A stretch of 64,000 bases of DNA from Verrucomicrobiaceae bacterium (GTDB lineage: Bacteria > Verrucomicrobiota > Verrucomicrobiia > Verrucomicrobiales > Verrucomicrobiaceae), in the NCBI GenBank assembly GCA_016795365.1, contig JAEUHN010000031.1, positions 124,001 to 188,000 on the forward strand, in the 5' to 3' direction. Below are positions 1 to 64,000 of this stretch, piece after piece. The translations under genes and the position numbers were made by a program. Positions within the stretch are counted from its first letter, which is position 1. The number at the start of each line of letters is the position of its first letter. The notes beneath the pieces were generated by a model, which saw nothing but the letters and a program-made list of their open reading frames with translations, searched no databases and was not told the DNA's origin.

Positions 1-347
1 CTCTGTCCGTGCTGCTTGAACTTCCATGGCGACTTCAGCAGCTTGCCCGTCTCAGCGAACTGCACTCGCGGCTGCTTGAAGGGATAGGGCTTGCCATCAT
101 CACGCTGGAGCAGTGGCTTGGGATCAAAGGTGTCCACATGGCTAGGACCGCCTTTCATGAATAGAAACACCACGCGCTTGGCGCGGGCCGGCATGTGGGG
201 CTGCTTGGCTGCGAGGGGATTCGAGGCTTCCGCCTTGACCTGCTGGGAAGCGAGCATGGCCTGGAGAGCGAGAAAGCCGAAGCCACCGGCGCTGCGCTGC
301 AGCATGGCGCGTCGGGAAAAGGCCGGGAATGATGCGGGGGTCATCAT
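1..347 (-). CDS. DUF1501 domain protein, N-terminal part (cut by window edge)
   Basis: The visible 115 residues start with ATG-ATG at 347/344 and have a twin-arginine-like/hydrophobic export signal (residues 10-32, FSRRAMLQRSAGGFGFLAL) followed by the typical DUF1501 opening in which KRVVFLFMKGGPSHVDTFDPKP announces a sulfatase/phosphatase-like alkaline phosphatase fold. DUF1501 proteins are abundant in Planctomycetes and Verrucomicrobia and are normally encoded beside a DUF1549/DUF1553 cytochrome protein; no such partner lies on the right side here, so it would have to be to the left of the window. The C-terminal part is missing only because the window ends. Family assignment is firm, function is not known. 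Confidence 0.85.
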   Translation of the reverse strand, partial: MMTPASFPAFSRRAMLQRSAGGFGFLALQAMLASQQVKAEASNPLAAKQPHMPARAKRVVFLFMKGGPSHVDTFDPKPLLQRDDGKPYPFKQPRVQFAETGKLLKSPWKFKQHGQ

Positions 348-396
348 GACGAGGGAGAACTACGGCCCTCGGGGACCAATGTTGCAGGGCACGGTC

Positions 397-1023
397 CTAG
401 CGGCAGTTGCGGAGGGAATCGATCAGGACCTCGTAGCGTTTGATGGCGCAGGTCTCCGTTAGCAGGGAGCGGAGTGTGGCGGCATGATTGATGAAGTGAT
501 AGGAGAGGATGTCGCAGACCAGCTCCGGGTCCGACGAACGCTTCAAGTCGCTGCAAAGGGCTTCAATCGCGGGTGCCGCTTCATGAGGACACGAGGGAAT
601 CGAACCGAGCGCGTCAGTGCGGAGCCGCTCGAGCACGTCGGTGGGGGCAGCCTTTGTGGGCAGAGGTTCGACGGCTGCCACGCGATACGGTTGCTGATCC
701 ACCCAGTTCAGGAGCCTCACACGGCGCAGACCCATCAGAATAAGGTGGGAGGTGCCATCGTCGTGCTTCACGCAGGCATGAACGAGGCCCGCCGTCGTGA
801 TGGGCAGGACTTCATCGGAGTGCTTGGACACCCGACTGCCGATACAAAACATACGGTTCCCGCTGAGCACCGTCTCCAGCATGTCCCTGTAGCGTTGCTC
901 AAAGATGAAGAGCGGCATGAAGCATCCAGGGAACAAATAGCAATCTGAGAGCACCATCACGGGCAACTCCGCAGGCAGTGTGAGCGCTGTGCAGGGCGTT
1001 GGGCGGTTGGGCGGTTGATCCAT
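397..1023 (-). CDS. LON substrate-binding domain protein
   Basis: This 208-residue protein is a stand-alone LON N-terminal (substrate-binding) domain without ATPase or protease parts. Residues 16-50 carry the family pattern of a beta-rich opening (LPVMVLSDCYLFPGC) and PLFIFEQRYRDM, the hallmark of the PUA-like LON-SB fold, followed by the usual GTSHLILMGLRRVRL strand. Such proteins are thought to bind unfolded or specific protein segments; no enzymatic role is known. It ends 49 bp before the DUF1501 gene and could be co-transcribed with it. The ATG at 1023 is the first in frame and gives the normal family length. Confidence 0.85.
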   Translation of the reverse strand: MDQPPNRPTPCTALTLPAELPVMVLSDCYLFPGCFMPLFIFEQRYRDMLETVLSGNRMFCIGSRVSKHSDEVLPITTAGLVHACVKHDDGTSHLILMGLRRVRLLNWVDQQPYRVAAVEPLPTKAAPTDVLERLRTDALGSIPSCPHEAAPAIEALCSDLKRSSDPELVCDILSYHFINHAATLRSLLTETCAIKRYEVLIDSLRNCR

Positions 1024-1174
1024 GTCAGAACGGGGTATCGGGAGAACGAAATACGTTACGTCATCACCTCGGAGCCTGACGCAATCCGTCGGAAAATATT
1101 CTTTCCGTGGCTCGCTCGCGTTGCATTAATGGCAGGCGCGGATCCGGCTGGTCCGCCACTATCAATCACTGCGC

Positions 1175-2806
1175 ATGAAGAGGATTTGGCTGCTGCTCCT
1201 GCTGTGGGCTTTTCTATGGCTCGGGGGCAGTGCGTTTTGCGCTTGGAATCTTCAGTCCATGATCCAGCGACGGGCCAATGCCGTGCTGGCTGAAAATGCC
1301 AAACCTGGAGACAGCACATCGCTCGTGGCCAAGGCCCAAGGGCGTCGGGTGCTGCTGGAGGGCACACTCCATCGCGAATCCGATCTCAAGCGCGCGGTGC
1401 AGCGAGTGCAGGAGCAGACCCGGTTGCCGGGCACGTTCGGTCTTGCTGCAAGAATGGTGCCGATCGAGCACGTGATCACCGACCATGTGCAACTGCAGCC
1501 CAAGCCAACAGGGTGGGGGATCCTTGCTGCGAGTTCTCAGGTCGTGAGGCTTCGTGGCGTTGCGGGCTCAGACTTTGAAGTGCAAAGCATTGCTGCCAGC
1601 ATTCGCGGAGATGCATCGGTGCACGAGCTGCTCCAGAACGAGATCGATTCGGACCCGCAGGCATTGATCGAGGCCGAGGACCTCCAGCCAACGCTCACTT
1701 CCGCGCTCCCGCTCACTGACAACGATCGTGCCGCCTGCGTGCTCGCCTTTGCCAAGTGGGGAACTCCCTGGGTGCTGGTTAATCTTGATCAACCGCTCGA
1801 AACCATTCGACGTCGTTTGCTCGAACTCGGACTGCCAGCCGATGCATGGCAACAGGGTGTCTCGGCAGATGTGGAGATGGTGCGTGATCAGCACTTCGCC
1901 TGGCGAACCAATGAAGCAACGCGGAAGAACCTGGATCGCCAGCCGCCTGGGCACCTCGTGCTCGCCGTGAGAGCCGATACGATCTTGCTCCGTGGCGAAC
2001 TCGGCACCGAATCGATCTGCTCGCTTGTTTCACAGACCGTTCAGCATCGGGCTGACAATCGCCGCATCATTGATGAACTGGTGCACAGCACACGTCGTCG
2101 CCCGGAGACGGATGCACGCCTGCTCGCGTCCACGTTTCCCAGCATTCCCGGTGGACTCCTCACCAAGCTCCTCGCCGTTGGCACACCGGCCTCGGGTTGG
2201 AAGTTAATCAATCTCGCGAATATCGACATCGAAGACGAATCCACACTCGGCCTTCACGAGATCCCCGCCGGGCTCGATCCACGTCTGGTGATGCCTGATG
2301 TGCTCGCCGCAGTCGCATGGGTGCACTCGATCGATGACACGCCTGTCAGTCGCTTTGCCAACATGCTGCAACCTTATGTCCTGATCGCAGGCGTCGGCGA
2401 GCACGTCTATGTGCGCGGCATGGTGGCTGAAGAATCCACGCGCAGTCAAATCGAGACCGCCACCCGCAAGCTCTACGCCACGCGGTCAGTCGATTGCGCC
2501 ATCCGAGTCGATGCCTCGTGCGCGCCATCGTTCGATACGCCGCAGACCCTTGCCACCCTGCCCACCGTGCCCGCCTTGAACACGACGGGCATCCTCGCTG
2601 TGACTACACCAGGTCGATCATGGAAGACCAAGCCCATGCGCTCCGACTTCCTCGACTCCGACGGCCTCACTCGTTCTAACCTCCTGCCCGATTACGTCTC
2701 CGCAGCCCAGGTCATGCCCGACCTGCTCGGCATCGCAGATGAAATTCGTGCCCATCTGGCCAAGGTGATCAATGGCGCACCCGGCATCCCGCTTCAGGCC
2801 CCCTAG
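1175..2806 (+). CDS. Envelope-anchored protein of unknown function
   Basis: The 543-residue product begins with MKRIWLLLLLWAFLWLGG, a signal peptide or uncleaved anchor, so it acts in the inner membrane or periplasm. Behind it come several short segments with the look of BON-like alpha/beta repeats (GRRVLLEGTLHRESDLKRAV near residue 55; VVRLRGVAGSDFEVQSIAASI near 122; LLRGELGTESICSLV near 270; VYVRGMVAEESTRSQIE near 407), as in OmpA/ArfA-type and osmotic envelope proteins. I read this as a tandem BON-like array, which is an inference from pattern only. It is followed after 17 bp by the HHH coiled-coil gene and probably shares its transcript. Confidence 0.6.
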   Translation: MKRIWLLLLLWAFLWLGGSAFCAWNLQSMIQRRANAVLAENAKPGDSTSLVAKAQGRRVLLEGTLHRESDLKRAVQRVQEQTRLPGTFGLAARMVPIEHVITDHVQLQPKPTGWGILAASSQVVRLRGVAGSDFEVQSIAASIRGDASVHELLQNEIDSDPQALIEAEDLQPTLTSALPLTDNDRAACVLAFAKWGTPWVLVNLDQPLETIRRRLLELGLPADAWQQGVSADVEMVRDQHFAWRTNEATRKNLDRQPPGHLVLAVRADTILLRGELGTESICSLVSQTVQHRADNRRIIDELVHSTRRRPETDARLLASTFPSIPGGLLTKLLAVGTPASGWKLINLANIDIEDESTLGLHEIPAGLDPRLVMPDVLAAVAWVHSIDDTPVSRFANMLQPYVLIAGVGEHVYVRGMVAEESTRSQIETATRKLYATRSVDCAIRVDASCAPSFDTPQTLATLPTVPALNTTGILAVTTPGRSWKTKPMRSDFLDSDGLTRSNLLPDYVSAAQVMPDLLGIADEIRAHLAKVINGAPGIPLQAP

Positions 2807-2823
2807 CTCGCTCTCATCGCTGC

Positions 2824-4392
2824 ATGACTTTCGACCTCTTACTGCTCAGCGGACAAATCGCACTCCTCGTTCTCGTGGCGGCGATTTTCGCGGTGTGCAT
2901 CACTTGGTTGATCTGCCGGAGCGGAGCACAGACCGCGAAGAAAATGGCCGCTGATGCCGAAGCCAAGGTCGCTCTGAGTGAAGAGCGCGTCCAGGCTGCG
3001 AAGGCCAGTCTTGCCGCGACCGAACAGCAATGCGTCGCCGCTCTGGAGCAGCGTGATGAAGCCGAGCGTCACGCGCTCGAACATGCCGCCGAGGCAAGGC
3101 GTGCGACGGATCAAATCGCGTCCCTGCATCAGACCATGGTGCCGCGCGACGAGCACGAACGCCTCGTTGTTAGGCTCACCGAACTCGAGATCGCTCATCG
3201 TGATTCGGAAACTGCCTTCAGCCATCAACTCACTGAAAACCAAAGTGACAGGACCCAACTCGAAGCTGACAAAGCCGATGCCATCCAGCGTCTGAAACAG
3301 GCCACAGCGTCGCTCCAGGAAAAGACCCACGAAGGTGTCCAGATGCAATCTCAGCTCGCAGGTTTGCGCGACGAGGTCCAACGCATGCAAGCCGCTCACA
3401 CCGCTATCAAGGTGCAGCACGACGAACTCGAGGCTCAACTCAAGACAGCAAGTGAACTCGGCGCGCGATTGCAGACTGAGCGTGACGATGCCCTGCTGGC
3501 AAAGATGGAAGCGGACGAGATCACCGAGCGTCAGATCGCCGATCTCCAGGCTCAACTGACCAAAACCACCACCGAGCTTGAGCGCCATCGTCAATCTTTG
3601 GAACAAGTCACCGCTGAGCGGATCGAAATCGAACAGACGCTCAAGGCACGCATCCAGCAGCTCACACACGAACTTCAAACCCGTCCCACCGCACCAGCGC
3701 CGGTGCCAGCAATCATTGCCCCGCCTGCAGCGCAACCGCGTCCGGCACCTGTTGCACCGCCCGTGCAAGCGCCAGCTCCAGCAGCAGTCGAAGAACCCGA
3801 GACCTTCCCCATGGCCCCAGCGCGCATCACCTTGCGCGACAGCTTGTTCCGCGATTCAGACATCACCTCGCTGCCACCTGATCAGCCGAATCTCGACGAT
3901 GCACGTCAGCTCCTGGCACGCATGGAGTCGGAACTCGATGAGAAAGAACAACTCCTCACCGCCCTCCAACGCGATCTTGAGCAGCGGCAGCAGAGCCTTG
4001 ATGACCTTCTGCGTGAGGAGCCCGATGCCGCTGACAAGCACAAGGCATCGCGCAAACGCCTGTCCGAAGCTGAGCACCGGCTCGCCGCTGCCCTTGAAGA
4101 ACGTGATCGCAGCCGTCGCCATGTGCGTGCAGTGGGACGTTCGCTTGCCATCATCGACACGCACTCCGCGCGTCCTGACAACCTTATGTTGATCAAAGGT
4201 GTCAAGACCGTGCTCAACAGTCAGCTCCACGCCTACGGCATCTTCACCTACCGTCAGATTGCCGCCTGGGATGCCGAGGAGATGCAGGCCTTCAGTGAAC
4301 TGCTCTCGTTCAAGCAGCGCATCTCGCGCGATAAATGGCAGGAGCAGGCCCGGCAGCTGCACGAGGCCCGCCATGGCGAGCGGCTTCCTTGA
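2824..4392 (+). CDS. Membrane-anchored coiled-coil protein with C-terminal helix-hairpin-helix domain
   Basis: The 522-residue protein has one N-terminal membrane helix (residues about 4-28), a long heptad-rich coiled coil (about 35-280), a Pro/Ala linker (about 285-322), a second coiled coil (about 355-445) and a C-terminal HHH-type domain (about 455-515) that begins LMLIKGVKTVLNSQLHAYGI and continues with FTYRQIAAWDAEEM. This C-terminal unit matches the predicted 5'-nuclease-like/helix-hairpin-helix module often fused to ribosomal or membrane proteins. The layout suggests a membrane-tethered rod with a DNA-, RNA- or protein-binding tip. It lies 17 bp after the preceding envelope gene, so the two probably work together. 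The function is unknown. Confidence 0.75.
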   Translation: MTFDLLLLSGQIALLVLVAAIFAVCITWLICRSGAQTAKKMAADAEAKVALSEERVQAAKASLAATEQQCVAALEQRDEAERHALEHAAEARRATDQIASLHQTMVPRDEHERLVVRLTELEIAHRDSETAFSHQLTENQSDRTQLEADKADAIQRLKQATASLQEKTHEGVQMQSQLAGLRDEVQRMQAAHTAIKVQHDELEAQLKTASELGARLQTERDDALLAKMEADEITERQIADLQAQLTKTTTELERHRQSLEQVTAERIEIEQTLKARIQQLTHELQTRPTAPAPVPAIIAPPAAQPRPAPVAPPVQAPAPAAVEEPETFPMAPARITLRDSLFRDSDITSLPPDQPNLDDARQLLARMESELDEKEQLLTALQRDLEQRQQSLDDLLREEPDAADKHKASRKRLSEAEHRLAAALEERDRSRRHVRAVGRSLAIIDTHSARPDNLMLIKGVKTVLNSQLHAYGIFTYRQIAAWDAEEMQAFSELLSFKQRISRDKWQEQARQLHEARHGERLP

Positions 4393-4441
4393 GGAAGCGC
4401 ACGTTTCGCAAGATCGAAGACAAATCCCATCGGAGAAAACA

Positions 4442-4469
4442 TTGACTTCCCATGCCCAACTCCTAGACT
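4442..4469 (+). promoter_or_regulatory. Candidate sigma-70-type promoter for the PUR-alpha-like gene
   Basis: TTGACT (4442-4447) and TAGACT (4464-4469) are separated by 16 bp, 5/6 and 4/6 matches to the general bacterial -35 and -10 hexamers. The site sits about 50 bp before the start codon at 4522, in the only gap between the HHH gene and this gene. Prediction only. Confidence 0.4.
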
Positions 4470-4521
4470 TCGCTCGATTAATTTAGATAACGAAGAGCAG
4501 AGTCGCAGAGGAGATTGGCAC

Positions 4522-4764
4522 ATGAGGAACTTCGATAACGACGACGGGCAGCGTTCACACTCAGCATTGCATTCTGAGAAACTCACCACCGAACGGAAGA
4601 CATTCTTTCTGGATCTGAAGGAGAACGAACGCGGGCGATTCATCAAGATCACGGAAGACGTTCGTGGCCGTCGGGACACCATCATGCTCCCCATCGAAAT
4701 CGCCAACGACTTCGCCGAAGCCCTTGATCGTGTGCTTGAAGCCAACGATAAGCTCGAAGGCTAA
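4522..4764 (+). CDS. DUF3276 (PUR-alpha-like) nucleic-acid-binding protein
   Basis: The 80-residue product holds one PUR repeat: ERKTFFLDLKENERGRFIKI followed by TEDVRGRRDTIMLPIEIANDF and a terminal helix FAEALDRVLEAND. Bacterial PUR-domain proteins (DUF3276; for example the Borrelia regulator BpuR) dimerise and bind single-stranded DNA and RNA. A purine-rich stretch AGAGGAG lies about 10 nt upstream of ATG 4522. The protein ends shortly after the PUR domain, but the next reading frame (+1) stays open to 4876 and encodes a Lys/Ala-rich basic tail with coding-like composition, so the true protein may be about 40 residues longer through a frameshift (see findings). Confidence 0.85.
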   Translation: MRNFDNDDGQRSHSALHSEKLTTERKTFFLDLKENERGRFIKITEDVRGRRDTIMLPIEIANDFAEALDRVLEANDKLEG

Positions 4765-4872
4765 GGACGCAGTTGCCAAGGCAGCTAAGCCGAACGACTT
4801 GAAGGTCGTCAAAAGTGTCGGCGTGTTTGATCGGCATCGCGTTGCGTCGATCGAGACCGCTTCGAAAAAGCG

Positions 4873-4893
4873 ATGAGTGCGGAGCACTCGTTT
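4873..4893 (+). terminator. Weak hairpin after the PUR-alpha-like gene
   Basis: GAGTGC (4875-4880) pairs with GCACTC (4884-4889) around a GGA loop, extended by a wobble and an A-T pair, and is followed by only GTTTG. The U-tract is poor. The hairpin sits exactly at the stop codon of the open +1 frame (4874-4876), not at the stop of the annotated gene 110 bp earlier. Confidence 0.3.
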
Positions 4894-5000
4894 GCCGCCC
4901 GGCCTGTGGCTCCATCCATGGTGAGGGTTTCAGCTACTGTCTCTTTAGCGGCACGATAAACCGAAGCTGCCTCGTGAGGTCATTACTAACGACCTTGGAG

Positions 5001-5702
5001 TCAGCGAGCCACATTGAGCACCTCGTGAGGACCAGCTTGCTCAAAGAGGTCCTTGCCGGTGGAATCGGGTTTGAGAGTCACTGCGTCGCCACGCGTGCTG
5101 TTGAGCATTTCGCCTGCGACCGAGCCATCATTTCGGCCAATGATGATCCGGCCCGATTTCCATGCACGACCTTCCTTCTTCTGCCCCGCTGCATTCATGT
5201 TCCAACGGGGAGGCCACTCGGCCCGGACGGGGTTCTCGAACACGAGGGGCGTGTTGCCGCTATCGGAGTCCTTCACGCCGCGTGTCATCGCCCAGTGATT
5301 CTCGCCTGCCACCAGAGCTTCGTCAAAGTTCGGAGCTTCACCGATGCTGTTATCGGGTTCGAATGGCGATGAGGTAGCCGTGAAGACACGTTCGTCTTCG
5401 AGCAGTCCAGCTATGAAGAGTTCGCGGAAGGCTTCGTTGGCGGTGTTGCCATCCGGGTATCGGCCATCATGGTCGCCTGCGTAGGCCTTCAGCGCGATGA
5501 GAATCTGACGGCAGTTGCTGGAGGCTTGCATTAGACGGGCGCGAGATGTGTCGGCTGTGCATTGAAATGGAGTCATCGCGACAGATACAAGAACGATGTT
5601 GCCAACGACCAGCCATTGCAGGCATCCCCAGCCCTTCTTCGGTGGCTCAGTTTCGCGATTTATCCTCGCGCCGGTTGTTTCTGCATCGTTGGTCGCACTC
5701 AT
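5001..5702 (-). CDS. Membrane-anchored pseudopilin-like protein
   Basis: The 233-residue product has a polar N-terminus, one membrane helix (about residues 25-43, GCLQWLVVGNIVLVSVAM) and then ASSNCRQILIALKAYAGDHDG, the segment that follows the N-terminal helix of the verrucomicrobial/planctomycete DUF1559-like pseudopilins (type II secretion-type G proteins). A classical prepilin cleavage site is not visible, so it is better called pilin-like than pilin. The C-terminal part (GRIIIGRNDGSVAGE) resembles the strand that closes these domains. The ATG at 5702 is used; an in-frame TTG lies 6 bp further upstream. It stands alone on the minus strand. Confidence 0.6.
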   Translation of the reverse strand: MSATNDAETTGARINRETEPPKKGWGCLQWLVVGNIVLVSVAMTPFQCTADTSRARLMQASSNCRQILIALKAYAGDHDGRYPDGNTANEAFRELFIAGLLEDERVFTATSSPFEPDNSIGEAPNFDEALVAGENHWAMTRGVKDSDSGNTPLVFENPVRAEWPPRWNMNAAGQKKEGRAWKSGRIIIGRNDGSVAGEMLNSTRGDAVTLKPDSTGKDLFEQAGPHEVLNVAR

Positions 5703-5786
5703 GCACAAAGCATCTCACACCCTCCGATGCCTCGTCGAGCTTCGTGAGATTACAAGGCTGTCAGCCAAGCCGTGGCCGAGTGCAGA

Positions 5787-6932
5787 TCACAGCCCGTTCA
5801 CCAAATGGCCGAGCGCCATCAAGACATAGCTGGAGACGAGCACGGGATCGCTTTCCATCCACTTGCCGCTCGTGTTGGTCCAACTGCCGTCGGCTTGCTG
5901 AAGGGTGAAGAGCTTGTTGGCCAGGCCCTCGCGCCAGGCGACGAGTTTGCCGTCCTTGAGCTTGAGTTCATCGAGCTTCGCGGCGGTGAGGCTCTTGGAC
6001 ATCGTGTGGTAGTAGTAGAACTGGCCATTCGCGCCCATGCCGGGATTTTCGTCGAGCGTGAAGTTGTCGCCCAACCACGTCACGGCGGCTTTCACTCGTG
6101 GATCGTTTTCATCGAGACCTGCATAGATGAAGCTCAGAAGCCCTGCATAGCTGATGCTGCCGTAGCTGCGCATCGCAGTGCGACCGTTCTGGTCGAAGGT
6201 GGGTCCGCGCGTCTCGACAGGATTGTAGATGAAACCACCCTTGTCGGCGGGATCGCCGCTGACCCAGGGCTGCTTGTTGTCAGGCATGTTCTGACAGCGG
6301 GCAATGAAGTCGATGGCGGCCTTGAAGTTGAGCTTCGGCTCGTTCTTCAATTCGTCGCCGCGATCCGCAAAGTAGCCCTCAGCATACTTCAGCGCTTCGA
6401 GTGTGAAGTGCATGTTCGAGAGGTCGGCATGATTGCCTTTGTCGTCGCCGTAGCCGATGCCGCCATCGAGCGGGTTGTCGGCCTTGCCTTTCTCATCGAG
6501 GTCGAACTGCTTGCCAATCAGGAAGCGCCGCGCCTTGAGGATGACTTGATCGTTGATCGAGGCGTTGGGGTGCAAGGTCAGCGCGGTGAGCGCGAGCGCG
6601 GTGTTGTAGTTCGCGCGGGCGGTGATGTAGATGCCGCCGTCGGGCTTCACGTTTTTGAGCAGGAAGGCATAGCCTTTCTCCAGCTCGGGGCTGAGGGCGT
6701 CGGTGGGCTTGCGATCGGGAGCCATCATGTGGCTGGACAGGACCATCGCTGTCATGGCCACGGGCTCTGCCTGACTCCACGAGCCATCGGGGTTCTGCTT
6801 GCCTTTGAGGAAGCCGAGGCCGCGGCTGTAACTGAGCTGAACTTCCTGCTTCAAGGAAGCATTGCGTGTGGCAACGGTGGTCTGCGCGAGGAGTGGGGAT
6901 GCTGCGAGGCAGAGGGCGAGAAGCGTTTTCAT
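5787..6932 (-). CDS. Exported prenyltransferase/squalene-cyclase-fold repeat protein
   Basis: The start is placed at ATG 6932 because MKTLLALCLAASPLLAQ is a clean signal peptide; the frame is open for 26 more codons but those overlap the preceding gene. The mature part is an (alpha/alpha) toroid built from repeats with G-x-x-x-L-x-x-x-Q-x-x-D-G-S-W motifs: GLGFLKGKQNPDGSW near residue 35 and FTLQQADGSWTN near 355, the signature of the prenyltransferase and squalene oxidase repeat. The DxDD cyclase motif is not seen, so it is likely a periplasmic binding or scaffold protein rather than a terpene cyclase. It overlaps the YdjY gene by 4 bp (ATGA) and is translationally coupled to it. Confidence 0.75.
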   Translation of the reverse strand: MKTLLALCLAASPLLAQTTVATRNASLKQEVQLSYSRGLGFLKGKQNPDGSWSQAEPVAMTAMVLSSHMMAPDRKPTDALSPELEKGYAFLLKNVKPDGGIYITARANYNTALALTALTLHPNASINDQVILKARRFLIGKQFDLDEKGKADNPLDGGIGYGDDKGNHADLSNMHFTLEALKYAEGYFADRGDELKNEPKLNFKAAIDFIARCQNMPDNKQPWVSGDPADKGGFIYNPVETRGPTFDQNGRTAMRSYGSISYAGLLSFIYAGLDENDPRVKAAVTWLGDNFTLDENPGMGANGQFYYYHTMSKSLTAAKLDELKLKDGKLVAWREGLANKLFTLQQADGSWTNTSGKWMESDPVLVSSYVLMALGHLVNGL

Positions 6933-7693
6933 GGCTGGGGATTGAACGGTGTGATGATGACGGTGACCGGTGTCTCTTCCTTGGGCAAGATGGCAGTGTT
7001 GGGTGACCAAACATCGTCCAGGTCATTGCGCTGGCCTGGACAATTTATGACCGCCGTGACGTCGTAGTAGAGGCCGATGAAACTACCCAGCAGTTCCGCC
7101 GAGAAGCCAGATGCCTGGATCATCGAGCCATTGAAGACGAATTGCTTGATGTCGGTGGCGGGCTTCCTCTCCGGCTTCACCAGGAGGCATTCACCGAAGG
7201 GCCTGCGGATGAGTTTGTTGCCGTCCTTCCACTCGACTTCCAACTTCACGAAGTTCGCTCCCGGTGTTTTCGGTGCCGTCGATTCGCGTTTCTTGCGCAC
7301 AACTTCATCCTTCTCATAATCAAAGAGGCCGGTGTGCCCAGGCTGGTAGTTCGTGAGCAGCATCGCGACCTGAAGGTCGATGGCGCTCGCGGTTGTCTTC
7401 AGCAATGCTTCGTGAGTCTTGCCGTTCTCATGCACCACCGCGTATTCGATGTCGCCTTCACGCATGTTGAGGACGGAGGGGAAGCGCACTTCGCGAGTCT
7501 TGCCATTGAACTTGATCTGGCCCAGTTCGTATTCATCAGGACCCGTCTGCTTCAAGCGCTTCGCGGCAGCGGCGACATCAGGCACGGGCGCGCCGGGGTC
7601 GGCTTTACCTTGCTCAAACTTGGGACGAGGGGGCTCTTCCTGGGCGAGGGCCAGAACTGGCAGGGTCAACAGGGTGAGAAGAAGCGGGCGCAT
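6929..7693 (-). CDS. YdjY-domain exported protein
   Basis: The start is ATG 7693, which gives the signal peptide MRPLLLTLLTLPVLALAQ; upstream in-frame codons are part of the terminator region and are not coding. The mature protein carries the YdjY pattern: ELGQIKFNGKTREVRFPSVL, then MREGDIEYAVVHENGKTHEAL (residues about 60-100), in which the KTHE-A-L-L core is characteristic. YdjY proteins are periplasmic or lipoprotein domains found beside oxidoreductase and electron-transfer genes; their role is unknown. It is the first gene of a two-gene unit with the toroid-fold protein that follows. Confidence 0.75.
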   Translation of the reverse strand: MRPLLLTLLTLPVLALAQEEPPRPKFEQGKADPGAPVPDVAAAAKRLKQTGPDEYELGQIKFNGKTREVRFPSVLNMREGDIEYAVVHENGKTHEALLKTTASAIDLQVAMLLTNYQPGHTGLFDYEKDEVVRKKRESTAPKTPGANFVKLEVEWKDGNKLIRRPFGECLLVKPERKPATDIKQFVFNGSMIQASGFSAELLGSFIGLYYDVTAVINCPGQRNDLDDVWSPNTAILPKEETPVTVIITPFNPQP

Positions 7694-7758
7694 GGCTGAG
7701 GGAAGTGACAGCAGGCTGGGAATCTCTGCAAGGTGAAGGCTGGCTGCGGAATGGTCAC

Positions 7759-7794
7759 AAAAAATCCAGCGCAGCGGCCGCCGCTGCGCTGGAT
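7759..7794 (-). terminator. Strong intrinsic terminator of the kdsA-lpt-hpf operon
   Basis: A perfect 14-bp stem (7764-7777 with 7781-7794, loop of 3) reads on the minus strand as a GC-rich hairpin directly followed by five to six T residues. It lies 23 bp after the hpf stop codon, so it ends that transcript and insulates it from the YdjY unit. Confidence 0.9.
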
Positions 7795-7816
7795 GAATCA
7801 ATATCGTCCGAGTGGT

Positions 7817-8422
7817 CTAGGCGGCTCCGTTGCTGCCGTTCACTTCCGGCTCGATCAAGCCGTATTCACCATCCTTGCGACGATACAGGATCGCGAGCTT
7901 GTGCGTGTGCTGGTTGTGGAAGACCACGAAGTTGCGCTCGCTCATGGCCATGTCGAGCACGGCTTCATCAGGATAGAGCGGGCGAATCTTGTATTGCTCG
8001 TGATGGACGTAGGAGGGCTCGACGTGGTCGGCCTCGTTATCGACGAGTTTCTCTTCATGATACACGTGCTCTTCGAGATGCTTGATCGAGCCCTTGCGAG
8101 GACGATGGCTCTTGAGCATGCGGGTTTTGAACTTCCTCATGCGACGGGCGATCTTGGAGATCGTTTCGTCGATCGCGGCATAGATGTCGTGAGAAGTCGT
8201 GTCGGCTTCAATGACGATGTGATTGGCGCAGTGGAGAATGATTTCGGCGGACTGCTGATTGTGGTGGGTCTGAACGTCGAGGATGATCTTCGCGTCGATG
8301 ATTCGCGGGTAGTCAAGATGAAGCCCCTGAATTTTCTTCGTCGCGTAATCGCGCATGGCTTGGGTGACTTCCACATGGCGCCCCGTCACCGTAATGGGCA
8401 TGTTTACGTTATGCACTTGCAT
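7817..8422 (-). CDS. hpf: Ribosome hibernation promoting factor, long form
   Basis: The 201-residue protein has the N-terminal HPF/RaiA ribosome-binding domain (residues about 8-105: MPITVTGRHVEVTQAMRDYA, then EIILHCANHIVIEADTTSHDIY and the basic IARRMRKFKTRM helix) and a C-terminal dimerisation domain (about 140-190: YKIRPLYPDEAVLDMAMSERNFVVFHN). The long form alone drives 100S ribosome dimer formation and ribosome storage in stationary phase. AAGGA lies 9 nt before ATG 8422, which favours this start over the ATG 21 bp further in. It follows lptB by 73 bp and is the last gene before the strong terminator, the same neighbourhood as in many proteobacteria but without rpoN. Confidence 0.93.
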   Translation of the reverse strand: MQVHNVNMPITVTGRHVEVTQAMRDYATKKIQGLHLDYPRIIDAKIILDVQTHHNQQSAEIILHCANHIVIEADTTSHDIYAAIDETISKIARRMRKFKTRMLKSHRPRKGSIKHLEEHVYHEEKLVDNEADHVEPSYVHHEQYKIRPLYPDEAVLDMAMSERNFVVFHNQHTHKLAILYRRKDGEYGLIEPEVNGSNGAA

Positions 8423-8495
8423 GGCTTGGTTTCCTTATCCTCGGTTTTCCTCTTTGGTTTGTTTGGTGTGAGAGCCGGTTGCCCGGCCGGTTAAA

Positions 8496-9320
8496 CTACA
8501 TTTTGAAATTCTCGCCCAGGTAACGTTCGCGTGCCACGGGGTCATTGACAATCTCCTCGCGCGTTCCATGCAGAAGGATACGTCCGCCATAGATCAAGTA
8601 GGCACTGTCCACGATGTTTAATGTTTCGCGGACGTTGTGGTCGGTGATCAGGATGGCGAGGCCAGCGGCGCGCAACATGCGGATGATGTCCTGGATTTCG
8701 CCAACGGCGATGGGGTCAACGCCGCTGAACGGTTCATCGAGCATGAGCAGCTTGGGCTCTGTGACCAGACTGCGGGCGATGGTGAGACGACGTTTTTCAC
8801 CGCCCGAGAGCGTGATGGCGAGATTGTTCGCGACGTGGTCGATGCCGAACTTCTCCATCAGCAACTGACTCTGTTCCTCGCGTTCCTTCTTGGTAAAGTT
8901 TTGCGTCTCCATGACGGCGAGGATGTTTTCCCGCACGGTGAGGCGGCGGAAGATGGATTCCTCCTGTGGCAGGTAACCCATGCCGAGCCGGGCACGGACA
9001 TACATGGGCTCGTGCGTGACATCGTTGCCTTCAAAGATGACCCGTCCACCATTCGGGCGCACAAGGCCCACGATCATGTAGAACGAGGTGGTCTTGCCCG
9101 CTCCATTGGGACCCAGCAGACCGACAATCTCACCCGGCTTCACTTCGATATCGACACCGTTTACCACGGCACGGCCATCGTAGATTTTCTGCAAGCCACG
9201 AGTGTAGAGAAGGCTGTCGCTGGAGGGTAGGGGCGCGGCGACCTGCTGTGTGGCATTCACATCACCGTCCCACATGCGAGGAGACTGCGATGCACTGGCG
9301 TTTTTCGGGGACTTGGCCAT
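8496..9320 (-). CDS. lptB: LPS export ABC transporter ATP-binding protein LptB
   Basis: LptB powers extraction of LPS from the inner membrane together with LptFG. Walker A GPNGAGKT (residues 70-77), the Q-loop in YLPQEESIFR, the signature LSGGE (about 168-172), Walker B LLMLDEP (about 188-194) and the H-loop in ITDHNVRE are all intact, and the family-specific LITDHNVRETL motif separates it from other ABC ATPases. It is 274 residues long, about 30 more than E. coli LptB, because of a Ser/Gln/Ala-rich N-terminal extension of unknown use. It follows lptA by 24 bp. Confidence 0.95.
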   Translation of the reverse strand: MAKSPKNASASQSPRMWDGDVNATQQVAAPLPSSDSLLYTRGLQKIYDGRAVVNGVDIEVKPGEIVGLLGPNGAGKTTSFYMIVGLVRPNGGRVIFEGNDVTHEPMYVRARLGMGYLPQEESIFRRLTVRENILAVMETQNFTKKEREEQSQLLMEKFGIDHVANNLAITLSGGEKRRLTIARSLVTEPKLLMLDEPFSGVDPIAVGEIQDIIRMLRAAGLAILITDHNVRETLNIVDSAYLIYGGRILLHGTREEIVNDPVARERYLGENFKM

Positions 9321-9344
9321 GAAAAGAATCGGGAGGGATTGGGC

Positions 9345-10073
9345 CTATTGCTGACGACGAGGGGCAGGTGTGGGAATCGAGATGCCGCCGCCGGAAGCCG
9401 GCGCATTGGATGAGGCATCGCCTTTGCTCTTCTTCGACTTGTCGCTGCCCGCGAGTTCGGTGCGGGTGCGGCCTTTGACGCCGAACTTGCCATCCTTGGT
9501 GAGCGTCATCACGGTGCTGGCTTCCGCAGCGATGATCACGTTCTCGCCGTCCTGCACCTGCGGCCAGTCGCGCAAAATCATGTCGCCCGTTTTGCCGTCA
9601 TAGTAGGCATTGCGGCACTTGCCGATCTTGGACTTTCCTTCGGCGTCCGTCTTCACAATGACCACTTCTTTGCCAACGGCGGTGGCGTGATCGAGATTGT
9701 TCGCGTCACCTGGTTGATCGGACAGCGCAGTCTCGGGCTGCTGAGCGGAATTGCTCGCTGTGGCGGCTGCGTCTTTGGCCTTGGGCTTCTTTTCCTTCCT
9801 CATATAAACGGTGAAGGTGCCGTCGGTGGTGAGGTGAAATTGAGGCCCGTTGACCACCACATTGTTGGTGTAGGTGAAGACCGAGTTCTTGAGATCCATG
9901 TCCACGCTGTCGCAGTCGATGGTGGTCGGCTGTTTGGCCTTGGGCGTTGCTGGAGGAACGATGGAGGCTGGCTTGATGGGCTCAGGCGCGGGGGCTGGGG
10001 CAGGCTGCTGGGCGGGGATGCCGGAGGCCACGAGCACCAGGGCGGAGACGAACGAGAAGTAGTGCGGGCGCAT
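9345..10073 (-). CDS. lptA: LptA/OstA-like periplasmic LPS transport protein
   Basis: The 242-residue product has a signal peptide (MRPHYFSFVSALVLVASGIPAQ), a Pro/Ala-rich spacer (about 22-50) and an OstA-type beta-jellyroll starting with TTIDCDSVDMDLKNSVFTYT-NNVVV, the typical first strands of LptA. LptA builds the periplasmic bridge along which LPS slides to LptD. Position between lptC and lptB supports this over a stand-alone OstA protein. The tail is Lys/Ser-rich and low in complexity. Only 1 bp separates it from lptC. Confidence 0.8.
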   Translation of the reverse strand: MRPHYFSFVSALVLVASGIPAQQPAPAPAPEPIKPASIVPPATPKAKQPTTIDCDSVDMDLKNSVFTYTNNVVVNGPQFHLTTDGTFTVYMRKEKKPKAKDAAATASNSAQQPETALSDQPGDANNLDHATAVGKEVVIVKTDAEGKSKIGKCRNAYYDGKTGDMILRDWPQVQDGENVIIAAEASTVMTLTKDGKFGVKGRTRTELAGSDKSKKSKGDASSNAPASGGGISIPTPAPRRQQ

Positions 10074-10074
10074 A

Positions 10075-10692
10075 TTATTTGGCGGGGGGCTTCGGAGTGG
10101 TTCCGGCAGGTGTGGGCTGGACGGCGGCCTGCGGGTCGGCGGGAACGGTCGCTGCGGTTTTTTCGGGGGTGGGGGAACTGAGCTGAGACAAATCGAAGAT
10201 CACCATGTGAACATGTCCCTTCATCTGGCCGCGAGAAGTCGTCGTGTCAAAGGTCATGCTATCGCCTTCGATCTGAAAGTCCGCACGGCGCACGCGGCTG
10301 CGCTTGTCGCTGACCAGCTGCTTGGTGTCCATGAAGTAAGTGGCCGTTGGCAGGTCCACCCGAATGGTGTCCTTGGGCTCATTGCCGTAGAGTTGAATCG
10401 TGACTCCCTCGCCGAAGAGTCGATTGCCTTCGATCCGGGTGAGGGCATCGGCTTCCACAAACGAAGTCCGCTTTCCCTGATCGAACCCGGGATTTCGCAC
10501 CTTCACGCTGCGCACGCCTTCCTGGATTAGCTTGCCGATCGATTCCAGGCTGGAAACCCCTTCCGCTGGCTCCTCCGTGGCGGCAGCGGCTGGAGCTGGC
10601 TTTGGTTTCGTCCCTTTGGGGGTTGGCTTGTCTTGCGCAAACAGGCCACATGCCGTGATGAGGGCGATGGCGGTGAGGCTAAAGGTTCTCAT
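10075..10692 (-). CDS. lptC: LptC-like LPS export protein
   Basis: The 205-residue protein has a signal or anchor sequence (MRTFSLTAIALITACGLFAQ), a low-complexity Lys/Pro/Ala spacer (about 22-45) and an LptC/OstA-like beta-jellyroll with RTSFVEADALTRIEGNRLFG, TIRVDLPTATYFMDTKQLVS and ADFQIEGDSMTFDTTTSRGQ (residues about 75-170). LptC hands LPS from LptBFG to LptA. The similarity is structural in style rather than strong in sequence, and the name rests also on its place between kdsA and lptA. It overlaps kdsA by 14 bp. Confidence 0.7.
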   Translation of the reverse strand: MRTFSLTAIALITACGLFAQDKPTPKGTKPKPAPAAAATEEPAEGVSSLESIGKLIQEGVRSVKVRNPGFDQGKRTSFVEADALTRIEGNRLFGEGVTIQLYGNEPKDTIRVDLPTATYFMDTKQLVSDKRSRVRRADFQIEGDSMTFDTTTSRGQMKGHVHMVIFDLSQLSSPTPEKTAATVPADPQAAVQPTPAGTTPKPPAK

Positions 10693-11509
10693 GAGCGATG
10701 GCGTGAAGCCTGAGAAGTTGGTTCAAGAGGGCGGGCAGGTCCGCCAAAGGAATCTGGTTGGGCCCGTCGGACAGCGCTTTTGAAGGGTCGATGTGAGTCT
10801 CGATGAATACGCCATCAACTCCAGTGGCCACGGCGGCACGAGCCAGCACCGGGGCTAGCTTTCCATCGCCACCCGTCGTCAAACCCTGGCCGCCAGGACG
10901 CTGCACCGAGTGGGTGGCATCGAACACGACCCGGTAGCCCAGCTCGCGCATCCAGTAGAGGCTGCGCATGTCGGCAACGAGATTGTTGTAGCCAAAGGTG
11001 GTGCCGCGCTCGGTGAAAAGGAACTGATGGCAGCCGACCGAGAGCAACTTGTCCGCAATGTTCTTCACGTCCCAGGGTGCGAGGAACTGTCCCTTCTTCA
11101 CATTCACCACCCGCCCTGATTCGCCAGCCGCGATGATAAGATCCGTCTGGCGGCAAAGGAATGCTGGGATCTGAAGCAAGTCGATGAACTCGGCGGCAAT
11201 GCGCACCTCCTCGACGGAGTGAACATCTGTCGTCACGGGCACGCCCATTTCTTTGCCGATCTCGGCGAGCAACCGACATCCGTCTGCGCAGTCCATGCCA
11301 CGATAGCTGCTGATCGCGCTCCGGTTCGCTTTGTCGTAGGACGCCTTGAACACCCAACGCAAGCCTTGCGGATCGGCGATCGCCTTGATCCGCCGGGCCA
11401 TGTCCCAGACAAAATCCGCACTCTCGATCACACAGGGACCGAGAACGAAAAAAGGCTGCTGGCCGTCCACCCGCACTCCGCCGATCTGCACCACTGGTAG
11501 CTCCGCCAT
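10679..11509 (-). CDS. kdsA: 3-deoxy-8-phosphooctulonate synthase (Kdo-8-phosphate synthase)
   Basis: KdsA condenses arabinose 5-phosphate with phosphoenolpyruvate to Kdo 8-phosphate, the precursor of the LPS inner-core sugar Kdo. The TIM-barrel motifs are clear: FFVLGPCVIES at the start, WVFKASYDKANRSA, a central QIPAFLCRQTDLI, NVKKGQFLAPWD, FDATHSVQRPGGQG and the closing GVFIETHIDPSKALSDGPNQ. The family choice between metal-dependent and metal-independent forms cannot be settled by eye. The start is taken as ATG 11509 (MAELPVVQIGG) by fit to the family; an in-frame GTG at 11533 has the better ribosome site (GAGG 6 nt upstream) and is a real alternative. First gene of the lpt operon. Confidence 0.93.
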   Translation of the reverse strand: MAELPVVQIGGVRVDGQQPFFVLGPCVIESADFVWDMARRIKAIADPQGLRWVFKASYDKANRSAISSYRGMDCADGCRLLAEIGKEMGVPVTTDVHSVEEVRIAAEFIDLLQIPAFLCRQTDLIIAAGESGRVVNVKKGQFLAPWDVKNIADKLLSVGCHQFLFTERGTTFGYNNLVADMRSLYWMRELGYRVVFDATHSVQRPGGQGLTTGGDGKLAPVLARAAVATGVDGVFIETHIDPSKALSDGPNQIPLADLPALLNQLLRLHAIAHENL

Positions 11510-11661
11510 GATCCTAGCTGGTTGATGTTTCACCGAAAACCTCGCCGCCGACGTGTGCCGGACGGACCTCAGTCCTTGGTTTATGGGTGAAGAATACAGA
11601 CTTGCTCATGGAAATACAATCCTCGAATCAGGGTAGCACAATAGTTGCCAATCCAGGAGCC

Positions 11662-12192
11662 CTAGCCCAGGCGTCCGCCGGACTTTACAAAGTCGATAAT
11701 CTTCCGGTCATCGTCTCCGGCGGCCCAGGTAACACGCAAAAAATCAGCGGGATGAATCCGGTGTTTCGCGAAGAAGGCACGATCCCCACCACAACCATAC
11801 ATCGTGTCGGGATCCATCTCACCCCGCAGTTTCGCCCTTGCCTTCGTGATTAGGCGAGGCAGCCAGGGAATGCCGTCCACTTCGGCGGGCTTGGGTGGCA
11901 ATTCGCTCGGGGACACCGTGTGGGTGCTTTTCACCCCTTTTTGAATCACGTTGAAATAGTCACGCCGCACGGCGGCAACCAGGAGCGCCGTCTCCACCGA
12001 GGGGCCGTCGTTGTAGCGGCAATGGTCATCGACAAAATCAAAGAACTCCTGGCCGGTGTAGCCGATGGCAGCGAGGAACTCGAGGTCGGCATCCGAATAC
12101 CAGGATTCCTGGCGTGTCTGTCCCGAACGGTGCAGCTGTGCGCAACGTTCGAAAAGCTGGCGGAAAGTCGTGTCCCAAGTAAGCGAATTCAT
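11662..12192 (-). CDS. DUF5069 family protein
   Basis: The 176-residue protein starts at ATG 12192 (MNSLTWDTTFRQLFERC); the frame runs on upstream for 66 codons but that part has no coding character. DUF5069 is recognised from the central IPWLPRLITKARAKLRGEM segment and the tail in which a FLRVTWAAGDDD region follows. A second member of the family (62157-62594) has the matching VWLPRFIAKVRRHHEGRL. The family is common in Verrucomicrobia and has no known function. It is divergent from the beta-barrel gene at 12347. Confidence 0.7.
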   Translation of the reverse strand: MNSLTWDTTFRQLFERCAQLHRSGQTRQESWYSDADLEFLAAIGYTGQEFFDFVDDHCRYNDGPSVETALLVAAVRRDYFNVIQKGVKSTHTVSPSELPPKPAEVDGIPWLPRLITKARAKLRGEMDPDTMYGCGGDRAFFAKHRIHPADFLRVTWAAGDDDRKIIDFVKSGGRLG

Positions 12193-12346
12193 CGGCGCGA
12201 CTGATAGGCAGTGTGGGCCAGTTGCACAGCAAAAAAACCACGAGCCTTTGATAGGGGACCAGGCGCTGAATTCCTGCTTGCCCCAAAAGCCCAGTTTGGG
12301 TAAACAGAACCCGTCGAATATCGACAACACAAACCTACATAGAAAC

Positions 12347-12949
12347 ATGAAGTCCATCCTCACCTCGCTGCTCGTTGTGGCAGTCTCCACCCTGGCTCAC
12401 GCAGGTGCTCCTGCAGCCAAGAACCCCAAAGCACCGGTCGCTCCCGCACCGGCTCCTGGCTGCGATCCTCTGAGCTACAGCTATGCTGAGCTTGGCTGGC
12501 TGCACACCGATAGCGACTTCGGAACCTCCGATGGCGGCTACCTCGACCTGAGCTACGACGTCGGTCACAATCTTTTCCTTGATGGCACCTTCAGCCTGAC
12601 GGGTGGCGATTACGACTACCGCGAAGTGGGAGCTGGCGTGGGTTACTACCTGCCCATCACTGAGAAGTTCCATTTTGTCGGCCGCACTGGCTGGGCCAAC
12701 ACCGACACCGACCTCACCTCGGACGTCAATGAGTGGTATATCAGCCCAGGCTTCCGCCTCCAGGTCACCTGCAACCTTGAGCTTTACACCAAGGCCTACT
12801 TCCACGTGCCTGAAGAAGGCGACGAGAACTGGTCGGTGGGCGTTGGCGCTCTTTACCACGTTTGCAAGGCCGCAGCTATCACCGTCGGTGGTGCATGGGG
12901 CGAAGATGATGAGTGGTCCATCCAGACCGGTATCCGCTTCAACCTGTAA
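12347..12949 (+). CDS. Small outer-membrane beta-barrel protein
   Basis: The 200-residue product begins with a signal peptide MKSILTSLLVVAVSTLAHA, followed by an Ala/Pro spacer and eight alternating amphipathic strands (for example YAELGWLHTDSDFGTSDGGY, LFLDGTFSLTGGDYDYREVG, WYISPGFRLQVTC), ending with the aromatic-terminal WSIQTGIRFNL typical of barrel proteins recognised by the BAM machinery. Start is ATG 12347; the open frame upstream is non-coding. Two Cys pairs (CDPLSY, TCNLEL, VCKAAA) are present. Function unknown. A strong terminator follows. Confidence 0.8.
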   Translation: MKSILTSLLVVAVSTLAHAGAPAAKNPKAPVAPAPAPGCDPLSYSYAELGWLHTDSDFGTSDGGYLDLSYDVGHNLFLDGTFSLTGGDYDYREVGAGVGYYLPITEKFHFVGRTGWANTDTDLTSDVNEWYISPGFRLQVTCNLELYTKAYFHVPEEGDENWSVGVGALYHVCKAAAITVGGAWGEDDEWSIQTGIRFNL

Positions 12950-12970
12950 TTGGTTGAGTTGAACCTTTTT

Positions 12971-13006
12971 ACGCCAGTCGGTGCGCAAGCCCGGCTGGCG
13001 TTTTTT
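12971..13006 (+). terminator. Intrinsic terminator of the beta-barrel gene
   Basis: ACGCCAGTCGG pairs with CCGGCTGGCGT (11 bp, one G-U) around GTGCGCAAGC-type loop, followed by six T residues (13001-13006). It begins 22 bp after the stop codon at 12949. Confidence 0.9.
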
Positions 13007-13082
13007 GTGCAATCTTGAGGTTCCACAAAACCAATGCGCCCCCCGGGATATGGCGGCGAGATTGCCTTGTTAACAACAAGAC

Positions 13083-13106
13083 GACGCTGTCGTTTCCGAC
13101 AGCGCC
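13083..13106 (-). terminator. Probable terminator of smc
   Basis: On the minus strand GGCGCTGTCG-GAAA-CGACAGCGTC forms an 8-10 bp stem with a GNRA loop about 50 bp after the smc stop codon; the following GTCTTGTTGTT is only moderately T-rich. Confidence 0.5.
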
Positions 13107-13152
13107 GTTTCGAGCGTGACGCCAGATCAGCTTTGCGGGCTATCGACTGACG

Positions 13153-16100
13153 TTACGCGGACAGCCCGACCTCGTCTTCGTCAGGTGCATCAATGCTCTC
13201 GACATCGCCCGCGAACACGACTTCCGGCTCGGCTTGCTCGTTCAACGCAGCTGCTTGCTCGCTATCGACATTGAGCGCGGCGAACTCTTCCTGCGGATCG
13301 TCCTTCTTGCGCTTGCGGCTCTTGCGACCACCTGTCGGCAGTTCATCGACCACGCCGTCCGCAGCTACCTTGCCGATACCGCGCTGGCGTTCGATGTTGG
13401 CATTTACGTCGTCGGCGCTGGTCATGCGGACGCCCACCGGCTTGCTAACGCCGAACTCCTGCATGGTCACGCCGTAGATCACATCAGCGCGGTTCATGGT
13501 GCGCTTGTTGTGCGTCACGATGATGAACTGGCTGCTGGTGATGAAGTTCTCCAGCATCTTGAGGAAGCGCGTGATGTTCGATTCATCGAGCGGTGCATCC
13601 AACTCATCGAGCACGCAGAACGGGCTCGGCTTCACCTGATAAATGGAGAATAGCAGCGCCACCGCTGTCATCGAGCGCTCACCACCGGAGAGCAGGCTGA
13701 TCGTCTGTAGCTTCTTTCCCGGCGGCTTGGCGATGATTTCGATGCCCGACTCCAACGGATCGCCGTCTTCCAGCATGAGATCGGCCTTGGCTTGCGCGCC
13801 GAAGAGTTCGCGGAAGTTGTTTTGGAAGTTGTTCCGCACCACGTTGAACGTGTCCGTGAACATCGTCTTCGTCGTGTCGTTGATCTTCGCGATCACCTCC
13901 ATCAGCTCCTGCTTGCTCTTCACGAGGTCGCCATGCTGGTTTTCGAGGAAGGTGTGACGCTGTTCGAGTTCTTCGAACTCCTGGATGGCGTCAAGGTTGA
14001 CCGAGCCGATGCTTTCGAGGCGCTGACGAAGGTCGGCCACCGCTTCAGCAACGAAGTCCCAGTCAGCCTGCGACAGTTCAGCCGATGCATCGGGAAGCAC
14101 AGCCTCAATGGCCTTCAGCTCTTCCATGGTCACCACATGCTGTGTCGTGCTTGCGGCTTCGCTGCCGGCTTCGGACTCGTCCATCACGACCACGTCGGAC
14201 TCTTCCACGATCGGAATGTCCTCTACGGGCACCTCGTCTTCGACAACCACCGGCGCTTCCTCAACGATAGGCTCTGGCGCAGGTTGCTCGACCACCACGG
14301 GCGCAGCCTCTTGAACGGGCGTCTCCTCGGACTCACCCTCGGCTTCACCCTTGCCACCACGACGGCGGGTCTTCCGCTGATTGGCAATGGACAGCAACAG
14401 CGCGTGCGGGTCCGGCTCGAAAGTATCAAGCGCCACCTGATGACGTTCTTGAATCTGCGACACCACGTTCTCCAAGCGAAGATCCACGCGCGTGAGCTGC
14501 ACCTCGGCGCGGCTGCGGTGCTCGTTCATCTGCGCGTGATCGTTGCGCAGTTTGCTTAGCTGGCTTTCCAGCGCCGTCACTTTCTCGAAGGCGGCAGCGC
14601 GACGATCAATCGTCTCCGCCCCTTGGGATTCGACTTCGTTGAGACGCACGCGCTGTTCTTCCACAGCCTCAGCGAGGCGCTGCGACTCCATCTGGCTCTG
14701 CTGGATGCGCTCGCGCCAGGTGATGATCTCCTGATCGAAGCGCTGAATGCTGGCCTGCAATTCGGCGATGCGGTTCTTGAGCGGAGCCTTCTTGCCTTCG
14801 ATGGCTTGCAGCGCGCTCTGCTCCATGAGCAAGGCCGTGCGCAGTTCGTTGAGACGCTCTGAGCTTTCCAGTTCGCGACGTGCCAGCGCATCGGCTTCCA
14901 CTTCGAGTTCACGCTCGCGGTTGTGTGCCACATCGAGTTGTTCGATGGCACCGGCGGCGAGTTCACGAAGCTGCGCGATCTGTGCCTCGGCCTGCGTGAT
15001 GCGAGTCGCGATCTGCTGCTGGTCCCACTCAATGCTCTCGGCCTTGGCGACGGCTTGCTGAAGCTCACGCTGCACCACGCTCATCTTGCCCTGGAACTGG
15101 CTGAGCATCTCGCGTGTGCGCTGGCTCTGCTCGCGGAGGCTGGCCTCTTCGCGCAGACGTTCCTCAAGCTGTGCGCGAAGGTTGGCGACGAGGTCCTCTT
15201 TCTCCATCACCTGGTATTCCAGCGCTTCGACTTCCGTCGCAAGGCTGCGCACTTCGCTTTCGCGGCGCAAGGTGCTGGTCGCTTCCTCCTTCGTTGCACC
15301 ACCGTAGATGATGCCGTCCACGCTGACAAACTCACCTCTCAGCGTCGCGATGGCGAGCTGCGGATGCGCGCGCTTGATGCGCATCGCGGTGTGCAGGTCT
15401 TCGGCGATGGCGACATGCGCGAGCAAGTGCTCCACCATCTTCTGCGAGCCCTCGCGTGCCTTCACCTTATCGATGGCCCAGGCGATCGCGCCTTCCGGTA
15501 GGAACATACCGTTCATTTGCGGGCGCTCGGCAAAGAAGTCCTGCGGAGCGATGGCCGCCTTGCCCATCTTGTATTGCGCCAGACGCTCAGCGATCTGCGA
15601 GGCGAGTTCGCTATCGGTCAGCAGCACGGCTTGAAGGTGCTCACGTAGCGCGGCTTCGATAGCCGTGATGAACTGCGGCTCCACTTCGATGCTCGAGGCG
15701 AGAATGCCGCGCACGCCCGTGCGATAGACATCCGCGTTGTCGAGTCCGCGCAGCACCGCCTGCGTGCCTTCGGCCAAGCCTTCGCCCTGGGCGATGAGTT
15801 GCTTCAGGGCTTCGAGACGCGACTTGCGCTGGGTCAGCGAGCGCTGCAGTTCGTTGAGTTCGTTGTCGAGCGTGTCGCGCTGACGACGTTGCTCGGCGAT
15901 CTGATACGCGGTGCTCTTGAGACGCTCGTCGAGTTCGTTGCGCGTGGCTTCTTGTTCGTCGATCTGCGCACGCAGACCATCGTATTCGTGCTGTGCAGTT
16001 TCACGCACCTGCGCGGCGGTCTGGCTTTCGCGCGCCAGTGTCTCGTGACGCTGACGATCGTTGCTGATCTGCGTGGTGAGGCTTTGCACGCGTGCATCTG

Positions 16101-17295
16101 AGGCCGCGATCTGGCCCTCGAATTGACGAATGCTTTCGCGCACCGTGCGACGCTCGTTCTCGATGCGATGACGCTCCGGCATCAGGTCCTGGTGGCCGTG
16201 CTGATGCTCGTTCAACGCCATCCGACGTGACTCGATATTGCTCTGAATCACGAGCACCTGCTCATCCGCGCTCGCCATCTCCTGCACCTGCTGGTCCACG
16301 AGTTCGCGCGCTGCGTCCATGTCTTCCTGATGACGCTGGATGCGATGCTCCAGCTCCTCAGCGCGCTCCTTGTTGAAACCGATGCGGCCTTCCGCACTCT
16401 GCACCTGCGCCCGCAATTCTTGAGCCTGCTGGCGCAGCGTGCTGATCGTGCTCTCGACCGCGTGATACTCCTCGCGCGTCGCTGCGGCTTCGGATTCCGT
16501 GTTGTGCAGCAGCTTGTGCGCGTCGTTCAGTTGCAGCAGCAAGGAACGAATCTGGTTCTCAGTCTCCGACTTCTCAGCGCTTAGCTCGCTGTAGTGCTTG
16601 TGGCCAAGGTGCGTGTCGAGCACGCGCATGTCGGTCAGGATCGTCTGGTAGCGCTTGGCCTTCGCGGCTTGACGCTGCAACGAGCCCATCTGGCGCTTCA
16701 CTTCGGCAATGATGTCCGCCACGCGCAGCAGGTTGGCCTCCGTGTATTCGAGCTTGCGCAGCGCCTCCTTCTTCTGGCCTTTGAACTTGGTGATGCCAGC
16801 CGCTTCTTCGAACACCGCACGACGATCTTCTGGCTTGGAACTCAGTAACATGTCGATCTGGCCCTGCGCCATGATCGAGTAAGCCGCACGACCGATACCC
16901 GTGCCGGCCAGCAGGTCGTGGATGTCCTTGAGACGGCAGATGTTGTTGTTCAGTCGATACTCGCCTTTGCCATCGCGATAGACGCGGCGCGTGATCGCCA
17001 CTTCGTTGTAGTCCACGCCAGGCAGCACACCTTCGCAGTCCGCCATCAGCAGCGTCACCTCGGCCATGCCCACGGGCTTGCGCTTGTCAGTGCCGTTGAA
17101 GATAACGTCAGCCATTTCATCGCCACGCAGTGCCTTGGCGCTCGTTTCACCGAGCACCCAGCGGATGGCGTCCACGACGTTCGACTTGCCGCAGCCATTC
17201 GGGCCGACGATGCCGGTCACGCCTTGGTGGAATTCAAAGACGGTCTTGTCGGCGAAGGACTTGAAACCGTGCAGGGTGAGGCTCTTGAGATACAT
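13153..17295 (-). CDS. smc: Chromosome segregation ATPase SMC, with unusual insert and tail
   Basis: SMC dimers with ScpAB organise and separate chromosomes. The N-terminal head carries Walker A GPNGCGKSN (about residues 32-40), the hinge is around 510-660 (GVRGILASSIEVEPQFITA), long coiled coils flank it, and the C-terminal head has the ABC signature LLSGGERSM (about 1202) and Walker B FCVLDELDAPLD (about 1232). At 1380 residues it is well above the usual 1150-1200. The excess is a basic-then-acidic, Pro/Val/Glu-rich stretch at about 975-1050, in the coiled arm close to the C-terminal head, and a 90-residue charged tail at about 1290-1380. Start ATG 17295. Single-gene unit. Confidence 0.95.
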   Translation of the reverse strand: MYLKSLTLHGFKSFADKTVFEFHQGVTGIVGPNGCGKSNVVDAIRWVLGETSAKALRGDEMADVIFNGTDKRKPVGMAEVTLLMADCEGVLPGVDYNEVAITRRVYRDGKGEYRLNNNICRLKDIHDLLAGTGIGRAAYSIMAQGQIDMLLSSKPEDRRAVFEEAAGITKFKGQKKEALRKLEYTEANLLRVADIIAEVKRQMGSLQRQAAKAKRYQTILTDMRVLDTHLGHKHYSELSAEKSETENQIRSLLLQLNDAHKLLHNTESEAAATREEYHAVESTISTLRQQAQELRAQVQSAEGRIGFNKERAEELEHRIQRHQEDMDAARELVDQQVQEMASADEQVLVIQSNIESRRMALNEHQHGHQDLMPERHRIENERRTVRESIRQFEGQIAASDARVQSLTTQISNDRQRHETLARESQTAAQVRETAQHEYDGLRAQIDEQEATRNELDERLKSTAYQIAEQRRQRDTLDNELNELQRSLTQRKSRLEALKQLIAQGEGLAEGTQAVLRGLDNADVYRTGVRGILASSIEVEPQFITAIEAALREHLQAVLLTDSELASQIAERLAQYKMGKAAIAPQDFFAERPQMNGMFLPEGAIAWAIDKVKAREGSQKMVEHLLAHVAIAEDLHTAMRIKRAHPQLAIATLRGEFVSVDGIIYGGATKEEATSTLRRESEVRSLATEVEALEYQVMEKEDLVANLRAQLEERLREEASLREQSQRTREMLSQFQGKMSVVQRELQQAVAKAESIEWDQQQIATRITQAEAQIAQLRELAAGAIEQLDVAHNRERELEVEADALARRELESSERLNELRTALLMEQSALQAIEGKKAPLKNRIAELQASIQRFDQEIITWRERIQQSQMESQRLAEAVEEQRVRLNEVESQGAETIDRRAAAFEKVTALESQLSKLRNDHAQMNEHRSRAEVQLTRVDLRLENVVSQIQERHQVALDTFEPDPHALLLSIANQRKTRRRGGKGEAEGESEETPVQEAAPVVVEQPAPEPIVEEAPVVVEDEVPVEDIPIVEESDVVVMDESEAGSEAASTTQHVVTMEELKAIEAVLPDASAELSQADWDFVAEAVADLRQRLESIGSVNLDAIQEFEELEQRHTFLENQHGDLVKSKQELMEVIAKINDTTKTMFTDTFNVVRNNFQNNFRELFGAQAKADLMLEDGDPLESGIEIIAKPPGKKLQTISLLSGGERSMTAVALLFSIYQVKPSPFCVLDELDAPLDESNITRFLKMLENFITSSQFIIVTHNKRTMNRADVIYGVTMQEFGVSKPVGVRMTSADDVNANIERQRGIGKVAADGVVDELPTGGRKSRKRKKDDPQEEFAALNVDSEQAAALNEQAEPEVVFAGDVESIDAPDEDEVGLSA

Positions 17296-17345
17296 GGTGG
17301 TTGGGTCCGGGCAGAAAGTGAATTGACGCGGACTAACCGGGACAT

Positions 17346-17391
17346 CACAAGATCGGGCAAGGAGAAAGCCCCTTTTCCACCTTATCTTGTG
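17346..17391. repeat. Inverted repeat upstream of smc
   Basis: A perfect 8-bp inverted repeat, CACAAGAT (17346-17353) and ATCTTGTG (17384-17391), encloses a second small inverted repeat GGGC/GCCC (17355-17358, 17368-17371). It lies between the stop of the PEP-CTERM gene and the start of smc, 51 bp from the smc start. It has no U-tract in either direction, so it looks more like an operator or an RNA structure in the smc leader. Confidence 0.45.
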
Positions 17392-17470
17392 TTTTGTTAA
17401 CGAACCTTAAACAAGATGTGGGATTTTTGAGCTGCGGTTATTCACAACCACAGCACGTCCACTCTCGCTC

Positions 17471-18502
17471 TCAAAGGCAACGCCGACGGAACATGCCGAG
17501 AACGACTCCAAGCCCAAGGAACAAGGCGCGTGTGGGTTCCGGCACACCACTGAAACTGAGTCCACCAGCAAAGGCACCTGTGTTGTCAAAAATTGAAGAA
17601 CCAGGAGCCCAATGTCCCGTGTTGTTGATCAGTGCGAGCCATTGCTCCTTGGTTCCGCCCGACGTCTGGAGGTCGATGACGTCCTGATTTGAGAGATCGA
17701 GAGAGTAGGTTCCATTGTAATACTCGACTGTGGGATCAAGACCCACGGCTGTGTTATCGTTGGGATCACTATTGGTCTGGTCGGAGACCGTGGGGACTGT
17801 TATGTAAACGCCGCTGCCGAGAAGCGGGTTCGTCGAGACCAAGCCGTCCGGCAAATTCCCGCCCTGAGAGAAGCCAAGGGAATTCAATCCTCCTGAGTCA
17901 TACCAGTTCTCGGTGTCGCTGTGGCTTCGCTCGCCGAAATCGAGAGCGTAGATGAACCTCGAAACGTTCAGCAGAGGATTCTCGGTGCTGCTCGCCTGGA
18001 AGATATACATCTCGTCGCCGAATGACAGGGGGCCAGAGGGATTGTCGTAGTTCCACTTCAGGTTCAACTCCGAGAAAGAACCGCTGGCCCCGATAGGCAT
18101 CGGAATCCCCCCGGAAGTAGTCCAGGAGACCGCACCACTGAGGTTCTCGGTCGATTTGATGACGGTGCCCGCCAAGATCGTGCTGTTGATCGTCAGCATG
18201 ACCAGGTCTTCGGCACCCGCGCCGACTGCACCCGAAATGTTAGCGCCTTCGAAGTGATGGGTGGAATTGTTCCAGCCGTTATTGGTGATGTAAACAACTT
18301 CGCCAGCCGTCAGTGTTTCCGTTGCCACTAGCGCAAAAGAGTCGCTCCCACTGTTTTCACTTTCGTTGTCATTGTAGCCGATGATCGCCAGCGCTCCTGC
18401 GGACAGGGCTGCATTGGCCGGTCTGGCTGACGCAAACAAGGCGGCACACAGCGTCGATACGATAGCGATGCGACGAGCTGAGTGTGCCGGAGTGTATTTC
18501 AT
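17471..18502 (-). CDS. PEP-CTERM exosortase-substrate protein
   Basis: The 343-residue protein begins at ATG 18502 with a basic, hydrophobic signal peptide ending in ASARPANA, has a body rich in Ser, Thr, Asn and Gly with lamin-tail-like beta strands (ALAIIGYNDNESENSGSDSF and EVVYITNNGWNNSTHHF), and closes with the sorting signal VPEPTRALFLGLGVVLGMFRRRCL region: PEP motif, membrane helix and Arg-rich end. Such proteins are processed by exosortase and often sit with extracellular polysaccharide. No exosortase gene is in this window. An upstream in-frame TTG (18514) exists but ATG fits better. Function of the body is unknown. Confidence 0.85.
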   Translation of the reverse strand: MKYTPAHSARRIAIVSTLCAALFASARPANAALSAGALAIIGYNDNESENSGSDSFALVATETLTAGEVVYITNNGWNNSTHHFEGANISGAVGAGAEDLVMLTINSTILAGTVIKSTENLSGAVSWTTSGGIPMPIGASGSFSELNLKWNYDNPSGPLSFGDEMYIFQASSTENPLLNVSRFIYALDFGERSHSDTENWYDSGGLNSLGFSQGGNLPDGLVSTNPLLGSGVYITVPTVSDQTNSDPNDNTAVGLDPTVEYYNGTYSLDLSNQDVIDLQTSGGTKEQWLALINNTGHWAPGSSIFDNTGAFAGGLSFSGVPEPTRALFLGLGVVLGMFRRRCL

Positions 18503-18634
18503 GTGGGTGAACAAATCTCAGGGATTGTGAATAACTTGAAACCCTAAGTCAATTCCGTTTTATGGAATTTTGACCTGACACGGAAGTATGGATTCGAAAC
18601 TTGCGGTTCAGCGCCGGGCGGCCTTAATCCAAGG

Positions 18635-20275
18635 ATGTCCCAGCCCCGGCTCATCCAGCGCATCCACCCCGCCGACACCGCCATCGTCGCCCTCCGCACC
18701 CTCCCCGCAGGCACCACGGTCAGCCTTGAAAGCGAAATCTGGACCACGACCGAGGCCATCCCGGCCAAGCAAAAGTTCGCCGCGCGCCCCTTTGCCACCG
18801 GCGAGCGCATCACGATGTATGGAGTGACAGTGGGCAAGGCCAAGTCCCCCATCGCCGCCGGAGCGCTGCTCTCGCAAGCCAACGTCGCCCACGACACCGA
18901 TGCCTTCACCGGCAAGCAGCGCGCCTACACCTGGACGCCACCGGACGTGACCAAGTGGCAGGGCCGGACCTTCGCCGGGTTCAAGCGCCCCGACGGCCCC
19001 TGTGGCACCGCCAACTACTGGATCGTGATCCCCCTCGTTTTCTGCGAGAATCGCAACCTCGCCTTCATGCGCGAGGCCCTCACCCGCGCCCTCGGCTACC
19101 ACAAAACCGGGCCGTATGAAGCCTACGCGACCGCCCTGGCCGAAGGATGTCGCCAAGGCATCACCGCCGTGCCCGACATCGCCGAGATCGGCAAGGCGCA
19201 ACCGCTTTTCCCCAACGTCGATGGCGTGAAGTTCCTCCAGCACGACCTCGGCTGCGGCGGCACGCGCCAGGACGCCCAGGCCCTGTGCGGCCTGCTCGCA
19301 GGCTACATCAACCACCCCAACGTCGCCGGTGCCACCATCCTCAGCCTCGGCTGCCAGCACGCCCAGGTAAGCCTTTTGGAGGCCGAACTCGCCGCCCGCA
19401 ACCCGCGCTTCGCCAAGCCCCTTCACATCTTCGAGCAGCAGAAGAGCAAGTCCGAGCGCGACATGATGGCTGCCGCGATCAAGGCCACCTTCGACGGCGT
19501 CGCCAAGGCCAACGAGCAGACCCGCGAGCCCGCACCTCTCAGCGATCTCATCGTCGGCGTCGAGTGCGGCGGCAGCGACGGCTTCTCCGGCCTCTCGGCC
19601 AATCCGGTGATCGGCCACGTCGCGGACCTCCTCGCCGCCCTCGGTGGAGCGCCCGTGCTCAGCGAGTTCCCGGAACTTTGCGGCATTGAGCAAAGCCTGT
19701 CCGATCGCTGCGACACCCCCGCCCTGGCCGACAAGTTCGTCCACCTGATGCGCGCCTACGAGGGCGCCGCCCAGGCCTGCGGTTCCGGCTTCGACGCCAA
19801 TCCTTCCCCCGGCAACATCCGCGACGGACTCATCACCGACGCCATCAAGTCGGCAGGCGCAGCGACCAAAGGCGGCACCAGCCCCATAATCGATGTGCTC
19901 GACTATCCCGAGCCCATCACCAAGCACGGCGGCCTCAGCCTCTACTGCACGCCCGGCAACGACGTGGAAAGCACCACCGCCCTCGCTGGTGGCGGCACGA
20001 ATTTGATCCTCTTCAGCACTGGTCTCGGCACCCCCACCGGCAACCCCGTCTGCCCCACCGTCAAGGTTAGCACCAACACCGAACTCGCCACCCGCCTCGC
20101 CGACATCATCGACTTCGACACCGGAGCCGTCATCACCGGCGACGCCAGCGTCCAGCAGCTCGGCGAAGCTCTCCTCGACTACAGCATCGAAGTCGCCAGC
20201 GGACGCGCCGTGCCCAAGGCCGTCGCCCTTGGCCAGGACGATTTCATTCCTTGGAAGCGGGGCGTATCGCTTTAG
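18635..20275 (+). CDS. uxaA: UxaA-type altronate dehydratase
   Basis: UxaA dehydrates D-altronate to 2-keto-3-deoxygluconate in galacturonate degradation. The 546-residue protein has the N-terminal SAF domain (residues about 8-95, ALLSQANVAHDTDAFTG region at its end) and the large UxaA/GarD dehydratase domain from about 110, with GFKRPDGPCGTANYWIVIPL, DLGCGGTRQDAQALCGLLAG, SLGCQHAQVS, VGVECGGSDGFSGLSANPV and a C-terminal LFSTGLGTPTGNPVCPTVKV. Conserved Cys in these motifs bind the iron-sulfur or metal centre. The related galactarate dehydratase cannot be fully excluded. Its stop codon overlaps the stop codon of the convergent MBOAT gene. Confidence 0.85.
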   Translation: MSQPRLIQRIHPADTAIVALRTLPAGTTVSLESEIWTTTEAIPAKQKFAARPFATGERITMYGVTVGKAKSPIAAGALLSQANVAHDTDAFTGKQRAYTWTPPDVTKWQGRTFAGFKRPDGPCGTANYWIVIPLVFCENRNLAFMREALTRALGYHKTGPYEAYATALAEGCRQGITAVPDIAEIGKAQPLFPNVDGVKFLQHDLGCGGTRQDAQALCGLLAGYINHPNVAGATILSLGCQHAQVSLLEAELAARNPRFAKPLHIFEQQKSKSERDMMAAAIKATFDGVAKANEQTREPAPLSDLIVGVECGGSDGFSGLSANPVIGHVADLLAALGGAPVLSEFPELCGIEQSLSDRCDTPALADKFVHLMRAYEGAAQACGSGFDANPSPGNIRDGLITDAIKSAGAATKGGTSPIIDVLDYPEPITKHGGLSLYCTPGNDVESTTALAGGGTNLILFSTGLGTPTGNPVCPTVKVSTNTELATRLADIIDFDTGAVITGDASVQQLGEALLDYSIEVASGRAVPKAVALGQDDFIPWKRGVSL

Positions 20276-21705
20276 AACTGGAAGTAAATGAAGTCGCTGC
20301 CCACTTCGCAGCGCAGACTGACGATGCCGTAGAGGCAGATGGCAGCGGCAGCGGCTTGGGCGAGGGTCCAGCGCCAGCTTTGCAGGCGTTCGTCACCCGC
20401 CTTGATGAGCAGGTTCCAGCGTTGAAGCAGCGGCAGGAAGAGGATCAAGGGCAGTCCATACTGGAGAGCTTCGAGAGCCAGGGCTCCGCCCATCCGCCAT
20501 TCGGCGGCAGGCGCGGAGAAGGGATTGAGGGCCAGATCACTCATCAGCATGGCTACGCTGTGCTCGCGGAACATCAGCCAGCCGAGATGCATGAGCACAT
20601 ACGTGAGCACCACGCGGAAGATGGCTCCCAGCGCACCACCCTTGTCCGCGAGGATCGGCACGCGCTTGGCGAGTTGCGGCCAGAAGGCCACCAGCACGCC
20701 ATGATAGAAGCCCCAGATCACGTAGTTCCAGCTCGCTCCATGCCAGAGTCCGCTGAGGAAAAAGGTGACGACCAGATTCCGCTTCATCGTGCCCTCGCCA
20801 TTTCGAGAGCCACCGAGCGGGATATAGACATAGTCGCGGAACCAGGTGGAAAGGCTCATGTGCCAGCGCCGCCAGAATTCGCCCGGGCTTTGCGAGAGAT
20901 AAGGGTGATTGAAGTTGGCGCACAACTCGATCCCGAGGAGTCGCGCTGATCCACGCGCCATATCGGTGTAGCCGCTGAAATCGGCATAGATCTGCACCCC
21001 GAACGCAATCACGCCGCCCCACAGCAAGGGGAAGGAAGGATCGCCAAGGGAGAAGACCTTGTCAGCGATCAAGGCCGAGCTGTCAGCGATGACCACCTTC
21101 TGAAACAAGCCCCACAGGAGCAGCACGATGCCGCTGCGAATGTCGTGCAGGTGGATGACGCGCTCTTGCGAGTATTGCGGCAGCATGTGCCCCGCACGTT
21201 CGATGGGGCCTGCCACGAGCTGCGGGAAGAAGGACACGAAGGTCGCATAATCGATGATCGAACGACAGGCCTTCACCTTGCCCTGATACACATCGACGGC
21301 ATACGAGACGCTCTGGAAGGTGAAGAACGAGATGCCTGCGGGCAAAGCGATCTTGATCAGCCAGGGCGATGTCATGAGTCCCATCGAGGTCAGCACCGCG
21401 CTCACGTTTTCGACAAAGAACCCGAAGTATTTGAACACGCCCAGGATCGCCAGATTGACCCCGATGCTGGTGTAAAAGAAGGCCTTCTTCCGCGCCTGAG
21501 TCTTGCTGTCCTCCATGCCGATCGCGCAGCCCCAGTCGAACAAGGTCGTGATGCCAATCAGAATCAGATACCACTGATGCACCCAGCCGTAGAAAACGTA
21601 GCTCGCGGCGATGATGACCACGTTCTGACCACGACGTGGAAGCCAGTAGTAAAGCGCCAGGACGCAGACAAGGAACAGGAGATACTCGATGCTCTGGAAG
21701 ATCAT
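20272..21705 (-). CDS. MBOAT-family O-acyltransferase, AlgI-like
   Basis: The 477-residue multi-pass membrane protein matches AlgI/DltB-like MBOATs, which move acetyl groups across the inner membrane for polysaccharide O-acetylation. Key motifs are FPQLVAGPIERAGHMLPQ, QIYADFSGYTDMARGSARLLG, SPGEFWRRWHMSLSTWFRDY, VYIPLGGSRNG and FFLSGLWHGASWNYVIWG; the His of LWHG is the proposed catalytic residue. It overlaps its upstream partner (AlgJ-like) by 4 bp (ATGA), the same pairing as algI with algJ/algX in alginate systems. The acetylated polymer is unknown. Confidence 0.9.
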   Translation of the reverse strand: MIFQSIEYLLFLVCVLALYYWLPRRGQNVVIIAASYVFYGWVHQWYLILIGITTLFDWGCAIGMEDSKTQARKKAFFYTSIGVNLAILGVFKYFGFFVENVSAVLTSMGLMTSPWLIKIALPAGISFFTFQSVSYAVDVYQGKVKACRSIIDYATFVSFFPQLVAGPIERAGHMLPQYSQERVIHLHDIRSGIVLLLWGLFQKVVIADSSALIADKVFSLGDPSFPLLWGGVIAFGVQIYADFSGYTDMARGSARLLGIELCANFNHPYLSQSPGEFWRRWHMSLSTWFRDYVYIPLGGSRNGEGTMKRNLVVTFFLSGLWHGASWNYVIWGFYHGVLVAFWPQLAKRVPILADKGGALGAIFRVVLTYVLMHLGWLMFREHSVAMLMSDLALNPFSAPAAEWRMGGALALEALQYGLPLILFLPLLQRWNLLIKAGDERLQSWRWTLAQAAAAAICLYGIVSLRCEVGSDFIYFQF

Positions 21706-22862
21706 GGGGCGGGAGCGTTGGCGTTGGCTGAAGGTTTCAAAATAGGAGTGACCACGGGGCCCACACGGGCCCAGAAGTTGGCGAGGTATTGCTTCTGAAT
21801 CTCGTCCTGGCTGGAGATGTGATCGCCGTCCACATACATGTCGAGCACGAGACTGGGATCGTTCGTTTCATCCGTGAAGAGGCAACCCTGGTCCTTCAGG
21901 TAATGGGCCAGGGCTTCCATGTAATGGCTAATGGCGGGCAGGTCGCGTCGCAGGTGGTCGGCATCAGGCTTGCGCTTGATCCGATGGAAGTGCAGCACCA
22001 TGCCGTGCTCCTTCGCCAGCTTGAGCATGTGGGGCAGGAAAGACGCCTCAGGCGAGACATCGAAGGTCATCGGACCGTCTTCATAAACGCCCGGATCAGA
22101 GGCGATGGCGGTGCTGCTCGACGCCTCGCCGAAGTCGCTGCCCAGGTCGCGACGCAGGTGCTCAAGCCCGAATCGTTGATTGAGTTCCATGCGTCGCTCG
22201 CTGCCCGCTGCCTCGGTGCCCAGGCGCGTAGCACGAAAGGCGCGATTCTGAATCTGGCGCCGCATGGTCGTATTGAGTTCATCCGGGGCGAAGAGCGGCG
22301 ACAGATGGTGCTTGATCCATCCGAGAGCCCCGGATTCGAGCACCTTGGCTTCTTCGAAAACCAGCTTCCACTCCGGTTGTGCGTGGCCGTCCAGTTCCTT
22401 CACGAGCGGTTCGTTCATGCCACTCATTCGAATCTCCGGCCATGTCAGATCGGTATCGCGGAAAAAGATCGTGACCAAGGCGGGACGTGCGCCGGATTCG
22501 ACAATGATCTTCTTCAAGAACAAGAACCACAGCGCGGACTGCGATCCGCCCTTGCCGAGCTTCTTTGTGGGCACTCCGCTCAAGGTGCTGAGCTGGGCGG
22601 GGTCGATGCGTGTGTTCAGCATCGAATTGCCAATCAACACCCACACCGGGTTTTGTTGCTTCATCTTGGACAGCTCGCTGCGAGGCGAAAAGCCCGACGT
22701 TCGAAGCTCGGTGACGGCAACTTCATTGGGCGGCTCAAACCCGCTCCACAGCAACGGCGGCAATCCCAGCACCAGCAGCGCGAAAGCTGTCAGCTGAAGC
22801 AATGGACGGATGGCGGGACCGGGAGATGGCACGGTCCATCGAATAGTAACGTCGTCCGCCAT
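21702..22862 (-). CDS. AlgJ/AlgX-like SGNH-type acetyltransferase partner
   Basis: The 386-residue protein has one N-terminal membrane helix (about 20-42) and an extracytoplasmic SGNH-like domain: VWVLIGNSMLNTRIDPAQLS carries the GxS nucleophile block, and VDGDHISSQDEIQKQ near the end supplies the D-x-x-H block. In alginate and related systems such a protein takes acetyl groups delivered by the MBOAT partner and puts them on the polymer. The start is ATG 22862; an in-frame TTG lies 6 bp upstream. It is divergent from trmD and overlaps the MBOAT gene by 4 bp. Confidence 0.75.
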   Translation of the reverse strand: MADDVTIRWTVPSPGPAIRPLLQLTAFALLVLGLPPLLWSGFEPPNEVAVTELRTSGFSPRSELSKMKQQNPVWVLIGNSMLNTRIDPAQLSTLSGVPTKKLGKGGSQSALWFLFLKKIIVESGARPALVTIFFRDTDLTWPEIRMSGMNEPLVKELDGHAQPEWKLVFEEAKVLESGALGWIKHHLSPLFAPDELNTTMRRQIQNRAFRATRLGTEAAGSERRMELNQRFGLEHLRRDLGSDFGEASSSTAIASDPGVYEDGPMTFDVSPEASFLPHMLKLAKEHGMVLHFHRIKRKPDADHLRRDLPAISHYMEALAHYLKDQGCLFTDETNDPSLVLDMYVDGDHISSQDEIQKQYLANFWARVGPVVTPILKPSANANAPAP

Positions 22863-22968
22863 GGGCAAGAACTACTTCGTCTTGTCGCAACGAATGCCAG
22901 ATGCGGCCCTTGGAACTTCCACCGGTTTCTGCTTTGTAGTCCGGCCATTCCGCTTTCTACTCCCGGCA

Positions 22969-23646
22969 ATGCTGCTCGAAGCCATCACTCTTTTCCCCGA
23001 ACTCATCGAGATCCCCATGCGCACCAGCATCATGGGCCGCGCGCAGGAGAAGGGGATCATCAATGTGAAGGTGCATCAGCTTCGCGAACAAGGCCTCGGT
23101 CGGCATCGGCAAGTGGACGACACTCCCTTCGGTGGTGGCCCCGGCATGGTGCTGCGCCCGGAACCGCTGTTCGATCTCTTCGAGAAGTTGGATCGCCCGG
23201 AGGCCCGCATCATTTACATGTCGCCCGCCGGTCGCCCCTTTGATCAGGCCGCCGCGCATCGTCTCGCGGGGGAGTCGCATCTCATCTTCCTCTGCGGTCA
23301 TTATGAAGGCATCGATCAACGCGTGATCGATCACTGGGTGGACGATGAACTGAGCATCGGAGACTACGTCCTCACCAATGGCGCGATCGCGGCGAGTATC
23401 GTCATGGATGCGGTCGTTCGATTGCTTCCTGGCGTGCTTGGTGACGACCTCAGCTCGGTGGAGGAGTCCTTTGGCTCGACAGGACTTCTTGAAGGACCGC
23501 AATACACCAAGCCTGCTGAGTTTCGTGACATGCGTGTGCCCGACATCCTCCTCTCTGGCAATCACGCCAAGATCGCGGCCTGGCGCGCCGAGCAGTCGCG
23601 GATCAAGACGGCTGCGATGCGCCCCGACTTGCTGGAGAACAAGTAA
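22969..23646 (+). CDS. trmD: tRNA (guanine-N1)-methyltransferase TrmD
   Basis: TrmD methylates G37 of tRNAs that read CNN codons and prevents +1 frameshifting. The SPOUT trefoil-knot is intact: DTPFGGGPGMVL, IYMSPAGRPFDQ, LIFLCGHYEGIDQRVI and SIGDYVLTNGAIAASIVMDA, then the DNA-binding-like C-terminal domain with GLLEGPQYTKPAEF and LLSGNHAKIAAWR. Start ATG 22969 (MLLEAITLFPELIEIP) by family fit; a longer open frame upstream has no family similarity and overlaps the AlgJ-like start. It is not in the usual rpsP-rimM-trmD-rplS cluster. Confidence 0.95.
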   Translation: MLLEAITLFPELIEIPMRTSIMGRAQEKGIINVKVHQLREQGLGRHRQVDDTPFGGGPGMVLRPEPLFDLFEKLDRPEARIIYMSPAGRPFDQAAAHRLAGESHLIFLCGHYEGIDQRVIDHWVDDELSIGDYVLTNGAIAASIVMDAVVRLLPGVLGDDLSSVEESFGSTGLLEGPQYTKPAEFRDMRVPDILLSGNHAKIAAWRAEQSRIKTAAMRPDLLENK

Positions 23647-23702
23647 GAGCGCCCGGCGAAGCTCTCCGCTGCGACAGACGCCAGACAGGACATGGCTCCA
23701 GC

Positions 23703-24497
23703 CTAAGCCCTCCGCCTTCTCCGCCACACACCCATCAGGCCCGCCAAGCCCAGCGTCAGCAGGGAGCCCGGTTCAGGCACAGGAGAGAGGGAGATGTTGT
23801 CCACCAGCACACCCATGCTCGGAGTTTGCACTGTGTTCCGTGGAGCCACGATGTAGAGGCGCAGGTAGTCGTAGCCGGTCAGGTCCGGTGTGGTAAAGTC
23901 GATGCCCGCTGTGCGCCAGTTCATCGCCGCGCCATTCATCCAGGAGTCCGTCATGCCCGTGTCGGTGAAAAGGACGGTGCGGCTGAAATCATCCATCAGC
24001 ATCGGCATGTTCGGGTCGCCCATGAACATGTAGTAGCCCAGCGTGTAGTAGATCTGGATCGTCGAGTCCATGGGCATCATGCCCATCGGATCCGTGGGAT
24101 CGAAGAAGTCATAGTCCAGCTCCAGGTGGTAGTTGGTCTGGCTCAACAGCGCGCCGCCGGCAGATAAGGTGGAGATCGGCTGCGAGATGTAGGTCTCGCT
24201 GTTGCTCGTGGGCGCACCCAGCCAGACCATCCGATTGCCATCCGTAGCGCGGAGCGAGTCCTGCACCCAGGTGCTGCCGCTGTTCGGCGTCCAGCGATCA
24301 GCTACGTTGTTCCAGTAGAGCAACGTCGTCGCGTTGGTGGAATCCACGAACGATTGGTTGCCCTCCCAATTCCCGTTTTCGAAGCTACTATTGAGGATCA
24401 CATTGGCACCATGTGCCGCCGAGATCATTGCTAGGCACCACATGGTGCCTGCGAGCACCCGGGCCGAAGTCCGGGCAAAAAGGAGAGAGGTTTTCAT
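23703..24497 (-). CDS. PEP-CTERM protein with carbohydrate-binding-like fold
   Basis: The 264-residue product has a signal peptide (to about residue 31, AAHGANV), a jelly-roll-like body starting VILNSSFENGNWEG and a C-terminal sorting signal PVPEPGSLLTLGLAGLMGVW followed by an Arg cluster. The NGSFE-N-x-x-F-E type start and the WRTAGIDFTTPDLTGYDYLR segment are usual for PEP-CTERM proteins with a CBM4/9- or DUF642-like domain. It is Met- and Asp-rich in the middle (residues about 130-170). Single gene, converges with trmD. Confidence 0.85.
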   Translation of the reverse strand: MKTSLLFARTSARVLAGTMWCLAMISAAHGANVILNSSFENGNWEGNQSFVDSTNATTLLYWNNVADRWTPNSGSTWVQDSLRATDGNRMVWLGAPTSNSETYISQPISTLSAGGALLSQTNYHLELDYDFFDPTDPMGMMPMDSTIQIYYTLGYYMFMGDPNMPMLMDDFSRTVLFTDTGMTDSWMNGAAMNWRTAGIDFTTPDLTGYDYLRLYIVAPRNTVQTPSMGVLVDNISLSPVPEPGSLLTLGLAGLMGVWRRRRRA

Positions 24498-24533
24498 GGG
24501 GCAAGTGAGAGAGAGTTTTGCGCCCGGTCACGC

Positions 24534-25004
24534 TCAGCGTGAGACCGTCTGGGCGGTTTGCACCGGCTTGGTGCGTGGAGCCGTCGTTACCAATGGTTCT
24601 TTATTTGTCAGGCGCGTCTTCGCCTCCGCGATGCTCAGTGGCGAGCGCGTGATCGCCTGCGTCTTGAAACCGGCCTGCCGGATTGTCTCGCGGAACTCGT
24701 CATCGGTGATCGACTGGCCCGTCTTTTCCTTCACAAAGACTTTCTTCAGTTCGAGTGAGATCAGCACCTCCTCAGTCTTGCCCTTCTTCTGGAAGATCTT
24801 CTGGATGCCTTGCACGCAGAAGGCGCAGACAATGCCGTCCACGTCCGCAATGATCGTGTGCGGGGTGGTATCAGGAGTGGGCTTCTTCGCATCGGCAGCC
24901 GTCGCTTTCCGGGTCGAGGTGCCAGTCGCCGATTTCGGCGTGGCAGCGATGGAGGGTAGGGCCAAGGCAAGAGCCAGGAGGGATGTCAGTGCTTGTTTTT
25001 TCAT
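24534..25004 (-). CDS. Exported heavy-metal-associated (HMA) domain protein
   Basis: The 156-residue protein has a signal peptide (MKKQALTSLLALALALPSIA), a Lys/Thr/Ala-rich spacer and an HMA fold (residues about 48-118) in which DVDGIVCAFCVQGIQKIF supplies the C-x-x-C metal site. The sequence between the cysteines (AF) and the exported location point to a periplasmic copper- or mercury-type carrier like MerP, but the metal cannot be told. It is 39 bp after the following exported protein's gene end and likely co-transcribed with it. Confidence 0.75.
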   Translation of the reverse strand: MKKQALTSLLALALALPSIAATPKSATGTSTRKATAADAKKPTPDTTPHTIIADVDGIVCAFCVQGIQKIFQKKGKTEEVLISLELKKVFVKEKTGQSITDDEFRETIRQAGFKTQAITRSPLSIAEAKTRLTNKEPLVTTAPRTKPVQTAQTVSR

Positions 25005-25043
25005 GGGTGGGGGCTGTTGGGATGCAGGTTTGCGGTTGGAAAA

Positions 25044-25697
25044 TCAGAAGTGGATCATGCAGCTCAGCATCGGGTCGCCATCCAGGCTGCACCCCGCCTC
25101 CACGAACCAGTTGTTGCGGAACAGTCGCACCTTCGGGATCACCCGGATGTGGTCGTCCATCTCCGAGATGTAGCTGAAATCGACGATGATCCACGTTGCC
25201 AGCTTGTCGTAGTCATGTGCGTAGGGGGCAAAGCCCAGCGACAGTGTCGTCTCCGCGTGCAGGAAGCCGGAGCCCGCATCCACGGCCGTCTTCGCCGCCG
25301 TGTAGACCCACAGCGTTTCATAGTCCGCCTGTATCGCCGCCCGGCCATAGGCCGAAGTGCTTGTCTTCACACCCCGGCTCCAACCAAAGGCACTGCCCGC
25401 GCCCACCCCGGCGTAGAAATTGGCCTGCGCGTCTTTTAGGTTCCAGCGCTTCAGCAGCCAGTTGTGTTGCACCGCCGTTAGCACCTGCTCCTCATCCCGA
25501 GGCATGCGCAGCCACTCAGCATTGATACCCAGAGCCTTCCCTACCGCATAGGTGTGGTAAGCCTCGAACGAGCTGAATCGACGCATGTAGGTCCCTTGAA
25601 CCTGTGTTGCCCCTTCAAAGGCCACCGGATGCGCCGATGCCAACGCCGCCAGGACAAGCCAGAGCATAAGGATCGTGGATGGAAGCGAGAGATTCAT
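25044..25697 (-). CDS. Exported protein of unknown function, outer-membrane-like
   Basis: The 217-residue product starts at ATG 25697 (an in-frame GTG lies 6 bp upstream) with a signal peptide ending in ALASAHP. The body is rich in alternating hydrophobic and aromatic residues (YAGVGAGSAFGWSRG, AAIQADYETLWVYTAAKTAV, ETTLSLGFAPYAHDYDKLA) and ends with MLSCMIHF, which suggests a small beta-barrel. It is the first gene of a pair with the HMA-domain protein, so a metal-related role is possible. No family recognised. Confidence 0.55.
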   Translation of the reverse strand: MNLSLPSTILMLWLVLAALASAHPVAFEGATQVQGTYMRRFSSFEAYHTYAVGKALGINAEWLRMPRDEEQVLTAVQHNWLLKRWNLKDAQANFYAGVGAGSAFGWSRGVKTSTSAYGRAAIQADYETLWVYTAAKTAVDAGSGFLHAETTLSLGFAPYAHDYDKLATWIIVDFSYISEMDDHIRVIPKVRLFRNNWFVEAGCSLDGDPMLSCMIHF

Positions 25698-26181
25698 TGC
25701 CACAGACGAGTGAGTTTATGGTAATTATAAATTTTGAACAACCAAAGTTTCGCGCGTTTGAGAAAAAAGTGTTCAGCAGCCCAGTAGAACCTTCACCCGC
25801 TCATCGCTTTGTTTGCCACGACCGGTGTCCGCTGGTCGCCAATCCGCTGGCGCGACTCAGCTGCTATCCGACCAGAGCACTCGACGCCGAACTCGGGGGC
25901 ATGTGGCTTCTTCGCAAACCTCAGGAGCCGACGGCACAGGCATCGTCGCTATGGTTGCGTCCTCATCGGGCACAAGGGTGCGAAGTCCGACGACACCCAG
26001 CATGACATCGCTGACTCACTCGGCGTCGAGGTCAGAGCGTCACGCGCTTGGTTCGCTACCTCCGATGGAGTTCACCTCTGGTCCGCCTTGCATGAGTGAA
26101 GTTCTGGGAACGCGTCGTAACTCACCACGACCTCAAAGTCCCAAATCCTGAATGCGTCTGCCGATTTCTCATTTCACCTCC
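25698..26181. other. 484-bp gap without a supported gene
   Basis: The stretch separates two divergent units. Short open frames exist on both strands but have Arg/Ser/Pro-rich, non-coding composition and no recognisable motif. The part from 25830 to 26100 could be a decayed gene, but I cannot name it. No RNA gene or repeat was seen. Confidence 0.5.
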
Positions 26182-29100
26182 ATGGCCAAGTCTCCGCTGA
26201 TCCTCGCGATCGCGTTGATCGGTGGAGCAGGGGAGGGTGGGGCCGCGAATGTGGACTTTGTCCGCGAGGTGCGGCCGATCTTGGAGAAGCACTGCTTCGA
26301 ATGCCATGCAGAGACGAAGCAGAAGTCCGGTCTGCGCTTGGATGTGAAATCGGCAGCGCTCAAAGGCGGCGACAAGCACGCGCCGGACATCGTGCCGGGA
26401 AAGGCGGCGGGCAGTCCCTTGATCAAGTTCATCACAACCACGGATGACGATGAAGTGATGCCACCGAAGGGTGAGCGGCTGTCAGCAACGGAGATCGAAA
26501 CGCTGACGCGCTGGATCAACGAAGGTGCCATGTGGCCCGACGGCGTGGACAAGGCGAAGCTGGAGGACCGGACGGATCACTGGGCCTTTAAAGTGGTTTC
26601 GGCTTCAGCCGAAAAGATGCGACTAAAGCCGCAGTCACTTACCATCGATGGCTTCATCAATGCGAAGCTCACCGAGCTAGGCTTGCAGCGCTCACCACCT
26701 GCTGATCCGGTGACGTGGCTGCGACGCGCGACCTTCGATCTCACTGGCTTGCCGCCAACGCCGGAAGAAGTCGATGCCTTTGCGAAGCAGCCAGACTACG
26801 AGCACGCCGTTGAGCGTCTGCTTGCCTCACCACGCTACGGCGAGCGCTGGGCACAGCATTGGCTCGATGTGGTGCGGTATGCGGACACGCATGGTTTTGA
26901 AGTGAATACCGAGCGTCCGAATGCCTGGCCTTATCGCGACTACGTGATCCGCGCCTTCAACAATGACACGCCGTATGATCGCTTCATCAAAGAGCAGATC
27001 GTCGGCGACACGATGGGCATCGAGGCAGATGCGGCGACGGGATTTCTCATCACGGCCTCGGTCTTGCTGCCAGGACAGATCGGCAAGGATGCGCCGTCCA
27101 TGCGGCTCGCCCGACAGGACTCGCTGGATGAGATGGTGGTGAACATCGGGCAGACCTTTCTCGGTCTGAGCATCGGGTGCGCGCGCTGCCACGATCATAA
27201 GTTCGATCCCATCACGCAGCGCGACTACTACGCGATGCAGGCCTTCGTCGCGGGTGTGGAGTATGAAGACCGCCCGCTGCGCAATGAGAAAGGCCACACG
27301 ATGGCAAAGGAGATCGCGGAATGGAAAACCAAGATCGGCGCGCTGGAGCAACGGCTCGCGACCTTCGTGCCGATGGCTCACCCAGGATTCAAACCGCGCG
27401 AGACAAGCCCGAAGGAGAATGTGGAAACCTTTGCGCCCGTGGAAGCGAAGTTCGTGCGCTTTACCATCCACGATGCGAATCTGCATCCGAGGCTCGGTTT
27501 GATCGAGCCGTGCATTGATGAGTTCGAGATCTATGCAGGCGATGAAAACCTGGCACCCACCTCCAAGGTGATGGCATCTGGATCGCGCGGTGATCACAAG
27601 CTGTCGAATGTGATCGATGGCAAGTATGGCGATCCGCGCGGCTGGATCTCCGACACGAAAGGACGCGGCTGGCTGGAGTTTGAACTGCCACGGACGGCGA
27701 AGATTAATCGCATCGTCTGGGGGCGAGATCGCTCTGAGAAATACAAGGACCGGCTGGCCACGGCCTACACCCTGCAAGCCGGACCCGACCGGAGCCGGAT
27801 GCAGCTTTTGTCCTCAGTGCCAGCGCGTCGGCCCACGGTAAACTGGAAACTCACCACGGATCGCTTTGCACCCGTAAAGACGAAGCGACTGCGCTTCACC
27901 ACGCTCGCTACCAATGGTCTGGAGCCTTGCCTTGATGAACTGGAAGTCTTCGACACCCAGGGCCGCAATGTCGCCCGTGAAGCCAAGGTGACGACCTCGG
28001 GCAACACCCTGGTGCCTGACCGCCATGATCCGAGTTATCTCAACGACGGCCACTATGGCAATGAACGAAGCTGGCTGGGCAATGAGAGCGGCAAGGGTTG
28101 GGTGGAACTGGCGTTCGACACCGAGCAGGAAATCACGCGCGTGCTGTGGAGCCGTGATCGCGAGGGCAAGCTGGAGGATCGCATGACCACGGAGTATCGC
28201 ATCGAAGTCGAACAAGGCTCTGCGTGGCAACTCGTGGCCGACTCCTCGGATCGCAAGCCGTTCTTCGCTGGCATGGCGATTGATCCCACCTTCACGCTTT
28301 CAGGCCTGCCGCCCGATGAAGCAAAAGACGCCACCGCGCTGATGAACGACAAGCAGAAGTTCGAAGCGCAGGTCAAGTCCGCCGAGGAAGGCCAGCTCGC
28401 TTTTGCCGGGAAGTTCCGTGCGCCAGATGAGATTCATCTGCTCAATCGCGGCGACCCTGAACAGCCCAAGGATCTCGTGACTGCAGCCGTGCCTGTGGCC
28501 TTGGGCAAGCTTTCGTTAAGCAAGGATGCCGCCGAGCAGCAACGTCGGCGCGCTCTCGCCGACTGGATTGCGAGCCCGCAGAATCCGCTCACGGCGCGTG
28601 TGATGGTGAATCGCATCTGGCAGGGCCACTTCGGTGTCGGTCTTGTGGAGACCGCGAGCGACTTCGGCCGCAGCGGGCTGAAGCCCACTCATCCCGAGCT
28701 GCTGGACTGGCTCGCCAGCGAGTTCATCCGCAGCGGCTGGAGTGTGAAGCACATGCATCGGCTGATGGTGATGAGCGACACCTATCGCCAAAGTGGTTTC
28801 GGCTTTAGTCGAACGGATGCGGCTAAAGCCGCAGCCACTTTGGATGCCGACTCGCGCTACCTCTGGTTCTTCCCCTCACGGCGGCTCGACTCCGAAGTCA
28901 TCCATGACTCGATGCTTGCCATCAGCGGCAAGCTGAACCTCACCATGTATGGCCGGGGCTTTGATCTGTTCGACAAACGCGGCGGGCTCAGCGGCTTCAA
29001 ACCGGTGGAGACGTTCACGCCCGAGAATCAACGCCGCATGATTTATGCACACAAGGTGCGTCGAGAACGCGAAGCCGTCTTCGGCGCTTTCGATTGCCCC

Positions 29101-29391
29101 GATGCAGGCCAGAGCACGGCGCGCCGCCGCGAGTCCACCACTCCGATCCAGGCGCTCAACTTGCTGAACAGCAAGTTCACGCTCGATCACGCGCAGGCTT
29201 TTGCCGAACGCGTCACCAAAGAGGTAGGCAGCGATCCAGCAAAACAGATCACACGGGCCTATCAGCTCGCGCTGAATCGCAAGCCGTCAGCCGAGGAGAT
29301 GCAGGAGGTTTTGCCTGTGGTGGGTGAAGCTGGCCTCAGTTCCCTCTGCAGAGCCTTGTTCAACTCGAACGAGTTTCTGTTCATGCCCTGA
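26182..29391 (+). CDS. Planctomycete-type cytochrome c / DUF1549 / DUF1553 protein with two discoidin-like domains
   Basis: The 1069-residue exported protein starts at ATG 26182 (MAKSPLILAIALIGGAGEGG). In order: a PSCyt1 cytochrome domain with haem motif CFECH (residues about 37-41), DUF1549 (about 150-395) with a second CARCH motif (about 333) in IGCARCHDHKFDPITQRDYY, two discoidin/F5-8-type-C-like carbohydrate-binding modules (about 415-540 and 555-690: GWISDTKGRGWLEFEL and NERSWLGNESGKGWVELAF), and DUF1553 (about 790-1060). These proteins are thought to act in glycan breakdown with DUF1501 partners; no partner gene adjoins. Two copies of a 51-bp palindromic repeat lie inside the gene (26590-26640, 28790-28840). 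Confidence 0.9.
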   Translation: MAKSPLILAIALIGGAGEGGAANVDFVREVRPILEKHCFECHAETKQKSGLRLDVKSAALKGGDKHAPDIVPGKAAGSPLIKFITTTDDDEVMPPKGERLSATEIETLTRWINEGAMWPDGVDKAKLEDRTDHWAFKVVSASAEKMRLKPQSLTIDGFINAKLTELGLQRSPPADPVTWLRRATFDLTGLPPTPEEVDAFAKQPDYEHAVERLLASPRYGERWAQHWLDVVRYADTHGFEVNTERPNAWPYRDYVIRAFNNDTPYDRFIKEQIVGDTMGIEADAATGFLITASVLLPGQIGKDAPSMRLARQDSLDEMVVNIGQTFLGLSIGCARCHDHKFDPITQRDYYAMQAFVAGVEYEDRPLRNEKGHTMAKEIAEWKTKIGALEQRLATFVPMAHPGFKPRETSPKENVETFAPVEAKFVRFTIHDANLHPRLGLIEPCIDEFEIYAGDENLAPTSKVMASGSRGDHKLSNVIDGKYGDPRGWISDTKGRGWLEFELPRTAKINRIVWGRDRSEKYKDRLATAYTLQAGPDRSRMQLLSSVPARRPTVNWKLTTDRFAPVKTKRLRFTTLATNGLEPCLDELEVFDTQGRNVAREAKVTTSGNTLVPDRHDPSYLNDGHYGNERSWLGNESGKGWVELAFDTEQEITRVLWSRDREGKLEDRMTTEYRIEVEQGSAWQLVADSSDRKPFFAGMAIDPTFTLSGLPPDEAKDATALMNDKQKFEAQVKSAEEGQLAFAGKFRAPDEIHLLNRGDPEQPKDLVTAAVPVALGKLSLSKDAAEQQRRRALADWIASPQNPLTARVMVNRIWQGHFGVGLVETASDFGRSGLKPTHPELLDWLASEFIRSGWSVKHMHRLMVMSDTYRQSGFGFSRTDAAKAAATLDADSRYLWFFPSRRLDSEVIHDSMLAISGKLNLTMYGRGFDLFDKRGGLSGFKPVETFTPENQRRMIYAHKVRREREAVFGAFDCPDAGQSTARRRESTTPIQALNLLNSKFTLDHAQAFAERVTKEVGSDPAKQITRAYQLALNRKPSAEEMQEVLPVVGEAGLSSLCRALFNSNEFLFMP
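26590..26640. repeat. Palindromic repeat, copy A, inside the DUF1553 gene
   Basis: A 51-bp imperfect palindrome beginning AAAGTGGTTTCGGCTTCAG and ending with GCCGCAGTCACTT. Its 45/51 match to copy B and its dyad symmetry show one element. It is read in frame 0 as part of a linker between the cytochrome and DUF1549 domains. Confidence 0.75.
28790..28840. repeat. Palindromic repeat, copy B, inside the DUF1553 gene
   Basis: A 51-bp palindrome starting AAAGTGGTTTCGGCTTTAG and ending with GCCGCAGCCACTT, six differences from copy A. It is read one nucleotide out of register relative to copy A, giving the unrelated peptide QSGFGFSRTDAAKAAATL within the DUF1553 domain. Confidence 0.75.
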
Positions 29392-29450
29392 GATAGCTTT
29401 GACGCGGTGCTAGTAAGGCGTTCCGCCAACCGGGTGCATTGTCGCCTTGT

Positions 29451-29474
29451 CAGAGCGGCAGGAATCCGTCTCTG
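29451..29474. repeat. Hairpin after the DUF1553 gene
   Basis: CAGAGCGG (29451-29458) pairs with CCG-T-CTCTG (29466-29474; one bulge). No U-tract follows. The first arm is the same as at 35449-35456. Confidence 0.35.
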
Positions 29475-29571
29475 GTGGTGAGTTGATTGCGACTGGGCTG
29501 TGATTTGGTGGGCACCCGCGAGCTATGAAAATCCGATGCATAGATGAAGCCCGTTGTGCTATCGACGAACC

Positions 29572-30297
29572 GTGTTTTCCAACCCCGAGTTCCAACCCCT
29601 GTTCCCCGTCACCGCGTGGACGTTGGTGCGACGTGTGCAGACGGGCGAGGCGGTGCCGAGTGCGCAGGCGGCGCTGGAATCGCTGTGTGCGACGTATTGG
29701 GAGCCGGTGCGGCGCTACCTGAAGGCGCTGGGCTGTCGCGAGGATGAGACGGCGGACGTGACGCAGGAATTCTTCGCGTCCTTCCTGCGCAATGGTGGAT
29801 TCGAACGCGCGAATCCGGAGCTGTCGAAACTGCGGACGTTCATCAAGCTGGCGGCGCACAACTTCTTGCTCAATCACTGGCGCAATCGCATGTCGCAGCG
29901 GCGCGGCGGTGGTGCATCGCCGGAGAACCTCGACGAAGTGCCTGAGATCGCGGAGGCGGAGCGATCACTCGCGGAGCAGGCGTATGATCGCGAGTGGGCG
30001 CAGGCCGTGCTGGATCGCGCTCTGAAGAGTGTGCAGGAGGGGTATGCGAAGCGTGGCCGCGCGGAGGCGTTTGAGGCGATCAAAGCCGGTCTGCTGCGGC
30101 CGGGCGGATTGTCCAACACCAGCGAAGTCGCAGTCCAACTGGGTGTGCCGGAAGCGCAGGTGCGCGTGGCGGTGCATCGGGCGCGACAGCGTCTGGCGGA
30201 CGCGCTACGCGACGAAGTGCTGGCCACGGTGGAGTCGCCTGCGGAGGTGGAGGCGGAGGTGCGCTACCTGATTGGCGTGATCGCGCACACGCAGTGA
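29572..30297 (+). CDS. ECF-type RNA polymerase sigma factor (cassette 1)
   Basis: The 241-residue protein starts at GTG 29572 (MFSNPEFQPLFPVTAWTLV), matching the start of the paralogue at 50595. Region 2 covers about 15-110 (LESLCATYWEPVRRYLKALG, ADVTQEFFASFLRNGGFERA, KLRTFIKLAAHNFLLNHWRN) and region 4 about 150-215 (TSEVAVQLGVPEAQVRVAVHRARQRLADAL). The long linker with an Arg/Gly-rich stretch (QRRGGGASPENLDEVPE) is typical of sigma factors encoded beside Ser/Thr kinases in Planctomycetes and Verrucomicrobia. The kinase gene starts 33 bp later. No anti-sigma factor gene is present, so kinase activity probably replaces it. Confidence 0.88.
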   Translation: MFSNPEFQPLFPVTAWTLVRRVQTGEAVPSAQAALESLCATYWEPVRRYLKALGCREDETADVTQEFFASFLRNGGFERANPELSKLRTFIKLAAHNFLLNHWRNRMSQRRGGGASPENLDEVPEIAEAERSLAEQAYDREWAQAVLDRALKSVQEGYAKRGRAEAFEAIKAGLLRPGGLSNTSEVAVQLGVPEAQVRVAVHRARQRLADALRDEVLATVESPAEVEAEVRYLIGVIAHTQ

Positions 30298-30330
30298 AAC
30301 ATCTGTCGCGAGTTCGGGAACCAAGTGACG

Positions 30331-32292
30331 ATGAGCACCACGCGATGCACTGAATGCCAGACCGAACTGCCAGCCGATGGCTATGTAGGTCTGTGCCCGC
30401 GCTGTGTGGCAGGGACGATGGACGGACTCTGGGAGGTCTTGCAATCTGGCCCCGGCTCAGCCGACGCGACTCACAGCGAGCGGCCCACGGTGCCGGGCTG
30501 GCAGGTGCTGGAACCGCTGGGCGCAGGCGGGCAGGGCATTGTCTGGCATGCGGTGCGGCTGGAAGATGATGTGCAGGGCGCGGTCAAAGTCTTCCGTCCT
30601 GATCGCCTCGGTGGCGATGAGAACGTGCTGCGCCGCGATGCGGAGGTGAACGCGCTGCGGGCGCTCGACCATCCGAACATCGTGCGCGTGCTTGATGCGG
30701 GGCAGACGACGGACGGCGCGTTCTACGTGATCACCGAGTTCGTCGAAGGCTGTGACTTGCAGCACCTCATGCAAGCTGGAGCACTCGGTGTGGAGCGGGC
30801 CTTGAGCATCATGAAGCAGATCGCGCAGGCTTTGATGCACGCGCATGAACGGGGCGTGGTGCATCGGGATCTGAAGCCGGCGAATGTGCTCGTGGCCCGT
30901 GGTGATGTGGTGAAGCTGGCGGACTTCTCTCTGGCGCAGCGAAGGGGCTCCAAGGCGCTGCTCTCGATGACACGCGCGGGCACCACCTTCGGCACGCCCT
31001 ACTACCTGGCACCCGAGGTAATGCGCGGGCAGGGCGCCACAGCGGCCTCCGACTTGTATGCGCTGGGGGTGATGCTTTACGAGCTGCTCACCGGAGCGCC
31101 GCCAGCAGGAAAGTTTAGCAGCGCCTCCGAGAAATGTGATCTGCCGCGCGAGGTGGATGGATTGATCGAGTCGCTCCTGGCGGAAGATCCCGCGCGGCGT
31201 CCTGCCTCGGCACATGCGGTGCTGACAGCGCTGGATCACATCACTGCCTTGCGCGCAGGGGCACTGGCCGCACGATTGCGACGTCATCGCTGGACGCTGG
31301 TGGCAACGAGCATCGGCTGCGCGGTGCTCGCGGGTGTGATCGGCTACTTGATACCCCGACCTGTGCCGCCACCACCACCGCTGCCGCGCGTGAACGCGAA
31401 AGGCTTTGCCAATCCCGCCGTCGCCACACGCGAGGCACCCTGGCGGAACAGCCTGGAGATGCGTTTCATTCCGGTGCGCGGTCTGGAGCGGTTGCTGGTC
31501 TGCCAGCATGAGACGCGGATGAGCGATTACCTCTACTCGCTCGCCATGGGTGAAGGTGTCGAAGGTGCCGCGTGGGCAGAGGCCTATGGCAATCCCGATG
31601 TCACGCGCAGTGCTTTGCAGGACCTGCGTCCGTCTGGCTGGACCATGCAGCCAGGCAGTCGTTCGAGTGTGCCCGCGGGTCTGCTCGCGCTTGGCTTGCG
31701 CGAAGACGCAGCCGCAAGCGGTATCAGCTTCCACATGGCGCGGCGGTTCTGTGCGTGGCTTTCGTGGCGTGAGCAGCGCGAGGGCCGGCTGGCGCCGAAT
31801 CACTACTACCGCCTGCCCACGGATGAAGAATGGAGCGTCGCCTCCGGGATGCCTGCTGAGACGGAACCGACACCCGAGAAGCGCAACAAGGCGCTCCAAG
31901 GCACCGTGCATCCCTGGGGCAACGCCTGGCCGCCGCCCGCGAACTTTGCCAACTACGCAGGCACGGAGGCGCGTGATGCGAACTGGCCTGCGGCCTGGCT
32001 TTCGCTGCCGGAGCAGAACGACGCCTGGTCACGCTCCGCACCGGTGATGCAGTTCCCACCCACCAGCACCGGGCTCTACGATGTGTGGGGCAACGTGTGG
32101 GAGTGGTGCGACTCCGCACCGAACGTTCATTCTGTGGAGATGACCTTGCGAGGCGGCGCATGGGTGGAAGGCGGCTACAAGGCGCTGATGCGAATGGACT
32201 TCCGACGCTTTGAGCGACCCACGGTGCGGGAGAGCTGCATGGGCTTTCGTTGCGTGCTGGTGGTGCCGGAACTGCCGTCTGAAAAAAAGTGA
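30331..32292 (+). CDS. Ser/Thr protein kinase fused to an FGE-sulfatase-like sensor domain
   Basis: The 653-residue protein has an N-terminal zinc ribbon (CTECQTEL and CPRC, residues about 6-26), a kinase domain (about 50-305) with P-loop LGAGGQGIVW, VHRDLKPANVLV, APE in YLAPEVM and SDLYALGVMLYELLTG, one membrane helix (about 322-343) followed by a Pro-rich stalk, and a formylglycine-generating-enzyme/SUMF1-like domain (about 375-650: YRLPTDEEWSVASGMP, YDVWGNVWEWCDSA, LRGGAWVEG, CMGFRCVLVV). The DFG loop reads DFS. The FGE-like domain is probably a ligand-binding sensor. Start ATG 30331; an in-frame GTG lies 6 bp upstream. It lies between the sigma factor and the FG-GAP protein. Confidence 0.9.
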   Translation: MSTTRCTECQTELPADGYVGLCPRCVAGTMDGLWEVLQSGPGSADATHSERPTVPGWQVLEPLGAGGQGIVWHAVRLEDDVQGAVKVFRPDRLGGDENVLRRDAEVNALRALDHPNIVRVLDAGQTTDGAFYVITEFVEGCDLQHLMQAGALGVERALSIMKQIAQALMHAHERGVVHRDLKPANVLVARGDVVKLADFSLAQRRGSKALLSMTRAGTTFGTPYYLAPEVMRGQGATAASDLYALGVMLYELLTGAPPAGKFSSASEKCDLPREVDGLIESLLAEDPARRPASAHAVLTALDHITALRAGALAARLRRHRWTLVATSIGCAVLAGVIGYLIPRPVPPPPPLPRVNAKGFANPAVATREAPWRNSLEMRFIPVRGLERLLVCQHETRMSDYLYSLAMGEGVEGAAWAEAYGNPDVTRSALQDLRPSGWTMQPGSRSSVPAGLLALGLREDAAASGISFHMARRFCAWLSWREQREGRLAPNHYYRLPTDEEWSVASGMPAETEPTPEKRNKALQGTVHPWGNAWPPPANFANYAGTEARDANWPAAWLSLPEQNDAWSRSAPVMQFPPTSTGLYDVWGNVWEWCDSAPNVHSVEMTLRGGAWVEGGYKALMRMDFRRFERPTVRESCMGFRCVLVVPELPSEKK

Positions 32293-32336
32293 TTCGCCGC
32301 TGAAACATGTCCCCGCCAATCGGGAACACGCGGGGG

Positions 32337-35300
32337 ATGAAAGCCCTCTTTTGTTTCTTGTTCCTCAGCCTGGGTTCCCTGGCTTCTGCCGCACTCCCGG
32401 AGGCTTTGTATCACAAGATCCCGAACCCGCGAATGCCGAACCAGGACCTCGACTACTTCGGGTCGGCGATGGCCAGTTACGGAACCAACATCGTCGTCGG
32501 TTCGCCGCGAGCGGAGTCAGATGGCGGAGCAGGCGAAGGCGGCACCGTTTGGGTGGTGAACGCTTACTCGACTTCGACCGTGCAGATCGTGGACAATCCC
32601 TTCGTCGGCGGCGGTGGACGCTTCGGTCACTCCGTGGCGATCCATGAGACGACCGCTGTCGCAGGCGCACCTGAGAATGGGGTCAACGGCAACGGCAATT
32701 CAGGGGCGGCCTACTTCTGGACTGTCAGTGCGTCTGCCGCAGAGCCAACGGCCTTGGTCAATCCAAACCCCGAGGGATTCGAGAACTTCGGTCAGGCCGT
32801 CGCTATCACGGGCACTCATATCGCGGTCTCCGCGCGTGGCATTAACACCGCCGTCGCAGGCACTGGCACAGTCCACCTTTATGATCGCACGGGCGGATCA
32901 CCGACAGCCGTCGCTTACAGCATTCCGAACCCCACACCAGCCTCCGGCGGCTTCTTCGGCGAGACGCTGGTGCTGAGCGGCACGCGGCTCATTGTGGGGA
33001 ACCCCGGTGCACTGGGAGGGCGCGGCCTGGTGTATGTCTATGATCTCGCCAGCGGACCACCCAGCGCTCCGCTGCTCACGATCACCAATCCGCAAGGCAC
33101 GAACGAGAATGAGTTGTTCGGCTGCGCCTTGTCGCTGGAGAATCAAACGCTCGCCGTGGGTGCCCGCGAAGGCCTCGGGGCGAATGGTCGGGCCTACGTC
33201 TTCGACCTTGCCAGCGGCACTCCAGCAGTCCCGACTATCTCATTGGCCAATCCTGCGCCCTTCATCTGGGAGGCCTATGGATCTTCCGTCGCGGTGCGCA
33301 ACAACCGCCTGCTAGTCGGCTGCCCGGCCGACATTCAGAACGGCAACTTCATCGGCACCGCGTATGAATACGACCTTGCCTCCGCTACACCAGATGCCGT
33401 GGTCTTCACGATCAACAGCCCCAGCAGCACAGGTGTGCAGGGGGGCGAGTCCTTCGGTGCAGCCGTGTGCTGGGGAGGTCTGTCGAATGAGTTCCGCGTC
33501 ATCGGCGCTCCAGGAAATGACAAGCTTCAGCCCGATGCGGGGGACATCTATGTCCTTCGTTTGCTCAACAACGCGCTGATTAAAAGCACAACTTCTGATG
33601 CCCATCGCAAGCGAACCTATCCCGATAGCAACTACGGCGAGGCGGTCTGCTTGATGGGCAGCTCGATGTTTGTCGCGGATAAATCGGCACGGATCGGTGG
33701 CAAGGTCGGGGCAGGTTGCGTTTATCAATATGACCTCGCCTCAGCTTCGCCCACCGTGCCTCTCCGGCGTTTCGACAATCCCGATCCGGGGGTCAACGAT
33801 AACTTCGGCGTTACGATGGTCACCAGTGGCACACGCCTAGTGATCGCTGCCTCACACGATAAGGCCGGGACCGTGGACAAGGTGGGCACTGTCTATGTTT
33901 ACGATCTGTCGGGGCCGCACCCGGCTCTGGTGTTGACCATCCCCAACCCAATCGTTACAAGCCAGTCCTACTTCGGCAGCGCACTGGCGATGGATGGTGA
34001 CAGGCTCGTGATCAATTCAAACAGCCGGACGCGAGTCTATGATTTGTCTTCCGCGACGCCAGGCGTGGCCGTGACTGAACTTGGTGGCGCCACGTCTAGT
34101 CCGCGCGCTATCTGCATCAATGGCACGAGGGTGGTCATCGGCTCGCACTTCAGCGATGTGCACGGGCAGGACGCGGGCTCGGTTGCAGTCTATGATTTGC
34201 TCTCACCTACCCCACAGACACCCGTGCTGACTCTGAGTCCGCCAGCCCCGATCACACAAGGCTTCTTTGGTCATGTGGTGAAGCTTGAAGGTGACACGCT
34301 TGTCGTGGCTGCTGCCCGTGCAGCTGGAGCACCAATCCTGGCTGGTCACGTCTATATCTATGATCTTGCCAGTGCCACACCTGCCGTGCCGCTGTATCAG
34401 CTGACAGATCCGCTGGCAGGCTCTGCGGATGATCGTTGGTTTGGCAGAACTTTCGCACTGCATGGCAACCGCGTTCTATGTGGCACCCCTTTTCACGACG
34501 CACCAGGAGCCAACAGAGGTGAGGGCTATCTGTATGGCCTGTTGCGCAGCCCGCCCGAACAAGTCGCCGCGACCCTGCAAGCCACCGATGGTGGCCAGTT
34601 CACCAATCTGGGCATCGCCGTCGCACTCAATGATGACTGGGCAGTGATGGCATCCACAGAGACCACTTCGCCCGCCACGGGTCCAGGCACCATCCGTGTT
34701 TACAGCTTCCCCAAGCCGGAGATTGTGGTCGAGCACATCGCAGGTGTGCCGCTCGTGGATGGAGCATCGGTGGTGGATTTCGGCTACGGCGTGCAGGCGG
34801 TGCCTTCCACCTTGTCCCTCACCGTTAAAAACACCGGCATCCATCCGCTGGAGATCACAGCGGTGAACTTCGCCACCGGGAATGATACCGACTTCAGCAC
34901 CAGCATCACCGGCCTGCCGCTCAGCATTCCCGCAGGAGGCAGCTCGATTGTTCCAGTCACCTTCACGGCCGGTGTGCTAGGCGCACGCACGACGGAACTC
35001 CGCCTGCTGAACAACGATGAAGACGAAGGCCCGTTCAACATCACGCTTAACGCCTTCAGCGTCACTGAACGGCAGGCATGGCGGCAGCTGCACTTCGGCA
35101 CTATCGAGAACACAGGCAATGCCGCCAACAGTGCTGACCCCGATGGCGATGGCTTCGACAACAGCTTCGAATTCCTTACCGGGTCCATCCCCGTGGACTT
35201 CCACTCTCGTTTCCGTCTCGACATTCAGCCTGATCCCACCAACCCCGGACAAATGCGCGTGCAGATCAGCCCCACACGCAGCAGCACGAACTACCGCATC

Positions 35301-35438
35301 GAGTTCAATCCAGACCTGTCGCCCACCAACTGGCAGCCGCTCTGGGAAGGTCTCGGCACGGGAGCCTCGCAGATGCAGGTGAACGATGTTGGATCGCTCA
35401 ATGAGGTGAGACGCTTTTATCGTGCAGTGATCTGGTAA
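32337..35438 (+). CDS. Large secreted FG-GAP/beta-propeller-like repeat protein
   Basis: The 1033-residue protein starts at ATG 32337 with the signal peptide MKALFCFLFLSLGSLASAAL. It then has about 12 repeats of 50-65 residues with the pattern FG-x-x-hydrophobic-x-x-x-G-T-x-L-x-V-G and a YVYDLAS strand (residues about 25-790), close to FG-GAP/integrin-type beta-propeller repeats. A choice-of-anchor-D-like Ig domain follows (about 815-900, PSTLSLTVKNTGIHPLEITA) and a C-terminal DPDGDGFDNSFEFLTG / FYRAVIW module shared with the 1947-residue protein at 35485-41328. It starts 44 bp after the kinase gene and may be its output or partner. Ligand unknown. Confidence 0.8.
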   Translation: MKALFCFLFLSLGSLASAALPEALYHKIPNPRMPNQDLDYFGSAMASYGTNIVVGSPRAESDGGAGEGGTVWVVNAYSTSTVQIVDNPFVGGGGRFGHSVAIHETTAVAGAPENGVNGNGNSGAAYFWTVSASAAEPTALVNPNPEGFENFGQAVAITGTHIAVSARGINTAVAGTGTVHLYDRTGGSPTAVAYSIPNPTPASGGFFGETLVLSGTRLIVGNPGALGGRGLVYVYDLASGPPSAPLLTITNPQGTNENELFGCALSLENQTLAVGAREGLGANGRAYVFDLASGTPAVPTISLANPAPFIWEAYGSSVAVRNNRLLVGCPADIQNGNFIGTAYEYDLASATPDAVVFTINSPSSTGVQGGESFGAAVCWGGLSNEFRVIGAPGNDKLQPDAGDIYVLRLLNNALIKSTTSDAHRKRTYPDSNYGEAVCLMGSSMFVADKSARIGGKVGAGCVYQYDLASASPTVPLRRFDNPDPGVNDNFGVTMVTSGTRLVIAASHDKAGTVDKVGTVYVYDLSGPHPALVLTIPNPIVTSQSYFGSALAMDGDRLVINSNSRTRVYDLSSATPGVAVTELGGATSSPRAICINGTRVVIGSHFSDVHGQDAGSVAVYDLLSPTPQTPVLTLSPPAPITQGFFGHVVKLEGDTLVVAAARAAGAPILAGHVYIYDLASATPAVPLYQLTDPLAGSADDRWFGRTFALHGNRVLCGTPFHDAPGANRGEGYLYGLLRSPPEQVAATLQATDGGQFTNLGIAVALNDDWAVMASTETTSPATGPGTIRVYSFPKPEIVVEHIAGVPLVDGASVVDFGYGVQAVPSTLSLTVKNTGIHPLEITAVNFATGNDTDFSTSITGLPLSIPAGGSSIVPVTFTAGVLGARTTELRLLNNDEDEGPFNITLNAFSVTERQAWRQLHFGTIENTGNAANSADPDGDGFDNSFEFLTGSIPVDFHSRFRLDIQPDPTNPGQMRVQISPTRSSTNYRIEFNPDLSPTNWQPLWEGLGTGASQMQVNDVGSLNEVRRFYRAVIW

Positions 35439-35447
35439 TGACCTGCG

Positions 35448-35484
35448 TCAGAGCGGAAGGGAATCACATCCCATTGCTCTCTGA
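35448..35484. repeat. Hairpin between convergent genes
   Basis: TCAGAGC (35448-35454) pairs with GCTCTCTGA (35476-35484, two unpaired bases) and GGGA pairs with TCCC inside. It fills the gap between two convergent genes and ends directly at the stop codon of the minus-strand gene. It could stop transcription from both sides but has no U-tract. Confidence 0.35.
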
Positions 35485-38400
35485 TCATTCCACCAAGGAC
35501 CGTAGGCGATAGAACGTGGGTGAGCCACCGGCAGGTGATTCCACTGTTAGTGTGCGAACCACGCCGGTGCTTTCGCTGATCGTTGCAGTTCCGGTGGGCA
35601 CATAGCCGTTAACGGAGGTGGCCAATGGTGTCCAGGTCACGAGGTCGGGGCTGCATTCGACGATCAAGGTCACCCCGCGCGCGGCACTGTTCCGCTGGGT
35701 GGTGATACGGGCGGTATTGCCGATCAACTGGAAGCTAAAGGGCGTGCTGGCGTTGCCAGTGATGAACTCGATGAGGTTCGGGATGCCATTGCCGTTCGCA
35801 TCGTGGCCAGGGCCGTTGAGCGCAGGATTCGAGAGCTGAGCAGGTGTGAGGTTGGCGTTGCGCCAGGTGAAGAACGTCTCGGGATTGGGCGCGACGTAGA
35901 GGGCGTTGATCTCGGGCTGGGTCAAAGCGCGGCGGTAGATGCGCAGATCGTCGATCTGGCCCAGCCAGCCGTTCCACCCGGCGCTCATGCCGCCGATACG
36001 CAGCAGTTCACTTACCGTGCCGCCTGCACCGGTGTTGAAGGTGGTGCTTTGCGTGCCGTGGTCGAGATAGACGCGAGTGCGCCAGGTGCCGGCATCGTTA
36101 AAGTTCACCATCGTGACGAGATGCCATTCTCCATCGCTGATCGGGCTGGCGATGGTGCCGCCATATTGATTGCCATTGATGCCCTGGAGCTGGCTTGGCG
36201 CGATCCAGAGCCGATGTTGCACCTGGTAGGGATCACCGCCGTCTTTGCCGAAGAGAATGTTGTAGCCAGTCGCCGTCGTGCGGCACCACACAGACATCGT
36301 GAAGGCATCGCCACGCGGATTGAGATTGAGGTCGGACTGGTTCGCAGGCGTGAAGTTCGTCATGCCATCGCTGGTCGATGCAGGGCCATACGCGCCGCCG
36401 AAGCGGCCATTCGCGATCCATTGCGCACCCGTGACGGTGGTGGCGTGATTGTTGCCCGCGGACGCACTGTCCCAGATTCGTGTGCCACTGCCTTCATCAA
36501 AGGTGTAGTGCAGGATGAGATCGGGATCGTTCACGAAGCCACCGATGGGAGCGATGCTGAGCGTGAGCGACTGCGTGTCGCTACCGGAGGCATCGGTGAC
36601 ACGCACGACGATCTCGGCGCGTGCAGCTGTCGTTGGTGTGCCGCTGAGCACGCCGGTCGATGAAAGCGTGATCCCTGCGGGCAGAACGCCACTGTCGAGA
36701 CTCCAGGTGCGCGTGGAAGTGCCGCCGGTGGCCGCGAGCGCGACGCTGTAAGCCGACTCGACAGTGCCTGTGGGCAAGGTGGTGGTCGTGATGGTGAGCG
36801 GACCATTCACCGTGAGCACGGCGGGTGTGGAAACCACACTGCCTTGCGCGTTGGTGATGGTGCAGGTGTAGCTGCCCGCATCGCTGAGTTGCACGGCGTT
36901 GATTTGAAACTCGGGGCTGTTGGTGCCCACGACGGTGGTGCCGCGCCGCCACTCATACGTGAACGGGCCGGTGCCGCTGACGGCGACAACGAAGTTCAAC
37001 GCATTGCCCACCGCGAGCGTGGTTGAACTCGGTTCGCTCACGATGCTCGGTGCCTGCGGCGAAGGAGGCGTGGGCGGTGGCAGAGGAGTGCCGCTGGCAT
37101 CGCGGCCATCGAGCTGCGTGAGATAGGCGACGAGGTTGTCGCGATCCGTGGTGCTCAGCGTCTGCACCACGCGATGCGGTTGAGCTTGCGCGAGCACGTT
37201 CGCATTCGCCACGAGCAGCACATTGATCTGATGCGGACCACCATTGGTGCGCTGGATCTCGATGGTGTTCGTCGCACCCGCATTGAGCGGAGCCTCGATA
37301 CTAAACCAACGCCAGCCGCTGGTCTGCCAGCTGTTGTCCGGCGACTGCTGAAGCGTGGTGATGCTCTGCGACACACCGTTGATGATGAGGTTCGCCGTGC
37401 CGCTGTTGTAGTGGCGCACGTAGCGGAAGGTGATACGCGCATCGCCGCCGTCGCCGCCATCAATGCCCGTGAAGCGCACGGACGCGGTGCCGGTGTCATT
37501 GAGGTAGGCCGCCGCGCCGCCGAACATGCCGCGAATGGCACCGCCACCGCCCTCCGCAGGCGAGTCACTGATCGTTCCTGCGGGACCAATGTATTGTCCG
37601 GTGGAGCCATACGTCAGCGCGCCGCCTGCGTAGCTGAAGACCTCGTTCAAGTTCGCAGCTTGGCCGTGATGGAGATAAACGCGTGTGGCGTGCAAGCCGT
37701 GGAGCGTGGGCGTGTCGATGCCTGGCAGCGTTTGTCCGAGCCGTGAACCACTGAGCGTGGACTGCGTGCCCACGTTGATGAGCGTGTTGTTGATGAAACT
37801 CGTGCCCGCGTGACAGCTCGCGCAGTTTTGCGCAGCGAAGACGGCTTGTCCGCCGATCGCTGCGGCAGTGAGCGTGCCGTTCGTATTGCGATTCGGACTG
37901 CGCGGTGTGTGCTCGGGTGTAAGCGAGGTGACATAGGCCGCGAGCGCATCGAGATCAGCGCTGAGGCCTGCTTTGCCACTGGCTGGACTCGGATGCTGCG
38001 TGGCGAACTGCTGAGGCGAGAGATTCAAAAAGCCTGTGCCACCAAACGGGCCGCGAATGTCGTGCTCGAAGTCCTGAATCTCATCGAAGTTGCCGCTCCA
38101 ATGCACCGCGCCATGGCCGATGCCGCTGCGTCCACGCAGGTCCGTGGTGCGGCGCAGACCTTCGCCGCGTCCGGTAAAATCCCACACGCGACCATCGTGA
38201 CCGCCATCGACGTGGCACGTCGCGCACGAGATGTAGCTGTCCGCGCTCATGCGAGGATCAGCGGCGTTGTAGAAGATGCGTTTGCCCTGCAAGACCTGCG
38301 TGGTGAGCAACTCCGTCGTGACGGTGTTCGTCGTTGCGATGAGCGGCAGCGTGGTGCGGTTCTCGCCGAGCAGAGCTTGTGCATTGCGCACGGTCACGGT

Positions 38401-41328
38401 GCGACCCATGAAGTCCTGCGTGAAGAGGCGATTGCTCGTTGCATCAATCAGCAAGCCCTGCGGCGCGAGTCCGGTGCCAGCCTCGATGGTGCGCACGACA
38501 GGCGAGGTCAAGGTGGAGCCCGTCGTGTTGTCGCTGTCCACTTGCTGAATGCCCAGCGCATCGAGTCCCACGACTTGATTGTTGCCTTGCAGTGTCACCA
38601 GCAAGGTGTCGCCAAGCGGCGTGTAGGCCACGGCGGTCGGGCTGTCGCTGTTGTCGAAATCGCGGCGCGTGTGCCGGATCTCGGCCTGCGGATTGGGCGC
38701 GGTGTTGGTGAGGTTGAGGAAGGAGATCACCGCCCGCGCAGTCGTTTCGTGCGTGAGATTGCCCACACCGAAGCCAGTGCCGCGGAAGGTGTTGTCCTGC
38801 TTCGATACGACGGCAGCGCGTGTGCCATCGGGCGAGATGGCGATGCCCGCGAGGTAGTTCGGCACACCTGAGGCGCGGTCGCCGCCATCAATCGTGTTGG
38901 CGAGGCTCAGCGTGAAGAGTCTCACAAAGCCAAGCGTGGCATTGAACTCGCCGACTTCTCCTTGCAGCTCGGACGAGATGAAACGCGTCACCAGCACGCG
39001 TGTGCCATCGGCGCTGATGGCGATAGCGCGCGGTGTGTTCACCGGGATGGAAATCAGCGGAGCCGCCGCAGGATTGGCTGCGGTGTAGCGATGCACGCGG
39101 CCCGAGCCTTGAAGCGTGAGATACAGCAGCGAGCCGTTCGGCGATGGCGCGACTCCATACGGTGCGCTGCCATAAGGAAGCGTGATCGTGCTGAACGTGG
39201 TGCCGTCGGCGTTCAAGATCCGGATCTCATCCGAGCGATGGCAGGTCACCCAGTAGCGACCATTCGCATCGCGCGCGATGCTGCGCGGGTTCACGCCGAC
39301 CGCGTGTTCGGCGATCTTTGCACCGGTCTCGGCATCGAGCACTGTCACAGTGTTCGCATCAGGATTCACCGACCACACACGACGGCCTCCTGGATCATCG
39401 CCCACTGTGATCGTCGAGCTTTGCGTAGGACGCGGAGAGGCTGGCGGCGCGGTGATGACGAGCAGTGAAAGCGATGACGCAGCGATGCTCCCCGTGGCAT
39501 CGCGGGCCTGCGCGAGCACGCGTGGACGACCTGCCGTGGTGTAAGTGAAGTTGGCCGTCGTGCTCGTGCTCCACGCGCTCCAGTTGCCGTCGAAGTTGTA
39601 GCGATACTCAAGCGTGCCTGTGCCGGTCGCTGCCGCGGTGACGGTGATCTGCGTGTTCGGCGCAGGCTGATAGTTGCTCGCGGTGAAGCTGGTGAAAGCA
39701 GGGGGCGGATTCGCATTGATGCCGCCGCCCGTGGAGAAGCGGAAGGAGTAGGGCTCGATGTAGTTGCTCGCCGCATCGCGGAAACCAATCTGCAGCGCGG
39801 GGTTCGAGAGGAAGTCCACCTGGTAGGTCGTGTTCGCGTCCAGTGGCGCATCCGGCGTGAAGGTCATGTTGCCGGAGAAGTCGTGGATCAAAAAGCCGGG
39901 CACGAATGCGCCCAGCGTGTCATTTGCGCCGACCGGCCGCACGGTGAAGTCGATGCCGTTTCGCGGGCCGCCGTTTCGCGGATGCTCGTGCACGAGGAAG
40001 CTCAGCGGCGCATGACGCGGGTAGTTCGTGCGGTTCGCCTGCGGGATGTGATAGCTCACACGCGGCGGCGTGGTGTCCGCAGCTTGCTGATGCACCCACA
40101 CACCGAGACCTTGATTCGTGTTCGGGATCGGATAGCCGCCGGTGAGCCAGAGATTGCCGAGCGGCAGCGACATCTGCGAAGTGTTCACGCCGACGATGGA
40201 GTTCGCAGGCAAGGCAGGCGCTCCAACAGGTCGCGGCGGATTGAGTTCATTCAGCGACAACACGATCGGGTTCGCATCGCCCGCGATGAACCGAGTCATG
40301 TCGATCTTGCGATTGTGGATGAAGCCGAACTGATCCTGATAAACCGGATACGAGGCATTGGTGAAACCCGGAATCGTGAGCGTGGCAATGGTTTGCACCG
40401 CGCCGCTGCCCGCCGGATGCGCAGCCTGCGTAATGTCCGCCGCGATGAGGATGTCCGTCGTGCTGCCGATGACATACAAGCCCGTGCCATCGCTGAAAAG
40501 GTTCGGCCAGTAGCCCTGGAAGCCGCCGCTGAGCGAGCCGACAAACTGCGGCGTGACGCTGTCATTGTTCGGGTCCGCGTCATCCATGTTGTTGTAGGCA
40601 AGGCGATACACCACTACGCCGTCGTTGCCGCTGATGCCGCTGCGCGCGTAGATGAGAAGGTCGCCGAAGAACATCGGATGCCAGTCGCCACCACCGAAGG
40701 CGCCGACATGATCGAAGGTGGCAAGCACACGGCTTTGCACCTGACCATTCAGGCCGATGCTTTGCTTCGTGATCGTCATGTCCGAGTCCGGCGTGCCATA
40801 CCAGAGCAGCGTGGACTGCCAAGGCCCCGACTGGCTGCTGCGATTGTAGAGCAGCGGCAGATTGATCAAGCCAGGGATGCCATTGGTGCCGCCCAGTTCC
40901 ACGAGTCCGCCGAATCCATTCACGCGAATCGGCGCTGGCAGGAGCAGATTGCCGTATTGCGCCGTGCCGTGCGCGTTCCAGCCGTAGTTGTCCTGAATCC
41001 ACAGGTTGTTCGGATAGCTCAAGCCAAAGTCCGAAGGCAGCCTGCGCACCGGATTCGCCGGATCGCTGATGTCATACACCCGCAGGCTCAAGTCCGAGCC
41101 CGGACGCGATCCCGGTGACTCCGCACCAACGATGATCCAGCCGTTGAGGTAGTTGATCGATGTCGTGCGCCCGATCGGCTCCGAGCCGTTCGTGATCGGA
41201 TGCGAGAGCAACGTCCCCGGCGTTTCGGCGCGCGGGGCGTTGTTGAAGCCGGTCGTCGTCACCTGCGCAGCTGCAGTGACGGCGAGTCCGAGGCAAAGCA
41301 GGACTGTCTTTGAAAAGGTGGGGGGCAT
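35485..41328 (-). CDS. Giant secreted multidomain protein with di-haem cytochrome c, beta-propeller, Ig and LamG modules
   Basis: The 1947-residue protein has a signal peptide (MPPTFSKTVLLCLGLAVTAAAQ), an N-terminal propeller-like part (to about 540), Ig-like strands (about 545-640), a YVTN-type beta-propeller (about 640-985: VTVLDAETGAKIAEHAVGVN), a cytochrome-c-peroxidase/MauG-like part with two haem sites (CATCH about 1040, CASCH about 1171), an Ig domain (about 1425-1510), a putative-Ig/He_PIG module (about 1513-1600), a LamG/concanavalin domain (about 1616-1793) and the C-terminal GNGIPNLIEF / FYRLR module. Such fusions bind glycans and carry electrons, a role inferred only from domains. 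Single gene, convergent with the FG-GAP protein. Confidence 0.85.
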   Translation of the reverse strand: MPPTFSKTVLLCLGLAVTAAAQVTTTGFNNAPRAETPGTLLSHPITNGSEPIGRTTSINYLNGWIIVGAESPGSRPGSDLSLRVYDISDPANPVRRLPSDFGLSYPNNLWIQDNYGWNAHGTAQYGNLLLPAPIRVNGFGGLVELGGTNGIPGLINLPLLYNRSSQSGPWQSTLLWYGTPDSDMTITKQSIGLNGQVQSRVLATFDHVGAFGGGDWHPMFFGDLLIYARSGISGNDGVVVYRLAYNNMDDADPNNDSVTPQFVGSLSGGFQGYWPNLFSDGTGLYVIGSTTDILIAADITQAAHPAGSGAVQTIATLTIPGFTNASYPVYQDQFGFIHNRKIDMTRFIAGDANPIVLSLNELNPPRPVGAPALPANSIVGVNTSQMSLPLGNLWLTGGYPIPNTNQGLGVWVHQQAADTTPPRVSYHIPQANRTNYPRHAPLSFLVHEHPRNGGPRNGIDFTVRPVGANDTLGAFVPGFLIHDFSGNMTFTPDAPLDANTTYQVDFLSNPALQIGFRDAASNYIEPYSFRFSTGGGINANPPPAFTSFTASNYQPAPNTQITVTAAATGTGTLEYRYNFDGNWSAWSTSTTANFTYTTAGRPRVLAQARDATGSIAASSLSLLVITAPPASPRPTQSSTITVGDDPGGRRVWSVNPDANTVTVLDAETGAKIAEHAVGVNPRSIARDANGRYWVTCHRSDEIRILNADGTTFSTITLPYGSAPYGVAPSPNGSLLYLTLQGSGRVHRYTAANPAAAPLISIPVNTPRAIAISADGTRVLVTRFISSELQGEVGEFNATLGFVRLFTLSLANTIDGGDRASGVPNYLAGIAISPDGTRAAVVSKQDNTFRGTGFGVGNLTHETTARAVISFLNLTNTAPNPQAEIRHTRRDFDNSDSPTAVAYTPLGDTLLVTLQGNNQVVGLDALGIQQVDSDNTTGSTLTSPVVRTIEAGTGLAPQGLLIDATSNRLFTQDFMGRTVTVRNAQALLGENRTTLPLIATTNTVTTELLTTQVLQGKRIFYNAADPRMSADSYISCATCHVDGGHDGRVWDFTGRGEGLRRTTDLRGRSGIGHGAVHWSGNFDEIQDFEHDIRGPFGGTGFLNLSPQQFATQHPSPASGKAGLSADLDALAAYVTSLTPEHTPRSPNRNTNGTLTAAAIGGQAVFAAQNCASCHAGTSFINNTLINVGTQSTLSGSRLGQTLPGIDTPTLHGLHATRVYLHHGQAANLNEVFSYAGGALTYGSTGQYIGPAGTISDSPAEGGGGAIRGMFGGAAAYLNDTGTASVRFTGIDGGDGGDARITFRYVRHYNSGTANLIINGVSQSITTLQQSPDNSWQTSGWRWFSIEAPLNAGATNTIEIQRTNGGPHQINVLLVANANVLAQAQPHRVVQTLSTTDRDNLVAYLTQLDGRDASGTPLPPPTPPSPQAPSIVSEPSSTTLAVGNALNFVVAVSGTGPFTYEWRRGTTVVGTNSPEFQINAVQLSDAGSYTCTITNAQGSVVSTPAVLTVNGPLTITTTTLPTGTVESAYSVALAATGGTSTRTWSLDSGVLPAGITLSSTGVLSGTPTTAARAEIVVRVTDASGSDTQSLTLSIAPIGGFVNDPDLILHYTFDEGSGTRIWDSASAGNNHATTVTGAQWIANGRFGGAYGPASTSDGMTNFTPANQSDLNLNPRGDAFTMSVWCRTTATGYNILFGKDGGDPYQVQHRLWIAPSQLQGINGNQYGGTIASPISDGEWHLVTMVNFNDAGTWRTRVYLDHGTQSTTFNTGAGGTVSELLRIGGMSAGWNGWLGQIDDLRIYRRALTQPEINALYVAPNPETFFTWRNANLTPAQLSNPALNGPGHDANGNGIPNLIEFITGNASTPFSFQLIGNTARITTQRNSAARGVTLIVECSPDLVTWTPLATSVNGYVPTGTATISESTGVVRTLTVESPAGGSPTFYRLRSLVE

Positions 41329-41526
41329 GGCTGCTGTTTCTTGCTCAAAGCCCGGGTGCGGTTACACTTTGCCACAGAAAAAGTGTCGCCAGCAACCGAT
41401 CACCGTGATTCCAGGCAAAAACTCACCGTCGCGCGCTTGACCCGGCCCGCTCCGTGGGCACATGCAAGCTCTCTGCATGCCCCCTCTCTCGCTCACCCCT
41501 CTCGTTGTCATTGAAGGAGGTCCTCT

Positions 41527-42495
41527 ATGACCTCCGGCCTCATCGCTCTGCTCGATGACATCACCGCGATCGCCAAGGTCGCCGCGACCTCCATTGATGA
41601 TGCGAGCGTGGTCGCCGCCAAAGCGGGCAGCAAGGCCGCGGGCATCGTTATTGATGATGCAGCGGTCACGCCGCGCTACGTCGTGGGACTCTCTGCCGAA
41701 CGTGAGGTGCCGATCATCGCGAAGATCGCCAAGGGCTCGCTCAAGAACAAACTGATCATCCTTCTGCCTGGCGCGCTGATCCTCAGTCTGGTGGCACCGT
41801 GGGTGATCACGCCGCTGCTGATGCTCGGCGGCGCGTTCCTCTGCATGGAAGGCCATCACAAAGTCATGGACCTCATCCGTCCCGGCCATCACGACGACGG
41901 TGAAGCCGAAGAGGCCAAGCCGATGACTGCCGAGGAACTGGAGAACGATCGCGTGGAGAGCGCCATCCGCACGGATCTCATTCTCTCCGCTGAAATCATG
42001 GCCATCACACTCGCGGGCGTTTCCGAGTCGCCGCTCTGGATGCAAGCCATCGTGCTCGCCGTGGTCGGCCTTGGCATGACGCTGCTGGTTTATGGTGCTG
42101 TCGCTCTCATCGTCAAAGCTGACGACGCGGGCGTGGCGCTCGCCAAGTCCGGCACGGGCGTCATCCGCGCCGCAGGACGCGCGCTGGTGCATGGCATGCC
42201 GCTGTTTTTGAAAGCGCTGAGTCTGGTCGGCATGGTGGCGATGCTGTGGGTCGGCGGTGGCATCCTCGTTCACGGGCTGCATCAACTCGGCGTCCATGGC
42301 CCCGAAGAAGCCATTCATCATGCCGGTGAAGCGTTCGCCAACTTGCTCCCGTCCATGCATGGCTTCCTCAACTGGTTCGCTCAGGCGGGCATCGCTGCGG
42401 TGCTCGGCGTGATCGTCGGCGGCATCGTTGATCTGTTTGTGAAGCATGTGCTCTCTCCGCTCGTTGCGCGATTCAAAGGCAAGAAGGGCGTATAA
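41527..42495 (+). CDS. DUF808 family membrane protein
   Basis: The 322-residue protein matches DUF808 (E. coli YedI) over its whole length: the opening MTSGLIALLDDITAIAKVAA, then AAKAGSKAAGIVIDDAAVTP, the VGLSAEREVPIIAKIAKGSL segment, KNKLIILLPGALILS helix and EGHHKVMDL. There are about five to six membrane helices. It has the best ribosome site in the window: AAGGAGGT at 41514-41521, 5 nt before ATG 41527. It converges with kdpE. Function in the family is unknown. Confidence 0.92.
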   Translation: MTSGLIALLDDITAIAKVAATSIDDASVVAAKAGSKAAGIVIDDAAVTPRYVVGLSAEREVPIIAKIAKGSLKNKLIILLPGALILSLVAPWVITPLLMLGGAFLCMEGHHKVMDLIRPGHHDDGEAEEAKPMTAEELENDRVESAIRTDLILSAEIMAITLAGVSESPLWMQAIVLAVVGLGMTLLVYGAVALIVKADDAGVALAKSGTGVIRAAGRALVHGMPLFLKALSLVGMVAMLWVGGGILVHGLHQLGVHGPEEAIHHAGEAFANLLPSMHGFLNWFAQAGIAAVLGVIVGGIVDLFVKHVLSPLVARFKGKKGV

Positions 42496-42530
42496 CGGCT
42501 CGCCTCGGGCAGGCCGCAGCGCCGTGTATC

Positions 42531-43193
42531 TCACCGCTCCACGAGCCGGTAGCCAATGCCAGGCTCGTTTTGGATTTCCAGGCGGCTGCCTTCGAGCTTT
42601 TTGCGAAGGTGGTTGGCATAGACGCGGAGGTAGTTGGACTGCTGCTCGGACTGCGGGCCCCAGACGGCGCGGAGGAGTTGCTTGAGCGTGACGACTTTGC
42701 CCGCGTGCTTCACGAGCTGGGCGAGCATGGAGTATTCGGTGGGCGTGAGCTTCAAAGGCTCGCCGGAGAGCGTGGCGGCGTGGTGGGCGGGATCGAGGGC
42801 CAGCGGGCCGATTTCGAGATTTGCGGCCTCGTCGTTGCTGTGTCGGCGCTGGATGGCCGTGAGCCGGGCGAGGAGTTCGGCGGTGCTGAAGGGCTTGGTG
42901 ACGTAGTCGTCGGCTCCGGCGTCGAAGGCGGCGAGCTTCATCGACTCCTGGTCGCGCACGCTGAGGATGAGCACGGGCACGGGGCTCCATTCGCGCAGTC
43001 GCTTCAGCACCTCCACACCGTCCATGTCTGGCAGGCCGAGGTCGAGGATGATTGCATCGGGTTTGTGAAACACGGCGGCTTGCAGGCCGAGGGTGCCTTT
43101 TTCAGCCTCACGGACGGTGTAGCCCTTCGACGCCAGCGCCAGCTTGAGCAGGCGGCGGATCTGGATTTCGTCGTCGATGATGAGCGCGGTCAT
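42531..43193 (-). CDS. kdpE: KDP operon response regulator KdpE
   Basis: KdpE is the OmpR-type activator of the potassium-scavenging kdp genes. The receiver domain (residues 1-118) has the acidic pocket IIDDE, the phosphoacceptor Asp51 in IILDLGLPDMDG, and Lys in DDYVTKPFS; the winged-helix DNA-binding domain (about 130-218) has LTPTEYSMLAQLVKHAGKVV and the typical C-terminal YLRVYANHLRKKLE and GIGYRLVE. It overlaps kdpD by 4 bp (ATGA). Last gene of the operon. Confidence 0.95.
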   Translation of the reverse strand: MTALIIDDEIQIRRLLKLALASKGYTVREAEKGTLGLQAAVFHKPDAIILDLGLPDMDGVEVLKRLREWSPVPVLILSVRDQESMKLAAFDAGADDYVTKPFSTAELLARLTAIQRRHSNDEAANLEIGPLALDPAHHAATLSGEPLKLTPTEYSMLAQLVKHAGKVVTLKQLLRAVWGPQSEQQSNYLRVYANHLRKKLEGSRLEIQNEPGIGYRLVER

Positions 43194-44446
43194 GGTGTAA
43201 AACGAACTTCCAAGTTCGTTGGCGAAGGGAGGTCATGGGGAACGAATTTGGAAGTTCGTTTTACTTCGATCACAAACTCCGCGCCGCCTTCGGGGTGGTT
43301 TCGAGCGGTAATGTCACCACCGAGGGCCTGCACAAAGCCTCGCGCGATGGTGAGACCGAGCCCGGTGCCGCCAGCGGGTGAGCCGGGAGCGCGGCAGAAC
43401 TTCTCAAAGACGGATTTCTCCATGCCGGGTGGCAAACCGGGGCCGTGATCGCGAAGAATGAGTCGCAGTGTTTGATCGACCAACGTGGCGCTGATTTCGA
43501 TCTTCGTCCCCTCCAGCGTGTAGATCGCCGCATTGTGCAGGATGTTGGCGAGAGCCTGCGTGAGCAGCGCGTGATCGAGTTTCACCAGCGGAAGATAATC
43601 CGGCAGATGAAGTGTCACGGGATGCGACTCCAGCGGCTTGCCGACGGCCTGACGAGCGGCGTTGATGACATCGCTTAAATCACACCAGTCGAGGTGTGGC
43701 TTGAGCACATCGGATTCGAGCTGGGTCATGTGCAGCAGGTTGTCCACCACGCGCTGGAGGCGCTGAGAGGCGGTGGTGATCTCGTCGAGGTAAGGGCCAG
43801 AAGTGCCGCTCATGCCTTCCACAGCGGCATTGATCACGGCGATGGGCGTTTTGAGTTCGTGCGAGATGCTGTCGAGCAATGTGCGATGGAGTTTCTCGGA
43901 GTGGGCGAGCATCTCGGCATGGCTCACGGCTTGGATGAAGTGCTCTTTTTCCAACACAAGCGCGAGTTGCAGCGCGAAGGCCTCGATCATCTGCCGCGTG
44001 GCAAAGTCGAGCCGTTGATCGCGATGAAACTGCACGCCGAGCACACCGATGAGCGAGGTGGCCGTTTGCAACGGAAACCACGTCGCAGCGGACTCGGGCA
44101 AGGTGTCGGTGTGGCGACCGGCTGCTTGTTTGTTTCCGTAAACCCAAGTGACGACGCCCCATTCTTTGGCGCTGGGCTGGAAGGTGCTCGCCGGATGCGC
44201 CACCGACGGGAGCGAGCGGTCGTTCTCGCGCACGACGAGGGCTGTGTCGGCCCGCAGCAGCTCATTGATCGTGCGCAGCGCCTCGGCGAGACCTTTGGCG
44301 GGCTCGGCGGCGAGTGCGGCGCTTTGCGTGACTCGCAGGAGAGCATCGGTTTGACGTGCGCGGCGTCGCTCCGCGGCCTCTCGCAGCCGCAGACGGCTGG
44401 TGAGGCTGCCCATGCTCAGCGCGACGATGAAGAAGAGGCCGAACAT
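43190..44446 (-). CDS. kdpD: KdpD C-terminal half: histidine kinase part of a split sensor
   Basis: The 418-residue frame holds the rest of KdpD: MFGLFFIVALSMGSLTSRLR (end of the fourth membrane helix), a GAF-like domain (about 45-175), HisKA with phospho-His in LLDSISHELKTPIAV (about 215), and the ATPase domain with N box ALANILHNAAIYT, G1 LRDHGPGLP and G2 GTGLGLTIARG. The frame continues in register upstream: eight codons (INKAEDWI) and then one TAA separate it from the KdpD N-terminal gene. The last 22 residues (from KRTSKFV) are made by an inverted repeat (43197-43264). Without readthrough or reinitiation this product would lack the K-sensing N-terminal part. Confidence 0.85.
   Translation of the reverse strand: MFGLFFIVALSMGSLTSRLRLREAAERRRARQTDALLRVTQSAALAAEPAKGLAEALRTINELLRADTALVVRENDRSLPSVAHPASTFQPSAKEWGVVTWVYGNKQAAGRHTDTLPESAATWFPLQTATSLIGVLGVQFHRDQRLDFATRQMIEAFALQLALVLEKEHFIQAVSHAEMLAHSEKLHRTLLDSISHELKTPIAVINAAVEGMSGTSGPYLDEITTASQRLQRVVDNLLHMTQLESDVLKPHLDWCDLSDVINAARQAVGKPLESHPVTLHLPDYLPLVKLDHALLTQALANILHNAAIYTLEGTKIEISATLVDQTLRLILRDHGPGLPPGMEKSVFEKFCRAPGSPAGGTGLGLTIARGFVQALGGDITARNHPEGGAEFVIEVKRTSKFVPHDLPSPTNLEVRFTP
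43197..43264. repeat. Inverted repeat at the 3' end of kdpD
   Basis: Two 24-bp arms (43197-43220, GTAAAACGAACTTCCAAGTT...; 43241-43264, its reverse complement with one mismatch) are separated by 20 bp. Each arm is itself a palindrome (AACGAACTT-CC-AAGTTCGTT). The element provides the last residues and stop of kdpD, and ends 4 bp from the kdpE start codon. Confidence 0.8.
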
Positions 44447-44470
44447 GATCCAGTCCTCGGCCTTGTTGAT

Positions 44471-45871
44471 TTAAAACGTGAACTGCGGCGGGATGAAGAA
44501 GAAGTTCCAGCACAAGGCGCTGAGCGTCGCCATCAGCAAAACGGGTCCGCGACTGAAGCGCAGTGCCGCGAGCACCACCGCGATCAAAAAGACCAGTGCG
44601 ACAACCATATAGCCAGTGAAGCTCGTGATAGCCCAGCACAAGCTGGCAATGGAGAAGACCAAAACGAGCACCCAACTGTATTCGCCGATTAAAGTGGTCG
44701 AAACAGGCTCTCGCACGGCTGCACGGCTTTTTTCCGACGAGGCGAGCGGACGCACGACGCACACGTCGATGTCGCCGCTGCCGAGGATGAGCTGATCGGC
44801 GAGTGATTTCCGCCACCACGACGGTTTGTTTGGCTTGCCTACGACGATCTGCGTCACGTTGCGCTCGCGGGCAACTTGCAGCAAGGCGTCGGCGATGTGC
44901 TCACCCGTGGCGGAAACGACCTCGCCGCCGAGTTTTCGTGCGAGTGCGAGTGCGTTCGAGAGGCGCTGCTGTTCATCGCTGTTGGGTTCAGTGAGTCCTT
45001 GCACCCAAACGACAAGCCAGGGGCAGTTTAGGCGCGTGGCTGCGCGGCGTGTCCAGCGGATCAGGCTTTCAGCATACGGACTCGGGCCAACGCCGACCAT
45101 GAGCCGTGCGTTGGTCTTCCAAGGGGTGCTAACGCGCTTCAAGCGGCGGATGTCCTCCAGATCACGATCCACTTGCTCGGCAGTGAAGCGCAGGGCCAGC
45201 TCACGCAGGGCGGTGAGATTGCCTTCTTTGAAGAAATGGGAGACAGCGTGCTCGGCACGCTCGCCGAGATACACTTTTCCATCCGCCATGCGCTCCAGCA
45301 GCTTTTCGACGCTGAGGTCGATGAGCTGGATCTCATGCGCGACATCGAGGATCGAATCGGGCACTGTTTCAGCGATGGCGACACCGCTGATCTGCCGCAC
45401 GATGTCCACCTGGCTCTCGATGTGCTGGACGTTGAGCGTGGTGTAAACGTCGATGCCCGCGTCGATCAGCTCCAGCACATCCTGATAGCGCTTCGCGTGG
45501 CGCGAGCCGGGCGCGTTCCTGTGGGCCAGCTCATCGACCAGCACGAGTTGCGGCCTTTGCGCGAGCACGGCGTCGATGTCGAACTCCTCCAGCGTGAAGC
45601 CGCGATGTTCGAGCTGCCTGCGCGGCAAAACGCGCATGCCTTCCAGCAGCGCCGCGGTTTCGGAGCGTCCATGCGTCTCGATGATGCCTGCGAGCACGTC
45701 GATGCCTTCTTTGAGCCGCTGGCGTGCCGTTTGAAGCATGGCGTAAGTTTTGCCCACGCCGGGACACATGCCGAGGAAGATGTGGAGCTTGCCGGATTTC
45801 GACTTCACATCCTCCAGGCGCATTTGCGCGAGCAGAGCGTCGGGATCGGGGCGTGTGTCGTCGGTGTTCAC
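44471..45871 (-). CDS. kdpD: KdpD N-terminal half: K+ sensor, USP and membrane part
   Basis: The 466-residue product has the KdpD domain with Walker A GMCPGVGKT (about residues 34-42), LVLVDELAHRNAPGSRH (about 110-126) and GIDVYTTLNVQHIES, a universal-stress-protein domain (about 245-375) and three to four membrane helices of the DUF4118 region (about 385-460). It ends with NFFFIPPQFTF followed by TAA; in normal KdpD proteins the same FTF is followed by about ten residues and the kinase half, which here lies in the same frame after the stop. Start is GTG 45871, supported by the RPDPDALLAQ segment that matches the N-terminus of KdpD proteins. Confidence 0.9.
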   Translation of the reverse strand: MNTDDTRPDPDALLAQMRLEDVKSKSGKLHIFLGMCPGVGKTYAMLQTARQRLKEGIDVLAGIIETHGRSETAALLEGMRVLPRRQLEHRGFTLEEFDIDAVLAQRPQLVLVDELAHRNAPGSRHAKRYQDVLELIDAGIDVYTTLNVQHIESQVDIVRQISGVAIAETVPDSILDVAHEIQLIDLSVEKLLERMADGKVYLGERAEHAVSHFFKEGNLTALRELALRFTAEQVDRDLEDIRRLKRVSTPWKTNARLMVGVGPSPYAESLIRWTRRAATRLNCPWLVVWVQGLTEPNSDEQQRLSNALALARKLGGEVVSATGEHIADALLQVARERNVTQIVVGKPNKPSWWRKSLADQLILGSGDIDVCVVRPLASSEKSRAAVREPVSTTLIGEYSWVLVLVFSIASLCWAITSFTGYMVVALVFLIAVVLAALRFSRGPVLLMATLSALCWNFFFIPPQFTF

Positions 45872-45882
45872 GGCTGGGAGGA

Positions 45883-46467
45883 TTACTTCAGAGCATCGAG
45901 CGCAAAATTCAACTTCAGCACGTTCACGCCCGTTTCGCCCAAAATGCCGAGGTCGGGCTTCGCGGTGTTCGAGGCAATGATTTCCTTCACTTTCTCGATG
46001 CTGAGGTTGCGTGCTTTGGCGACTCGGGCGGTTTGCAGCTCGGCGTTCTTCGGGCTGATGTGCGGATCAAGGCCGCTGGCGGAGGCCGTGACTGCATCGG
46101 CCGGCACGGTGGCATCGGCGGCGAGGCCGTTCTTGGTGCGATACGCGACGATGCGTTCTTTGATCGCATCGTGGAGCTTTTGAGAGGTGGGACCGAGATT
46201 GCTGCCGCTGGAACTGGCGGCGTCATGACCACTGCCCGCAGCGCTGGGGCGCGGGTGGAAGTAGTTCTCGGCGGCGAAGTTCTGGCTGAGCAGTGCGGAG
46301 CCTCGCACGGTGCCGTCCTTGTCGGTGATGAGGCTGCCACTGGCTTTCTCTTTGAAAGCAGACTGCGCCACGGTGGTGATGAGCAGCGGATAAGCACCGC
46401 AAGTAACGGCCGCGAGCACGAGCGTAGCCATGATGGCAGGGCGGAGTTCAGAGAAGAGGGCTTTCAT
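45883..46467 (-). CDS. kdpC: Potassium-transporting ATPase subunit C
   Basis: KdpC is the single-span partner that stabilises the KdpFABC complex. The 194-residue protein has one N-terminal membrane helix (about 9-31, PAIMATLVLAAVTCGAYPLL) and the conserved periplasmic domain: GSALLSQNFAAENYFHPRPS, VTASASGLDPHISPKNAELQ, RVAKARNLS and GETGVNVLKLNFAL at the end. The spacer SGHDAASSSGSNLGPTS is as in other KdpC proteins. It is 3 bp after kdpB and 11 bp before kdpD. Confidence 0.96.
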   Translation of the reverse strand: MKALFSELRPAIMATLVLAAVTCGAYPLLITTVAQSAFKEKASGSLITDKDGTVRGSALLSQNFAAENYFHPRPSAAGSGHDAASSSGSNLGPTSQKLHDAIKERIVAYRTKNGLAADATVPADAVTASASGLDPHISPKNAELQTARVAKARNLSIEKVKEIIASNTAKPDLGILGETGVNVLKLNFALDALK

Positions 46468-46470
46468 GGA

Positions 46471-48492
46471 TTAGGCGAGGTGAAGGGTGGCGACGATGAC
46501 ATCAATGGCCTTAATGCCGATGAAGGGGATGAGGATGCCTCCGAGGCCATAGACGAGCAGGTTGCGCTGGAGCACGGCGGCGGCACCCATCGGTCGGTAG
46601 GGCACGCCTTTGAGCGCGAGAGGGATGAGGGCGATGATGATGAGCGCGTTGAAGATGACGGCGCTCAAAATGGCGCTCTGCGGACTGGCGAGGCCCATGA
46701 CGTTCAGCGGCGAGATGGCGGGAAAAGTCGCCATGAGCATCGCAGGGATGATGGCGAAGTATTTGGCGATGTCGTTGGCGATGCTGAAGGTCGTCAGCGA
46801 GCCGCGTGTCATGAGCAGCTGCTTCCCGATTTCGACCATCTCAATGAGCTTCGTGGGATTGCTGTCGAGATCGACCATGTTGCCGGCTTCACGGGCGGCT
46901 TGAGTGCCGGTGTTCATGGCGACGCCGACATCGGCCTGCGCCAAAGCGGGGGCGTCATTGGTGCCGTCGCCGGTCATGGCGACGAGGTGTCCCTCGGCCT
47001 GTTCGGCGCGGATGCGGCGTAGTTTGTCCTCGGGCGTGGCCTGGGCCATGAAATCATCCACACCGGCCTCGGCAGCGATGGCAGCGGCGGTCATGGGATT
47101 GTCGCCGGTGATCATGACGGTGCGGATGCCCATTTTGCGGAGTTGGGCAAATCGCTCCTTGATGCCGCCTTTGACGACGTCTTTGAGCTCCACGACGCCG
47201 AGCACGCGATTTCCCTCCGCGACGACGAGCGGCGTGCGTCCGGCGCGTGACGCGGCTTCGACGGTTTTCGTGATTTCAGCCGGATAAACGCCTCCTAGGG
47301 CTTCGACGTGTGCTTTGATCGAATCCGCCGCACCTTTGCGGATGCTGCGGCCATCGAGATCGACACCGCTCATGCGTGTCTGAGCCGTGAAAGGCACAAA
47401 GTTGGCATGGGGAGCGGCAAGATCGCGTCCGCGGAGGTTGAAGCGTTCTTTGGCCAAAACGACGATGCTGCGGCCTTCGGGTGTTTCATCGGCGAGCGAG
47501 GCGAGTTGCGCAGCATCGGCGAGTTGTTGCTCGGTGATGCCGGGCGCGGGACGGAAGTCGGAGGCCATGCGATTGCCGATCGTGATGGTGCCCGTTTTGT
47601 CGAGCAGGAGCACGTCGATGTCGCCCGCAGCCTCGACGGCGCGGCCGGAGGTAGCCATGACGTTGCGACGAATGAGACGGTCGATGCCGCTGATGCCGAT
47701 GGCGCTCAACAAGCCGCCAATCGTGGTCGGAATGAGGCACACGAGCAACGCGACGAGCACCGGCGTGGTGAAGGTGACACCTGAGTAGAGGCCGAAGGGC
47801 TTCAGCGTGATCGTTACGAGCAAAAAAATGAGCGTCATCGCGGACAGCAGGATGGTCAGCGCGATCTCATTCGGTGTCTTCTGGCGTTTCGCCCCCTCCA
47901 CCATCGAAATCATGCGGTCGATGAAGGTGTTGCCCTTTTCCGAGGTGATGCGGATCACGATGCGGTCGCTGATGACCTTTGTGCCGCCCGTGACGGCGCT
48001 GCGGTCGCCACCACTCTCGCGGATGACGGGCGCGGACTCTCCCGTGATAGCGGCTTCATCGACACTGGCGATGCCTTCGATGACCTCGCCATCGGCGGGG
48101 ATCACATCGCCTGTTTCGCAGACGACGATGTCGCCTTTCTCCAACGCAGGAGCGGGCACGGCAATCTCCACGCCGTTTTTGATGCGTCGGGCCATGGTGT
48201 CTTTGCGTGCGGCACGCAGGCTGGCGGCTTGCGCCTTGCCACGGCCTTCGGCGACGGCTTCCGCGTAGTTGGCGAAAAGCACGGTGAACCATAGCCAGAC
48301 GGAAAGCTGGATGATGAAACCATGATCCGTCTGGGTGGTGAAGACGCTCACCGTGGTGAGCACCGCGCCGACGAGCGTGACGAACATGACGGGGTTCTTC
48401 ACCATCAGGCGCGGATCGAGCTTCTGAAACGCGCCGCCGATGGCGGGCGCGAGGATCGAAGCATCAAAGAGAGATGTGGGTTTGTGGGACAT
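46471..48492 (-). CDS. kdpB: Potassium-transporting ATPase ATP-binding subunit B
   Basis: KdpB is the P-type ATPase that energises K+ uptake through KdpA. The 673-residue chain has the actuator loop with TGES ([14 protein letters not shown]), the phosphorylation site in [15 protein letters not shown], the nucleotide-binding KGAAD, and the hinge [16 protein letters not shown], plus about seven membrane helices. Length and motifs are normal. It lies 20 bp after kdpA and 3 bp before kdpC. Confidence 0.97.
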
Positions 48493-48512
48493 GGACGTGA
48501 GAAAAAATGGTT

Positions 48513-50225
48513 TTAGAACAAGACGCCTTTGCCCATCAGGAAGTGCTCAACGATGGGGCCTAAGGCGAGCGCAGGGAGGAAGTTCAGGGCACCGACGAGC
48601 AGCACGATGCCGATGAGCAGCACGGTGAAGGTCGCGCCATTCACCGGAAAGGTTCCGGCGCTCGGTGGCACGGTTTGCTTTCCAGCGAGAGATCCGGCGA
48701 GCGCCATGATCGGCACAATCATGAGGAAGCGACCGATGAGCATGGCGAGGCCGAGCGTGGTGTTATACCAGGGTGTGTTGGCCGTGAGTCCGGCGAAGGC
48801 GCTGCCATTGTTGCCGGTGGCGGAGCTGTAGGCATACAGCATCTCGCTGAAGCCATGCTGGCCGCTGTTGTTGAGGCCTGCGACACCCCAGTCGCTCACA
48901 CAAGCCCAGGCGGTGAAGCCGAGAATGCTGGCGGTGAGGATGAGCAGCGTGAGCATGGCCAGCTTCACCTCCTTCGCCTGAATCTTCTTGCCGAGATACT
49001 CGGGCGTTCGGCCCACCATGAGCCCCGCGATGAACACGGCGAGAATCACGAACACGAGCATGCCATACAACCCCGCGCCGACACCACCGACGACAACTTC
49101 ACCCAGCTCGATCATGAACAGCGGAACGAGCCCACCGATGGGCGTGAACGAATCATGCATCGAGTTCACCGCGCCACACGACGCGGCGGTGGTGATGGTG
49201 GCGAAGAGAGACGAGTTGAAGACGCCGAAGCGCACTTCCTTGCCCTCCATGTTGCCACCCGCGGCGGCGATGCCGAGCTGCTGATGGATCGGATTGCCGA
49301 CAGCTTCATAGTGAGCACACACCAGCACGCCGCCGATAAAGAGGAAAATCATCGCCGCCCACACGGCCCAGCCGTGCCCCTGATTCTTCACCATGCGTCC
49401 AAGGTAGTAGGTGAGGCCGCTGCCGATGGCGAAGATCGAGAACATCTGCGCGAAGTTCGACAGTGGCGTTGGATTTTCGAAGGGATGCGCGGCGTTCGCA
49501 TTGAAGAACCCGCCGCCATTGGTGCCGAGCATTTTGATGGCGACCTGCGATGCCACGGGGCCTTGCGCGATGATTTGCTCTGCGCCTTCGAGTGTCTTCA
49601 CCTTGGTGTAGGCATCGAAGTTTTGGATCATGCCCTGCGAAACCAGGAAGATCGCGAAGACCGCACAGATCGGCAGCAGGAGGTAGTAAGTGACGCGAAC
49701 GAGGTCAGACCAGAAGTTGCCGAGTGTCTTCGCCGAGCTACGCGCGATGCCACGCACCAGTGCCGCAGCGATCTCGATGCCAACTGCGGCAGATACGAAG
49801 TTGTGAAACGTTAGCCCCACCATCTGCGAAAAATAACTCAGGGTGCTTTCGCCACCGTAGCTCTGCCAGTTGGTGTTCGTGGTGAAGCTCACGGCCGTAT
49901 TGAAGGCCAGATGATGACTCAGGCCGGGCAGACCCTGCGGATTCAGTGGCAGCAGGCCTTGCAGGCGCAGAATCGCGTAAGTGAAAACGATGCCGATGAA
50001 GCTGAAGGCCAGCATGGCAAAGGTGTAGCCTTTCCATGTCTGCTCCCGCTGCGGGTCGATGCCGATAAGCCGGTAAGTGAGCCGCTCGACCGGTTTGAGC
50101 AACGGATCGAGCCAGGTGCGACCATTCACATCGAGCACCTGCACGAGATACAGGCCGATCGGCTTGGTGATGATCGTGAGCAGCCCGAGAAAGAAGGCGA
50201 ATTGAAGCCAGTCATTCGTTTGCAT
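48513..50225 (-). CDS. kdpA: Potassium-transporting ATPase potassium-binding subunit A
   Basis: KdpA is the K+-selective channel-like subunit, related to Trk/Ktr superfamily transporters. The 570-residue protein has about ten membrane helices and the four pore loops with filter motifs including [35 protein letters not shown] and [13 protein letters not shown], plus the [11 protein letters not shown] segment. ATG 50225 gives the family length. It follows kdpF by 10 bp. Confidence 0.97.
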
Positions 50226-50235
50226 AGCAGTGAGG

Positions 50236-50319
50236 TCAGAACTTTTCAGGACACAGCATCGCCACCGTCAGGTAAGCGAGCAGGGCAAGAGCGGTGAGCC
50301 CGACGAGGATGGCTTCCAT
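50236..50319 (-). CDS. kdpF: Potassium-transporting ATPase small subunit F
   Basis: A 27-residue frame, MEAILVGLTALALLAYL followed by TVAMLCPEKF, sits 10 bp upstream of kdpA. One hydrophobic helix and the closing P-E-x-F motif match KdpF, which stabilises the KdpABC complex. It is too short for common ORF cut-offs. Confidence 0.85.
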   Translation of the reverse strand: MEAILVGLTALALLAYLTVAMLCPEKF

Positions 50320-50333
50320 AGTGAAGGGCGTGG

Positions 50334-50417
50334 TCAGAGGCTATCGCAGCCGTGGACGTAGAGCCCGGCGACGATGAAAAAGGCGGCGGTGACGCCGAGG
50401 TAAAGGAGGTCGTTCAT
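50334..50417 (-). CDS. 27-residue membrane peptide upstream of kdpF
   Basis: The frame from ATG 50417 to TGA 50336-50334 encodes MNDLLYLGVTAAFFIVAGLY followed by VHGCDSL: one membrane helix and a short tail with a Cys-Asp pair. It ends 14 bp before kdpF and is in the same direction. Similar small hydrophobic frames with a C-terminal cysteine-acid-x-Leu tail are, to my recollection, common at this place before kdpF in other bacteria, but have no assigned role. Confidence 0.55.
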   Translation of the reverse strand: MNDLLYLGVTAAFFIVAGLYVHGCDSL

Positions 50418-50594
50418 GATGGGTGAATGTTGTTGCACCGTCATGATGTTGGCCCGCCGCGATTTGCCCAATTAAGAGGAGGCCGCTACCCGTTAAAAAT
50501 CCGTCAAGATGGGCGAGGCTCGATCATGCTGGGACTGTTTGTGCATCCGCTGACTGCTGTTGAACTGTTCGATTCGTGCTATTTCAATTCACGC

Positions 50595-51326
50595 ATGTCC
50601 CACACAGCCCCTGCCTCCTTCCAACCGACTCGCTGGAGCCTCGTGATCCAGTCGCAGGGTCAGGACGAGAAGGCTAGATGTGCGTTGGAGGAGCTCTGCG
50701 CGGCGTATTGGTTTCCGCTGTATGCTTGGAGCCGGCGCTGTGGGGCGTTGCCGAGTGATGCGGAGGATTATGTGCAGGGATTCTTCGTGCAGGTGTTGCA
50801 AAAGGGACTCTTCGCTGCTGCAAATCCTGAGCTTGGCAAGCTGCGCACCTTTATGCTCACAGCGTTTCGCCGTCATGTGCATGATGAGCAGCGCAAGGAA
50901 TCACGGCAAAAGCGTGGCGGTGGGAACATCATATCCTTCGACGCTGCCGAGGCCGAGGCTTGGTATGAAGTCGAGCAGATCGAAGGCGAGAGCGCCGATC
51001 ACATGTTCGACCGCCAGTGGGCGCTGACCGTGCTGGATAAGGCGATGGCCGTGGTGGAAGCTTATGCGAAGCAGCGAGGCAAAGCGGTTGAGTTCGAGGC
51101 GATGCGGCTGTTCCTCACCGGCGAGGGCGGCATCGAAGACTATGCGCGTGCTGGTGCTGCGATCGGGATGAGTGGCAATGCTTTCAAGGTTGCCGTGCAT
51201 CGTTTGCGAGCCCGGTTTCGCGAGGCACTGCGAAATGAGGTAGCCGAGACGCAGCCAGCGGATGCGAACGTGCACGAGGAGATGAGCTATCTTATGCGCG
51301 TGCTGCGTGATGCGGCGATGGAGTAG
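50595..51326 (+). CDS. ECF-type RNA polymerase sigma factor (cassette 2)
   Basis: The 243-residue protein starts at ATG 50595 (MSHTAPASFQPTRWSLVIQS). Region 2 (about 15-105: LEELCAAYWFPLYAWSRR, DAEDYVQGFFVQVLQKGLFA, KLRTFMLTAFRRHVHDEQRK) and region 4 (about 165-225: DYARAGAAIGMSGNAFKVAV) are clear, with the Arg/Gly-rich linker (QKRGGGNIISFDAAEAEAW) seen in the paralogue at 29572. The linker and the sequence in region 2 group it with kinase-linked sigma factors. The kinase gene follows after 59 bp. It is divergent from kdp. Confidence 0.88.
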   Translation: MSHTAPASFQPTRWSLVIQSQGQDEKARCALEELCAAYWFPLYAWSRRCGALPSDAEDYVQGFFVQVLQKGLFAAANPELGKLRTFMLTAFRRHVHDEQRKESRQKRGGGNIISFDAAEAEAWYEVEQIEGESADHMFDRQWALTVLDKAMAVVEAYAKQRGKAVEFEAMRLFLTGEGGIEDYARAGAAIGMSGNAFKVAVHRLRARFREALRNEVAETQPADANVHEEMSYLMRVLRDAAME

Positions 51327-51327
51327 T

Positions 51328-51385
51328 GGAGTGCTGGAGTATTGAATTGATCCGGTCAGCCAACCCTCCCACATTCCATCACTCC
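51328..51385. repeat. Inverted repeat spanning the sigma-kinase gap
   Basis: GGAGTG-C-TGGA (51328-51338) and TCCA-T-CACTCC (51375-51385) pair over 10 of 11 positions around a 36-nt loop. The second arm ends directly before the kinase ATG at 51386, so the hairpin would cover the ribosome site in the mRNA. Confidence 0.5.
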
Positions 51386-52897
51386 ATGCACGATTCACGC
51401 TCACTTCGCCAACGTCTCTCTGGTTTGAAGCCGGAGGCATTGATGGCGCATGGGTTGAAGGCTGCGGACGCTGAAGGCACTGAGATCAAGGTTGAAGGGG
51501 TCGAGATTGAGGCCCCCTTGGGACGTGGTGGAATGGGCACCGTTTATCTCGGACGGCAGGTGAGGTTGGATCGCGAGGTGGCTGTCAAAGTGCTCGCGCG
51601 CGAGCTGGCGAATGATCCGCTGTTTCTCGAGCGCCTGGAGCGTGAGGCACGCGTCATGGCCAGGCTGCGTCATCCGAACATCGTGGCCGTTCATGACTTT
51701 CATCGCGATGGCGAATCGGCTGCGATTGTGATGGAACTCGTCGAAGGTGGCACGCTGCGGGACAAGCTCCGCGACCATCCGAACGGACTGCCAGTGGATG
51801 AAGCTTTGCGCATGGTCCGGCAGATCGCTGCGGGACTCACCATGGCCCATGCGGAGGGCGTGATTCATCGCGACATGAAACCGGAGAACGTGCTCATCGC
51901 TGAGAGCGGCGAGGCAATGGTGAGTGACTTTGGGCTGGCGATGCCGATGCATGACGACAGCGCGCGACTTACCCTTACAGGCATGGCTGTCGGCACGGTG
52001 GACTACATGGCGCCCGAGCAGTTCAAGGGCACCGAGGTCGATGTTCGAATCGACATTTACGCGCTGGGAGTCATCGCTTATGAACTGCTCACCGGACAAA
52101 CCCCGCGCGGCAGTTTTGACCCTCCGCATGTCTTGCGAAAAGAAGTCTCACACAACATCAGCACAGCGGTGATGCAGGCCTTGCGTCCGCGAGCTCAAGA
52201 CCGGTTTGCATCGGTGAACGAGTTCATTCTGGCACTCGAAGATCGGGCACCGACACAGCGTGCAAGATGGCCTTGGTTGGCACTGCTGGGATTCATGCTC
52301 ATCGCAACTGCATGGTGGGTGCTGAAAGGGGAAAGACCGTCGCCGAATCCAGGACCGTGGCGGGATGCAGCGGCGGGTTATCGCATCTGGGAGCACACCA
52401 TCCGAGGCAACTGGCAGAACAGCAACGGTGTGCTCACAGCGAACGAGGACATCTGCATCGCGAGTCTGGAGGCTGACATGCCCGAGGCGTATGATGTGCG
52501 TGTGCGGTTTAGCCGACTCTCAGGCATGCACTCGGTAGCGGTGTTCTTCCGCACGGCAGGCCAAATTGGCTCTGCTGAAGTGGATGCATGGAACGAGGGA
52601 CTCGCCGGCGTGCAAGAGATCGCCGGGCAGGATCTGCAGACGGGCTATGGTTTTCGCTTCCCTTTGTTCAACGGCAGGACTTACGAGATGCTGATCGAGA
52701 TCCGGCCTGACGAGGTGCGAATGAGTTTGGATGGCGAGTTCAAGAAGGCATTTTCAATCAAAGACAGGGCGCTCACGATTTCGCCCGCTTGGGAATGGGA
52801 CACCACGGAACGCCCGTTGGCCTTGGGTATTGGTTGTTACAAGAGTCCGACACGCTTCGATAGTGTTGAGTGGCGCGAAGTCCCCCTGACGCGTTGA
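51386..52897 (+). CDS. Ser/Thr protein kinase with C-terminal concanavalin-like sensor domain
   Basis: The 503-residue protein starts at ATG 51386. Kinase domain about 45-295: LGRGGMGTVYLG, AVKVLARELA, VIHRDMKPENVLIA, SDFGLAMP, MAPEQF and DIYALGVIAYELLTG are all intact. A membrane helix (about 294-314, WPWLALLGFMLIATAWWVL) follows, then a C-terminal domain (about 330-500: NSNGVLTANEDICIASLEAD, GYGFRFPLFNGRTYEMLIEI, VRMSLDGEF, FDSVEWREV) of the DUF1080/LamG-like concanavalin fold. The outer part probably binds a sugar and controls the kinase, which in turn acts on the sigma factor encoded 59 bp upstream. Confidence 0.9.
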   Translation: MHDSRSLRQRLSGLKPEALMAHGLKAADAEGTEIKVEGVEIEAPLGRGGMGTVYLGRQVRLDREVAVKVLARELANDPLFLERLEREARVMARLRHPNIVAVHDFHRDGESAAIVMELVEGGTLRDKLRDHPNGLPVDEALRMVRQIAAGLTMAHAEGVIHRDMKPENVLIAESGEAMVSDFGLAMPMHDDSARLTLTGMAVGTVDYMAPEQFKGTEVDVRIDIYALGVIAYELLTGQTPRGSFDPPHVLRKEVSHNISTAVMQALRPRAQDRFASVNEFILALEDRAPTQRARWPWLALLGFMLIATAWWVLKGERPSPNPGPWRDAAAGYRIWEHTIRGNWQNSNGVLTANEDICIASLEADMPEAYDVRVRFSRLSGMHSVAVFFRTAGQIGSAEVDAWNEGLAGVQEIAGQDLQTGYGFRFPLFNGRTYEMLIEIRPDEVRMSLDGEFKKAFSIKDRALTISPAWEWDTTERPLALGIGCYKSPTRFDSVEWREVPLTR

Positions 52898-52944
52898 TTC
52901 CCACGGGTTTCTGCAAAGTTCAGCAACGGTGGCATTCTTGGCGA

Positions 52945-54228
52945 CTATCTCGCGTCAGGAAGGGCGTAGTAAGCGCACTCAGCGAAGAAGAAGACGGACA
53001 TGTTGAGCTTTGAATAATCGAAGTGCTGAAGGGTTTGCTCAATGGCTTCACGACCTGTGCCGTCACCAGCCAGGGCAACGATAGCGGCGGCGGCGAGCGG
53101 ATTGCGCATGTAGCGGCTCTCGTAGTGCTTGCGCTCGCCTCGCTTGGCCTTGTCGGCGATGCCAGACATTCGCTGTGCCTCAGCCTGGGTGGGCTGGGGG
53201 AACCATGTGGCATAGACGGCACGCCAGTCAGCATCACCAAAGACCTTAGTATCCTTGTTGTCGAAAAGCTTGTGTGCTTCCAAGGACTTCAGCGATGATT
53301 CGGCATTCAACATCAAGCCTGTCCGATACTGCGTTTTGAGCACCTCGTTCGTTTCCATCGCAACGAGACCTGCCAGTGACGCTTGTGATCCTACGTAGAT
53401 CCATTGCTGGTAGTCATTGATGTTCTTGATGGCCTCGTGATCACGAGCACAACCCTGGGCACAGATCTGAATGCGAGTCTGCTCGCTTTGAGGCGGGCGT
53501 TCCTCCAGCGCCTGGTGGTAGCGAGTCAGCCAGACCTTGTCCTTGGTGACGTCATGCATGGCTTTCAGCATGTAGAGATAACGAACGGCATCGCGAAACA
53601 AGTGTCCGCGAAACGCACCTCGGAAGTCTCCTTTAAATGCACCATCGCAGGGACACTTCCAGCCGTTAGCTTCCAGAGCAGCGGCGACTTCCTTCATCTT
53701 GGCCACAATCTGATCACGTTCCTCCACGGATGGAAGGTCGCTCATGCAGTAGGTGTGAAGTCCGTAGAACCAAGGATGCGTTTGATCATCCGATCCGAGC
53801 GGGTAATGGCACTTTCCATCCGTCCCCATGCCGCGCGCGATGAAGCCCGGCACGTCCGATACCGACGCACACTTGATGAGTCCTTGCGCCAGACGGCGAG
53901 CCTTGGCTTTGTCCTCATCCTTGCCGCTGCGACGTGCGCGTTCGCAGGCGGCAGGAAGATACAAGCCGGTGAACATCGGGCCGTCTTCAATCGGACTCCA
54001 CCAGCCGATGGCATTCGGCTTTCCCACGGCGCAATCTTCAGGCGTGGGAATCTCACCGACGAAGTCCAGGATGACCCCATGAGAGTCGATGCATTTGGTC
54101 CACAGAGTCGTGTTAGCCTGATCGATTGCGGCGAGTGTAGTGGAATGAAACGGAGGGTGACTCTCCGCGCCGAAACCCGAAGCTGTGAGAAAAACAAACT
54201 GGATCAGATAATGGCAGAAACGTGTCAT
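52945..54228 (-). CDS. Secreted protein of unknown function
   Basis: The 427-residue product has a signal peptide (MTRFCHYLIQFVFLTASGFG) and a long mainly helical body with several Cys, His and Trp-rich patches (DGKCHYPLGSDDQTHPWFYG, WKCPCDGAFKGDFRGAFRGH, YQQWIYVGSQASLAGLVAME) that resemble (alpha/alpha)-toroid glycoside or polysaccharide enzymes. No specific family recognised. It is the last of five minus-strand genes with secreted products between 52.9 and 62.1 kb and converges with the kinase gene. Confidence 0.55.
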   Translation of the reverse strand: MTRFCHYLIQFVFLTASGFGAESHPPFHSTTLAAIDQANTTLWTKCIDSHGVILDFVGEIPTPEDCAVGKPNAIGWWSPIEDGPMFTGLYLPAACERARRSGKDEDKAKARRLAQGLIKCASVSDVPGFIARGMGTDGKCHYPLGSDDQTHPWFYGLHTYCMSDLPSVEERDQIVAKMKEVAAALEANGWKCPCDGAFKGDFRGAFRGHLFRDAVRYLYMLKAMHDVTKDKVWLTRYHQALEERPPQSEQTRIQICAQGCARDHEAIKNINDYQQWIYVGSQASLAGLVAMETNEVLKTQYRTGLMLNAESSLKSLEAHKLFDNKDTKVFGDADWRAVYATWFPQPTQAEAQRMSGIADKAKRGERKHYESRYMRNPLAAAAIVALAGDGTGREAIEQTLQHFDYSKLNMSVFFFAECAYYALPDAR

Positions 54229-54283
54229 GAACTGGTCAGGGTAGGAAGAGGGTAGGGGACTGGAGGAATAGGGTCGGTCGCGC

Positions 54284-55564
54284 TCAGGGCTTCATCTCCT
54301 GATTGCACACGCCGCGTGTTCCAGGAGGGAAAACGTTGTTGCTGAAATGCAGGTTTCTTGGGCCGCTGGCCTCGGTGGCGATGATCACATCATAGATGTA
54401 GCGCGGCGGCCCAAGGTTGTGAACGAGGTTTCCCTGGATGAGCACATCAGAGAGCGGTGGATCGTCCGGGTCCTGGCCTGCGTCGAGTTTAATGGGTGAG
54501 CGCTCCGATCCCCACATCCAGTGTGCTTCGCCATGGCCGAAATCCGAGATGATGTTGTTCGCGATGATCGAGCCACCGTCAGAATTATCCGGCTTGCCGT
54601 TGGTCGCCGGATGCGCCGCTGCTCCTGGCATTAGCCCGATGGCCCACAGGTCATTGCGTGCGAACTGGTTGCCCGTGATGAGCACATTGCGACTGCCGTG
54701 CATGGCCTTCATGCCAATGTGGGCGTGGTTCACGATGTTGTTGGCGACAATGACATGATCACAGTGCAGGTCGATGCCTTGGGCTGCGTTTTCGATGTGG
54801 TTGCCGATGATGCGCGTGAAGTCGCTGGTCTCTGGCGCAGTCACTTGAATGGCGCTGCCTTGACGCCAGTTGTCGGTGTAACCCGCATCCCAGGCTTGCT
54901 GGCTGAGATGCGGACCTTTCTCCGGGTTCTTCTTCACGAAGTCGCCTAGCTTGTATCGGTCTCTGACTTCTTTGGATGCGGAGAAGACATTCTCCACGAC
55001 CTGATTGCCTTCAATCAAAGTGCCGGTGCAATACCGCACCATGATGCCCGTGCCATCGGAGCAGCGGAAGGCATAGCCAGACGTCGTGCCCTGCGTGCGA
55101 TCATCAATCGCGACGCACATGTAGTTGCGAACCACACAACGACTGATTCGTGTGCCCTGCGAGTCCGTAACCAGGATGGCTCCTGACTTCGAATGGTTGT
55201 CGATCACACGCACGTTCTCGATCACGAGTCCGCTGCATTTTTGGGCCATGATCCCTTCCTTGCCGGTTTCCATTTTCCCCTCGGCGCGAGTGAGCGTCAG
55301 GTCACGGATCTCGGTGTCGTGAGTGTTCTCGATCTCGATGATCGGCTGATCTTGGTTTTGCTGAATGATGCGACCTGGGCCGAACAGACCGCTGCGCTCA
55401 CCACGGATGCGAATCTTTTCCTTAATCGGATAGTCGCCGGCCGGCACAAAAAGCATCCGATTCGGGTTAGCATCCAAGGCGGCTTGAATGGACGGGTAGG
55501 AGGTGACGGAAAGCTCGGCAGCAGAGGCGTGAGCAAGGATGAGCAGGCCAAGAAGATAGCGCAT
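54284..55564 (-). CDS. Secreted right-handed beta-helix protein
   Basis: The 426-residue protein begins at ATG 55564 (MRYLLGLLILAHASAAEL, signal peptide); upstream in-frame codons are not coding. It starts with SYPSIQAALDANPNRMLFVP, the common beta-helix opening of pectate-lyase-superfamily proteins, followed by about ten coils with I-x-x-N-x-I/V pattern (LVIENVRVIDNHSKSGAIL, IIGNHIENAAQGIDLHCDHV, VLITGNQFARNDLWAIGL). Polysaccharide lyase or glycosidase activity is likely but catalytic residues cannot be assigned. Neighbours: esterase and sulfatase genes. Confidence 0.75.
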   Translation of the reverse strand: MRYLLGLLILAHASAAELSVTSYPSIQAALDANPNRMLFVPAGDYPIKEKIRIRGERSGLFGPGRIIQQNQDQPIIEIENTHDTEIRDLTLTRAEGKMETGKEGIMAQKCSGLVIENVRVIDNHSKSGAILVTDSQGTRISRCVVRNYMCVAIDDRTQGTTSGYAFRCSDGTGIMVRYCTGTLIEGNQVVENVFSASKEVRDRYKLGDFVKKNPEKGPHLSQQAWDAGYTDNWRQGSAIQVTAPETSDFTRIIGNHIENAAQGIDLHCDHVIVANNIVNHAHIGMKAMHGSRNVLITGNQFARNDLWAIGLMPGAAAHPATNGKPDNSDGGSIIANNIISDFGHGEAHWMWGSERSPIKLDAGQDPDDPPLSDVLIQGNLVHNLGPPRYIYDVIIATEASGPRNLHFSNNVFPPGTRGVCNQEMKP

Positions 55565-55644
55565 AGATGGGAGCGAAGGCTTTCCAGCTTGTGAGTAGAT
55601 TGGTTGGAGCAAAGAAGCACAGGCTCGGAGGCCTTTGCTACTGC

Positions 55645-57375
55645 TTACTTCTTCGGCGCTCCTTCTTTATACTTCGCCATCAGTTCCTGAAACTTTTTGT
55701 TCAGTGCCTGATACTCGGGGCTCTTGCGGTCATGCTTCGCACGCTCGGCGGCGATGGAGCGAATCTCCGCACCCATGGCACGACGCTCATTTGCAGCCTG
55801 CGCAGCGCTGGCGTCCACCTTGATCTCCACATCGTCCCAATCATCTGTGCGGAAGACGGAAGCGGGCAAACCATCGCTGTTCACGAGGTTCGCGCCTTCC
55901 GGATTCGCGGCCCAGGCATAGCGAACGGCCACCGGTTGCTTCACCTCAGCGCTGCTCACGAGCACGACGTCTTTGCCGTCGATCTTCGCATCCGCCCACT
56001 TCCACTTTTTGTCAGCTCCAGCGATCTCGAAACGCTTCAAAGCACCGCCATCGCGTGATGTGAGACCTTCACCAGCTTGATCAAAGGTCACGCGGATCGC
56101 GCCATCCTTTGCCTCGCTCGTCTTGAAGAGAGGACCGCTGTAGATCAGCTCCTTGCCATAGTCCTTCGCCAGCGCCCAGCGTGCGAGACGCTCGCCGGGA
56201 TCTTTTTTGTTCTTCGGATGGATGTCATTCGCCTCGCCGACATCGTTCGTGATCGCCATGCCAGTCTTCGGCGTCGTCGCAAGCACTCGGCGCATGCGAT
56301 CCTGGCAAAGTGCCCAAGAGTCTGGCGTGCCCGGCTCCGTCGAGGGCGCGTGGTAGCTGGCGAGCTGCACATAGTAAAACGAGAACTCATCGCCCCAGCG
56401 CTTGCGCCAGTCGTTGATCATGAGCGGCAGTGTTTGGTCATAAGGCACCGCGCCGGGCTTCGCATTGCCCTCGCCCTGATACCAGATCGCGCCGCGCATC
56501 GTGTAACCGACGAACGGATGAATCATCGCCGCGTAAAGCACGCCCGGCCGGCCCTCGGTGAGCAGCGGACGCTTCGGCGCATCCGGCTTCTTCGGCAGTC
56601 TCTTGCGATCCACGTCCGCCTTGCCCTTCGCCGCGGCCATCGTGGCCTTCCACTGTTCCAGCTTCGTCGCGTAAGCCGCGTCCGCCTTCGCCTGATCAAA
56701 GCTCGACTCGTCCTTCAGCATCGCATCCACGAGCGCTTTCGTGCCCGGCAGCGTGTTCAGCGCTTCGCGACTCGTAAATGTCTCCACCGGCTTGCCACCC
56801 CAGGCCGATTTGATCACGCCGACGGGCACCCCCAGCTCAAGATGCAGCTTCCGCGCAAAGAAGAACGCCACCGCCGAATAATCCGCCACCGTCTCTGGCG
56901 TCGCCGCCTTCCATGAGCCGTCGATGTCATCCTGATTCTCCTCCGCCGTCACCAGCGGCGCGTTGAACATGCGCAGCGCCGGATGATTCGACTCCGCGAT
57001 GAGTCCCGCATACTCCGGCGAGCGGTTCATCGTGTAATACATGTTCGACTGCCCCGACGCGAACCACACCTCGCCCACCAGCACGTCCTGGATCTCGATC
57101 TTGTCCGTGCCAGCCGAGATCGTGAGCACCGCGCCCTTCGCATCCGCCGCGCCCGTCTCAATCTCCGCCCGCCACTTGCCATCCGCCGCTGCCTTGGTCG
57201 TTGCCGACTTCCCTTTGAAGGAAACGTTCACTTCACTGCCCGCATCCGCCTTGCCCCAGATCGCCGCCGCACGCTCACGCTGCAGAACCATGTGATCCGA
57301 GAAGAAATGCGGCACCTTCAGCTCCGCGAAGAGCAGCGACGGAGTGAGGAGAAGAAGTGCGACGATGTGTTTCAT
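55645..57375 (-). CDS. Sialate O-acetylesterase-type SGNH hydrolase
   Basis: The 576-residue exported enzyme (signal MKHIVALLLLTPSLLFAEL) belongs to the family that removes acetyl groups from sialic acid or other sugars. The GQSNM nucleophile block (Ser110) in VGEVWFASGQSNMYY, VPVGVIKSAWGGKPVE, FVGYTMRGAIWYQGEGN and the C-terminal catalytic-dyad region near NDVGEANDIHPKNK (Asp and His) are all present. Similar esterases act on hemicellulose or algal glycans in Verrucomicrobia, so the substrate is open. It lies 129 bp after the sulfatase gene end. Confidence 0.88.
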   Translation of the reverse strand: MKHIVALLLLTPSLLFAELKVPHFFSDHMVLQRERAAAIWGKADAGSEVNVSFKGKSATTKAAADGKWRAEIETGAADAKGAVLTISAGTDKIEIQDVLVGEVWFASGQSNMYYTMNRSPEYAGLIAESNHPALRMFNAPLVTAEENQDDIDGSWKAATPETVADYSAVAFFFARKLHLELGVPVGVIKSAWGGKPVETFTSREALNTLPGTKALVDAMLKDESSFDQAKADAAYATKLEQWKATMAAAKGKADVDRKRLPKKPDAPKRPLLTEGRPGVLYAAMIHPFVGYTMRGAIWYQGEGNAKPGAVPYDQTLPLMINDWRKRWGDEFSFYYVQLASYHAPSTEPGTPDSWALCQDRMRRVLATTPKTGMAITNDVGEANDIHPKNKKDPGERLARWALAKDYGKELIYSGPLFKTSEAKDGAIRVTFDQAGEGLTSRDGGALKRFEIAGADKKWKWADAKIDGKDVVLVSSAEVKQPVAVRYAWAANPEGANLVNSDGLPASVFRTDDWDDVEIKVDASAAQAANERRAMGAEIRSIAAERAKHDRKSPEYQALNKKFQELMAKYKEGAPKK

Positions 57376-57504
57376 GGGAAATCAAGAGCAAGGATGGAAT
57401 CCCTTAACGCCGGGACGCGATCGACCTCTCAGTTCGTCTTGGAGAGATGGTTGTTTCAGGGGCGAAGCGGGCCGCTCACGTCGGAACGGTGGAAGCTCAA
57501 CTGC

Positions 57505-59043
57505 CTATTGTTTATTCGCCTTCGGCATTGCTGGTGCCTTCGGGTAGCGCACCACCTTGATGTCGTTCTTTTGCGGCCCTCCCGGTGTGCTTCGGCCTGC
57601 GCGGATGAGTTTTTCAAAGGCGGCTTGCATGGCTTTGACACGGTCGGGATGCAGCGGGGCTACGTTCATCGACTCGGCGATATCTTCATCGAGGTTGTAG
57701 AGTTCCGGTTCGGCATGGGCGATGTATTTCCACGGACCGTCGCGGAAGCTGGGCGTGCCGCCGCAAGCAGTGTTCACGGCGTTCGTGCGGATGGGGCGGT
57801 CTTCGCCTTTGAGGAGTGGCATCAGGCTGAAGCTGTCTTCGCCCGCGGTGTCAGGAAGCTTTGCATCGAGGATTTCGGCCAGGGTGGCGATGGTGTCGGC
57901 TTGGAGCACGAGTTGTTTGCACACGCTGCCCGGCTTGACCACGCCGGGCCATTTGACAACGAAGGGCACGCGGTGGCCCCCTTCATAGACGGAGGTCTTG
58001 TAGTCACGCAGCGGCCCACTGGGATAGTGGCCTTGCTTTTCAAGATCCTTTACGCCGATGTAGGCGGCGCAGCCGTTGTCGCTGGTGAACAACACAAAGG
58101 TGTTGTCCTCGACACCGGATGACTTCAAGGCAGCGAGCACTCTGCCAAGAGCAGCGTCCGTCTCCATCACGAGATCAGCGTAATCGCTGTTGAGGCCGCT
58201 CTTGTTCTTCCACTCAGCGTTCACTGCCAGCGGCGTGTGGGGCGAGGTGAATGGGGCGTAAATCAAGAAGGGCTTGTTAGCTTTCGCCTGCGTCTCAATG
58301 AACTTCTCTGCTCGACTCGCCAAGGCGGGTAAGATGCCCTCTAACTGCCAATCCGGCAACGCGGGGCCTTGCAGGCTCGCCTGATTCTTCACGAGCTTCG
58401 ATGCGGGCAACAACTCGCTCGGGATGCCGACGGTGCGATCGCCGTCGATGAAGCAATACGGCGGCCAGTTCGGCACGTCGGTGCCGAAATACTCGTCAAA
58501 GCCGCGCTCCGTGGGCCCGCCGGGGATTCGCTGCGAAAACACGGCCTTCCATGTCTCGCGATGCGCATCGGTGATCGTCGTCGAAACCTGTCCACCGCCA
58601 CCTGCTTTGCCTCCGAAGCCACCGAAGTGCGCTTTTTGCTGCGGCGTGATCGGCCAGTCGCGTCCGAGATGCCATTTGCCGACGCAGGCTGTCGCGTAGC
58701 CATGTTCCTTCGCGAGTGAGGCGATGGTGACGCGATCTTTCGCAATCAAAGGCTTCCCCCATGAGCCGACGATGCCGGATTGCAGCGTCGTGCGCCAATG
58801 ATAGCGCCCGGTGAGCAGCGTGTAGCGCGAGGGAGAGCAACAACCCGAACTCGAATGCCCATCCGTGAAGCGCATGCCCTCGGCAGCGAGCCGGTTCATG
58901 TTCGGCGTCGGAATTTTGCCGCGCTCCGGGTTGTTCGCCTGCATGTCGCCATAGCCAAGGTCATCCGCGAGAATGATGACGAAATTTGGCTTCGCCGCGA
59001 GGAGCGATGACGAGATGAGGAAGAAAAGCAGCAGTGGTTTCAT
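57505..59043 (-). CDS. Secreted sulfatase, arylsulfatase A type
   Basis: The 512-residue enzyme (signal MKPLLLFFLISSSLLAAKP) has the alkaline-phosphatase-fold metal site in NFVIILADDLGYGDM (Asp27, Asp28) and the formylglycine motif CSPSR (Cys69) in SSGCCSPSRYTLLTGR, which needs post-translational oxidation to formylglycine. LGRDWPITPQQ, GFDEYFGTD, APFTSPHTPL and TSDNGCAAYIG match GalNAc-6-sulfatase/arylsulfatase A relatives. No separate maturation enzyme is in the window; the only FGE-like domain is fused to the kinase at 30331. Part of the glycan locus. Confidence 0.92.
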   Translation of the reverse strand: MKPLLLFFLISSSLLAAKPNFVIILADDLGYGDMQANNPERGKIPTPNMNRLAAEGMRFTDGHSSSGCCSPSRYTLLTGRYHWRTTLQSGIVGSWGKPLIAKDRVTIASLAKEHGYATACVGKWHLGRDWPITPQQKAHFGGFGGKAGGGGQVSTTITDAHRETWKAVFSQRIPGGPTERGFDEYFGTDVPNWPPYCFIDGDRTVGIPSELLPASKLVKNQASLQGPALPDWQLEGILPALASRAEKFIETQAKANKPFLIYAPFTSPHTPLAVNAEWKNKSGLNSDYADLVMETDAALGRVLAALKSSGVEDNTFVLFTSDNGCAAYIGVKDLEKQGHYPSGPLRDYKTSVYEGGHRVPFVVKWPGVVKPGSVCKQLVLQADTIATLAEILDAKLPDTAGEDSFSLMPLLKGEDRPIRTNAVNTACGGTPSFRDGPWKYIAHAEPELYNLDEDIAESMNVAPLHPDRVKAMQAAFEKLIRAGRSTPGGPQKNDIKVVRYPKAPAMPKANKQ

Positions 59044-59085
59044 GCGACATCTGAAACGCCAACGGCTGGCACCAACTCACAAACT

Positions 59086-62061
59086 TCATTCCAGCACTCC
59101 ATGCGTGATCAGCCATGCTTGCCACTGCGCAAGCACGCCCGTGGTAGGCTGTGTGTAGAACGACAGGCTGTAGATGTTGTGCGATGCGCTGCCGGAGATC
59201 CCGAGGGAGGTGGTGTCGTAGGTGATGCGCGTGTTGATGATGCTGAGCGTGTTGAGCAGGTTGTTCAGTCGCAACGAGGTGATGGGCGGCACCACGGTGT
59301 CTCCGGGGGTGCCGACGACATGAAACACGAGGGTGGGTGCGGTGATGCCAGCGGATTCGTTGAGGGTGGGATAGCTGCCTTCGGGCTGGCCTGTGGTGTC
59401 CAGCAGCCCCAAGTTCTCCAGGATGCCGCCTTCAGTGAAGCCGGCGGCTTTTAGCTCCACCCCAAGCTCCGAGGCCGTGCCGATGGTAGTGAAGGCTCCG
59501 CGACTATGGCCCCACATGGCGAGGCGGTTCAAATCGACATCGCTGCGCGTGGAGAGCGCTGCCACGCAGGCACGCACTCGCGCGGTGTTCTCGGGCGAGT
59601 GGCCCCAGGTGGCAAGGTCTTCGGTCTGCCCTGCCTGATGAGTGAGATTGGCCCCGATACAAACGAGGCCCCAAGGGCTCATATCGGTGGCGCGTGTGCG
59701 TGAGAAGCCGGTGGCGGTGCCGCCAGTGCCGTGATTGATGATGAGCGCAGGCAGCTTCGTGCTCCCCGCAGGCCGCTGAAACATGCCGGTGACGCTGCGC
59801 TGTGCATCCGTGTAGGTGAAGGTGGTGCTGGTGAAGCTGACGGTAAAGGTGCCCCAGTTCCGCACGCGGTAAAAGCGCCGGTTTTGTGTCGTGGGTGAGG
59901 TTCCGGTGTGCGTGCCGTCATCCGTCCACGACATGGCGCTGCTGGTGGCGAGCGTGGAGCTGCCGAGCTTTGTCCAGTGCGCGAGATCATCACTGACTTC
60001 GATTTGATACCACGCGCCAGGTGTCGTCGCCCAGCCGAGCGTGATAGTGCCATCGCTGTTGCGTGTCGAACTCGCCGTCCACATCGATTCATTGGGTAGA
60101 GCCTCAATGACGAGCGTATAACTCTGTGTGGCGCTGCCGCCCGTCGCGTCCGTGACATGCACGATAAGGCTGTGACTGCCGGTTTGCGTGCTGGAGCCGC
60201 TGAGCACGCCGCTGCTGCTCAAGGTGAAGCCACTGGGCAAGTTGCCGCCACTGATCGACCACGCATACGGCGCGGTGCCGCCACTGGCGATGAGTGTGAT
60301 GCTCATGCTGGAGCCGTGCGCCGCACTGAGACTGGTGCCGCCCTGGCTGCTGCCGAAAGTAAGAGCGAGCGGCGGCCCTGGCAGCGCGGCGAGGAAGTCA
60401 TGCCAGCGCTGAAACTCGGCGGCGTAGTTGGCGAAGTCGATGTCGGCCTGGTAGTGCTCATAGTAGCGGCATTGGAAGTCATTGAAGCCGTAGTCCATGC
60501 CGTCCTCCGGGCTGCCGTTGAGGTTGTTGTCCACATGCGGCGCGCTGAACGGACGCGACCAGGAACCAAGCACCTGGTAGCAAACAGGTGTGCTGTTTTG
60601 CGAGTTGAAGAGCGGTGCAGTGAAGGTGTGCGTGGGAAGCCCGGTCCAGGGATCTGCATCGGCCGCACTGCGGCTGGCGGCGAGGTTCTCCATCCAGAAG
60701 CCGACTCGTGGACGCGCAACGCCATTGTGCTGAGTGAGGATCGCTTGTCGCAATACCTCCCACGGCGCAGGGCTAGGCGTGGCATCGGTGTAAGTCCAGA
60801 AGCCGATCATCACAGGCACGTTCGGGAAATTGTCTGTGACATTGGCGAGGTGCGTCAAGACACCGCCTCCAAATAGCGTCCGCGTGTAGCCGGGCAGATT
60901 GCGAATCTTGATCTCGTCCGGGTCGCGGATGCCGCTCTTGAGTCCGGGAATCCACATGTCCAACGCAGCAAGCCGTGGATGATCGCGCAGCGGCACGCCA
61001 TCAACGAGATGATTGCTCAGCGCCACGAGCAACTGGCGGTAGCGCTCCTGCGCGGACGCATCCCACGGCAGCGGGCGCGTCACGCTTGGCGTGCCAGCCG
61101 TGTAGGTCACAACGCCGGGCACGGTGTTCAACCATGCGGGCAGCACGCCGCTGGCGAGCATGAGGGAGAGCTTCTGATTCGTGGGCAGCTTGGTGAAGAT
61201 GTTATCGATGATGGTGAAGTCATATACGCCCTCGGTCGGCTCCAAGGTGGCCCATTCTGTGCGCAGCACATAGCCATCGACAAAAGGTTTGTCGCGCACA
61301 TTGCCATCTCGCATCGGAACGCCGCCGATGCTGGTCCCAGCAGTGCTGTCGAGCACATAAATGCTGCGTGGTTGCCTGAAGCTGTTGTTCGCCCCAGCCG
61401 CGTCGAAGACGCTGAAGATGAACTCGCCCAGTGCGGAGGCACCGAGTGCATCGGTGACGCGCAGCTTGATCACCGCGCAGCCTTTTTGACCGCTCACCGG
61501 CGTGATCTGGAGCGTGCGTGCCGCGCCGTTGCCACCCAGCGTGATGTTCGCATTCGGCACGAGGCTGAGGTTTGAAGAAGAGGCGGTGACAACCAACAAA
61601 CCCGCCGCCGTCTCTGCATCTCCGATCATGAAGCTGACCGCCGATGGAGTCTGCCCCGGACTCACGATTTGATAGCCCTGCAAGGCCGTGAGCGTGGGTT
61701 TCGTGTTCGCCGTGGTGACAGTGACATTGAAGGAACTGCTCGCCGTGAGTGCCTCGCCATCCGTGACGGTCAGCGTGACCGTCGCCATGCCGGTGAGGCC
61801 GCTCGCAGACGTGATGTTGATCGTGCGCTGCGCATTCGTGCCGACGAGCGCGATGGTAGGCAGCAGCGTGGGATCACTCGCCACGGCTGTGACCGTGAGG
61901 GCGGTGAAAGTGGTCTCCGTGTCGCCGATCACAAAGTAGAGCGTGCCCGTGCCTGTTCCCTGCGCGATGTTTTGATCAGGCACATCCCCGATCAGCGGCG
62001 CGACAGCAAAGGCGTGGGTGGCAAAGATGAGTCCGAGGGCAGCGAGGATGAGCTTTATCAT
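59086..62061 (-). CDS. Large secreted fusion: cadherin-like, GH-like, Ig and alpha/beta-hydrolase domains
   Basis: The 991-residue protein starts at ATG 62061 (MIKLILAALGLIFATHAFA, signal). Domains in order: two bacterial-Ig/cadherin-like repeats (about 20-240), a glycoside-hydrolase-like TIM-barrel (about 255-560: VLRTEWATLEPTEGVYDFTI, WIPGLKSGIRDPDE), a putative-Ig/He_PIG module (about 574-627), a short FYRVR module (about 640-740) and a C-terminal alpha/beta-hydrolase (about 755-990) with nucleophile elbow GHSRG (Ser about 852), acid near GTPGDTVVPP (about 918) and His in SASHNIYS (about 960). Two enzyme-like units in one chain is unusual. It lies 95 bp downstream of a DUF5069 gene. Confidence 0.75.
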   Translation of the reverse strand: MIKLILAALGLIFATHAFAVAPLIGDVPDQNIAQGTGTGTLYFVIGDTETTFTALTVTAVASDPTLLPTIALVGTNAQRTINITSASGLTGMATVTLTVTDGEALTASSSFNVTVTTANTKPTLTALQGYQIVSPGQTPSAVSFMIGDAETAAGLLVVTASSSNLSLVPNANITLGGNGAARTLQITPVSGQKGCAVIKLRVTDALGASALGEFIFSVFDAAGANNSFRQPRSIYVLDSTAGTSIGGVPMRDGNVRDKPFVDGYVLRTEWATLEPTEGVYDFTIIDNIFTKLPTNQKLSLMLASGVLPAWLNTVPGVVTYTAGTPSVTRPLPWDASAQERYRQLLVALSNHLVDGVPLRDHPRLAALDMWIPGLKSGIRDPDEIKIRNLPGYTRTLFGGGVLTHLANVTDNFPNVPVMIGFWTYTDATPSPAPWEVLRQAILTQHNGVARPRVGFWMENLAASRSAADADPWTGLPTHTFTAPLFNSQNSTPVCYQVLGSWSRPFSAPHVDNNLNGSPEDGMDYGFNDFQCRYYEHYQADIDFANYAAEFQRWHDFLAALPGPPLALTFGSSQGGTSLSAAHGSSMSITLIASGGTAPYAWSISGGNLPSGFTLSSSGVLSGSSTQTGSHSLIVHVTDATGGSATQSYTLVIEALPNESMWTASSTRNSDGTITLGWATTPGAWYQIEVSDDLAHWTKLGSSTLATSSAMSWTDDGTHTGTSPTTQNRRFYRVRNWGTFTVSFTSTTFTYTDAQRSVTGMFQRPAGSTKLPALIINHGTGGTATGFSRTRATDMSPWGLVCIGANLTHQAGQTEDLATWGHSPENTARVRACVAALSTRSDVDLNRLAMWGHSRGAFTTIGTASELGVELKAAGFTEGGILENLGLLDTTGQPEGSYPTLNESAGITAPTLVFHVVGTPGDTVVPPITSLRLNNLLNTLSIINTRITYDTTSLGISGSASHNIYSLSFYTQPTTGVLAQWQAWLITHGVLE

Positions 62062-62156
62062 GCGAGGTGAGATTCGCCTCATCTCTCCACGGCAGCCGTC
62101 AGACGTTACATCAAATGGTCCGATGGTCGCCCCCTGGCTTTGAGAGCCCTTCGATG

Positions 62157-62594
62157 TCACTGCTCGTCCCAGAGGATCGCTTCAAAGGACGAGCGCTGTG
62201 CCTGAGCGGGGATGCCATCGGGGTAGGCCCTGCGCAGCATGAAGACCAGCTCACGCTCACCTGGGTGCCCTGCGCTGCCGATCTTGGGAGCGAACTCGTT
62301 CCATTCGGTGATGCGCTCTGAGGTGACGCCTGGCAAAGCGGTGAACCATTGCTCTAACTCGCGGTCGTTTGCCGCACTGAGGATGGCGCTCAGCGCCTGT
62401 TCTTTCTCCAGACCGAAGTGTTCGATAAAGCGCCCATCCACAGCGCGCGGATGGCAAAAGGCCAGCAAGTAGTCACCCTCAAGCCGACCTTCATGGTGAC
62501 GGCGGACCTTGGCGATGAAGCGCGGCAGCCAGACGCAGCCTGCGAGTTGGTCAGTGGGTTTGGGCAAAGGTTGATCGGCCATGGCTGATGCCAT
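62157..62594 (-). CDS. DUF5069 family protein (second copy)
   Basis: The 145-residue protein has the family segment CVWLPRFIAKVRRHHEGRLE near the start, the central DYLLAFCHPRAVDGRFIEHF and a C-terminal FMLRRAYPDGIPAQAQRS. It is a paralogue in the broad sense of the protein at 11662-12192. The start may be ATG 62594 or ATG 62582 (4 codons later); neither has a clear ribosome site. It is divergent from the HxlR gene, sharing a 69-bp gap. Function unknown. Confidence 0.75.
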   Translation of the reverse strand: MASAMADQPLPKPTDQLAGCVWLPRFIAKVRRHHEGRLEGDYLLAFCHPRAVDGRFIEHFGLEKEQALSAILSAANDRELEQWFTALPGVTSERITEWNEFAPKIGSAGHPGERELVFMLRRAYPDGIPAQAQRSSFEAILWDEQ

Positions 62595-62663
62595 CTGCCG
62601 AACGGCTTACGTTTGCAAGGAGTCTCTTGCAAAAAGCAAGTGACTGGGCGAAGCTGTCACCGC

Positions 62664-63041
62664 GTGGCAAAAAAAGCATCCTCAAAACGGTCCAAATCCA
62701 AGGGCGAACGTCGCTCGCCATGTCCAGTCGCAGCAGCGCTGGATGTGCTGGGTGATCGCTGGACTCTGCTGGTGCTGCGAGATCTGTTTTGGGGCAAGAG
62801 TCGCTACGGCGACTTCTTGTCCTCCCCGGAGGCGATTCCCACGAACATCCTTGCTGACCGGCTGGTGCGTCTTGAAGAGTGCGGGCTGCTGTCATCGTCA
62901 CCCTACCAGAACAATCCGCCCCGGCTCGAATACAAAATCACCCCCAAAGGCCGAGAACTGCTGCCCACTTTGCTTGCCCTGGCGAAGTGGGGTGAAAAGC
63001 ATTTCCCAGGCACCAAAGCCATGCATCAAGCCCCCCAATGA
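62664..63041 (+). CDS. HxlR-family transcriptional regulator
   Basis: The 125-residue product (start GTG 62664, MAKKASSKRSKSKGERRSPC; no better start in frame) is a one-domain winged-helix regulator with PCPVAAALDVLGDRWTLLVL, DLFWGKSRYGDFLSSPEAIP, TNILADRLVRLEECGLL and the wing YKITPKGRELLPTL. The conserved Cys in RRSPCPV can act as a redox or electrophile sensor in this family. It overlaps the next gene by 4 bp (ATGA). It likely controls its own operon and perhaps the divergent DUF5069 gene. Confidence 0.88.
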   Translation: MAKKASSKRSKSKGERRSPCPVAAALDVLGDRWTLLVLRDLFWGKSRYGDFLSSPEAIPTNILADRLVRLEECGLLSSSPYQNNPPRLEYKITPKGRELLPTLLALAKWGEKHFPGTKAMHQAPQ

Positions 63042-63352
63042 CTCACTCTCCCAACCCATCCTCATCCATGACTCCTCACGTTCTCATCATTCATGAAGTG
63101 GCTGACTATCCTGCCTGGAAAACCATCTTTGACTCCGCCGCAGGCATTCGCAAGGAGGCTGGTGAACGATCCTACCAAGTCCTGAAATACGACACGGATG
63201 CGAACAAGATCGTGCACTTCTCCGCCTGGACATCGCTGGCGGATGCGAGGGCCTTTTTTGAATCTCCTCGGTTGGTGAAGATACGGCAGGAAGCAGGCGT
63301 GCAGGCCCCTGAGTTCATCTATCTCGATCAAATAGAAGCCGGGACCCTATGA
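63038..63352 (+). CDS. Antibiotic-biosynthesis-monooxygenase-like (ABM) protein
   Basis: The 104-residue protein fits the dimeric alpha/beta-barrel fold: HVLIIHEVADYPAWKTIFDS, then SYQVLKYDTDANKIVHFSAW, SLADARAFFESPRLVKIRQE and EFIYLDQIE, as in ABM- and YdhR-like proteins, often heme-free quinol-binding or cofactor-free oxygenases. It overlaps the HxlR gene and the cupin gene by 4 bp each, so all three are coupled. ATG 63068 is a possible later start. Substrate unknown. Confidence 0.7.
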   Translation: MTHSPNPSSSMTPHVLIIHEVADYPAWKTIFDSAAGIRKEAGERSYQVLKYDTDANKIVHFSAWTSLADARAFFESPRLVKIRQEAGVQAPEFIYLDQIEAGTL

Positions 63353-63810
63353 ACCCAACGCCGACCTATCATCTCATTACGCCCGACGATCTTCAGTGGC
63401 GTCCCTCGAACCTGATGAAGATACCCAATGCGGATTTTCTCGAGCGCACCGGCAGTGAACACATGGGGGTTCGGCTCTGGCGCATGCCGCCGATGAGCGC
63501 CAACACACTGCACAAGCACATCCGAGCCGAGGAGTTCTACTTCGTGCTCGAAGGCACAGGACGAATGCGCGTGGGAAATGAAACGCTGACCGTGCCGAAG
63601 CATGGCGGTGTGCATGTGAGGCCGGAGCAGTTGCGTCAGGTTTTCAATGACACGCCCCAGGAGGTGCTATGGCTCATCATGGGAGCCCCAGAGGAGTTGG
63701 AGTTTGTCCAGGGCTCCCGGTCAGCCATCGACCTGTCGATGTTCTATCCCGTCGATCCAATGCAATTGCCACCTGAGCTGCATGGGCATGAGTGGCCACC
63801 GAAGACGTGA
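63349..63810 (+). CDS. Cupin-fold protein
   Basis: The 153-residue protein has cupin motif 1 in HKHIRAEEFYFVLEGTGRMR (two His and Glu) and motif 2 in HGGVHVRPEQLRQVFNDTP, in which one usual metal ligand is replaced (a Gln at the place of the last His). The HVRP-E-x-x-R-Q-V-x-N end is common in dioxygenase-like and quercetinase-like small cupins. The likely role is modification of a small aromatic or polyketide-like compound together with the ABM partner; this is inference. Confidence 0.75.
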   Translation: MNPTPTYHLITPDDLQWRPSNLMKIPNADFLERTGSEHMGVRLWRMPPMSANTLHKHIRAEEFYFVLEGTGRMRVGNETLTVPKHGGVHVRPEQLRQVFNDTPQEVLWLIMGAPEELEFVQGSRSAIDLSMFYPVDPMQLPPELHGHEWPPKT

Positions 63811-63817
63811 GGCTCGT

Positions 63818-64000
63818 TCAAATCTGATCCCATGCCCGATCCGCTACCGGGTCACGTCCTTCATCATACTCGATATGGTCGATGATGGTCTCCACGGTTT
63901 TTCCGATCAGACCACTGTCAGCGATGCGTTGAGGCAAGACCGCAGAGCGCTCGTCTCGCCAGCCCAGTTTGGCGATGAAACGATTCCACATGTGACATTC
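63818..64000 (-). CDS. C-terminal part of an unknown protein (cut by window edge)
   Basis: The frame from the right edge to TGA 63820-63818 encodes 60 residues, with MWNRFIAKLGWRDERSAV and a tail DHIEYDEGRDPVADRAWDQI. The composition is that of a real gene (charged, balanced) but the family is not recognised. It converges with the cupin gene, stopping 7 bp from it. Confidence 0.45.
   Translation of the reverse strand, partial: ECHMWNRFIAKLGWRDERSAVLPQRIADSGLIGKTVETIIDHIEYDEGRDPVADRAWDQI

What the first reader, a model, noticed from the sequence alone, without database searches (positions are those of the whole stretch)
44444..44473. kdpD split by a single in-frame TAA
The N-terminal half ends ...QFTF-TAA and the same frame continues INKAEDWI-MFGLFFIV with intact KdpD sequence. 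No frameshift is needed. Either a sense codon became TAA (sequencing error or recent mutation), the two halves are made separately through reinitiation at the ATG 8 codons later, or the stop is read through. A K+ sensor with the sensing and kinase halves as two proteins in the membrane would be unusual.
Basis: seen in the sequence. Interest (0 to 1): 0.55.

Follow-up and report, generated by a model that had tools for sequence, protein, structure and literature searches.

The report
Potassium-sensor gene with lone stop codon
An otherwise ordinary potassium-sensor gene (kdpD) carries one premature stop codon that no examined relative shares, so it is most likely a very recent mutation or a sequence error rather than a deliberately split sensor.

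Summary
On the minus strand kdpD has a TAA at 44473-44471; the same frame is open before it (466 codons) and after it (426 codons). It is not a conserved split. All 51 distinct relatives' kdpD sequences that cover this codon have a sense codon there, and none has an internal stop in its aligned part. The three nearest (92, 87, 85% amino-acid identity) have a tyrosine codon, one base from TAA. Of 66 matches in 68 genomes of the family and 103 DUF4118 matches in 387 genomes of the phylum, only this genome's kdpD shows a stop. Both halves look constrained along this genome's own branch, so the stop is very young, an error, or both halves still work. The downstream ATG with GAGG in front is ordinary coding sequence, present in 30 of the 51 relatives, so it did not arise for reinitiation. 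Known KdpD systems with separate serine-kinase and histidine-kinase chains (PMC11018627) keep the membrane part with the histidine kinase; this stop falls between membrane helices three and four. Mutation and base-call error cannot be told apart without reads.

The parts
44474..45871 (-). kdpD 5' part: KdpD domain (with GMCPGVGKT, which I read as its P-loop), Usp domain, and the first three of four predicted membrane helices of DUF4118
   Evidence: Pfam PF02702 E 8e-93, PF00582, PF13493 positions 1-69; hydropathy peaks at residues 401-419 (overlapping 394-412), 419-437, 442-460. The strict pattern GxxxxGK[ST] was not found; the P-loop was read by eye.
44471..44473 (-). premature TAA at codon 467
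   Evidence: sense codon in 51 of 51 distinct relatives covering it
43193..44446 (-). kdpD 3' part from the next ATG: fourth membrane helix, GAF, HisKA, HATPase_c (stop codon TGA at 43192-43190)
   Evidence: PF13492, PF00512 E 1e-11, PF02518 E 9.9e-21; hydropathy peak at residues 474-492, HELKTP at 671, GTGLGL at 835
44444..44458 (-). GAGG (44458-44455), 8 bases, then ATG (44446-44444): possible but not specially evolved reinitiation site
   Evidence: sequence; GAG-GAN at codons 472-473 with ATG at 476 in 30 of 51 relatives
42531..43193 (-). kdpE response regulator, intact, its ATG overlapping the kdpD stop
   Evidence: PF00072, PF00486; best NCBIfam match is KdpE NF007820, below its cut-off
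45883..46467 (-). kdpC, intact
   Evidence: TIGR00681 over cut-off
46471..48492 (-). kdpB, intact, TGES at residue 150
   Evidence: TIGR01497 over cut-off; motif
48513..50225 (-). kdpA, intact
   Evidence: TIGR00680 over cut-off

Best explanation
An ordinary kdpABCDE operon in which one codon of kdpD, a tyrosine codon in the three nearest relatives, reads TAA in this one genome. The change is a very recent nonsense mutation or a base-call/consensus error. Shown: the stop, its absence in all relatives examined, and intact, constrained sequence on both sides. Inferred: if the stop is real, the cell makes a 466-residue N-terminal protein (serine-kinase and Usp domains with three membrane helices) and little or no histidine-kinase half, apart from possible low-level reinitiation at 44446; control of kdpABC would then be weakened or deregulated. 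I split the probability as about 0.5 real recent mutation and 0.4 sequence error.
For: 51 of 51 distinct relatives' kdpD covering codon 467 have a sense codon, and none has a stop before residue 860 in its aligned part (loci; 47 of the 51 align over nearly the whole length). The nearest three have a tyrosine codon one base from TAA. Family: 66 matches in 50 of 68 genomes (own included), only this kdpD with a stop. Phylum: 103 DUF4118 matches in 74 of 387 genomes (own included), only this one with a stop (one match, in G164, ends at profile position 66, before the site). Own-branch changes since L053, outgroup L032: C half 10 nonsynonymous to 36 synonymous against 11:23 on L053's branch; N half 25:51 against 26:52; outgroup L033: C half 7:37 against 11:25, N half 35:56 against 19:53; no Fisher test between the two branches is significant (p 0.31, 1.0, 0.18, 0.13). 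kdpA, B, C, E intact. Of 20 same-frame ORF pairs tested among 336 found in 464 kb, only kdpD has a Pfam domain across the stop. TAA is a normal terminator here: kdpB ends in it, and 35 of 194 open stretches of 400 codons or more (some of these may be shadow frames) do.
Against: No reads were available, so mutation and error are not separated. The nearest relative is 92% identical in protein and 90% in DNA, so no genome of the same species was seen; a stop shared within the species cannot be excluded. Constraint on the C half fits a still-working split as well as a young stop. With outgroup L033 the N half shows more nonsynonymous changes on this branch (35) than on L053's (19) (not significant, p 0.13). 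The search for interrupted genes elsewhere is coarse: 12 of the 20 pairs tested had no Pfam match at all.
Confidence: 0.9

Rival explanations
1. Functional split: ribosomes stop at TAA and restart at ATG 44446 (or start there on their own), giving an N-terminal serine-kinase/Usp/three-helix protein and a C-terminal one-helix histidine kinase that associate in the membrane.
For: ATG 24 bases after the stop, in frame, with GAGG 8 bases upstream; both halves constrained. Separate serine-kinase and histidine-kinase chains exist in other species (PMC11018627, section 8). An E. [quoted passage not shown]
Against: No relative examined shares the stop. The ATG and the GAGG are coding sequence present in 30 of 51 relatives without a stop there, so nothing was evolved for restart. 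The cut lies inside DUF4118, between helices 3 and 4, unlike the common two-chain form. Truncated E. coli KdpD derivatives could not repress kdpFABC at higher K+ (PMC2714519, passage).
Confidence: 0.06
2. Readthrough of TAA yields full-length KdpD.
For: The frame continues intact; constraint on the C half.
Against: kdpB ends in TAA, as do 35 of 194 long open stretches in the 464 kb examined, so it is not generally reassigned. No relative examined has a stop here, so no programmed readthrough is conserved. Suppressor tRNAs were not searched for.
Confidence: 0.03
3. Old pseudogene: kdpD lost its function long ago and is decaying.
For: A stop is present; kdpD and kdpE pseudogenes are on record in Francisella (PMC6584805, passages). 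A relative in the order, G044 (L025), has a KdpD whose match ends at residue 649, before the kinase, with no kinase match in the 1.5 kb held beyond it, so loss of the histidine-kinase part does occur nearby.
Against: Single lesion in 893 codons; no excess of nonsynonymous changes in the C half on this branch (10:36 against 11:23); rest of the operon intact.
Confidence: 0.02

Closest known systems
Full-length KdpD tandem serine/histidine kinase (E. coli type; NCBIfam NF007793)
   Same: Same domain order over the whole read-through length and the same operon neighbours
   Different: One premature TAA at codon 467, seen in this genome alone; score below the NF007793 cut-off
KdpD in two chains: KdpD/Usp serine kinase plus TM/GAF/DHpCA histidine kinase (PMC11018627, sections 8 and 9)
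   Same: Serine-kinase and histidine-kinase parts would be on separate polypeptides
   Different: The cut here is inside the membrane domain (three helices on one side, one on the other) and is not shared by any relative examined; it looks like an accident to a full-length gene
Short KdpD without kinase (KdpD_non_kinase NF038185; Deinococcus geothermalis KdpD)
   Same: The N-terminal fragment contains the KdpD and Usp domains
   Different: The fragment carries three extra helices, scores below the NF038185 cut-off (333 against 550 bits), and the histidine-kinase sequence is still intact downstream

Membership tests
Full-length KdpD | KdpD, Usp, DUF4118, GAF, HisKA, HATPase_c in this order in one frame | tested here: met
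   All found, in order, across the two parts; the frame holds one stop
Full-length KdpD | Uninterrupted reading frame | tested here: not met
   TAA at 44473-44471
Full-length KdpD | NCBIfam NF007793 cut-off | tested here: not met
   662.4 bits for the read-through protein against 1123; intact relatives were not scored for comparison
Two-chain KdpD (serine kinase and histidine kinase apart) | Membrane part wholly on the histidine-kinase chain | tested here: not met
   Stop lies between hydropathy peaks 442-460 and 474-492; the N-terminal part holds DUF4118 positions 1-69 of 107
Two-chain KdpD (serine kinase and histidine kinase apart) | Split kept among relatives | tested here: not met
   0 of 51 relatives have it; 0 of the 65 other matches
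Two-chain KdpD (serine kinase and histidine kinase apart) | Both chains made as proteins | not testable with these tools
   No expression data
Nonsense mutation / pseudogene or sequence error | Stop unique to one genome, uninterrupted copies in relatives | tested here: met
Nonsense mutation / pseudogene or sequence error | Stop present in the reads or the organism | not testable with these tools
   No reads; assembly anonymous

The most novel reading that the evidence does not exclude
The stop is real and tolerated because reinitiation at ATG 44446, helped by a GAGG that the conserved coding sequence happens to supply, makes a one-helix histidine-kinase chain which pairs with the three-helix serine-kinase chain: a first step of splitting a tandem kinase, caught at birth and inside its membrane domain.
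Probability: 0.05. Interest if true: 0.45.

Novelty: already known. Interest (0 to 1): 0.12.

Why it matters
As found, it matters little: a lone stop codon in one assembly, a caution for annotation. If the stop were real and tolerated, it would show that the serine-kinase and histidine-kinase halves of KdpD can be uncoupled in one step, which bears on how the one-chain and two-chain KdpD forms turn into each other.

Tried and rejected
Conserved split: looked for the same stop among relatives, family and phylum; not found. The stops reported inside L003, L004, L005 and L027 lie at query residues 880-884, near the gene's end, so they are no parallel.

General stop reassignment or a badly sequenced genome: tested on 464 kb (about 7% of the assembly); 20 of 336 same-frame pairs were sent to Pfam. 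My codon score separated poorly (a known gene boundary, kdpB/kdpC, and many frames without any Pfam match ranked high), so the choice of the 20 is rough: ranks 1-10, seven of ranks 11-20 (left out: kdpB/kdpC, one in L066 and one at window 47782), and three lower ones, kdpD (rank 23) among them. Eight of the 20 had a Pfam match; in seven the domains end before or begin after the stop, and in kdpD alone one spans it. The other 12 say nothing.

A mobile copy: no match of kdpD DNA in the plasmid collection (megablast). A second KdpD in the genome: PF02702 finds one only; a short DUF4118 histidine kinase with its own regulator lies on contig C24. A frameshift was rejected because the frame is the same on both sides. 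Suppressor tRNAs were not searched for. The paper on the E. coli C-terminal KdpD fragment (PMC1426542) is not held; I know it only through passages in PMC2714519.

Full report
Observation. On the minus strand the kdpD gene begins at GTG 45871. Its frame is closed by TAA at 44473-44471 and continues open to a TGA at 43192-43190. The N-terminal part has 466 codons; after the stop come eight codons and then ATG 44446, which would give 418 residues. Read through, the span is one KdpD of 893 codons with one stop, at codon 467.

Anatomy. The N-terminal part holds the KdpD domain (PF02702, E 8e-93), a Usp domain and profile positions 1-69 of DUF4118. The C-terminal part holds GAF_3, HisKA and HATPase_c. 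Read through, DUF4118 matches over its whole length across the stop. Hydropathy places three membrane helices before the stop (peaks 401-419, with an overlapping one at 394-412, 419-437, 442-460) and one after (474-492). So the stop does not fall between 'sensor' and 'kinase' but inside the membrane domain. The neighbours kdpA, kdpB and kdpC pass their NCBIfam equivalog cut-offs. kdpE gives its best match to the KdpE model, below that model's cut-off, as does the read-through KdpD to its own model. PF02702 finds no other KdpD in the genome.

Relatives. From a search of 57 genomes, the own one included, and the GTDB contig scan I had 60 loci besides the window's own (L003-L062). L058 did not reach the junction, L062 was not hit at E 1e-30, and seven repeated another locus; 51 distinct sequences were left (two of them, L024 and L056, may be pieces from one assembly). 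All 51 have a sense codon at 467 and none has a stop before residue 860 in its aligned part. 47 of the 51 align over nearly the whole length; L024, L028 and L056 are cut at or near contig ends, and the match of L025 (G044) ends at residue 649, before the kinase, with no further match in the 1.5 kb held beyond. That last one is a relative with a shortened KdpD, but cut elsewhere. The residue at 467 is variable: His 22, Tyr 10, Lys 5, Glu 4, and others. The three nearest, L053 (92%), L032 (87%) and L033 (85%), have a tyrosine codon, one base from TAA. Wider: in the family, 66 matches to the junction region, all covering the codon, in 50 of 68 genomes, one with a stop, this one. In the phylum sample, 103 DUF4118 matches in 74 of 387 genomes, one with a stop inside the domain, this one; the match in G164 ends at profile position 66, before the site, and only up to 12 candidates per genome were scored there.

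Age of the stop. Changes since the split from L053, placed with L032 as outgroup, are in the C half (residues 468-870) 10 nonsynonymous to 36 synonymous on this genome's branch and 11:23 on L053's; in the N half (1-466) 25:51 and 26:52. With L033 as outgroup the C half gives 7:37 and 11:25, the N half 35:56 and 19:53. Sites where all three differ (16 in the C half with either outgroup; 32 and 23 in the N half) and two gapped columns were left out. None of the four comparisons between the two branches is significant (Fisher p 0.31, 1.0, 0.18, 0.13). So the C half shows no sign of relaxed constraint. A rough bound, with site numbers that I put in by hand (920 and 285; counted afterwards as 905 and 304), gives dN/dS of 0.06-0.09 for the C half on this branch, upper 95% limit 0.11-0.15. 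This leaves only a small part of the branch for free decay. It does not exclude that the C half still works.

Reinitiation. GAGG stands 8 bases before ATG 44446. Both are codons of a conserved stretch. GAG-GAN with the ATG occurs in 30 of the 51 relatives and the ATG alone in 43. So a restart is possible, but nothing was shaped for it.

Background. In 464 kb of this genome (the window plus 400 kb) I listed 336 same-frame pairs of open stretches of 100 codons or more and sent 20 to Pfam. Eight had a Pfam match, and only in the kdpD pair does a domain run across the stop. TAA ends kdpB and 35 of 194 open stretches of 400 codons or more, some of which may be shadow frames, so it is a normal stop.

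Literature. Silberberg et al. 2024 (PMC11018627; abstract, section 8 and part 1 of 2 of section 9 read) report that KdpD's N-terminal domain is an atypical serine kinase acting on KdpB, and that some species have serine and histidine kinase on separate chains, most commonly a KdpD/Usp chain and a TM/GAF/DHpCA chain, while others have a truncated histidine-kinase part. E. coli truncation results I saw only as passages of PMC2714519: KdpD/1-395 alone causes constitutive kdpFABC expression; several truncated derivatives answer K+ limitation but cannot repress at higher K+. PMC6584805 (passages) lists kdpD and kdpE pseudogenes in Francisella. A search for kdpD with 'pseudogene' and 'premature stop' gave 8 papers, of which I read passages of that one only; the listings were otherwise not read.

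Conclusion. The stop is a private, single-codon difference in an otherwise ordinary kdpD. It is a very recent mutation or a sequence error. If real, the expected effect (inference) is a membrane-anchored serine-kinase fragment and loss or strong weakening of the KdpD histidine kinase. The short DUF4118 kinase on contig C24 might partly stand in (inference, untested).

Noticed in passing
L081 (G000:C24) 7400-12285: A Kup-type K+ transporter (TIGR00794 over cut-off), one further ORF, then a short DUF4118 histidine kinase (441 aa, resembling the C-terminal half of KdpD) and a KdpE-like regulator. In L053 a similar kinase sequence follows kdpE directly. By length (343-513 aa frames) and identity, such short relatives occur in 34 of 68 genomes of the family.
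   Followed up: partly
43200-43262: An inverted pair of a palindromic about 20-base sequence (AACGAACTTCCAAGTTCGTT type) forms the last codons of kdpD just before kdpE; L053, L032 and L033 have a similar tail (DNA seen for L053). The exact core occurs once in 464 kb of this genome.
   Followed up: partly
43193-45871: Against L053, synonymous divergence is 0.50 in the N half of kdpD but 0.29 in the C half, while against L032 it is 0.59 and 0.77: perhaps recombination within the gene.
   Followed up: no
L026 (G001:C275): The only other genome of the same genus examined carries a KdpD only 48% identical, while genomes of genus g9 in the same family reach 81% and G054 of another family in the order 85% over residues 1-800, and G438 (g9) 93% over the junction region: perhaps horizontal transfer of kdp.
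   Followed up: no
L025 (G044:C6): KdpD whose match to the query ends at residue 649, just before the histidine kinase (open frame 714 aa), with no kinase match in the 1.5 kb held beyond it: perhaps a kinase-less KdpD.
   Followed up: partly
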